A stretch of DNA of 33,986 nt from Prevotella sp. (lineage in GTDB: Bacteria; Bacteroidota; Bacteroidia; Bacteroidales; Bacteroidaceae): positions 1 through 33,986 of the forward strand of contig JAFUST010000009.1 of the NCBI GenBank assembly GCA_017467535.1, given 5' to 3'. Shown here one piece after another: positions 1 through 33,986 of the stretch. The position numbers and the translations under genes were made by a program. The notes beneath the pieces were generated by a model that was given only the letters and a program-made list of their open reading frames with translations, was not told the origin of the DNA and did not search any database. Position 1 is the first letter of the stretch. Every line of letters begins with the position of its first letter.

Positions 1-809
1 ACCATATTGGCAGCCTCGACGAAGTACTCCGGTCCCTTCTGCATCGTGATACGGCCCAGGAAGGTGACCACCTTCTCCTTGCCCGTATGGTCGGGACGCG
101 GACTGTCCTGATACTCCTGCGGCAGGGGATAGACGGCATTGTGCACGGTGAAGCACTTGCGCGGGTCCTGATGATACTGGTTGATGACCGTCTGACGGGT
201 CAACTCCGACACACACATGATGCAGTCGGCATTGTCCATACCGTTCTTCTCAATCGAGTAAACCGTGGGGTTCACTTTTCCGCGTGAACGGTCGAAGTCG
301 GTGGCATGCACGTGGATGCACAGGGGTTTTCCGCTCACCTGCTTGGCATGGATGCCGGCAGGGAAGGTCAGCCAGTCGTGGGCATGGATGATGTCGAACT
401 CCTCGGTGCGGGCCACGACGCCGGCAATGATCGAGTAGTTGTTGATCTCCTCGTGCAGGTTGCCGGGATAGCCGCCGGCAAACTCCATGCAGCCCAGGTC
501 GTTGACGTGCATATAGTTGAAGTCGGCATAGATATGCTCGCGGCACTTGTAGTAGTACTCAGGATCCATGATGTTGCCCACACGGCTCTTCACGTAGTCG
601 TAGTCCACATCGCGCCAGGCGATGGGCACGGCGTTCATGGCAATGATGCGTGCGGCGTGCTGGCTCTCGTCGCCAAAGGGATGGGGCAGACAGAGCGCGA
701 TGTCCATGTCGCCCTGTGCCTTCAAGCCCTCTGAGATACCATAGTTAGCGGTGGCGAGTCCACCAAACACGTGAGGAGGATACTCCCATCCAAACATTAA
801 TACTTTCAT
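1..809 (-). CDS. GT4-family glycosyltransferase, glycogen/starch synthase-like (3' part missing)
   Basis: The gene begins at ATG 809 and runs out of the window at base 1, so about 269 N-terminal residues are visible. The start MKVLMFGWEYPPHVFGGLA is the classic opening of GT5/GT4 glycogen synthase-like enzymes, with the Gly-Gly loop that contacts the nucleotide sugar. HAHDWLTFPAG lies in the middle of the visible part, and a second Rossmann fold appears to start near the window edge (VVTFLGRITMQKGPEYFVEAA). It probably transfers glucose from a nucleotide sugar to an alpha-glucan in the cytoplasm. It starts 12 bp after the debranching enzyme gene and should share its transcript. In Bacteroidales this pair is often followed by a GH57 alpha-amylase, which would lie outside this window. 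The exact donor cannot be read from the sequence. Confidence 0.85.
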   Translation of the reverse strand, partial: MKVLMFGWEYPPHVFGGLATANYGISEGLKAQGDMDIALCLPHPFGDESQHAARIIAMNAVPIAWRDVDYDYVKSRVGNIMDPEYYYKCREHIYADFNYMHVNDLGCMEFAGGYPGNLHEEINNYSIIAGVVARTEEFDIIHAHDWLTFPAGIHAKQVSGKPLCIHVHATDFDRSRGKVNPTVYSIEKNGMDNADCIMCVSELTRQTVINQYHQDPRKCFTVHNAVYPLPQEYQDSPRPDHTGKEKVVTFLGRITMQKGPEYFVEAANM

Positions 810-821
810 AGTCGTTCCTCC

Positions 822-2771
822 TTATTTTTGATATGAATACTTCTCCAACAGTTTCATCGTGCGCAGGATCACGGCCACGTTCATGTCAAACGACATGGCA
901 CCGCGTCCGTGGAAGGGCGGGTTGCCGTCGAAGAGTTCCGAGATGGTGCCGATGGCGTGGTAGTCGATCTCATCCTCATAGCCCACCATCTGGCGCTCGA
1001 CGAACGAGAGGCGGGTGCGCTTGTAGAGTTTCAGACAGGCCTCCATGTAGAAGCCACCCAGCCAAGGCCAGGCCGTGCCCTGATGATAGGCGTAGTCGCG
1101 CTGAGCCTGCGGTCCCACATACATGGGATTGTAGCCGCCGCTCTTGGGCGACAGCGAGCGCAGACCCTTCGGGGTGAGCAGTTCGCGCGTACATATATCT
1201 ACTACGCTCTTCATCTGCTGCTGCGACAGGGGCGAATAGTCGAGAGCCACAGCGAATATCTGGTTGGGGCGCACGCTCCAGTCCATCATCGTGCCGTCTA
1301 CGTAGTCGAGCAGATAGCCATATTCGTTGACGAAGGTGTCGACAAACGACTGCCTGGTCTTCAGGGCGAGGGTCTCCAGACGCTTGGCGGTCTTCTCATC
1401 CTTCTGGTCGGCAGCCAGCGAGGCGCAGAACTTCAAGGCGTTGTACCACAGGGCATTGAACTCGACGATGTAGCCAGAACGGGGCACCACGGGACGGCCG
1501 TTGACGGTGGAGTTCATCCACGTGACAGCCTTGTCGCGACCGTTGGCGAATATCAGGCCATTGTCATCGAGACGCAGATTGGGATGACCATCCTTCTCGA
1601 TATATTTCACAATGTCGGCCACCAGTTTGCCGTACTTCTCGATACACTTGTCGCGACCGGCATACTTGGCATACTGCTGGATGGCCCAAATGGCCCAGAG
1701 GGGCACGTCGGGCTGCTCCATCTCGTAGATCTTCACGCTCAGCGGCTTGTGCTCCATGAACTCACGCAGGCCACGCTCGGCGGTGCTCATCACCAGTTCG
1801 AAGTAGTCTTGCTCGTCGATGGCCAGTGTCAGGCCGGGCAGAGATATAAAGGTATCGCGCGCGCGACACTTGAACCAGGGATAGCCGGCCAGCAGGTAGC
1901 GCGTATCGTCAGCCTCACGGTTGTGGAACTGGTGGGCGGCAGTGACCAGGCAGTGGTAGAAGTTGTCTCGCGGCACACGGATGTCGATCTCTTTCTGGAA
2001 CAGAGCCTTGAGCGTAGACGACTTGATCTGCGACGTAGAGGCCGAGAAGACGATGCTCTCGCCCTTCTTGATGGGCAACTCAAAGTAGCCGGGCACATAG
2101 AGATCTTCGTTGGAGGCATAGCCGCGCTCCTGCTCCTTAGGATACTCGATGCCACGATACCAGTCGGGCTGGAAGACGAACTCGTTCTTCTTGTTGAACT
2201 GCATGAAGAGGTCGGGATAGCCGGCATACATACAGGTCTTTATGCCATTGTCGATGGCATGATACTCACGGCTGGCCACCGAGTTCTCATGGGTGAACTG
2301 GCGCACCGAGCGGAAGGCCAGGAACGGACGGAAGCGAAGCGTAGTGGCCGAATGGGCCTCCTCCAGCGTGTAGCGAATGAGGATGCGGTCCTCGTAGGCC
2401 TGGAAGATAGTCTCACGCTTCAGCACCACGCCGCCCACACGATAGACAGTGGTAGGCACCAGGCTAGCATCAAACTCACGGATGTACTTGTGTCCCTTGG
2501 GACTGAAATTGTTGCCCTGATACTTGTGGAGGCCCAGGTTGAATTCTGCCCCATGCTGCACCACCGTACAATCGAACGATGACAAGAGCACATGGTTCTC
2601 GTCATCGAGTTCAGGTACGGGAACAACCAGCAAACCGTGGTACTTGCGCGTATTGCAGTCCACCAACGTGGAACTGCTATAGGCACCAGAACGGTTCGTG
2701 CGGAGCAATTCACGACGAAGACTCTCCTCAAGGTTCGTCATCACGGCTTTCTCGAATCGTAAATAACTCAT
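822..2771 (-). CDS. Glycogen debranching enzyme (amylo-alpha-1,6-glucosidase, GDE type)
   Basis: This 649-residue cytoplasmic protein has the two-part architecture of the archaeal/bacterial GDE family. The N-terminal beta-rich domain (about residues 15-260) carries NRSGAYSSSTLVDCNTRKYHG, typical of GDE_N. The C-terminal (alpha/alpha)6 glucosidase domain has GYPWFKCRARDTFISLPG near residue 297, SGYIVEFNALWYNAL and YHQGTAWPWLGGFY. It would hydrolyse alpha-1,6 branch points of glycogen. It has no signal peptide. It is the first gene of the minus-strand operon with the GT4 gene, and a good -33/-7 promoter lies at 2828-2858. A long antisense open frame covers it and looks like a codon-use shadow. 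Confidence 0.9.
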   Translation of the reverse strand: MSYLRFEKAVMTNLEESLRRELLRTNRSGAYSSSTLVDCNTRKYHGLLVVPVPELDDENHVLLSSFDCTVVQHGAEFNLGLHKYQGNNFSPKGHKYIREFDASLVPTTVYRVGGVVLKRETIFQAYEDRILIRYTLEEAHSATTLRFRPFLAFRSVRQFTHENSVASREYHAIDNGIKTCMYAGYPDLFMQFNKKNEFVFQPDWYRGIEYPKEQERGYASNEDLYVPGYFELPIKKGESIVFSASTSQIKSSTLKALFQKEIDIRVPRDNFYHCLVTAAHQFHNREADDTRYLLAGYPWFKCRARDTFISLPGLTLAIDEQDYFELVMSTAERGLREFMEHKPLSVKIYEMEQPDVPLWAIWAIQQYAKYAGRDKCIEKYGKLVADIVKYIEKDGHPNLRLDDNGLIFANGRDKAVTWMNSTVNGRPVVPRSGYIVEFNALWYNALKFCASLAADQKDEKTAKRLETLALKTRQSFVDTFVNEYGYLLDYVDGTMMDWSVRPNQIFAVALDYSPLSQQQMKSVVDICTRELLTPKGLRSLSPKSGGYNPMYVGPQAQRDYAYHQGTAWPWLGGFYMEACLKLYKRTRLSFVERQMVGYEDEIDYHAIGTISELFDGNPPFHGRGAMSFDMNVAVILRTMKLLEKYSYQK

Positions 2772-2827
2772 AGTTCCTATTTTAAGGTTTCGTATTATTT
2801 TATTATTGCTGTTTTAGATTTCAATTC

Positions 2828-2858
2828 CAAAAGTACGCATTTTTGTCCGTATGGCAAA
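2828..2858 (-). promoter_or_regulatory. Promoter of the debranching enzyme/GT4 operon
   Basis: On the minus strand, -7 box TACTTTTG (2828-2835) and -33 box TTTG (2855-2858) are separated by 19 bp, matching the Bacteroidetes primary sigma consensus. The leader to ATG 2771 is roughly 50 nt. Confidence 0.6.
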
Positions 2859-2913
2859 ACTTTTTGGCAATTATTTTGCTTTTTCACCCAAAATTAATCT
2901 TTTTCGATTGCTT

Positions 2914-2948
2914 TTTGGCTGTCTTTTGCATTTTTATTTGTATCTTTG
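2914..2948 (+). promoter_or_regulatory. Promoter of the Crp/Fnr regulator gene
   Basis: The -7 box is TATCTTTG (2941-2948). The best -33 candidate, TTTG at 2914-2917, sits at a rather long 23-bp spacing. The box lies inside a possible upstream extension of the coding frame, which argues for the downstream ATG at 2978 as the start. Confidence 0.55.
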
Positions 2949-2977
2949 CAGCCACAAAAACAAAACTGCAGAACCAC

Positions 2978-3661
2978 ATGGATGCTGTTGAGACAAACGG
3001 GTGGATTCCCATCTTGAGCGACCCCCTGACCGACGAGCAGAAGACACTGCTCGCCGATAGCACCTGCATCCACTATCCCTACAAGGGCGAGGTGCTGTTC
3101 CACGTCGGTGACCAGCCACAATGGCTGCACTATCTGCTGGAAGGATCGGTGACGGTCTACGCCCAAGATGCCAATGGCCAAACCCGCACCGCCAATATGC
3201 TGTCCCCTGGGACTATCTTCGGCTATAGGGATGCCTTTTGCAACGCTAACTACACCCATACTGCCATTGCCAATGAAGACACCATTGTCGCCAAGATCTC
3301 GCTCAGCACCATCTTCCATCTCATCTGGGAAAACAGCGCATTCGCCATGGTCTTCATCAAGGATTTGTCTGACCTGCTGGGGCTGTCCTTGCGTCATACC
3401 ATCATTGTCACCAAGAAGAACATTCGCGGTCGTCTGGCAGAATGCATCCTGCGTATGAAGGCCAAATACGGCATCGAAGAAGACGGTACCCTACCTATTT
3501 ACCTGAGCCGCGAGAACCTGGCCGGCATGTCGAACATGACCACGAGCAATGCCATCCGCACCCTCTCCGCCTTTATCGACGAAGGGCTGGTCAGCCTGGC
3601 CGGCCGACGCATCAAGATTTTGAATGAGAAAGGTCTTCAGAGGGTCTCAGCAATCGGTTGA
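2978..3661 (+). CDS. Crp/Fnr-family transcriptional regulator
   Basis: This is a 227-residue regulator. The frame is open from 2843, but the stretch before 2978 encodes an implausible Phe/Ile-rich segment and contains the promoter, so ATG 2978 is preferred. An N-terminal cyclic-nucleotide-binding-like jelly roll (about residues 20-140) has YPYKGEVLFHVGDQPQWLHY and LSPGTIFGYRDAF. A C-terminal winged helix (about 165-220) has LSRENLAGMSNMTTSNAIRT and EGLVSLAGRRIKIL. No Fnr-type N-terminal cysteine cluster is visible, so the ligand is unknown. It is transcribed divergently from the glycogen genes and may regulate them, which is inference from position only. It ends 2 bp from the convergent lipid kinase gene. 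Confidence 0.85.
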   Translation: MDAVETNGWIPILSDPLTDEQKTLLADSTCIHYPYKGEVLFHVGDQPQWLHYLLEGSVTVYAQDANGQTRTANMLSPGTIFGYRDAFCNANYTHTAIANEDTIVAKISLSTIFHLIWENSAFAMVFIKDLSDLLGLSLRHTIIVTKKNIRGRLAECILRMKAKYGIEEDGTLPIYLSRENLAGMSNMTTSNAIRTLSAFIDEGLVSLAGRRIKILNEKGLQRVSAIG

Positions 3662-3663
3662 CC

Positions 3664-4596
3664 TTATTCAGGAATCAGAAAATTGACGACCTCGTGCTCC
3701 ACCCGCAGGCTGTACTCGCCCACGGGGCGTTCTGCCGTGCGCCCGTCGATGCTGACCAGTGCCTTGCTGCTCTCGACCTTCAACTCACGGGTGCGGTAGG
3801 GATGCACACTGCGATGGTTCAGGAAGCGGCCTGTCACCAGCAGCCATAGGCCCTCGATGAGTTGTTTCACCTTAGGATTATAGACCACCGACACATCCAG
3901 CATTCCATTGTAGGGAACGGCACTCGGGGTCTGTCCATAGCCATGGGCATTGCCGATGCAGACCGTCATCACCGAACGGTCAATCGTCTCGTAGTCAATC
4001 TTCAGTCGCATCTTGTAGTCATGGCGATGGAACACCATCAGCACCAACGATGAGAGGAAGGCCAACTTGCGCGAGCCCAGCAACTGGCGGGCTTGGCGGC
4101 GCAGGTTCATAATGTCGGCAGAAAGGCCGATGTTGACACAGTTCTGGAAGTAGCGCTCCACCTGTTCGCCCTGCTTGTTCTCATAGCGAATACAGCCCAG
4201 ATCAATCTTGCGCGTACGGCCTTTCATCAGCCAATCAACGGTCTGGGCATCATTGTCTTCGTCGAAGCCCCAGAAGTGAGCGAAGTCGTTCACCATGCCA
4301 TTGGGAATGAGACCCAGTTTCACCTGCTCTCTTGTCTCCCGTTCCTCGCGCATCAGACAGTTGACGGCATCGTTCAGAGCCGAGTCGCCCCCCACAATGA
4401 CGATGGTCTTGTAGCCATTGTGAATCAGCATGGTCACCAGTCGTTCCACGCTATCACTCGATTCACTCTGTACGAAGTCGTAATGCACGCCCCGTCCATC
4501 AAGCACCTGCTGCAACTGCTCCCAGCGCTTGCGGGACTGACCAGTGCCTTGCCTCGGGCAATACAGGATGCCCCACCTCTGTTCTTCTACTGCCAT
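3664..4596 (-). CDS. Diacylglycerol kinase-family lipid kinase
   Basis: This 310-residue protein belongs to the DAGK catalytic-domain family (YegS/BmrU/DgkB-like). GILYCPRQGTGQ opens the nucleotide-binding domain. TIVIVGGDSALNDAVNCL (near residue 67) is the phosphate-binding loop, with GGDSA instead of the canonical GGDGT. LGLIPNGMVNDFAHFWGF is the second conserved block (usually GTxND). The C-terminal beta-sandwich includes TVCIGNAHGYGQTPSA and LVSIDGRTAERPVGEYSLRV. It likely phosphorylates diacylglycerol or a related lipid at the inner face of the membrane, though the substrate cannot be told. It is a single gene convergent with the Crp/Fnr gene, with a promoter at 4616-4646. Confidence 0.8.
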   Translation of the reverse strand: MAVEEQRWGILYCPRQGTGQSRKRWEQLQQVLDGRGVHYDFVQSESSDSVERLVTMLIHNGYKTIVIVGGDSALNDAVNCLMREERETREQVKLGLIPNGMVNDFAHFWGFDEDNDAQTVDWLMKGRTRKIDLGCIRYENKQGEQVERYFQNCVNIGLSADIMNLRRQARQLLGSRKLAFLSSLVLMVFHRHDYKMRLKIDYETIDRSVMTVCIGNAHGYGQTPSAVPYNGMLDVSVVYNPKVKQLIEGLWLLVTGRFLNHRSVHPYRTRELKVESSKALVSIDGRTAERPVGEYSLRVEHEVVNFLIPE

Positions 4597-4615
4597 ATTC
4601 CTTGCAATCTGAATG

Positions 4616-4646
4616 CAAAGGTACGAAGAAAAAAACAGATTACCAA
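4616..4646 (-). promoter_or_regulatory. Promoter of the lipid kinase gene
   Basis: On the minus strand, the -7 box TACCTTTG lies at 4616-4623 and a TTG -33 half-box at 4644-4646, about 20 bp apart. The leader to ATG 4596 is short, about 15 nt. Confidence 0.5.
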
Positions 4647-4677
4647 CTTATAGAGCAAAATAATTCGTCCGTTTTCC

Positions 4678-4708
4678 TTTGACAAAACAAAATAATTCCG
4701 TATCTTTG
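4678..4708 (+). promoter_or_regulatory. Promoter of the SGNH hydrolase gene
   Basis: TTTG at 4678-4681 and TATCTTTG at 4701-4708 are 19 bp apart, matching both halves of the Bacteroidetes consensus. The leader to ATG 4747 is about 35 nt. Confidence 0.65.
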
Positions 4709-4746
4709 CCATCAAAAACCAAATAACATCTAAAACAAACAAGAAA

Positions 4747-5559
4747 ATGAAGAACAGACGACTTTTGATTCTTTGTCTGCTGGCGGCAGCCGTGCCCGCC
4801 ATGGCGCAGACCACTGCCGTGCAGCACCCCTGGCAAGGCAAGCGCGTGGCCTACTTTGGAGATTCTGTGACCGACCCCCGCAACAATGGTTCGAAAAAGA
4901 AATACTGGGGATTCCTGCAAGACTGGCTGCAGGTGACGCCCTATGTCTATGGCGTGAGCGGACGACAGTGGAACGACATACCCCGTCAGACCGACAAACT
5001 GAAGACGGAGCATGGCGACGAAGTGGACGCCATCCTCATCTTCTGCGGCACCAATGATTACAACAATGGCGTGCCCCTGGGACAGTGGTGGGACGAGAAA
5101 ACCACCGAGGTGATGTACGGCCACGGACAACCGAAGAAGATGGTGACGCGACGACAGCGTACACCATCGATGGACCCGACCACCTTCCGCGGACGCATCA
5201 ACATTGCCATGGACTCGCTGAAGCGTACCTACCCCACCAAGCAAATCGTGCTGTTGACGCCCATCCACCGCTCCGACTTCCATGCCAACGAGAAAAACTG
5301 GCAGTGCGACGAGTCGTACACCAACCAGTGTGGCGAGTATATCGATGCTTACGTGGAGGCCGTGAAGGAAGCAGGCAACGTGTGGGCCGTGCCCGTCATC
5401 GACTGGAATGCCTCGTGCGGGCTCTTCCCCATGCACAGCGAGCACGGGCAGTATTTCCATAACGCCGAGACCGATCTGCTGCACCCCAACGACCAAGGCC
5501 ACGAGCGCATGGCACGCACGCTGATGCAGCAACTGCTGGCACTGCCTTGCACCTTCTGA
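4747..5559 (+). CDS. Secreted SGNH/GDSL-family hydrolase
   Basis: This is a 270-residue exported esterase-like protein. A Sec signal peptide (residues 1-21, cleavage after PAMA-Q) is followed by a single SGNH fold: block I AYFGDSVTDPRNNG with the nucleophile Ser, block III FCGTNDYNNG, and block V DLLHPNDQGHERMA with the Asp-His pair. It could be an acetylesterase acting on plant or host glycans, since SGNH enzymes such as rhamnogalacturonan acetylesterases are common near rhamnose and pectin genes. The substrate is not determinable here. It has its own promoter and lies 129 bp upstream of the rhamnose operon. Confidence 0.8.
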   Translation: MKNRRLLILCLLAAAVPAMAQTTAVQHPWQGKRVAYFGDSVTDPRNNGSKKKYWGFLQDWLQVTPYVYGVSGRQWNDIPRQTDKLKTEHGDEVDAILIFCGTNDYNNGVPLGQWWDEKTTEVMYGHGQPKKMVTRRQRTPSMDPTTFRGRINIAMDSLKRTYPTKQIVLLTPIHRSDFHANEKNWQCDESYTNQCGEYIDAYVEAVKEAGNVWAVPVIDWNASCGLFPMHSEHGQYFHNAETDLLHPNDQGHERMARTLMQQLLALPCTF

Positions 5560-5640
5560 AACCTCCTAAAAAGTCAAGAAGAAAAACAAAAAACTCGGTC
5601 TAAATATCAAATAACTATGGCAAGAATTGATAAATCATCG

Positions 5641-5648
5641 TATCTTTG
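5641..5648 (+). promoter_or_regulatory. -7 box of the rhamnose operon
   Basis: TATCTTTG lies 40 bp before ATG 5689. No TTTG occurs at the expected -33 distance (only TATG around 5615), which suits a promoter that needs an activator such as a rhamnose-responsive AraC protein. That regulator gene is not in the window. Confidence 0.55.
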
Positions 5649-5688
5649 CAAACACTTTAAACCGTATCTAAAAACAAACTAAAACAAT

Positions 5689-7170
5689 ATGGAAAACAAG
5701 AAGTATTTCTTTGCTGTCGACCTGGGAGCCACGAGTGGCCGCACCATCATTGGCACTATCAACGAGGGAAAGTTTGACTTGGAAGAAGTGACCCGCTTCC
5801 CCAACAACCTCATTGAGCAGGGCGGACACTACTACTGGGACATCTATGCACTGTATTTCGAGATTATCCGCGGACTGAAGGAAGTTGCCCAGCGCGGACT
5901 GCAAATCACCTCAATCGGCATAGACACCTGGGGGGTCGACTTCGTGTTCATCGGCGAAGATGGTGCCATATTAAGGAATCCACGCGCATACCGCGATCCG
6001 ATTACATTCGATGCCATGGACGACTATCTGAAACACGTCATTTCACGGAAAGAAGTCTACGACGTGACCGGCATTCAGTTCCTCAACTTCAACAGCATAT
6101 TCCAACTCTACGCCATGAAGCGTGAGGGCAACTCGGCCCTGAAGAATGCACAGAAGATTCTGTTCGTGCCCGATGCCCTCTCGTGGATGCTGACAGGCAA
6201 CGAGGTATGCGAATACACTATCGCCTCAACCTCCCAGTTACTCGACCCGCGCACCAAGCAACTCGACGAGCGTCTGCTGCAGAGCATCGGCCTGACACGC
6301 TCGAAGTTCGGCAAGATGGTGAACCCCGGCACCTGCATCGGCGTGCTGACCGACGAGGTGCAGCGTCTGACGGGTCTGGGGCCCGTACCTGTGATTGCCG
6401 TGGCTGGGCACGACACCGGCTCGGCCGTAGCCGCCGTGCCCGCCAAGGACGAGAAGTTTGCCTATCTCTCAAGCGGCACTTGGTCGCTCATGGGCATCGA
6501 GACAAAGGACGCCATCATCAGCGACCTGTCGTATGAGCGCAACTTCACCAACGAAGGCGGCATTGAGGGAACGACACGCTTCCTGAAGAACATCTGCGGC
6601 ATGTGGCTCTACGAGCGATGCCGTCTGGAGTGGCCTGAGGAGGTGCGCAAACTCTCCCACCCCGAACTGCAGGGACAAGCCATGACAGTGGAGCCTTTCC
6701 GCTCTATCATCAACCCCGACGATCCCGCCTTCGCCGCTCCGTCAAGCATGATTGGCGCCATCCAGAAGTACTGCCGCGAGACCAATCAGCCCGTGCCTGT
6801 GACACCGGCCGAGATTTGCCGTTGCATCTTCGACTCGCTGGCCCTGCGCTACCGCCAGGTGTTCCAGTGGATGCAGGAGTTCGCCCCGTTCAAGTTGGAA
6901 GTGCTCCACATCATCGGTGGCGGCTCGCTCAACAAGTACCTCAACCAGTTCACGGCCAATTCCACCGGCGCCACCGTACTGGCTGGTCCGCAGGAGGGCA
7001 CCGCTATTGGCAACATCATGCTACAGGCCAAAGCCGCAGGTCTGGTGAACGACATCTGGGAGATGCGCCAGATTATTGCCAATTCGCTGGAACTCGTCAA
7101 GTACGAGCCAGCCGACAAGGCTGCATGGGATGCAGCATACGATAAGTATCTTACAATCATTAACAAATAA
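5689..7170 (+). CDS. rhaB: Rhamnulokinase
   Basis: This 493-residue FGGY-family sugar kinase is close to the usual rhamnulokinase length of about 490. FFAVDLGATSGRTIIGTI is the N-terminal phosphate loop. WGVDFVFIGEDG contains the conserved catalytic-region Asp, and AVAGHDTGSAVAAVP, SSGTWSLMGIE and IIGGGSLNKYLNQFTA are typical of RhaB. It phosphorylates L-rhamnulose to L-rhamnulose 1-phosphate in the cytoplasm. It is the first gene of the operon, followed 14 bp later by the isomerase-like gene. The presence of rhaA, rhaT and rhaD nearby makes the substrate assignment firm. Confidence 0.93.
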   Translation: MENKKYFFAVDLGATSGRTIIGTINEGKFDLEEVTRFPNNLIEQGGHYYWDIYALYFEIIRGLKEVAQRGLQITSIGIDTWGVDFVFIGEDGAILRNPRAYRDPITFDAMDDYLKHVISRKEVYDVTGIQFLNFNSIFQLYAMKREGNSALKNAQKILFVPDALSWMLTGNEVCEYTIASTSQLLDPRTKQLDERLLQSIGLTRSKFGKMVNPGTCIGVLTDEVQRLTGLGPVPVIAVAGHDTGSAVAAVPAKDEKFAYLSSGTWSLMGIETKDAIISDLSYERNFTNEGGIEGTTRFLKNICGMWLYERCRLEWPEEVRKLSHPELQGQAMTVEPFRSIINPDDPAFAAPSSMIGAIQKYCRETNQPVPVTPAEICRCIFDSLALRYRQVFQWMQEFAPFKLEVLHIIGGGSLNKYLNQFTANSTGATVLAGPQEGTAIGNIMLQAKAAGLVNDIWEMRQIIANSLELVKYEPADKAAWDAAYDKYLTIINK

Positions 7171-7184
7171 GAAAACTAACTATT

Positions 7185-8615
7185 ATGAGCAAGCCATTAG
7201 TTGAGACCAAAGCCCGCGTGGGCGTCTTTTCAATCGCTCTGGGTGCCTACCTGCCCCAGTTTCCCCAACTCGTACCTAACTTCGAGCAGCAGTATGCAGA
7301 CTTCAAGAAGACACTGCCCGACACCATCGAGATCATCGACGGCGGCATGGTGACCACCAAGGAGCAGTCGATGGAGGCTGGCGACAAGTTCCGCGCAGCC
7401 GACGTAGACCTCGTCATCCTGCAGATGCTGACCTACTGCACCTCGTACAACATGCTGCCCGCCGTGCGCGACCTGGATGTGCCCGTGGTCATCGTCAACG
7501 TGCAGAAGAAGTTGGCTCCTGACTATCCCAACACCGACATCCCCATCTGGCTGGGCGACCTGTATGCCTGCGGTGCCATCGGTGAGATGGTGGCCGACCT
7601 GAACCGTGCCGGCAAGCGCTCGGCAGTGATTACTGGCGTCGTAGAGGGTGGCGACCCCGAGGTGCAGCGTGAGATTGAGGACTGGTGCCGTGCCGCTCAG
7701 GTGCGCCGTCGCTTCCGCGACACCAACATCGCCCAGATCGGCCGTCCCTATCCTGGCATGATGGACCTCTACATCGACGAGACTAACCTCTACCACCGCA
7801 TGTTCGTCTACACCAAGCAATTTGACTGGGAGCAGATGTGGGCCATCGCCGACAACATCACCGACGAGGAGGCTATCCGCGCCAAGGCTCAGGACATCCT
7901 CGACACCTTCGAGATTGAAGGCGGCGGCACCATCGAGAAGGTATGGGATATGGCCAAGTATGTTGTAGCATTCGAGCAGTGGGTGAAGGATGAGAAACTC
8001 GGTATGATTGCCTCTCACTATGCTGGTTTTGCACAGGGCGTAGCCGGTAAACTCGATTCAATGCTGATTCCCGCATTCTCAATGCTTATCAAGCAGCACA
8101 CAGCATGCGCTGTAGAAGGTGACATGAAGGTTGCTATGGCCATGTCGATCCTGAAGACCATCAGCGGCACAGGAACTCTGGCTGAGATGTATTCAATCGA
8201 CTTCCCGAAGGACATCTGCATTATCGGTCACTCCGGTTCTGGCGACTTCGACATCTCTCAGGCCCACAAGCCAACTATGAAGATTGTTCCTGTTTTCCAC
8301 GGAAAGACTGGTGGCGGCTATCTCACTCAGTTCTATCCTCCCACAGGCCCTGTGACCTATCTGGCCATCACTCAGGATGCCAATGGTGTCTTTAAGTTCG
8401 TGGCCGCCGAGGGTGTCAACGAGGAAGGCCCCATCTTCATGTTCGGCGACACCAACATGCGCACCAAGTTCTCACTGTCCTGCCGCGAGTTTGTCAATAA
8501 ATGGAGCGAGGCAGGCCCCACCCACCACATGGCCGCTGCTGTTGGCCATCACATCGACACCATCCTGAAGGTGGCTAAGATTCTGAACATTGAGTGCGAA
8601 GTAGTATGCAGATAA
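7185..8615 (+). CDS. L-arabinose/L-fucose isomerase-family protein within the rhamnose operon
   Basis: This 476-residue protein is of the AraA/FucI isomerase fold. The N-terminal part (VGVFSIALGAYLPQFPQL, LQMLTYCTSYNMLPAV) is the Rossmann-like domain. The C-terminal part keeps the metal/catalytic pattern of AraA-type enzymes: an acidic CAVEGDMKVAMAMSIL block, GTLAEMYSIDF with a Glu, CIIGHSGSGDF with a His, and THHMAAAVGHHIDTIL near the end. It should interconvert an aldose and a ketose, but the operon already has rhaA. Candidates are L-fucose, L-arabinose or another 6-deoxy sugar feeding the same kinase and aldolase. It sits between rhaB (14 bp) and rhaA (21 bp), so it is co-transcribed. The substrate is unknown. 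Confidence 0.75.
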   Translation: MSKPLVETKARVGVFSIALGAYLPQFPQLVPNFEQQYADFKKTLPDTIEIIDGGMVTTKEQSMEAGDKFRAADVDLVILQMLTYCTSYNMLPAVRDLDVPVVIVNVQKKLAPDYPNTDIPIWLGDLYACGAIGEMVADLNRAGKRSAVITGVVEGGDPEVQREIEDWCRAAQVRRRFRDTNIAQIGRPYPGMMDLYIDETNLYHRMFVYTKQFDWEQMWAIADNITDEEAIRAKAQDILDTFEIEGGGTIEKVWDMAKYVVAFEQWVKDEKLGMIASHYAGFAQGVAGKLDSMLIPAFSMLIKQHTACAVEGDMKVAMAMSILKTISGTGTLAEMYSIDFPKDICIIGHSGSGDFDISQAHKPTMKIVPVFHGKTGGGYLTQFYPPTGPVTYLAITQDANGVFKFVAAEGVNEEGPIFMFGDTNMRTKFSLSCREFVNKWSEAGPTHHMAAAVGHHIDTILKVAKILNIECEVVCR

Positions 8616-8636
8616 ATTTTTAAATAATAAACCGAA

Positions 8637-9887
8637 ATGAAAGCAGAACTGATTGAAAAAGCGTATGCCGTAGCCAAAGAGCGCTACGCAGCCATCGGCG
8701 TCGACACCGACGCAGTACTTGACCTTCTCCAGAAGCAGCAGATCTCTCTGCACTGCTGGCAGACCGACGATGTGGTTGGCTTCGAGCGCAACGAGGCCCT
8801 CTCGGGCGGCATCCAGACCACAGGTAATTATCCCGGCCGTGCCCGCACCATCGACGAGGTGCGTCAGGACATCGAGTTCGTGAAGACGCTGCTCGCCGGC
8901 AACCACCGTCTGAACCTGCACGAGATCTATGGTGACTTCGGCGGCAAGTTCGTTGACCGTGACCAGGTAGAAGTAAAGCACTTCCAGAGTTGGATTGACT
9001 GGGCCAAGGAAAACAACATGAAATTGGACTTCAATTCGACCTCATTCTCTCACCCGAAGAGTGGCGACCTCTCGTTGTCGAATCCCGACAAGGGTATCCG
9101 CGACTTCTGGATTGAGCACACCAAGCGCTGCCGTCGCATTGCCGATGCCATGGGTAAGGCTCAGAACGACCCCTGCATCATGAACATCTGGGTGCACGAC
9201 GGTTCAAAGGACGTGCCAGTACAGCGCAAAAAGTATCGCGAAATCCTCGCTGCCTCGCTCGATGAAATCATGGAGGAAAAACTGGACGGCGTGAAGAACT
9301 GCTTCGAGGCCAAACTCTTCGGTATCGGCCTGGAGTCGTACACAGTCGGCTCTCACGACTTCTACACCGCCTACTGCGCTACCCGCAAGCAGATGTACAC
9401 TCTCGACACCGGCCACTACGAGCAGACAGAGAACGTCAGCGACTTCGTATCGACTCTGCTGATGTATGTACCCGAACTGATGCTGCACGTCTCTCGCCCG
9501 GTTCGTTGGGACTCTGACCATGTGACTATCATGAACGATCAGACCCTCGACCTCTTCAAGGAACTTGTCCGCAGCGATGCCCTCGATCGTGCCCATGTGG
9601 GTCTCGACTATTTCGACGCCTCTATCAACCGTATCGGTGCATATATTATTGGTACGCGTGCGACCCAGAAGTGCATCCTGCAGGCCCTGCTTGAGCCGAA
9701 GGCCAAACTGCGCGAGTACGAGGACAACGGCCAGTACTTCGAGCGTCTTGCCCTGATGGAAGAGGCCAAGTCGATGCCATTCGGCGCCGTGTTCGACTAC
9801 TTCAATCTGAAGAACAACGTGCCCGTCGGCGAGGAGTTCATCGCCTGCATTCAGCAGTACGAGAAGGACGTTACCTCAAAGAGGTAA
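8637..9887 (+). CDS. rhaA: L-rhamnose isomerase
   Basis: This 416-residue cytoplasmic, metal-dependent isomerase converts L-rhamnose to L-rhamnulose. Family signatures include LLQKQQISLHCWQTDDVVGF at the N-terminus, LDFNSTSFSHPKSGDLSLSN, IWVHDGSKDVP, LGIG-like LFGIGLESYTVGSHDFY and the diagnostic MLHVSRPVRWDSDHVTI. The length matches the family (about 415-420). It is the third gene of the operon, and its stop is followed by a short AT-rich repeated segment before rhaT. Confidence 0.95.
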   Translation: MKAELIEKAYAVAKERYAAIGVDTDAVLDLLQKQQISLHCWQTDDVVGFERNEALSGGIQTTGNYPGRARTIDEVRQDIEFVKTLLAGNHRLNLHEIYGDFGGKFVDRDQVEVKHFQSWIDWAKENNMKLDFNSTSFSHPKSGDLSLSNPDKGIRDFWIEHTKRCRRIADAMGKAQNDPCIMNIWVHDGSKDVPVQRKKYREILAASLDEIMEEKLDGVKNCFEAKLFGIGLESYTVGSHDFYTAYCATRKQMYTLDTGHYEQTENVSDFVSTLLMYVPELMLHVSRPVRWDSDHVTIMNDQTLDLFKELVRSDALDRAHVGLDYFDASINRIGAYIIGTRATQKCILQALLEPKAKLREYEDNGQYFERLALMEEAKSMPFGAVFDYFNLKNNVPVGEEFIACIQQYEKDVTSKR

Positions 9888-9890
9888 TTG

Positions 9891-9914
9891 AATTGATAAT
9901 TGACAATTGATAAT
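9891..9914 (+). repeat. Short direct repeat between rhaA and rhaT
   Basis: AATTGATAAT occurs at 9891-9900 and again at 9905-9914, separated by TGAC. The centre AATTGACAATT (9898-9908) is also an odd-centred palindrome. It fills most of the 36-bp gap before the rhaT ATG and contains a possible but unlikely TTG start at 9900. Confidence 0.7.
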
Positions 9915-9923
9915 CGATCATTA

Positions 9924-10976
9924 ATGGAAATTATAATTGGTTTACTGATCATTGCTATCGGCGCGTTCTGCCAGTCATCGTGCTACGTTCCAATCAACAA
10001 GATCAAGGATTGGTCGTGGGAGTCGTACTGGATTGTGCAGGGTCTGTTCGCCTGGCTGGTGTTACCATTCCTGGGAGCCTTGTTGGCAGTGCCGACAGGG
10101 CACTCCCTATTTGAACTGTTCACCGCAGAGCAGTCGTTCAACATTTGGATGACCATCTTCTTCGGTGTGCTATGGGGCGTGGGCGGCCTGACCTTCGGCC
10201 TGTCTATGCGCTACCTTGGTGTGGCACTGGGCCAGTCGATAGCACTGGGCACCTGTGCAGGTCTGGGCACCATCATGGGCCCTGTGCTGCTCAACATTTT
10301 CTTTCCAGAACAGGACCCGCTGTCGAAACTGACATTCTCCGTCATCCTGGGAGTGGTGGTCTGCCTGCTGGGCATTGCCATCATCGGTGTGGCTGGCAGC
10401 ATGAAGTCGGCTGGTCTCTCTGAAGAGGAGAAGAAGGCTGCCGTGAAGGACTTCAACTTCCCCAAGGGCCTGGCCATCGCACTGCTGGCTGGCTTTATGA
10501 GCGGCTGCTTTAACGTAGGTTTGACCTTCGGTGCCGACATCAACTTCGGAGAACTCACTGATCCCATGTTCCGCACGCTGCCCGCCACGTTCTTGGTAAC
10601 CCTGGGCGGTTTCGTCACCAATGCCATCTACTGTTTCTACCAGAACCAGAAGAACAAGACGTGGGGTGACTACGCCAATGGTAAGGTATGGGGTAACAAT
10701 CTGGTGTTTTGTGCACTGGCCGGTGCCCTGTGGTATTCGCAGTTCTTCGGACTGTCTCTGGGCCAAAGTTTCTTTGAGAAGGGCGGCACGATGTATGTGC
10801 TTTCATTCTGCATCTTGATGGCACTCAACGTGGTGTTCTCAAATGTTTGGGGCATCATCCTGAAGGAGTGGAAAGGCTGCTCAAACAAGACGATTGCCGT
10901 GCTGATAGCAGGCATCGTGGTACTGATCATCTCCACCTTCCTGCCCACTGTCATCGACAGTCTCAGCAAGTCGTAG
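9924..10976 (+). CDS. rhaT: L-rhamnose/proton symporter
   Basis: This 350-residue inner-membrane transporter of the RhaT family has about ten hydrophobic segments. It opens with IIIGLLIIAIGAFCQSSCYVP, followed by KIKDWSWESYW, which matches the RhaT N-terminus. WGVGGLTFGLSMRYLGVALG and LAIALLAGFMSGCFNVGLTF are further family blocks. It would import L-rhamnose with protons. ATG 9924 is preferred over the in-frame TTG at 9900, which lies inside the short repeat and would add eight polar residues before the first membrane helix. It is the last gene of the operon. Confidence 0.92.
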   Translation: MEIIIGLLIIAIGAFCQSSCYVPINKIKDWSWESYWIVQGLFAWLVLPFLGALLAVPTGHSLFELFTAEQSFNIWMTIFFGVLWGVGGLTFGLSMRYLGVALGQSIALGTCAGLGTIMGPVLLNIFFPEQDPLSKLTFSVILGVVVCLLGIAIIGVAGSMKSAGLSEEEKKAAVKDFNFPKGLAIALLAGFMSGCFNVGLTFGADINFGELTDPMFRTLPATFLVTLGGFVTNAIYCFYQNQKNKTWGDYANGKVWGNNLVFCALAGALWYSQFFGLSLGQSFFEKGGTMYVLSFCILMALNVVFSNVWGIILKEWKGCSNKTIAVLIAGIVVLIISTFLPTVIDSLSKS

Positions 10977-10977
10977 A

Positions 10978-11007
10978 GCATCTTTTTTATAAGATGATGC
11001 GTTTTTT
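10978..11007 (+). terminator. Weak candidate terminator after rhaT
   Basis: CATCTT (10979-10984) can pair with AAGATG (10991-10996), followed shortly by six T residues (11002-11007). The stem is only 6 bp and A/T-rich, so this is tentative. Confidence 0.35.
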
Positions 11008-11018
11008 CGCGCAAAACA

Positions 11019-11050
11019 TTTGGATTGTTCGGAAAAACGCATTATCTTTG
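11019..11050 (+). promoter_or_regulatory. Promoter of the OmpA-family gene
   Basis: TTTG at 11019-11022 and TATCTTTG at 11043-11050 are 20 bp apart, giving a consensus Bacteroidetes promoter. The OmpA-like gene is therefore probably expressed independently of the rhamnose operon. Confidence 0.65.
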
Positions 11051-11091
11051 CAAAAGGATTAACAATCATTAAGTATTTTTAAACTATAGTT

Positions 11092-12168
11092 ATGAAGTAC
11101 AGAGTATTACTTTCACTCGTCGCTGTCCTGTTCGCCATCAACGTGAATGCACAGGATGAGAAGGACTATCCCCATGCCTTCGTAGGTGTGCAGGGTGGTG
11201 TCATGAGATCTTACAATGGTTATGGTGTTGAGCGCAAGTGGGGTCCAATGGGTGCCATCAACTTGGGCTACAACTTCACCAATGTCTTTGGATTGCGCCT
11301 GCAGGCCAATGGAAGCACCTGGACGGCCGAAACGCCCAACGGTGACTTCAAGAGCAAGATTGGCAATATCGACCTCGATATGCTGTTTAATCTGTCGAAC
11401 GTGTTCTTCCCCAACCAGAAGAACTTCGTGAACGTGATTGCTGTGGCTGGTGCTCCATTCAACATCGCTCTGCCCCATGCTTGGGTTGACAATTATGCCC
11501 GTAGCGTAGATGACGGCGACCGCTGGAATCCCGCATGGAAAGTTGGCGGCCAGTTGGAGTTCAACGTAGCCAAACATTGGGGTATCAACCTGGAAGGTGG
11601 TACCAACTATGTAAACCTGAAGACCGATGGTCTGAGGGATCACAACAGGTGGTGGCCCTATGCTATGGCTGGTGTAACCTATAAGTTCGGTTTCAAGAAG
11701 GCCAAGAAGGTCGAGCCCGTGGCTCCCGTTGTCGAAGAGCCCGCCCCTGTGGTGAAGCCCGAACCGAAGCCCGAGCCTAAACCCCAACCCAAACCTGAGC
11801 CTAAGCCCGAGCCCAAGCCCAAGCCCGTGGTGAAGCAGCCCGTGAAGATTACTGAGAACATCTTCTTCGATCTGGCCAAGGCTGAGATCAAAAGCGAGCA
11901 GGCTAACAAGGTGAATGACATCGTGAAGTGGGCCAACGAGCACCCTCAGGCCAACATCGTGCTGACCGGCTATGCTGATAAGGAAACTGGTAACGCCAAG
12001 GTGAACTACAAGATTGCCAAGCAGCGTGCCAATGCCGTGAAAGACGCCCTGGTGGCAAAAGGCATTGCCGCCGACCGTCTGCGCGTCGAGGTTAAGGGTG
12101 ACACAGAGCAGCCCTTTGCCAACAATGACGACAACCGTGCCGTGATTGCCTTCGGCGAGGAGAAATAA
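11092..12168 (+). CDS. OmpA-family outer membrane protein with Pro-rich linker
   Basis: This 358-residue protein has a signal peptide (residues 1-20, ending VNA-QD) and an N-terminal beta-barrel of alternating-hydrophobicity strands (about 25-200; for example GAINLGYNFTNVFGLRLQAN). A KPEP-type linker covers about 222-245. A C-terminal OmpA peptidoglycan-binding domain (about 255-355) has NIFFDLAKAEIK, VLTGYADKETGN and NYKIAKQRANAVKDAL, retaining the Asp and Arg that bind diaminopimelate. It anchors the outer membrane to the cell wall and is a typical abundant Bacteroidales protein. It has its own promoter and a strong terminator. Its place between rhaT and rhaD is probably incidental. Confidence 0.9.
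   Translation: MKYRVLLSLVAVLFAINVNAQDEKDYPHAFVGVQGGVMRSYNGYGVERKWGPMGAINLGYNFTNVFGLRLQANGSTWTAETPNGDFKSKIGNIDLDMLFNLSNVFFPNQKNFVNVIAVAGAPFNIALPHAWVDNYARSVDDGDRWNPAWKVGGQLEFNVAKHWGINLEGGTNYVNLKTDGLRDHNRWWPYAMAGVTYKFGFKKAKKVEPVAPVVEEPAPVVKPEPKPEPKPQPKPEPKPEPKPKPVVKQPVKITENIFFDLAKAEIKSEQANKVNDIVKWANEHPQANIVLTGYADKETGNAKVNYKIAKQRANAVKDALVAKGIAADRLRVEVKGDTEQPFANNDDNRAVIAFGEEK
11755..11826 (+). repeat. Lys-Pro-Glu-Pro coding repeat in the OmpA linker
   Basis: This stretch alternates AAG/AAA-CCC with GAG/GAA/CAA-CCN codons, encoding about 24 residues of (KPEP)n with one Gln variant. It joins the barrel and the peptidoglycan-binding domain. Synonymous codons vary between units, so it is not a recent perfect duplication. 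Confidence 0.85.
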
Positions 12169-12195
12169 TCCCTCACCAGAGCGGATTCCCTAAAA

Positions 12196-12225
12196 AAGCC
12201 CCGATGCTTCACAGCATCGGGGCTT
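12196..12225. terminator. Strong hairpin terminator between convergent ompA-like gene and rhaD
   Basis: AAGCCCCGATGC (12196-12207) and GCATCGGGGCTT (12214-12225) form a perfect 12-bp stem with loop TTCACA. It is flanked by A-run and T-rich sequence, so it can serve both convergent transcripts. Confidence 0.85.
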
Positions 12226-12283
12226 CCATTTTCATAATCAATATATAATAGTCAGTAGTTGTTTTATCGTTTGGAGCCGTTTA

Positions 12284-13093
12284 TTATCTTGGCAGGTTAA
12301 AAGCCTTGGTCATCTCTTTCATTTGCTCATCACTCATGCCCTCGGGCTCGAAGCCCATAGCCTTGGCGTTGATGTAAATCTTGGCACTCTTCGAGAGCAC
12401 GTCAATCTGGTCGAAGGCGTCCATCACGTCTGTGCCCTTGGCAAACACACCGTGCTTCTCCCACATCACCACATCATAGTCCTCAAGTTCCTTCAGTGTG
12501 GCATCAGCCAGTTCGTTCGAGCCGGGCAGGGTATAGGGCACGATACCCAGACCCAGCGGGCAGAAAGCCTTCGTCTCAGGAATCATCGACCACAGGATCT
12601 TGGTCAGCACGTCCTTGCCCAGGAACTCACGCTTATGGCTCATAGCCACCAGTTCGATGGGGTGCGTATGCACGGTGGCCTTGTAGCCAGAGTTCGTCTC
12701 TATCTGATGAGCATGCACAGTCAGATGGCTGGGCAGTTCACTGGTAGGCATCACGGGATTATCAGCAATGATCACATACGAAGCGCAATCATCCAGAATG
12801 CGAATCACCGAGCCGTTGTCCATCGGCCAGCGAGCCAAATCGCGCATGCGCTTGCCCGTACCTTTACAATAGAAGTAGCAGCCTTTCAGGGCCGGCAGGG
12901 TCACGCCAATCTGCTTCACATCACTGATGGCGGGCAAATTGCGAATCTCGTCGTCCACATACTCCGTGATGTTCACGGTGATGTTACCACCATTACGCTC
13001 GGCCCATCCGTTTTGCCACAGATAACCGGCTACCTCTGCTATTTTTTCCACCTCAGCCTTCAATGCCGGGCGGCCTTCCAGTATACTTTTCAT
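12284..13093 (-). CDS. rhaD: Rhamnulose-1-phosphate aldolase
   Basis: This 269-residue class II aldolase cleaves L-rhamnulose 1-phosphate to dihydroxyacetone phosphate and L-lactaldehyde. VHTHPIELVAMSH carries the two zinc-binding His residues of the HTHP motif, and MWEKHGVFAKG carries the third His. NGWAERNGGNITVNITEY near the N-terminus is the class II aldolase phosphate-binding region. The length agrees with E. coli RhaD (about 274). It completes the pathway of the rhaB-rhaA-rhaT operon but is transcribed from the opposite strand with its own -7 box at 13126. Confidence 0.92.
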   Translation of the reverse strand: MKSILEGRPALKAEVEKIAEVAGYLWQNGWAERNGGNITVNITEYVDDEIRNLPAISDVKQIGVTLPALKGCYFYCKGTGKRMRDLARWPMDNGSVIRILDDCASYVIIADNPVMPTSELPSHLTVHAHQIETNSGYKATVHTHPIELVAMSHKREFLGKDVLTKILWSMIPETKAFCPLGLGIVPYTLPGSNELADATLKELEDYDVVMWEKHGVFAKGTDVMDAFDQIDVLSKSAKIYINAKAMGFEPEGMSDEQMKEMTKAFNLPR

Positions 13094-13125
13094 TTCTGTA
13101 TTACGTTATTGATTGTTAGCGAGTG

Positions 13126-13133
13126 CAAAGATA
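13126..13133 (-). promoter_or_regulatory. -7 box of rhaD
   Basis: The minus strand reads TATCTTTG here, 33 bp before ATG 13093. No clear TTTG is found at the -33 distance, as for the rhaB operon, which suggests dependence on an activator. Confidence 0.55.
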
Positions 13134-13196
13134 TACCTAATTTTTGGCATTGAGCACTATATTTTGATATTTCCACCCCTAAAAAATGATTTTTCT

Positions 13197-13212
13197 CTTG
13201 ATTTATATCAAG
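13197..13212. promoter_or_regulatory. Candidate operator palindrome between rhaD and the divergent gene
   Basis: CTTGAT (13197-13202) and ATCAAG (13207-13212) are perfect inverted repeats around TTAT. The site is about 65 bp upstream of the rhaD -7 box and 30 bp upstream of a plus-strand -7 box. The regulator is unknown. Confidence 0.4.
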
Positions 13213-13241
13213 TGGAGCAATCGCGCATTCTCGCTTATGCA

Positions 13242-13249
13242 TACCTTTG
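13242..13249 (+). promoter_or_regulatory. Upstream -7 box (TACCTTTG) next to a long palindrome
   Basis: This is a consensus -7 hexanucleotide-plus. Its transcription start would fall inside the 30-bp palindrome beginning at 13252. No good -33 box was found. Confidence 0.35.
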
Positions 13250-13251
13250 AC

Positions 13252-13281
13252 TTGTCTGCCGAAAGTACTTTCGGCAGACAA
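13252..13281. repeat. Perfect 30-bp palindrome
   Basis: The left arm TTGTCTGCCGAAAGT (13252-13266) is followed without a gap by its exact reverse complement ACTTTCGGCAGACAA (13267-13281). As RNA it would fold into a 13-bp hairpin with a GTAC loop. It is followed by A-rich sequence and not directly by a T-tract, so a simple terminator is not the obvious reading. It lies 25 bp upstream of the -33 box at 13306. Confidence 0.9.
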
Positions 13282-13305
13282 TAAAAATAAAAAATGTTTT
13301 TTTAT

Positions 13306-13336
13306 TTTGTATTGTTCTCACTTATTCGTACCTTTG
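13306..13336 (+). promoter_or_regulatory. Promoter giving a nearly leaderless transcript
   Basis: TTTG at 13306-13309 and TACCTTTG at 13329-13336 have an ideal 19-bp spacing. The ATG at 13343 is only 6 bp after the box, about where transcription should start. Confidence 0.65.
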
Positions 13337-13342
13337 CAGTCG

Positions 13343-13909
13343 ATGAACGAGAATGTGATAATCGTCGATGCCGACTTTGTGGACAAGGTGGTGTTCGACT
13401 TGACAGTGAACTTTGAGCGAATGCTGGAAAGGCGCATCCCCCAGGCTGACATGGCCCGATGGATAGAGTACTTGGCGCTGGACGGCGGTATGCGCAATGG
13501 AGACCACCAGACGACTGTGGTACTGATACACGACCACCAGACAACGGCGATGAACAACTTCCTGCCCAGCCGCTACGCCGAGGAACTGGAGGGTCAGGCA
13601 TTCAAGGGCAACCTGGGGGAGTTTGCATTCGCGACTACCTCGGGCGAGACTTTTGTCAGCAAAGACGACCTGTTTCTCGACACCCTGCGCGTGGTGATGG
13701 AACAGAAGGAAGTGAAGCGGGTGCTGATAGTGCCCGATGACCTATTATATAATAAGGTTCGCGCAATGCTACGGCAGGCCGACGATACCGACAAGCACAT
13801 CACCGTGTTTGCCATGCAACCCATGCCCGGCGGGCCGTTCCGTCAGGAGATTCTGGGCTACTCGCTGATGGCCGCACTGGGGATCAAGAGTGAAGAATTA
13901 AGATTTTAA
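13343..13909 (+). CDS. Conserved hypothetical protein upstream of carboxynorspermidine synthase
   Basis: This 188-residue cytoplasmic protein has no signal peptide or membrane segment. The frame is open from 13247, but that extension would cross the palindrome and the promoter, so ATG 13343 (MNENVIIVDADFVDKVVFD) is chosen. Visible features are a DADFVD start, TTVVLIHDHQTTAMNNFLPS, an alternating beta/alpha pattern with VKRVLIVPDDLLYNKVRAML, and a C-terminal GPFRQEILGYSLMAALGI. I do not recognise a catalytic motif. I recall similar proteins in Bacteroides next to the same synthase gene, possibly DUF6621, but that family name is from memory. It is 8 bp upstream of the synthase, so a polyamine-linked role is plausible. 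Confidence 0.75.
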   Translation: MNENVIIVDADFVDKVVFDLTVNFERMLERRIPQADMARWIEYLALDGGMRNGDHQTTVVLIHDHQTTAMNNFLPSRYAEELEGQAFKGNLGEFAFATTSGETFVSKDDLFLDTLRVVMEQKEVKRVLIVPDDLLYNKVRAMLRQADDTDKHITVFAMQPMPGGPFRQEILGYSLMAALGIKSEELRF

Positions 13910-13917
13910 ACAAAAAT

Positions 13918-15156
13918 ATGGCAAGAGTATTAATGATTGGCGCCGGAGGCGTCGCTACGGTGGCAGCGTTCAAGATAGCCCAGAACGCTGATGTGTTTAC
14001 GGAGTTTATGATTGCAAGCCGCCGCAAGGCGAAGTGCGACCAGATTGTGGAGGCCATTCACAAGGCCGGCTACACGCTGGACATCAAGACGGCACAGGTG
14101 GATGCCGATGAGGTGGAGCAACTCAAGGCGCTCTTCTCTGACTACAAGCCCGAACTGGTCATCAACCTGGCCCTGCCCTACCAGGACCTGACCATCATGG
14201 AGGCCTGTCTGGCTTGCGGCTGCTCCTATCTGGACACAGCCAACTACGAGCCGAAGGACGAGGCACATTTCGAGTACTCGTGGCAGTGGGCCTATCGCGA
14301 ATGCTTTAAGGAGGCTGGTCTGACGGCCATTCTCGGCTGCGGTTTCGACCCGGGCGTGACCAGCATCTATACGGCCTATGCAGCCAAGCACCACTTCAAG
14401 GAGATTCAGTATCTTGACATCGTGGACTGTAACGCCGGCGACCACCACAAGGCTTTCGCCACCAACTTCAACCCGGAGATCAATATCCGCGAGATTACCC
14501 AGAAGGGGCTCTACTGGGAAGACGGAAAGTGGGTGGAGACCGAGCCGCTGGAGATCCACAAGGATCTAACCTACCCCAACATCGGTCCGCGCGATAGTTA
14601 CCTGCTGCACCACGAGGAGATAGAGTCACTGGTCATCAACTACCCGACCATCAAGCGCGCCCGTTTCTGGATGACCTTCGGACAGCAGTATCTGAAGCAT
14701 CTGGAGGTGATTCAGAACATCGGCATGAGCCGCATCGACGAGGTGGAGTACGAGGCTCCGCTGGCCGACGGCACTGGCACGGCAAAGGTGAAAATCGTGC
14801 CCCTGCAGTTCCTCAAGGCCGTGCTGCCCAACCCGCAGGACCTGGGCGAGAACTACGAGGGCGAGACATCCATCGGCTGTCGCATCCGCGGCATCGGCAA
14901 CGATGGCAAGGAGCATACCTACTATGTGTACAACAACTGTTCGCACCGTGCCGCCTACGAGGAGACTGGTATGCAGGGCGTGTCGTACACCACCGGCGTT
15001 CCGGCCATGATCGGCGCCATGATGTTCTGCAAGGGTCTGTGGAAGAAGCCCGGTGTCTACAACGTAGAGGAGTTCGATCCCGATCCCTTCATGGAACAAC
15101 TCAACAAGCAGGGCCTGCCTTGGCACGAGATTCACGACAGTGATCTGGAACTGTAA
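13918..15156 (+). CDS. Carboxynorspermidine synthase (saccharopine dehydrogenase family)
   Basis: This 412-residue NADPH-dependent enzyme condenses aspartate semialdehyde with putrescine or diaminopropane in the alternative spermidine pathway. VLMIGAGGVATVAAFKIAQ is the Rossmann GxGGV loop. ELVINLALPYQDLTIMEACL, SYLDTANYEP and GLTAILGCGFDPGVTSIY follow the saccharopine dehydrogenase-like pattern. IVDCNAGDHHKAFATNFNPE and the C-terminal GVPAMIGAMMFCKGLW are typical of carboxynorspermidine synthase. The usual partner decarboxylase is not in the window. It is 8 bp after the hypothetical gene and 37 bp before recA. Confidence 0.88.
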   Translation: MARVLMIGAGGVATVAAFKIAQNADVFTEFMIASRRKAKCDQIVEAIHKAGYTLDIKTAQVDADEVEQLKALFSDYKPELVINLALPYQDLTIMEACLACGCSYLDTANYEPKDEAHFEYSWQWAYRECFKEAGLTAILGCGFDPGVTSIYTAYAAKHHFKEIQYLDIVDCNAGDHHKAFATNFNPEINIREITQKGLYWEDGKWVETEPLEIHKDLTYPNIGPRDSYLLHHEEIESLVINYPTIKRARFWMTFGQQYLKHLEVIQNIGMSRIDEVEYEAPLADGTGTAKVKIVPLQFLKAVLPNPQDLGENYEGETSIGCRIRGIGNDGKEHTYYVYNNCSHRAAYEETGMQGVSYTTGVPAMIGAMMFCKGLWKKPGVYNVEEFDPDPFMEQLNKQGLPWHEIHDSDLEL

Positions 15157-15193
15157 GAAAAAAGATTAATAACTATAACTGATTTCACAAACT

Positions 15194-16219
15194 ATGGCAA
15201 AGAAAGAAGAAACTGAGGAGCAGTTGACCCCGCAACAGGAGAAACTGAAAGCCCTGCAGGCAGCCCTGTCGAAGATTGAGAAAGACTTCGGCAAGGGCAG
15301 CATCATGAAGTTGGGCGAAGAAAAGATAGAGAACGTAGAGGTGATACCCACAGGATCGATTGGCCTGAATGCTGCCTTGGGTGTGGGCGGCTACCCCAAG
15401 GGACGCATCATCGAGATCTACGGTCCGGAGTCAAGCGGCAAGACGACACTGGCCATCCACGCCATCGCCGAGGCCCAGAAGGCTGGCGGCATTGCAGCCT
15501 TCATTGATGCAGAGCACGCCTTCGACCGCTTCTACGCAGAGAAACTGGGGGTCGACGTGAACAACCTGTTCATCTCACAGCCCGACAATGGCGAACAAGC
15601 ACTAGAGATTGCCGACCAGTTGATTCGCTCCAGCGCTATCGACATCCTGGTGGTCGACTCCGTCGCAGCCCTGACACCGAAGAAAGAGATTGAGGGCGAC
15701 ATGGGCGACTCTGCCGTGGGCCTGCATGCCCGTCTGATGAGCCAGGCCCTGCGTAAACTGACCTCTACCATCGCCAAGACCAATACCACGTGCATCTTCA
15801 TCAACCAACTGCGCGAGAAGATTGGCGTGATGTTTGGCAACCCCGAAACCACCACTGGCGGCAACGCCCTGAAGTTCTACGCCTCAGTTCGTCTGGATAT
15901 CCGCAAGGTGACCACGCTGAAGGATGGCGACCAGCCCATCGGCAACCAGGTCCGCGTAAAGGTGGTGAAGAACAAGGTGGCTCCTCCCTTCCGTAAGGCG
16001 GAGTTCGAGATCACCTTCGGCGAGGGCATCTCGAAGATTGGCGAGATTGTCGACCTGGGCGTGGAGTATGGCATCATTAAGAAGAGCGGTTCATGGTTCA
16101 GTTACGGGGAATCGAAACTGGCACAGGGCCGCGATGCCACGAAACAGTTGCTGAAGGACAACCCCGAACTATGCGAGGAACTAGAGGCCAAGATCATGGA
16201 AAAACTCAGAGAGCAGTAA
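15194..16219 (+). CDS. recA: Recombinase RecA
   Basis: This is the 341-residue ATP-dependent strand-exchange protein of homologous recombination and the SOS response. The Walker A motif is [10 protein letters not shown] (about residues 78-87), followed by [39 protein letters not shown] is the Walker B region, and [20 protein letters not shown] is the L2-adjacent switch region with the conserved Gln. [18 protein letters not shown] and the C-terminal acidic tail are also present. The N-terminal Lys/Glu-rich leader of about 20 residues is usual for Bacteroidetes RecA. No SOS box was identified. A strong terminator follows directly. Confidence 0.98.
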
Positions 16220-16221
16220 TA

Positions 16222-16255
16222 AAAAAGAGAGCGCATCAAAATGCGCTCTCTTTTT
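16222..16255. terminator. Intrinsic terminator after recA
   Basis: A perfect 15-bp stem (16222-16236 with 16241-16255; GC core GAGAGCGCAT/ATGCGCTCTC) encloses loop CAAA. A5 and T5 runs flank the core, so it could work in both directions. It lies just after the recA stop and 40 bp from the end of the convergent gene. Confidence 0.9.
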
Positions 16256-16297
16256 GTCCGTTGCCTTGTTCATGCAACTGTTATCCCTCTTTTCATC

Positions 16298-18439
16298 TCA
16301 GAGTTTCTTATACTTCAAGTCAATTTTCGTGTACCTGTGCTCACTATTCCAGTGCTCAAATAGTCCGAGAGGTTCTGCCAGGGGTTTGCCATCCTGCTTG
16401 TAGACGGTGCCGCTGGGGGGATTGGGAATACTGGCTGCCTCACGCAGGTACTCGTCGCAATAGTTCAGACTGCCGAACTCTGGCCATTCACCGATGATCA
16501 TGTCCATGCCCACAGCATCGCAGGCCAGTTCGTCCTGTGACACAATGAGCGAGCAGGCCCAGTCACCATTGAAAGGCTCCTTCATCCACTTGGGATTAGG
16601 CGCGCCGTTCACGTCGCGTGAGCCGTAGGTGCCGTCAATCAGGTATAGCAGTGCCTTCTGTCCCATATTCTTATGCGCAATCCAGTCGACAAAGGTTTTG
16701 TAGCCAGGCTTGCCGTGACGCTTGTCCTGCGAGACATTGTTATGGGCATTCTGTCGCCAGAGCAGGTTGATGTCTGTGGCACCGTACCAGTTCTTCGATG
16801 TCAGTGTCACGCCAGGCCCAGAGTGCGTCTTCAGCAGGGCAGAGTTGATCAGATAGTCGGCATCGACGATACACTTGGCCAGTCCGCGCGCCATCTTGCC
16901 ATTGTCGGTCGAGTAGACAATCTGTTCAGGATAGTAGTCACACTTCTCGCGTCCGTCGCCACCGATGTTGTCTATCATGCGTACCAGCGGGAATTCACGA
17001 TGCACCTTGTTGAAGATGGAGTCGGTAATGGCACGACTGGGTTCGCAGAGCACGATGTCCTGCTGGCGCACTCCGCCGTCATGCACCAGAGAACGGACCA
17101 GTGCCAGCGTGACGAAAGGCGATGAGTTCAGTTCGATGGTGTCGTGGTGGGTAATGGCATTGTTCAGGTTCAGTTTGACGGCAATGCTTTCTCCTTTCTT
17201 GTAGCCTCGGTTGCCACGCCCATGAGTCTTATTGAAATGACGGAACAACGCCTGCCACGCCTTCTTGGCTGTCGGCTCGCCCGTCAGTTGCATCACCGCC
17301 TCAGGAATCATGGCGTCGGCCTTGGCCTGGTCGTTCCAGCGGTCTTCCACCCAGAGTCCGGTCTTTCCGTCCCACTTGGCCACGCCGGGCGAGTGTATCC
17401 ACGCTACCCGTCCGGGGTGGATGCCACGCCCGACACCAATGGGCTGGTTGGGGCCGACGAAGAGTTTTGGTGCCTGTGCATTAAACTCGCCGAAGAACAT
17501 TCGGTTGCGGTTCACTGCATCGTCGAGCAGTTGGATGGTGGTCGACGGGCCGAGGTCAGGATCTTTCCATGCACGGAGTTGCCACACCACGCGGCCGTCC
17601 TTGTCCACCTCGATGGCCTGCACGGGAGCGTTGGCCGTGTCCATGGGCTGTTTGTTCCATTCGTTGTACCAGTTGTTTATGAGATGGTTGCCATTTTTCA
17701 GTCGTACCGTCTTCTGCGGCTGTGTCACGCCATAGTCAGTGGTGTTCAACTGCCAGACGGTCTGCCCTTGGCGGTTAATCTCCTGAATCAGACCTTTGCG
17801 TCCAGTGACGAGCAGATTGCCGGTCTTGGGCATCTCCTGCACAGACCACGGCAGGAAGCCGCCCCAGCGGTCCACCTCCTTGCCGTCGCTGGTGTATTCG
17901 TGGATGCAGCCCAACGCCATGTTGGCCACGAGCAGTGTGCCGCGGCTCGACAGGCGGGCATTGCGGAACTGTCCGTGCACAGAGCCCCTTTCGCTGGTGG
18001 GGAGTTCGAACTCCCTGACGATGTTGAGACTCGGGATCTCCATCACCACAGCCTTAGCGGGGTGTCCGTTCTCCACAAATACCACGTGGGTGCGGCCGAT
18101 GGGCTGGATGGTGTGAATCTCTGTCCCCTCTGGTGCAGCATACTGCCAGACAGTCTGTCCGTCGGCGTCCACTTCGGCCACGCCATACTGATGAGCCACA
18201 AGGATATGCCCGTCAGTCATCAGCACGGCATCGCTGATTTCGCCACGCCCCAGTCTGTCCCTGTAACTCCAGCGAACCTGCCCGTCCTTGACAATAAACA
18301 TACGACGCTGTTTGCTCTGCCCCGCATAGAAGAAATTGTGCCGGGACAGCGACTCGTCAGATTGCTCCGTAGCAGGCTGCGCCATGACGTCAGCAAACGC
18401 CAGAAGAGTCATAAGAATTGTACAAATAGTCTTTTTCAT
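16298..18439 (-). CDS. Secreted beta-propeller/DUF362 fusion protein
   Basis: This 713-residue exported protein has a signal peptide (residues 1-20, ending DVMA-QP). Residues about 30-340 form a repeat domain of the PQQ/arylsulfotransferase-like propeller kind: KDGQVRWSYRDR, DADGQTVWQYAAPEG, NRQGQTVWQLNTTD and DKDGRVVWQLRAW recur. Residues about 400-690 look like DUF362: SIAVKLNLNNAITHH, ILCEP-like DIVLCEPSRAITDSIFNKV, ADYLINSALLKTHSGPGVTL and KNWYGATDINLLW. No ferredoxin-type cysteine clusters are seen. The function is unknown. Its position after PL11 suggests a role in rhamnogalacturonan use, but it has its own promoter. Confidence 0.75.
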   Translation of the reverse strand: MKKTICTILMTLLAFADVMAQPATEQSDESLSRHNFFYAGQSKQRRMFIVKDGQVRWSYRDRLGRGEISDAVLMTDGHILVAHQYGVAEVDADGQTVWQYAAPEGTEIHTIQPIGRTHVVFVENGHPAKAVVMEIPSLNIVREFELPTSERGSVHGQFRNARLSSRGTLLVANMALGCIHEYTSDGKEVDRWGGFLPWSVQEMPKTGNLLVTGRKGLIQEINRQGQTVWQLNTTDYGVTQPQKTVRLKNGNHLINNWYNEWNKQPMDTANAPVQAIEVDKDGRVVWQLRAWKDPDLGPSTTIQLLDDAVNRNRMFFGEFNAQAPKLFVGPNQPIGVGRGIHPGRVAWIHSPGVAKWDGKTGLWVEDRWNDQAKADAMIPEAVMQLTGEPTAKKAWQALFRHFNKTHGRGNRGYKKGESIAVKLNLNNAITHHDTIELNSSPFVTLALVRSLVHDGGVRQQDIVLCEPSRAITDSIFNKVHREFPLVRMIDNIGGDGREKCDYYPEQIVYSTDNGKMARGLAKCIVDADYLINSALLKTHSGPGVTLTSKNWYGATDINLLWRQNAHNNVSQDKRHGKPGYKTFVDWIAHKNMGQKALLYLIDGTYGSRDVNGAPNPKWMKEPFNGDWACSLIVSQDELACDAVGMDMIIGEWPEFGSLNYCDEYLREAASIPNPPSGTVYKQDGKPLAEPLGLFEHWNSEHRYTKIDLKYKKL

Positions 18440-18465
18440 ATACTTGTCTTATTTCAATTATTGTG

Positions 18466-18496
18466 CAAAGATATAAATTATTTTTGAAACAGCAAA
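18466..18496 (-). promoter_or_regulatory. Promoter of the propeller-DUF362 gene
   Basis: On the minus strand, TATCTTTG (18466-18473) and TTTG (18493-18496) are 19 bp apart. It lies in the 71-bp gap after the PL11 gene, so the DUF362 gene need not depend on the upstream operon. Confidence 0.6.
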
Positions 18497-18510
18497 GGAA
18501 TTCATTTCTT

Positions 18511-21500
18511 TTACCTGATGACAACTTTTTTCCTGTCGACGATATAGACCCCCTTCTTCAAATGATGCACGCTCATTCCCGCAGACGCGCCTACCCGTAG
18601 CCTCATTCCCGCTGACGCGCCTACCCGTAGCCTTTGCCCATTGATGTTGTAGACAGAGGAAGAACCGTCTTGCGAAAGGACATGGTTGTCTACGAGCGAG
18701 GGAATGTCGCTATCGGACACTACGGCCGCTATCGTGTAGATATGGCATCCGCTGGTATTCTTTACGTAGATGTCCACCTTGCCGCCTGTGTCGGAGACGC
18801 CGTCGGGCAGCGTCCAGCCACTCCACGTGTAGGTACCCAGGGCATCGGGCGTGTAGTTATCACCTATTCGCACCAGCGAGCCGTTGTCGCTCATGGCATA
18901 AATGCCCACGCCACGCCCCTGGCCGTTGCGGTGCGACTCGACGCTCATGGTGATGTCTGTACCCTCAATGACGTCAGGGATGTAGAAACAATAAGGCGGG
19001 TTGTTACCAATGCCAAGCCAGAGATACTGCTTACCGGCATAGGTGCCAATGTCCGTTGAACCATAGTCGACGGCTATGGCCAGCGAGCGCCCCTGACAGT
19101 AGGCATCGCTGAACATCAGACCTCTCAACTCGCTGATGGGCACGCCGTTGGCTTTCACCTCACCAGCCTGATTATCCTGCAGCCAGAAGCAACGATTGTT
19201 TGCAGCCTCCATCTTGTTCAGGTATTCCACGTCGCTCCATCCTGTCTCATCGCCCATCTCTGCATCAGCAATGAGGTTGTCCATTGTCTGCTGACTCCAG
19301 TTTGTAAAGTCCCATTTGCGTAATACACCTGTGGCCTGTTCGGTACTGTTGCTGCGGCAAGTAACGCTAAAACCGACGGGGACGCGGTCGCCGTGGATGC
19401 CCGTCAAAATGAAGTTGAACGTGTAGTTGCCAGCCTCGTGGAAAGTACCCTTAACGCTGAGTGTGGGATTCTCTTCGCCTTCGATGGTGTATGCAATGTC
19501 GCGTGGCAGTCCGTCGTGCTTCTCGCCGGCCACAGTGTAGCCGTTGTACTCTATATTCTTCACATCCTTGGTGGCGAAAGTCCACTCCACCTGTTCATCC
19601 TCCTTGACCACAAAGCGCCTGCCGTTGTCGGTCATGGTGGGCATATTCAGGTCGGGCAGGTAGTAGCCCAGGTGTGGTGGCTGATTGTAGGCCACGTTCT
19701 GCCAGCAGACCCCCATGCGGTAGGTATGGTCGTGCATCAGCGTTGGTACACGGTATACAGTAGGGATGTCAGTTGAGTAGATGGCAAGACAAGTTTCCAA
19801 GTCGGAAGCCCTGTACAGAATGACCTCTTCGCGCCAGTCACCCAAAATGTCTGCTGAGAGGCACGGTGTGTTTTTCGAGCCATTGCAGGTAGAACTTGGC
19901 CCCAGATCACCGAAAGTAACAAGGCGCGTAGTTCCGCTGCCATTCCACTTGTCAAGTTTATTTCCGTCCAGCAGTTCTTCTTGTAGGTCGCCGTCCCAAT
20001 AAATGCGGAAATTAGTAGACCCCACTTTATCAGATATAGCCTCCCCCGTCAAAGCACTGCGAGCCATCTTGTCACTGCTCCAGAAAAGTGATGCGTGCAC
20101 TCGCGCATCGAAGTGTCCGGCGATGCCCCGACCATTGTCTATGCCTGCAGGTCCGCCTTTCAGGAGGACTTCGCCTGTTTTTGCGTCGTGCAGATCCCAA
20201 GCATAAGTACCTTTTTCTTCGTGAACTTGGTACAATTCCAGACCAGGACGCTCTGGGTTATGGTCGGCTAAATGCATGGCGTCTCCATGACCAAAGCCTG
20301 TAGCATAGAGCAAGGTGCCGTCGTGATCCAGCGCTGCTGCACCCCAGATAATCTCATCCCGCCCATCACCGTCAACATCGGCTACAGAGAGATTGTGGTT
20401 GCCGTTTCCATACATCGTACCGCTACCACCGCCACTCGTGGGAGTCTTGCCGGCCAGCGTCTTAGTCGTGCCGTTGCCGTCAGCATCAAATGTAGTCAGT
20501 CTGTAACTATTTTTCGCAGCATGAGCACTAAACCATTTCTGCTTAAGATGTTGTCCGTCGAAGTCTACTGCCCAAATATAGGCGTAAGTGTAGTATCCGC
20601 GGCTGAAAATGCCACTGGCCGCTTTGTCCGGGCCGTCGAGGTGAGCCACGGCAGCCAGATAACGCTCGCCCCGGTTACCATAACTGGCATAGTCGGTGCG
20701 CCCATTGCGGTCATCCCAGTTGAAGGAGCCCCGCGCTTCTCCACCATAACCTGCGTCACGGTTGGGGTTATAAAATATTGTGTGTATGGCTTCGCCCGTC
20801 TCTCCATTGAAGACCGTCAACCACTCCTGGCCGCCAGTAATCTTACCGTCACCGTTACGATAAATGGTACTGTTGCTTGCATTCCTGATAACGTCCTCGG
20901 TTGCTTTCTGATTGACGTAGTTTCCTTTGCCATCCTTCGTCCCTGGTGCCGTTTTGAGCATCATCTCTGCTCGTCCGTCACCATCGAAGTCATAGACCAT
21001 GAATTGCGTATAATGTGCACCGGCACGAATGTTTGGTCCCAAGTCGATACGCCAGAGAAGAGTACCACTGAGTTTGTAGCAGTCAATAAACACATTGTCT
21101 GTTACACCACCCTGCGAGTTGTCTTTGGCATTAGAAGGGTTCCATTTCACAAAGATTTCGTACTCACCGTCTCCGTCGACATCTCCCACTGAGCAGTCGT
21201 TGGGGTCATACGTTCCGCCATTGGCACCCTTGGCAGGGCGCTGCAGTACCAGTTTTTTGTAGTGTTGTGTCCAAGGCGTGACGACATCGGTGGTATCAAC
21301 AGGGGAACCGTCAACCAGCGTAACGATCTGGTATTTGCTTGATGTGCGACCTCCTGCATCGGTGTAGTTGGTGGCAAAGAGGTCGGTGACCACTGTCTCT
21401 CCGTCGCGCAGGAGGTTGAAGGTGGTAGCGGGGGCGTCGTAGCCCAGCGAGCGCCAACTGACGAACATGCCAGATCCAGATGCCGGCAAAGCAATGAGCC

Positions 21501-21606
21501 CGCGATCGAGATGCTCCATCTGGCTGACGGGCGTGTCCTGTGCTTTGACGGCTGTTGCGGTAACCACAAGGGTTGCCGCAACAGCAATATTAAAACGTAT
21601 GTTCAT
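18511..21606 (-). CDS. Rhamnogalacturonan lyase (PL11 family) with extra C-terminal module
   Basis: This 1031-residue secreted lyase should cleave the rhamnose-galacturonate backbone of rhamnogalacturonan I by beta-elimination. After a signal peptide (about 1-22) comes QMEHLDRGLIALPA and the PL11 propeller (to about residue 630). That propeller has calcium-binding DxDGDG loops: SVGDVDGDGEYEIFVKW, VYDFDGDGRAEMMLKTAPG and SVADVDGDGRDEIIWGAA. Residues about 760-960 are an added beta-rich module (KWDFTNWSQQTMDNLIADAE) also found in the adjacent upstream gene. The C-terminus (NINGQRL, KKGVYIVDRKK) is a Bacteroidetes-type sorting-like tail, interrupted by a duplicated RLRVGASAGM unit. It starts 5 bp after the upstream gene, so the two share an operon. 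Confidence 0.92.
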   Translation of the reverse strand: MNIRFNIAVAATLVVTATAVKAQDTPVSQMEHLDRGLIALPASGSGMFVSWRSLGYDAPATTFNLLRDGETVVTDLFATNYTDAGGRTSSKYQIVTLVDGSPVDTTDVVTPWTQHYKKLVLQRPAKGANGGTYDPNDCSVGDVDGDGEYEIFVKWNPSNAKDNSQGGVTDNVFIDCYKLSGTLLWRIDLGPNIRAGAHYTQFMVYDFDGDGRAEMMLKTAPGTKDGKGNYVNQKATEDVIRNASNSTIYRNGDGKITGGQEWLTVFNGETGEAIHTIFYNPNRDAGYGGEARGSFNWDDRNGRTDYASYGNRGERYLAAVAHLDGPDKAASGIFSRGYYTYAYIWAVDFDGQHLKQKWFSAHAAKNSYRLTTFDADGNGTTKTLAGKTPTSGGGSGTMYGNGNHNLSVADVDGDGRDEIIWGAAALDHDGTLLYATGFGHGDAMHLADHNPERPGLELYQVHEEKGTYAWDLHDAKTGEVLLKGGPAGIDNGRGIAGHFDARVHASLFWSSDKMARSALTGEAISDKVGSTNFRIYWDGDLQEELLDGNKLDKWNGSGTTRLVTFGDLGPSSTCNGSKNTPCLSADILGDWREEVILYRASDLETCLAIYSTDIPTVYRVPTLMHDHTYRMGVCWQNVAYNQPPHLGYYLPDLNMPTMTDNGRRFVVKEDEQVEWTFATKDVKNIEYNGYTVAGEKHDGLPRDIAYTIEGEENPTLSVKGTFHEAGNYTFNFILTGIHGDRVPVGFSVTCRSNSTEQATGVLRKWDFTNWSQQTMDNLIADAEMGDETGWSDVEYLNKMEAANNRCFWLQDNQAGEVKANGVPISELRGLMFSDAYCQGRSLAIAVDYGSTDIGTYAGKQYLWLGIGNNPPYCFYIPDVIEGTDITMSVESHRNGQGRGVGIYAMSDNGSLVRIGDNYTPDALGTYTWSGWTLPDGVSDTGGKVDIYVKNTSGCHIYTIAAVVSDSDIPSLVDNHVLSQDGSSSVYNINGQRLRVGASAGMRLRVGASAGMSVHHLKKGVYIVDRKKVVIR
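18571..18630 (-). repeat. Two tandem 30-bp copies inside the PL11 C-terminal tail
   Basis: Copy 1 (18571-18600) and copy 2 (18601-18630) differ at two positions. They add ten codons per copy, each encoding RLRVGASAGM, between NINGQ and the KKGVYIV tail, and keep the reading frame. Confidence 0.9.
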
Positions 21607-21611
21607 GGTAC

Positions 21612-24266
21612 TTATTTCAAGATGATTTTCCTGGATGTCCCGTCGCTATAGTGCACGATGTTGATGCCACGGCACATTTGCTGCAGGCGAACACCATTGA
21701 TATTGTAGAAGGTGGTAGGTACAGCCGTTTCACGCGTGGTCTGCATGATGCCAGTCTGTTGTTCCTCTATGAGTTTCTTCGACTCCTCGCCCTCATTGGT
21801 GATGTATATATTGAAAATTCCTGCACGCGGCCCATTGTTGACGGTGCGCATGCGTGTATAGACCGGAGTGGTCTCCTCGTAACTGCGCACATACATTTGG
21901 TAGAGCCTGCGTGTGGGGTTCAGGTCTATAGTATCACCCAGTTGTTTCCACCCCGCGTCTTCAGCCTCGGGGTCGGTGGCCACCTCCACTACCAGACGTG
22001 CGTATGGCGAGCCTTTGTAGTTGACAATGTAGGTCACGTAGTCGAACGGTCCTGCAATGGGTTGTGTGGTCTGTATCTTGGCACTGGCAGGATACTGTGT
22101 GTCCCAGTCGAAGAAATTGATGATAAACGGTGAGACAGGCAGGCAGGTATCCTCGTCCTCAACTGTAGCAGGGTTACAGGGGCCGCTACCCGAATCGCCG
22201 TAGTTCAGTTCAGGGTTAGCCCCCTCCCAAGATACGCGCTGTCCGCGTGAGCGCAGGCTCCATCCGTTCTCGAAGTCAACCTTCTCCTCGCTGTTCAGTT
22301 TGTGGTGTACGATGCTGTCGTTGCCGTCGCTGCCTACGACAGTTTCATCAAACTCAGGGTCGTAGTAAGGATAGTTGTTGGTGTTAGCCCAACTGAAGTA
22401 GTATCCAGCATTGCTTGCCGACTTGTTTGTACGCTCGTAGTAGGTGTCCTGGTTGGCATCCATCTGCGCCAACACATCTATGCGCACATGAGGATTCATA
22501 ACGCTGACCTGCTGTGATGTCACCTTTGAGTCGAGATAGCCCTCACATGTCTGGAACGCATACACGGTCTTGCCTCGTGTCAGCGTGATGGGTCCGTTGT
22601 ACGGACTGCTCTTCTGTGTTGTGCCATCACCCTTGTAGTTATAGTATATCTTGCTGCCCTCCAAGTCACTGCTGATGGTGACAATGGTCTTCCCGTCCTG
22701 TTTCTCGAAGGCGATGATTGGCATTGGCGCCATGACCCTGAGGTCTACGTCTTTCTCAGCCACAGGACTCAGCAGGTATCCTTCTCCTTTGGCTATTGCT
22801 TTCACTGTCATTTCCTGGCTCAGCGTGAATGGTCCGGTGTATGGCGTGCTCTGCTCTGTCGGTTCGCTTCCGTCGGTGGTGTAGTATATCTCAGCCCTTG
22901 GCAGGTTGACGCTGATGCTTACAATGGTGCTCATGTCTTCATACTGCAGTGAAATGACGGGCGTCGGGGTTTGGGTGATCGGCGCTTTCGAACTGCCCAG
23001 CAGTTTGGCTGCGTTTGTCAGGAGTTGTGGCGATGCCGCCTCGGGCATAATCTGCTGCGAGTAAGGTATGTAGATGTAGCCGTTGTGCCCAATGTTGTGA
23101 GTATGTATGGCAATGGCCTGGGGCTTCTCGTATGCTGTTGCAAGCACGGGGTCGTCGGCAAAGATGCCGCTCAGTGTAACGCATGGGTATGATGAGCCGC
23201 TGGTCATCAGCACTCCATAGATGGGATTTTCGGCTTCTGAGTCGCTGAACAGTTCCAGCCCCTTGAAAAGGCTGTGGGCAGGATTGGCAACCACGGCCAC
23301 ATCCGTGCCAGACTCCACCACCTGTCCGCATCCCCAAATCTCGTACAGCGAGGGGTTGAGGTTGAGCATAGGCAGGAATGGCTGCAGTGTCCATAGCGAT
23401 TCCACGGCCTTGGCGTTGTTGACCGTAGAACTGATGACCACGGCATCGTAGGCATCCAGTTCTTCGAAAGTCAGTGCGCGGTTGGCCTGTATAGCCGTCA
23501 CCTTATTATTATAGTCGCCGCTCATACTCTGGTAGGCCAGGTCTGCTCCCAGTTCGCCATCATACAGGAAGGCCACATTACTTGCTTCAGTATTCTCGCC
23601 AATCTCAATAGTGTAGATGTGGCATCCGCTTGTAGGCTTGACATATATGTCCACCATTCCGCCATTATCAGCAACACCTTCAGGCAACATCCAGTTCTCC
23701 CAGGTGTGGCTCTCGCGTGCATCGGGTGTGAAAGTGTCGCCAATGAGTTGCATATTGCCGTCGGCGTCCATGAGATATATTCCAACGCCGCGCCCTTGTC
23801 CGCTGCGGTGCGACTCCACGCTCATTGTTATTTTCTCTCCCACCATCACGCTTGGTATGCGGAAAGCATAAGCAGCATTGTTAATTCCAAGCCACAGATA
23901 CTGTCCTTTGTCGTAGGTGCCGATGTTTGTCGACGGATAGTCCACGGCAATGGCCAGCGAGCGGTTTGTGACATATTCCTGGCTAAAATCCAGCCCCTCG
24001 AGTTCTGCAATGATCTGGCCGTTGGCTTTCATCGTGCCATAGTTGTTCCCATCCTGGTACCAGAAGCATTTGTTGTCCACGGGTGTGGAAGAGCCTAAGT
24101 ATTCCTGGTCACTCCATCCCACGTCATCGCCCTGCTCTGCATCTGCTATGAGATTGTCGATGGTCTGCTGGCTCCACTTCGTGAAGTCCCAGCGACGGTA
24201 GCCCTGTGCTTCAGCGACTATTGTCGCCATGAAAGCCATGAGTGTTAGAATAATAATCTTTTTCAT
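21612..24266 (-). CDS. Secreted multidomain protein with chitobiase-C-like repeats, probable glycan binding
   Basis: This protein has 884 residues from ATG 24266. The frame opens 15 codons earlier, but MKKIIILTLMAFMATIVAEA is a normal signal peptide, so the later ATG is chosen. Residues about 21-220 (RWDFTKWSQQTIDNLIADAE) match the C-terminal module of the PL11 protein. The next roughly 200 residues (AFLYDGELGADLAYQ, EELDAYDAVVISS) resemble a glutamine-amidotransferase-like sandwich without a recognised catalytic triad. Two chitobiase-C-like repeats follow (AEIYYTTDGSEPTEQSTPY; SKIYYNYKGDGTTQKSSPY). The end is a beta-rich domain plus a Bacteroidetes tail (NINGVRL, CRGINIV). It probably binds pectic glycans at the cell surface, and no enzyme activity can be assigned. 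Confidence 0.75.
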   Translation of the reverse strand: MKKIIILTLMAFMATIVAEAQGYRRWDFTKWSQQTIDNLIADAEQGDDVGWSDQEYLGSSTPVDNKCFWYQDGNNYGTMKANGQIIAELEGLDFSQEYVTNRSLAIAVDYPSTNIGTYDKGQYLWLGINNAAYAFRIPSVMVGEKITMSVESHRSGQGRGVGIYLMDADGNMQLIGDTFTPDARESHTWENWMLPEGVADNGGMVDIYVKPTSGCHIYTIEIGENTEASNVAFLYDGELGADLAYQSMSGDYNNKVTAIQANRALTFEELDAYDAVVISSTVNNAKAVESLWTLQPFLPMLNLNPSLYEIWGCGQVVESGTDVAVVANPAHSLFKGLELFSDSEAENPIYGVLMTSGSSYPCVTLSGIFADDPVLATAYEKPQAIAIHTHNIGHNGYIYIPYSQQIMPEAASPQLLTNAAKLLGSSKAPITQTPTPVISLQYEDMSTIVSISVNLPRAEIYYTTDGSEPTEQSTPYTGPFTLSQEMTVKAIAKGEGYLLSPVAEKDVDLRVMAPMPIIAFEKQDGKTIVTISSDLEGSKIYYNYKGDGTTQKSSPYNGPITLTRGKTVYAFQTCEGYLDSKVTSQQVSVMNPHVRIDVLAQMDANQDTYYERTNKSASNAGYYFSWANTNNYPYYDPEFDETVVGSDGNDSIVHHKLNSEEKVDFENGWSLRSRGQRVSWEGANPELNYGDSGSGPCNPATVEDEDTCLPVSPFIINFFDWDTQYPASAKIQTTQPIAGPFDYVTYIVNYKGSPYARLVVEVATDPEAEDAGWKQLGDTIDLNPTRRLYQMYVRSYEETTPVYTRMRTVNNGPRAGIFNIYITNEGEESKKLIEEQQTGIMQTTRETAVPTTFYNINGVRLQQMCRGINIVHYSDGTSRKIILK

Positions 24267-24314
24267 AGTTTTTAATATTATAAAGTTGTTATTTAATGTT
24301 TTCTTTTGCAAGCC

Positions 24315-24355
24315 AAGGATTATCTTTGTAATCTCGGCAGCAAAGTTAAGGATTA
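24315..24355. promoter_or_regulatory. Candidate regulator-binding region in the divergent pectin promoter
   Basis: AAGGATTA occurs at 24315-24322 and 24348-24355, 33 bp apart (about three helical turns). GATTA (24318-24322) and TAATC (24329-24333) form an inverted repeat. The minus-strand -7 box TAACTTTG (24341-24348) of the 884-residue protein gene lies between the copies, and a plus-strand TATCTTTG lies at 24321-24328. These could be sites for the hybrid two-component regulator. Confidence 0.4.
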
Positions 24356-24558
24356 CAGGAGAAAAACGCCCGCCATTTTCTCGTCAGATAGCATCCACGT
24401 TTTCGTCAAACTTGTCTTTGATGAGAAAATGTATGTTGAATGCTATTTATACAGATCGCCTACTGCCGACAGACGGAAAATCGTCAATCAACATACACAA
24501 ATCAGTAACCGAGGAAGAAAAAAACATGAAAAAGGCAGGATTTATTAATCTTTTTCAT
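24356..24558. other. Non-coding part of the 327-bp divergent intergenic region
   Basis: An open frame crosses it on the plus strand, but it overlaps the signal-peptide start of the minus-strand gene and both promoters and has no recognisable protein features. I see no RNA gene, repeat or terminator here. It probably serves as regulatory spacing or an untranslated leader. Confidence 0.4.
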
Positions 24559-24566
24559 TATCTTTG
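24559..24566 (+). promoter_or_regulatory. -7 box of the PL22-like/GH105/regulator operon
   Basis: TATCTTTG lies 28 bp before ATG 24594. No TTTG is found at the -33 distance, consistent with activator-dependent expression. Confidence 0.55.
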
Positions 24567-24593
24567 CAGCATTCAACTCAATAATAGAAAATT

Positions 24594-25934
24594 ATGAAGA
24601 ACGCTTTCTTGATTATCGCCGTCTGCCTACTGGCAGTTTGCGCACAGCCTACCGTTGCACAGATAGGAACACGATTCCCGTCAGAACGCAAAGTTATTCA
24701 GGATCCTAAGACTGGCGTGAAACTGGTGTTCCTGACCAGCAAGAGTGGAACTGGAGATTCCAAGATCTACCAGACGCATAATCAGTGGACAGCCGATGGG
24801 AAGTGGGTCATATTCCGCTCCAACCGTGTGAAGGGTGAAGCCATGGCCGTCAATGAAGAGACGGGCGACATCGTTCAGGTGACTGAGGGCGGCTATACGG
24901 GCATGCTCTGCGTGGCCCGCAAGTCGATGAATCTTTACATAATGCGTCCGTCAATAGATAAAAAAGGTGTACGCATAGGTATGGAGGTTGTTGAGATTGA
25001 TTTGGAAAAGTTATTTGCCGACTCCGAAGTTGGCAAATTGAAAAAGAAATCAGCCTACGAACGCATCTGCGGCGTCATTCCCGCCGAGATGTGCAGCGAG
25101 GGTGATATGGCACTCGACGGCAGCGAGGCGTTTGTCTATTTCCGCCTTGACAAGGAGTTTGCGCGTAAGTATCCCATCGCCGAACAGATTGCTCCAAACT
25201 TCGGCCCGCGCAAGATGGGTGCCGGACCTGGCGGCATCGGCAAGATGGATCTCGCAACGGGAGTGTCAGAGCCCGTGGTGGCTGTCCATTTCAAGGTAGG
25301 ACATATACAAGGTAATCCATGGCATCCCGGGGAAGTCATCTTCTGTTGGGAGACAGGAGGCAAAGCCCCACAACGCACCTGGATCTGCAATGCTGACGGT
25401 ACAGGCCTGCGCCCCATCTACCGAGAAACGGAACATGACTGGGTGACCCATGAGGCCGTGATCAGCGAAGACGAACTGGTCATTGCCATCATCGGCCACC
25501 GTCCTATCAAAAGGGGCGAACAGCGACAAATAGACGGACTGGAGTCGTTCGCTACTTCAGACGACTGGGGACCTTCGGGTACGAAAGAGTATGCTACGGG
25601 TATTGCCGTTGTCAACATGCGTACACGTGAGTTAACCCTCGAGGGACAGGTGCCGGGCGATAATTTTTGGCATGTGGCAGGTTCTCAGGATGGCCACTGG
25701 GTGGCGGGTGACGACTTTGCTCGGGAACTGTGGCTCATAGACCGACATACCGGTGAACGAATCTTGCTGACGGCTGGCCATAAGACCACTGCCCGCGACC
25801 ATGTACACCCGACATTCAAGCCCGATGGCACTGAGATAGAGATACAGTCGGCCATGCTCAGTGAAGACGGACGCTCCATGAACATCTGCATCGTCCGCCT
25901 GCCGCAACATCTTACGAACAGATATAAGAAATAA
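24594..25934 (+). CDS. Oligogalacturonate lyase-like beta-propeller protein (PL22-like)
   Basis: This 446-residue protein has a signal peptide (about 1-22, ending TVA-QI). It is a seven-bladed TolB/PL22-type propeller: HNQWTADGKWVIFRSNR, RKSMNLYIMRPS, KVGHIQGNPWHPGEVIFCWE, TWICNADGTGLRPIYRET, HDWVTHEAV, and a C-terminal RDHVHPTFKPDGTEIEIQS. The His residues of DHVHP and the preceding HDWVTHE resemble the metal site of PL22 oligogalacturonate lyases. It may release unsaturated uronate from short pectic oligosaccharides in the periplasm, or act as a related uronate lyase. It is first in the operon with GH105 (3-bp gap) and the hybrid regulator, and divergent from PL11. Confidence 0.75.
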   Translation: MKNAFLIIAVCLLAVCAQPTVAQIGTRFPSERKVIQDPKTGVKLVFLTSKSGTGDSKIYQTHNQWTADGKWVIFRSNRVKGEAMAVNEETGDIVQVTEGGYTGMLCVARKSMNLYIMRPSIDKKGVRIGMEVVEIDLEKLFADSEVGKLKKKSAYERICGVIPAEMCSEGDMALDGSEAFVYFRLDKEFARKYPIAEQIAPNFGPRKMGAGPGGIGKMDLATGVSEPVVAVHFKVGHIQGNPWHPGEVIFCWETGGKAPQRTWICNADGTGLRPIYRETEHDWVTHEAVISEDELVIAIIGHRPIKRGEQRQIDGLESFATSDDWGPSGTKEYATGIAVVNMRTRELTLEGQVPGDNFWHVAGSQDGHWVAGDDFARELWLIDRHTGERILLTAGHKTTARDHVHPTFKPDGTEIEIQSAMLSEDGRSMNICIVRLPQHLTNRYKK

Positions 25935-25937
25935 GTC

Positions 25938-27335
25938 ATGAAACGCATTTCATTTATCATTTTTCATTTGATCGCCTGTGTCGCACTGCTTTCGGCACAG
26001 CCGGCCGTGAACGACAGCAACACGCCACTACACCTGATGAAACCGGCTTACCGGGTGGGCTACGGCATACCCACGACAGAAGAAGTAAAGCAGACAACTG
26101 ACCGCGTGCTACGCTACATAGAAAGCGAAACGCCAGCCACGCTCGTCGACAAGAGAACGGGGCGTGAGGTGACCCGACTGAAGGACATCGATGAGAACAC
26201 CCAACTGAAGCAGGGCGGTTTCCGCCTGACCAGTTACGAGTGGGGTGTCACCTACTCAGGTGCGCTGGCTGCATACGAGGCGACGGGTGACGAGGCTTAC
26301 CGCGACTACGTGAAGAAACGCCACCAACTGCTGGCCAGCATCTTCCCACACTTCCAGAAACTTCACAAAGAAGGCAAACCGATTGACGTCAACATTCGGC
26401 GTGTGGTGGATCCCCATGCGCTCGACGATGCAGGAGCCGTGTGCTGTTCGATGATAAAAGCCACGCTGAGCGACAGGGCTGGTGACGGCGGACTGCGCCC
26501 GCTTATTGACAACTACGCAGACTATATAGTGAACAGGGAGTATCGACTGGCGGACGGCACCCTTGCCCGGCTGCGCCCGCAGCGGAACACTTTGTGGCTG
26601 GATGATATGTTTATGGGCATTCCGACGATAGCCTATATGGGCAGAATGACGGGCGAGCAGGAGTACTATGACCAGGCAGCCAAGCAGGTCTTGCAGTTTG
26701 CACAGCGTATGTGGGTTCCTGAGAAGAAACTGTTCCGCCACGGATGGGTGGAAGAGGAGGCGTTCCATCCTGCCTTCTACTGGGGCCGTGCTAACGGCTG
26801 GGCTATCCTGACGATGTGCGAAGTACTGGATGTGTTGCCAGAGAATCATCCAGACCGGCAGCAGATATTAGACCTGTTGCGCCAACACGCCCAGGGACTG
26901 GCCGCCCTGCAGCATCACGATGGATTCTGGCATCAGTTGCTCGACCGTCCCGACACCTATCTGGAAACATCGGCCACTGCCATCTATGCCTACTGCCTGG
27001 CACATGCCGTCAACAAGGGATGGCTCAGTGCCAGGTCTTTTGGCCCCGTGGCACTGTTGGCCTGGCACGCCATCGCATCGAGTGTCAACGAAATGGGGCA
27101 GGTGGAAAATGTGTGTGTGGGCACGGGTATGGGCTTCGATGCCGCTTTCTATGCCTACCGCCCTGTCCACGTGATGGCAGCCCACGGCTACGGCCCCGTT
27201 CTGTGGGCTGGTGCGGAGATCATCAACCTGCTGCGCCGGCAGCATCCGAAACTGAACGACTCGGCTGTGCATTTCTACGATGACGAGGTGCCCACTGACC
27301 AGCCTATATTCAACTACGACGGAAAAATGAGATGA
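25938..27335 (+). CDS. GH105 unsaturated rhamnogalacturonyl/glucuronyl hydrolase
   Basis: This 465-residue exported enzyme has a signal peptide (about 1-20, LLSAQPAVN) and a single (alpha/alpha)6-barrel. Family blocks are RLTSYEWGVTYSGALAAYEA, VVDPHALDDAGAVCCSMIKA (near residue 161, with the catalytic Asp), LWLDDMFMGIPTIAYMGRMT, AFHPAFYWGRANGWAILTMC (near 276) and FWHQLLDRPDTYLETSATA. It hydrolyses the unsaturated uronic acid left at the non-reducing end by PL11/PL22-type lyases, freeing rhamnose-ended oligosaccharides. Its stop overlaps the start of the regulator gene by ATGA, giving translational coupling. Length and motifs are normal for the family. Confidence 0.92.
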   Translation: MKRISFIIFHLIACVALLSAQPAVNDSNTPLHLMKPAYRVGYGIPTTEEVKQTTDRVLRYIESETPATLVDKRTGREVTRLKDIDENTQLKQGGFRLTSYEWGVTYSGALAAYEATGDEAYRDYVKKRHQLLASIFPHFQKLHKEGKPIDVNIRRVVDPHALDDAGAVCCSMIKATLSDRAGDGGLRPLIDNYADYIVNREYRLADGTLARLRPQRNTLWLDDMFMGIPTIAYMGRMTGEQEYYDQAAKQVLQFAQRMWVPEKKLFRHGWVEEEAFHPAFYWGRANGWAILTMCEVLDVLPENHPDRQQILDLLRQHAQGLAALQHHDGFWHQLLDRPDTYLETSATAIYAYCLAHAVNKGWLSARSFGPVALLAWHAIASSVNEMGQVENVCVGTGMGFDAAFYAYRPVHVMAAHGYGPVLWAGAEIINLLRRQHPKLNDSAVHFYDDEVPTDQPIFNYDGKMR

Positions 27336-30300
27336 ACGGTTTCCTGGCCATACTGCTTTTTTCACTGAGCATACTCGGGGGACACGCCTACTCCCATGAA
27401 CGGATAGACGTCTCCAGCGGGCTATCGAACAACCAGGTGCTCTGTCTGGCAACAGACAATGAGGGCTACGTCTGGGTGGGAACGGAGGCCGGACTGAACC
27501 GCACGGGAGCCGGCATCTGTACAAAATTCTACAGGCCACAGGGATGGCAGCACGGGCATAGGGGAAACGGCGACAAGGTGATGTCGCTCTACTACGACAA
27601 GCAGAGCGGGATGCTCTTCGCAGGAACAGAAAGCGGACTGGACATCGTAGATAGTCGGACGGGGACCTACAGGCGGGCCACGGGCGACAGTCTGCTGAAC
27701 TATGGCGTGCAGGACATGGCAACAGACCACAAGGGCGGCGTATGGCTGTTCTACGACAACGGGCAGGTGCAACACGTGGACTGCGGGAGCCTGAGCGTGA
27801 GGGCCCTGCCGACAGAGACGCGAAAGGGTAACCGGAGCGGACTGGACGATGGGAACGGCTGTCTGTACATAGGGCATGGCAATGGCGGCATGAGCATCGT
27901 AGACAGTCGTACGGGCGAGACCCTATGCACGTATGCTCACGACAACGACAATCCAACGAGTATCCCAGGAAACAACGTGAGATGTATCTATCAGGACAGT
28001 CATCGTCGGATTTGGGTAGGCACAGACCAGGGGCTGGCCGTGTTTCATCCCGTCGAGGGTACTTTCCAGGAAATAAGGCAAAAGGACAGTCCGTATAGTG
28101 ACAACGTGTTCGACATCCGGGAAATGTCCGACGGACAACTTTATGTGGCCTGCGACGTGGGAGGCGTCAGTACCGTTGACTGCCACCGGATGGCGTATAC
28201 GGAGCAGCCGCCCTACGCATTGTCATCGCTCAACTCACGCTGCCTGCTGGAAGATCGCTATGGAAACATCTGGATAGGCAGCCATAGCAGCGGCATTGAT
28301 TTCGTGCCGAAGAGGGAGCCGCTGCTCCATCAATTGCCTTACAGGAACGCCCAGGGAGGCAGGCAGGCTGTCTATGCCATTGCTAATGACGGACAAGGGC
28401 AACTATGGGTGAACGGTGAGGATGAAATCAGCCTGTGGCAGGGAATGACGAGGCGGGGCTCGTGGCACATCTCGGCTGCCCGGAACCGGGCTCACTCATA
28501 CGCCAGAAGCATGATGGTGGACAAGAGCGGGCAGGTATGGCTGGGAATGGAGGACGAAGGCGTGATCAGATTTGATCCGCAAAAACATAGATTCGAGAAA
28601 ATAGACATAGGCTATGACTCGCCTGACATACACTGCTTCTTTGAAGACAGGGACGGGAGTGTCTGGATAGGAAGCGAGTTTGGCATCTGCGTATATAAGA
28701 ATGGTGCCGTCAGCCACCGGGAGGACATCGACCGGATGGTCTGCAAGGCCCCTGTCACCAGTTTCGTCAGACTCGGCGAGTCGCTGCTGATGACAACCCA
28801 AGGCTATGGCGTAACGCTGTACGACTGTGATACAGGGACCTACCGACAACTACACTTGAGTGACGGACTGCCAACAGAAAACATCAATCAGGCACTGACG
28901 GATGGGAAAGGCGGCGTCTGGTTGGCCACTAAGAGGGGAATCGTCTTTCTGCCAGATATCAAGAACAAGAAAGACATCGTTTGTTATGACAATAGGCACG
29001 GGCTGGCTGACAATCAGGTGCAAGCCATTGCCCTCGACCGTCAGGGAAGGATTTGGGCCAGCACCTTTACTCACATAGCGTGTCTTGATGGCGAGCAATT
29101 CCACAACTACAACGGCTTTGCCCGCCAGCAGATAGGCGGCTTCGTAACAGGCTCAGTAGCACAAATGCCTGACGGCGGCATCGCCTTTGGATCGTCCAAC
29201 GGCGTTTGCTACGTCAACCCCGATATGAGAGGCGCAGAAAACGATGCTGCCCTGCCCAAAATTGCCGTCTGTAACATCTGGCAGCCCACTGCCGACGGCA
29301 CCGAGGCCATCAGCCTCCTGCCCAACGCGGGAGGACGGATAGAACTCAACTACCAGCAAAACACATTTCAGATAATAACGACGGTTGACAACTACGCTCA
29401 GTTGGGATTTGTGGATATGGCCTACATGATGAAAGGACTGGAGGACAAGTGGTATGACCTGGATGACAAGATGGAAGTCACGTTCCGAAGTCTGCCACCA
29501 GGCAAGTACACCTTTATCCTAAAGGCAAAACTGAAAAACCAAAACTGGGAGGAGGCCCAGGAAACCCGGCTCACGGTCAATATAGCCCCGCCGATCTGGC
29601 GGTCATGGTGGGCATGGATAGTCTATGCGCTGTTGACAACGATTTCAGTATGGTACATCTTCCATGCCTACAAGCGTCATCTGGCATTGCAAAACTCGCT
29701 GGAACTATCACGGCGCGAAAGTCTGCAGAAGCAGGAGTTGAACGAAGAACGCCTGCGATTCTTCACCAACATCACCCATGAACTGCGAACGCCACTGACC
29801 CTCATTCTCGGGCCACTGGAAGATCTTGCCGCAGACAACAGTCTGACGCCAGCGAGCAGGAGGAAGGTGGAAACGATCAACAAGAGTGCTGGGAGACTGC
29901 GCGCCCTGATCAACCAGATACTGGAATTCCGCAAGACGGAGACACAGAACCGACATCTGACCGTTGCACGAGGCGACATCTGCCAGGCAGTCAAGGAAAT
30001 CGTCATGAACTATCGCGAACTGAACCGCAATCCTCTGGTGGAAATCCGCTATCAGCAGCAGGGGCAGCCACCCACGGTGTATTTCGATTCTGAGGTCATC
30101 TCTACCATTCTCAACAACCTACTCTCAAATGCTGTCAAGTATACCGAGCAAGGCAGTATCACGGTTACAGTTGAAGACAAGGACAAAGAGGATCTCCTGA
30201 TTCATGTAGCCGACACGGGCTATGGCATCTCAGCCGAGGCACTGCCCCACATCTTCGACCGCTACTATCAGGCCAAGGGTAGCCACCAGGCATCAGGCAC

Positions 30301-30994
30301 TGGCATTGGGCTTTCGCTTGTAAAAGCACTGGCCGACCTCCACGAGGCCCAAATAGCAGTTCAAAGCGAGGAGGGCAAAGGCTGCGAGTTTGTACTTACG
30401 CTGTCAGTGGCCAACACCTACCCCAACGCATTACACAAGGAAGACAATGGTGAGTACCAATCGTCCGATGGTGAGAACCAACTGGCTGATGGCGAGAACC
30501 AGTCGTCCAAGAAAGACGAGCGTCCACTTCTGTTAGTTGTAGAAGATAATGAAGATATACGCCAATACATCGCCGAATCGCTCTCCGACGACTTCCAGAT
30601 TCTCCAGGCAAGAGATGGACAAGAAGGTTTGGCACTGACTACAGAGAATGTGCCAGACCTGGTGGTGAGTGACATCATGATGCCAAAGATGAACGGCATC
30701 CAAATGACCAAACTGATAAAGGACAACATACAGACCTGTCACATACCAGTCATATTGCTAACAGCCAAGGATACTGACGAAGACAAGGAAGAAGGCTATG
30801 ACAGCGGAGCCGACTCCTATCTGACCAAGCCCTTCACGGCGAAACTGCTGACCAGCCGTATCAGAAACCTGCTTGCCAGCAGAAGGAGGTTGGCTGAACT
30901 ATTGAGTTCGAGCGGTATAGACAATATCCCGTCCAGCACCCCGTCGCCTCAAAGCACCTCTGCCGTCTCGACCGTGAATTCATGCAGCGACTGA
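27332..30994 (+). CDS. Hybrid two-component sensor (periplasmic propellers, histidine kinase, receiver), AraC domain out of frame
   Basis: This 1220-residue membrane protein has a signal-like N-terminus, then about 14 Reg_prop blades (for example GYVWVGTEAGLNR, RRIWVGTDQGLAVF, GSVWIGSEFGICVY) and a Y_Y_Y domain (about 690-750). A membrane helix (about 757-780, AWIVYALLTTISVWYIF) is followed by HisKA with H816 in FFTNITHELRTPLTL, an ATPase with NNLLSNAVKYT, and a receiver with phospho-acceptor D1114 (VVSDIMMPKMNG) and conserved Lys in TKPF. Proteins of this class normally end in an AraC helix-turn-helix in the same chain. Here the frame stops after a Ser/Thr/Pro-rich linker and the AraC part continues in the -1 frame. 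It should sense rhamnogalacturonan oligosaccharides and control this locus. Confidence 0.88.
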   Translation: MNGFLAILLFSLSILGGHAYSHERIDVSSGLSNNQVLCLATDNEGYVWVGTEAGLNRTGAGICTKFYRPQGWQHGHRGNGDKVMSLYYDKQSGMLFAGTESGLDIVDSRTGTYRRATGDSLLNYGVQDMATDHKGGVWLFYDNGQVQHVDCGSLSVRALPTETRKGNRSGLDDGNGCLYIGHGNGGMSIVDSRTGETLCTYAHDNDNPTSIPGNNVRCIYQDSHRRIWVGTDQGLAVFHPVEGTFQEIRQKDSPYSDNVFDIREMSDGQLYVACDVGGVSTVDCHRMAYTEQPPYALSSLNSRCLLEDRYGNIWIGSHSSGIDFVPKREPLLHQLPYRNAQGGRQAVYAIANDGQGQLWVNGEDEISLWQGMTRRGSWHISAARNRAHSYARSMMVDKSGQVWLGMEDEGVIRFDPQKHRFEKIDIGYDSPDIHCFFEDRDGSVWIGSEFGICVYKNGAVSHREDIDRMVCKAPVTSFVRLGESLLMTTQGYGVTLYDCDTGTYRQLHLSDGLPTENINQALTDGKGGVWLATKRGIVFLPDIKNKKDIVCYDNRHGLADNQVQAIALDRQGRIWASTFTHIACLDGEQFHNYNGFARQQIGGFVTGSVAQMPDGGIAFGSSNGVCYVNPDMRGAENDAALPKIAVCNIWQPTADGTEAISLLPNAGGRIELNYQQNTFQIITTVDNYAQLGFVDMAYMMKGLEDKWYDLDDKMEVTFRSLPPGKYTFILKAKLKNQNWEEAQETRLTVNIAPPIWRSWWAWIVYALLTTISVWYIFHAYKRHLALQNSLELSRRESLQKQELNEERLRFFTNITHELRTPLTLILGPLEDLAADNSLTPASRRKVETINKSAGRLRALINQILEFRKTETQNRHLTVARGDICQAVKEIVMNYRELNRNPLVEIRYQQQGQPPTVYFDSEVISTILNNLLSNAVKYTEQGSITVTVEDKDKEDLLIHVADTGYGISAEALPHIFDRYYQAKGSHQASGTGIGLSLVKALADLHEAQIAVQSEEGKGCEFVLTLSVANTYPNALHKEDNGEYQSSDGENQLADGENQSSKKDERPLLLVVEDNEDIRQYIAESLSDDFQILQARDGQEGLALTTENVPDLVVSDIMMPKMNGIQMTKLIKDNIQTCHIPVILLTAKDTDEDKEEGYDSGADSYLTKPFTAKLLTSRIRNLLASRRRLAELLSSSGIDNIPSSTPSPQSTSAVSTVNSCSD
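30446..30508 (+). repeat. Three tandem 21-bp units in the kinase-receiver linker
   Basis: Units 30446-30466, 30467-30487 and 30488-30508 encode NGEYQSS, DGENQLA and DGENQSS. They keep frame and lengthen the flexible linker between the ATPase domain and the receiver. The units are imperfect, so some time has passed since duplication. Confidence 0.85.
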
Positions 30995-31302
30995 ATAGCA
31001 CCATCGAAGAGCATATCATGCAGACCGACATCGATGTGCCTTTCCTGACCGACAAGATGGCCATGAGTCACAGCACCTTCTATCGTAAGGTCAAGGCCTT
31101 GACAGGTCTTACTGCCAAGGAATATGTACGCAAACAAAAACTTCGCCACTGCTATAAACTACTTGAGAGCGGTGATTACAATGTGACTGAGGCGGCCATG
31201 ATGACAGGCTTCAACCAAATGGCACATTTCCGGGAAGTATTCAAAAAGGAATTTGGCATACTGCCATCCGACCTTACAAAAGGCAAGGTCCAGGGGACAT
31301 GA
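30982..31302 (+). CDS. AraC-family DNA-binding domain, separated from the hybrid regulator by a frameshift
   Basis: This 106-residue open frame is the helix-turn-helix output domain of a hybrid two-component regulator. It reads TDKMAMSHSTFYRKVKALTG, TAKEYVRKQKLRHCYKLL and AAMMTGFNQMAHFREVFKKE, ending FGILPSDLTKG. It overlaps the preceding gene's stop by 13 bp and lies in the -1 frame. Codons just upstream of the ATG in this frame (30961-30981) read CRLDREF, and LDREFMQRLN is the usual family linker. The domain was therefore probably fused to the receiver and became separated by a one-base deletion or equivalent. It could still be made as a separate protein by re-initiation at ATG 30982, or the sequence may contain an error. 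Confidence 0.8.
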   Translation: MQRLNSTIEEHIMQTDIDVPFLTDKMAMSHSTFYRKVKALTGLTAKEYVRKQKLRHCYKLLESGDYNVTEAAMMTGFNQMAHFREVFKKEFGILPSDLTKGKVQGT

Positions 31303-31341
31303 TGCTTGTCTTTCTCCCCTGTCGCTTTCTCTTTCATACTG

Positions 31342-31349
31342 CAAAGATA
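31342..31349 (-). promoter_or_regulatory. Possible antisense promoter downstream of the AraC domain
   Basis: The minus strand reads TATCTTTG and points into the end of the AraC coding region. A TTG half-box at 31372-31374 lies 22 bp upstream. No convincing gene follows it, so any product would be an antisense RNA, or the box is a chance match. Confidence 0.3.
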
Positions 31350-31375
31350 CAAAAAAGAAATCAGGCGAATGCAAG

Positions 31376-31410
31376 TTTTTGCCCGACAATTTTTCATCGT
31401 CGGGCAAAAA
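31376..31410. terminator. Bidirectional terminator between the regulator and the convergent gene
   Basis: TTTTTGCCCGAC (31376-31387) and GTCGGGCAAAAA (31399-31410) form a perfect 12-bp stem with an 11-nt loop. The T and A runs within the stem suit termination from both sides. Confidence 0.8.
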
Positions 31411-31413
31411 TGA

Positions 31414-32739
31414 TTATTTCAGTTTGCTGATGCTGCGCACCTTCTTAGTGGCCTTGTCGAAGAAAACACAGGCATAGGGACGGCCAAGCTCATTGTAGAC
31501 CCAGGTGTACATATCTTTCTCCTCGCCGTGGCCGGTGGGCTCGCCGAGGGCCAACTTCACCTCATTTTCCGTGAAGCCCTTGCGTACAATGCTCTTCTGC
31601 ACATCGCTGAAGTTGGCCTGACGCACGCCGGGCATCGACAGCGGGTTGCCCCATGCAAAGAGGCTGGTGAACAGATCCTCACGCTGGCCGTCGATGTCGC
31701 CGGCCACATTCGTGCTCTGGAAGGTCACCTGCTTGGTATAGGTTCTGCCAGTGCTTTCGCCCGTGAGTGTCATCTTGACATAGTGTGTGCCACGCTGAGC
31801 GCGGATGTCCTTGATGGTGAAAGTTGACAGGCGTGCCACACGGGTGCGCTGGCCATCCTGGGCAAACATCTCCGTATTGTAGAGCGTGAACACCTTCTTG
31901 CCTACATACTGACGATAGCCGCCACTGGCTGCCAAACTGTCACCCGGCAGTTCGAAAGCACCCGTGAAGGTGTGGATCTTCATGTTGCTAATGTCGAACT
32001 CATCGTCGCGCATACCGCTATTGGTACGGCTGATGGCCACGTTCTGATAGAACTCTCGGCCCTTGCTGTCGGCCACGATGATCTTCACGGGGAAACTGCG
32101 GGTGCCTACACCGACGGCCACCACCTTCACCTCCGTACCCTCAGGCACATCGAGTATCGTCTTGAAGCCGTCGCCATCCACCTCGGTGTCTACATAATAT
32201 TCGTCGGCCATGGTGAACAGCACCTTGTCGCGGAACAAGTCGATGGCCGTGTCCACATCGCCCAGATAGGCCAGCGTGGGAACGCCGAACTTGCCGTAGC
32301 AGTAGTCATCAAACGATGCCGTGGGAATCTCGTAGTAGTAAGCCTTGCCGTCGTCCTCGCAGACAAAGTTGATATGCTCGTGCAGGCCGCCCGTGTTCTC
32401 GTGGCCCTTGTAGACCATGATCTTGTGGCGCAGCGTACGGCTGCTGACCATCTGTCCCGTGGCAGCGTCGGCAAAGGTCTTGATGACCATGTCCTTTTTC
32501 TCAGGAATCACCATGAAGCGCATCCCATCTTTCCAGTCACACAGACTGACATAGCGGAAGTAGCGTCCCAGGAAGTCCTGAGGTTCCTCCTGTACCTTCT
32601 CCCCACCCTGACCGTTCTCAGCCTGCTCTGCCACGGCAGCCTTTGCGGCTCCCTTGGTCTTCACGATGTACTTGTTTCCTTGTGCCTGACCCGTCAGCAC
32701 CATCAGGGCCGCAGCGGCGACAATCATCAGTTTCTTCAT
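31414..32739 (-). CDS. Secreted protein of unknown function with BamE/SmpA-like C-terminal segment
   Basis: This protein has 441 residues from ATG 32739. An in-frame ATG at 32766 lies inside the -7 box and is rejected, while the chosen start gives a clear signal peptide (MKKLMIVAAAALMVLTG, then QAQ-G). It is followed by an Ala/Glu/Gln-rich low-complexity stretch (about 30-55). The middle (about 55-350) is beta-rich, with DWKDGMRFMVIPEKKDMV, HKIMVYKGHENTGGLHEH and ASFDDYCYGKFGVPTLAYLGD, and is not recognised. The end (GFTENEVKLALGEPTGHGEE, then MYTWVYN and ACVFF) resembles the SmpA/BamE-type fold. It probably acts in the periplasm or at the outer membrane. It is a single gene divergent from dnaK. 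Confidence 0.65.
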   Translation of the reverse strand: MKKLMIVAAAALMVLTGQAQGNKYIVKTKGAAKAAVAEQAENGQGGEKVQEEPQDFLGRYFRYVSLCDWKDGMRFMVIPEKKDMVIKTFADAATGQMVSSRTLRHKIMVYKGHENTGGLHEHINFVCEDDGKAYYYEIPTASFDDYCYGKFGVPTLAYLGDVDTAIDLFRDKVLFTMADEYYVDTEVDGDGFKTILDVPEGTEVKVVAVGVGTRSFPVKIIVADSKGREFYQNVAISRTNSGMRDDEFDISNMKIHTFTGAFELPGDSLAASGGYRQYVGKKVFTLYNTEMFAQDGQRTRVARLSTFTIKDIRAQRGTHYVKMTLTGESTGRTYTKQVTFQSTNVAGDIDGQREDLFTSLFAWGNPLSMPGVRQANFSDVQKSIVRKGFTENEVKLALGEPTGHGEEKDMYTWVYNELGRPYACVFFDKATKKVRSISKLK

Positions 32740-32763
32740 AACATTAGTTGTATTATTCGCCTG

Positions 32764-32771
32764 CAAAGATA
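32764..32771 (-). promoter_or_regulatory. -7 box of the secreted unknown protein gene
   Basis: The minus strand reads TATCTTTG 24 bp before ATG 32739. A TTTG at 32795-32798 could be the -33 box, though the 23-bp spacing is long. Confidence 0.5.
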
Positions 32772-32788
32772 GGAAAAAGTTTTCATAC

Positions 32789-32807
32789 TTGTGCCAAAAT
32801 GGCGCAA
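32789..32807. promoter_or_regulatory. Imperfect palindrome upstream of dnaK, candidate operator
   Basis: TTGTGCCA (32789-32796), AAA, TGGCGCAA (32800-32807) form an inverted repeat with one mismatch. Part of it, GTGCCAAAA (32791-32799), is also the inverse of TTTTGGCAC at 32838-32846 in the dnaK promoter. It may bind a stress regulator; the identity is unknown. Confidence 0.5.
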
Positions 32808-32840
32808 CAAATAGTCGTTTCTTGTGAAATTTTATACTTT

Positions 32841-32856
32841 TGGCACACGCTTTGCT
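32841..32856 (+). promoter_or_regulatory. Sigma-54-type -24/-12 sequence upstream of dnaK
   Basis: TGGCAC (32841-32846), five bases, then TTGCT (32852-32856) matches the RpoN consensus TGGCAC-N5-TTGCW, with GG and GC 12 bp apart. It predicts a start near 32867 and a leader of about 40 nt. An overlapping TACTTTTG (32835-32842) also fits the ordinary TAnnTTTG box, but without a -33 box. Confidence 0.55.
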
Positions 32857-32906
32857 ACCTACTTAGCGATAAACATTAGTAAACAACAATTAAAAAATAT
32901 ACAATT

Positions 32907-33986
32907 ATGGGAAAGATTATTGGTATTGACCTGGGTACAACTAACAGTTGTGTTGCCGTGTTCGAAGGCAACGAGCCCGTTGTGATTGCAAACAGTGAAG
33001 GCAAGCGTACAACGCCTTCTGTGGTAGGTTTCGTCGAGGGTGGCGAGCGCAAGATTGGCGACCCCGCCAAGCGTCAGGCTATCACCAACCCGAAGAACAC
33101 CGTCTACTCTATCAAGCGTTTCATGGGTGAGACTTGGCAGCAGACCGAGAAGGAAATCTCGCGCGTACCTTTCTCCGTAGTCAACGAGGGTGGCTATCCC
33201 CGTGTAGACATCGACGGCCGTAAGTACACGCCGCAGGAGATTTCGGCTATGGTGCTCCAGAAGATGAAGAAGACCGCTGAGGACTATCTGGGACAGGAGG
33301 TGACCGATGCCGTCATCACCGTGCCTGCCTATTTCAGCGACTCTCAGCGTCAGGCCACGAAAGAGGCTGGTCAGATTGCCGGTCTGAACGTGCGTCGTAT
33401 TGTCAACGAGCCTACGGCTGCTGCTCTGGCCTATGGTATCGACAAGACAAACAAGGACATGAAGATTGCCGTCTTCGACCTCGGTGGCGGTACTTTCGAT
33501 ATCTCTATCCTCGACTTCGGCGGTGGCGTGTTCGAGGTACTCTCTACAAATGGTGACACCCACCTGGGTGGTGACGACTTCGACCAGGTGATCATCGACT
33601 GGCTGGTGCAGGAGTTCAAAAACGACGAGGGTGCCGACCTGAAGAGCGACCCGATGGCCATGCAGCGTCTGAAGGAGGCTGCCGAGAAGGCTAAGATCGA
33701 ACTGTCTTCTACGACATCTACGGAGATCAACCTCCCCTATATCATGCCTGTTGCCGGCGTGCCCAAGCACTTGGTGAAGACGCTGACCCGCGCTAAGTTC
33801 GAGCAGTTGGCCCACAACCTGATTCAGGCTTGTCTCGTGCCTTGCCAGAACGCCATCCGCGATGCAGGCATCTCTACTTCCGATATCGACGAGGTCATCC
33901 TCGTGGGCGGTTCGAGCCGTATCCCCGCTGTGCAGACCCTCGTGAAGAACTACATCGGCAAGGAGCCCAGCAAGGGTGTCAACCCC
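32907..33986 (+). CDS. dnaK: Chaperone DnaK (Hsp70), 3' part missing
   Basis: The frame is open from ATG 32907 to the last base, giving 360 residues, a little over half of a protein of about 635. It covers almost the whole nucleotide-binding domain: [13 protein letters not shown] (phosphate 1), [62 protein letters not shown] (phosphate 2), [12 protein letters not shown] and [15 protein letters not shown] (adenosine motif). It is an ATP-dependent cytoplasmic chaperone of protein folding and heat shock. The substrate-binding domain lies beyond the window. Its upstream region holds a sigma-54-type sequence and a palindrome. Confidence 0.98.

Follow-up and report, generated by a model that had tools for sequence, protein, structure and literature searches.

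According to the domain description in PMC3878776, a hybrid two-component system (HTCS) unites a sensor, a kinase, a receiver and an AraC domain in a single protein. In the window, the whole stretch of 33,986 nucleotides of a Prevotella sp. contig that was analyzed, a gene of this type has its receiver in one reading frame and its AraC domain in another. The question is whether these two pieces constitute a working split system, a switch, a case of programmed frameshifting or a gene whose frame has been lost, either in the organism or in the assembled sequence.

Two reading frames in one regulator gene

The first piece (27332..30994, forward strand) extends over 1220 codons from ATG 27332 to the TGA at 30992-30994 and matches the Pfam families Reg_prop, Y_Y_Y, HisKA, HATPase_c and Response_reg. 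Its N-terminus consists of a Reg_prop/Y_Y_Y sensor (PF07494, E 2.6e-40; PF07495, E 4.2e-13), which is probably periplasmic. The histidine kinase (PF00512, PF02518) contains THELRTP, NNLLSNAVKY, DTGYGI and GTGIGL, which we take to be its H, N and G motifs. In the CheY-like receiver (PF00072; residues 1068-1178, encoded by 30533..30865 of the forward strand) EDN, DIMMP, LLTAKD and LTKPF are intact; EDN, DIMMP and LTKPF presumably represent the acidic pocket and the conserved lysine. The second piece (30982..31302, forward strand) comprises 106 codons from ATG 30982 and encodes an AraC-type DNA-binding domain (HTH_18, E 4e-20; also HTH_AraC). Its frame, −1 with respect to the long one, remains open over 30898-31302, follows an in-frame stop at 30895-30897 and has its first ATG at 30982. 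Both frames are thus open together only along the 97 bases from 30898 to 30994 (forward strand), and the stop of the first piece and the start of the second overlap by 13 bases (30982-30994). Coordinates and Pfam matches agree in this with a preliminary description of the locus, which had placed the stop of the long frame at 30994, a complete AraC domain in the −1 frame and the shared opening at 30898-30994.

The second frame is more than a chance opening, since its residues 11-128 share 86% identity with the top match from another genome of the genus in a protein search. The residues LDREF, encoded in that frame upstream of ATG 30982, had been assigned to the normal fusion protein, and rightly so, as the closest relatives read RLDREFMERLN in a single frame. 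All the domains of an HTCS are therefore present, with the kinase, receiver and AraC motifs examined kept, but the C-terminal AraC domain is not on the same polypeptide, and the locus is a disrupted HTCS gene and not a normal member of the class. It differs from the HTCS of Bacteroidota in that its AraC domain is not in the frame of the receiver. The order of propeller-type sensor, kinase, receiver and AraC domain is otherwise the one reported in PMC3878776 for the Bacteroides thetaiotaomicron regulators HTCS_Rgu-1 (BT4111/BT4124) and HTCS_Rgu-2 (BT4178/BT4182), a likeness of layout that does not amount to established orthology.

Related loci

Relatives were sought by a DNA search of 149 genomes, including the window's own, of which 58 matched; by a protein search at E 1e-20 against an even sample of a larger set of genomes, in which 109 of 398 genomes of the genus (the own one again included) matched; and by a scan of genome contigs, which yielded 55 loci. 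No relative was found in a scan of viral contigs. Most of the relatives are uncultured Prevotella or other Bacteroidales, and many appear to come from ruminant guts. The 84 loci compared consist of 29 from other genomes among the protein-search matches listed and all 55 from the contig scan, two sets that overlap. A receiver match lay close to the AraC match in 76 of them, representing 52 distinct AraC stretches, and in every one of the 76 both domains were in one open frame. The remaining eight are not informative on frame continuity: L099 runs off its contig before reaching the receiver, L108-L110 yielded no match of a receiver to the query used, and L115-L118 lack a receiver match as well, their frames upstream of the AraC match not exceeding 285 codons. 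Among the protein-search matches listed, some have one stop inside the aligned part, and several others lie in frames too short for a full HTCS; the AraC match of the window is the sole one there in an open frame of less than 366 aa. The 45 loci taken as orthologues (L064-L107 and L114) have some neighbouring genes in common with the window, and their frame is continuous in 44, the exception being the truncated L099. An alignment of homologous regulators, which the preliminary description had asked for, therefore leaves the window alone broken; together with the published domain description (PMC3878776), the orthologues also uphold its premise that these regulators normally act as one polypeptide.

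The own genome gave a similar picture. The assembly (2.39 Mb in 108 contigs, estimated to be 79% complete, the window being contig 66) has 22 places encoding an AraC domain, 21 of them above the family cut-off. When searched with profiles of the two domains derived from the orthologues, five of these loci showed both receiver and AraC, 14 AraC alone and three neither; four of the five receiver-AraC hybrids are in one frame and that of the window is not. Since all 76 comparable loci and the four other hybrids of the genome are continuous, the break appears to be a singleton within the loci examined. The possibility that the genome has another, intact copy was also considered and rejected, the only full-length match in this incomplete assembly being the window itself.

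Singleton breaks have been described on a large scale. According to the GeneTack survey (PMC3711429), singleton frame breaks with homology support are sequencing errors or recent indels, those confirmed by BLASTp are expected to be errors and not genuine indels, and frameshifts are more frequent at the 3' ends of genes. The break in the window resembles the singleton frameshifted genes of that survey in being isolated, confirmed by homology and close to the 3' end. The survey differs from the present case in having used complete genomes, and the words 'two-component' and 'response regulator' do not occur in its main text. Among the papers listed by literature searches on HTCS and frameshifts there was none on a split HTCS, which does not prove that no such paper exists.

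A working split system would require that translation ends at 30994 and re-initiates at ATG 30982, the free 106-residue AraC protein then acting as an independent output component for the kinase-receiver in the membrane. The 13-base overlap of stop and start, with a complete AraC domain past the ATG, is consistent with such a system and would also suit translational coupling, the second start being near the first stop; however, the arrangement is absent from all 76 comparable loci. At the position of ATG 30982 the 44 orthologues have L (17), I (15), M (6), F (5) or V (1), and the ATG is thus an internal Met with no sign of having been shaped as a start. Re-initiation, one of the options raised earlier, is hence formally possible by virtue of the overlap, although the ATG is not a new start.

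Constraint on the AraC piece bears on the same point. The relative closest by sensor among six compared is L066 (Prevotella sp. Tb.RUG.168), with identities of 81% in the kinase, 79% in the receiver and 87% in the AraC domain. Against it, the AraC piece has a dN of 0.083 and a dS of 1.20, and its differences by codon position are 13/4/42; synonymous sites are near saturation in the comparisons of the window with its relatives, several values being undefined or unreliable, so that dN/dS is evidence of constraint but gives no date for the break. A wider comparison of the window with 44 orthologues considered the columns in which at least 95% of the other sequences agree; here the window departs from the conserved residue at 2 of 104 kinase columns (rank 15 of 45), 3 of 67 receiver columns (rank 4 of 45) and 1 of 56 AraC columns (rank 21 of 45). 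From the pairwise values, the codon-position pattern and the single deviation, no decay is visible in the AraC piece. In a comparison of five sequences, few in number and carrying no significance test, amino-acid changes versus synonymous codons unique to the window were 13/14 in the receiver, 5/34 in the kinase and 4/13 in the AraC domain. The receiver value could be a hint of slightly relaxed constraint after a real, not brand-new break, the effect in the wider column comparison being mild.

The constraint on the AraC piece would favour a split system, but it may entirely predate the break, and by its Pfam domain matches the small piece has no receiver left on it. A working split system is consequently judged improbable. 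It is still more doubtful that the break is real and has been kept, giving a two-protein phosphorelay in which a re-initiated free AraC domain is under the non-covalent control of the membrane-bound receiver.

The comparison of orthologues also brought out an uneven identity of the sensor half (27332-29671), which reaches 72% with L066, 66% with L084 and only 45% with L064 and L065, while the kinase, receiver and AraC parts of the window are similarly close to all four. This suggests, as far as identities between sequences go, that sensors have been swapped among orthologous HTCS genes.

Local sequence at the break

Agreement with the relatives follows the long frame as far as approximately 30937 (NIPSS) and is taken up again by the −1 frame at roughly 30958-30967 (RLDREF), so that in the alignments the linker zone holding the break spans 30938..30966 of the forward strand, all these limits being set by eye. 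The receiver-AraC linker is poorly conserved, and both its length and its sequence vary between orthologues.

Programmed −1 ribosomal frameshifting, which would produce the fusion in a fixed fraction, could be accommodated by the location of the AraC domain in the −1 frame and by the 97-base overlap. However, an in-frame scan found no X_XXY_YYZ heptamer in 30898-30994, as the preliminary description had already remarked; the entire long frame has two, at 27562 and 27823. No comparable locus has such an arrangement either, and with neither a slippery heptamer in the overlap nor a conserved frame change the probability of this mechanism is close to nil.

A phase-variable on/off switch based on slipped-strand mispairing in the linker would agree with the fact that one frame is kept in the relatives and not in this genome, and regulators of sugar use would be plausible targets. 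Such a switch would need the break to lie in a homopolymer or other short repeat, and no such tract was found: the longest homopolymer in the overlap is of 4 bases, the repeat finder listed no direct-repeat family over 30400-31420, and the only array found by Tandem Repeats Finder in 30300-31100 (30447-30508, period 21), one that the repeat finder had missed, is about 430 bases upstream of the break and has a unit that is a multiple of three. A switch of this kind is thus highly improbable. Of the possibilities entertained in the preliminary description, a recent indel or a sequencing error is favoured by the isolation of the break among 76 continuous loci, and the population-level switch, deprived of a tract, is not. 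DNA inversion was likewise rejected: of the two inverted-repeat pairs listed for 30400-31420, one is a hairpin resembling a terminator and the other a small palindrome.

The array at 30447-30508 deserves a description of its own. Its 21-base unit (approximately GGTGAGNACCAATCGTCCGAT) is present in three degenerate copies, which code for a section of the linker between kinase and receiver (DGEYQSSDGENQLADGENQSS-like). When two units were used as a pattern, 6 of 120 genomes of the genus matched, and none did with the pattern reversed; the sites lie in ORFs, where two different frames are used, in one case right after a signal-peptide-like start, and also in stretches devoid of a long ORF. A one-unit pattern with 2 mismatches gave 11 matches in the own genome versus 5 when reversed, which is no clear enrichment. 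The repeat resembles a mobile minisatellite of frame-preserving length; a literature search on it found nothing.

The hairpin is a 15-base inverted repeat with a 5-base loop, located by the repeat finder between convergent genes (31376..31410, unstranded). It looks like a bidirectional terminator, and it was not among the matches of a terminator consensus scan. The sequence around it (31358-31405) recurs twice more in the genome, at L002 and L003, with an identity of 92-93% along 40-48 bases. Elsewhere in the window, a Pfam match to PF10712 ('NAD-specific glutamate dehydrogenase') at 32859-33815 of the reverse strand probably arises from dnaK read in antisense, since the forward strand at 32907-33986 matches DnaK over all 360 residues.

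The probable regulated locus and the expected consequence of the break

The start of the HTCS gene is overlapped by a glycosyl hydrolase family 88 type gene (25938..27335, forward strand; Glyco_hydro_88, E 3.5e-92; BetGalacBglBAgro below cut-off), likely encoding an unsaturated rhamnogalacturonyl hydrolase. A gene for a family 11 rhamnogalacturonan lyase (18511..21606, reverse strand; RGL11_C, E 2.8e-164) is likely part of the regulated locus. Further neighbours match rhamnose isomerase above the cut-off, rhamnulokinase (514.8 bits, cut-off 527.95) and RhaT (365.3 bits, cut-off 369) slightly below it, and a class II aldolase. Because of these rhamnose and rhamnogalacturonan genes next to it, the HTCS probably governs rhamnogalacturonan use, and in adjoining rhamnogalacturonan-degrading genes it is like the HTCS_Rgu of B. 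thetaiotaomicron as presented in PMC3878776. The stretch 24594-25934 encodes a 446-aa protein weakly like oligogalacturonate lyase (PDB 3pe7, E 3.9e-5), with no match in Pfam at E 1e-5 or in NCBIfam at E 1e-3; local matches to it, of 83-94% identity, adjoin the HTCS in 14 of the 45 orthologue loci.

The explanation preferred, with a probability of roughly 0.9, is that of an ordinary Prevotella-type HTCS, probably devoted to rhamnogalacturonan use, whose frame was lost by one small non-programmed indel in an unconserved linker, this being a recent real mutation or an error of the assembly consensus at about even odds. The lack of homopolymers of more than 4 bases in the overlap makes a typical assembly error less easy. 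The indel would throw the AraC domain into the −1 frame. The sensor-kinase-receiver piece, as printed, would still be made, and from its domains it should autophosphorylate and pass the phosphate to the receiver, the DNA-binding domain being no longer attached. Since a kinase-receiver piece would then be left without DNA-binding domain, induction of the neighbouring locus is expected to be abolished or strongly diminished.

Programmed frameshifting, a phase switch and an evolved two-protein system found no positive support beyond the stop-start overlap, and nothing in the evidence demands a new type of system. If a kept split were true, it would represent a regression from the fused architecture of HTCS. 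If the break is an artefact or a private lesion, it is an issue of annotation, in which gene callers would turn one regulator into a hybrid kinase without its DNA-binding part and an orphan AraC protein.
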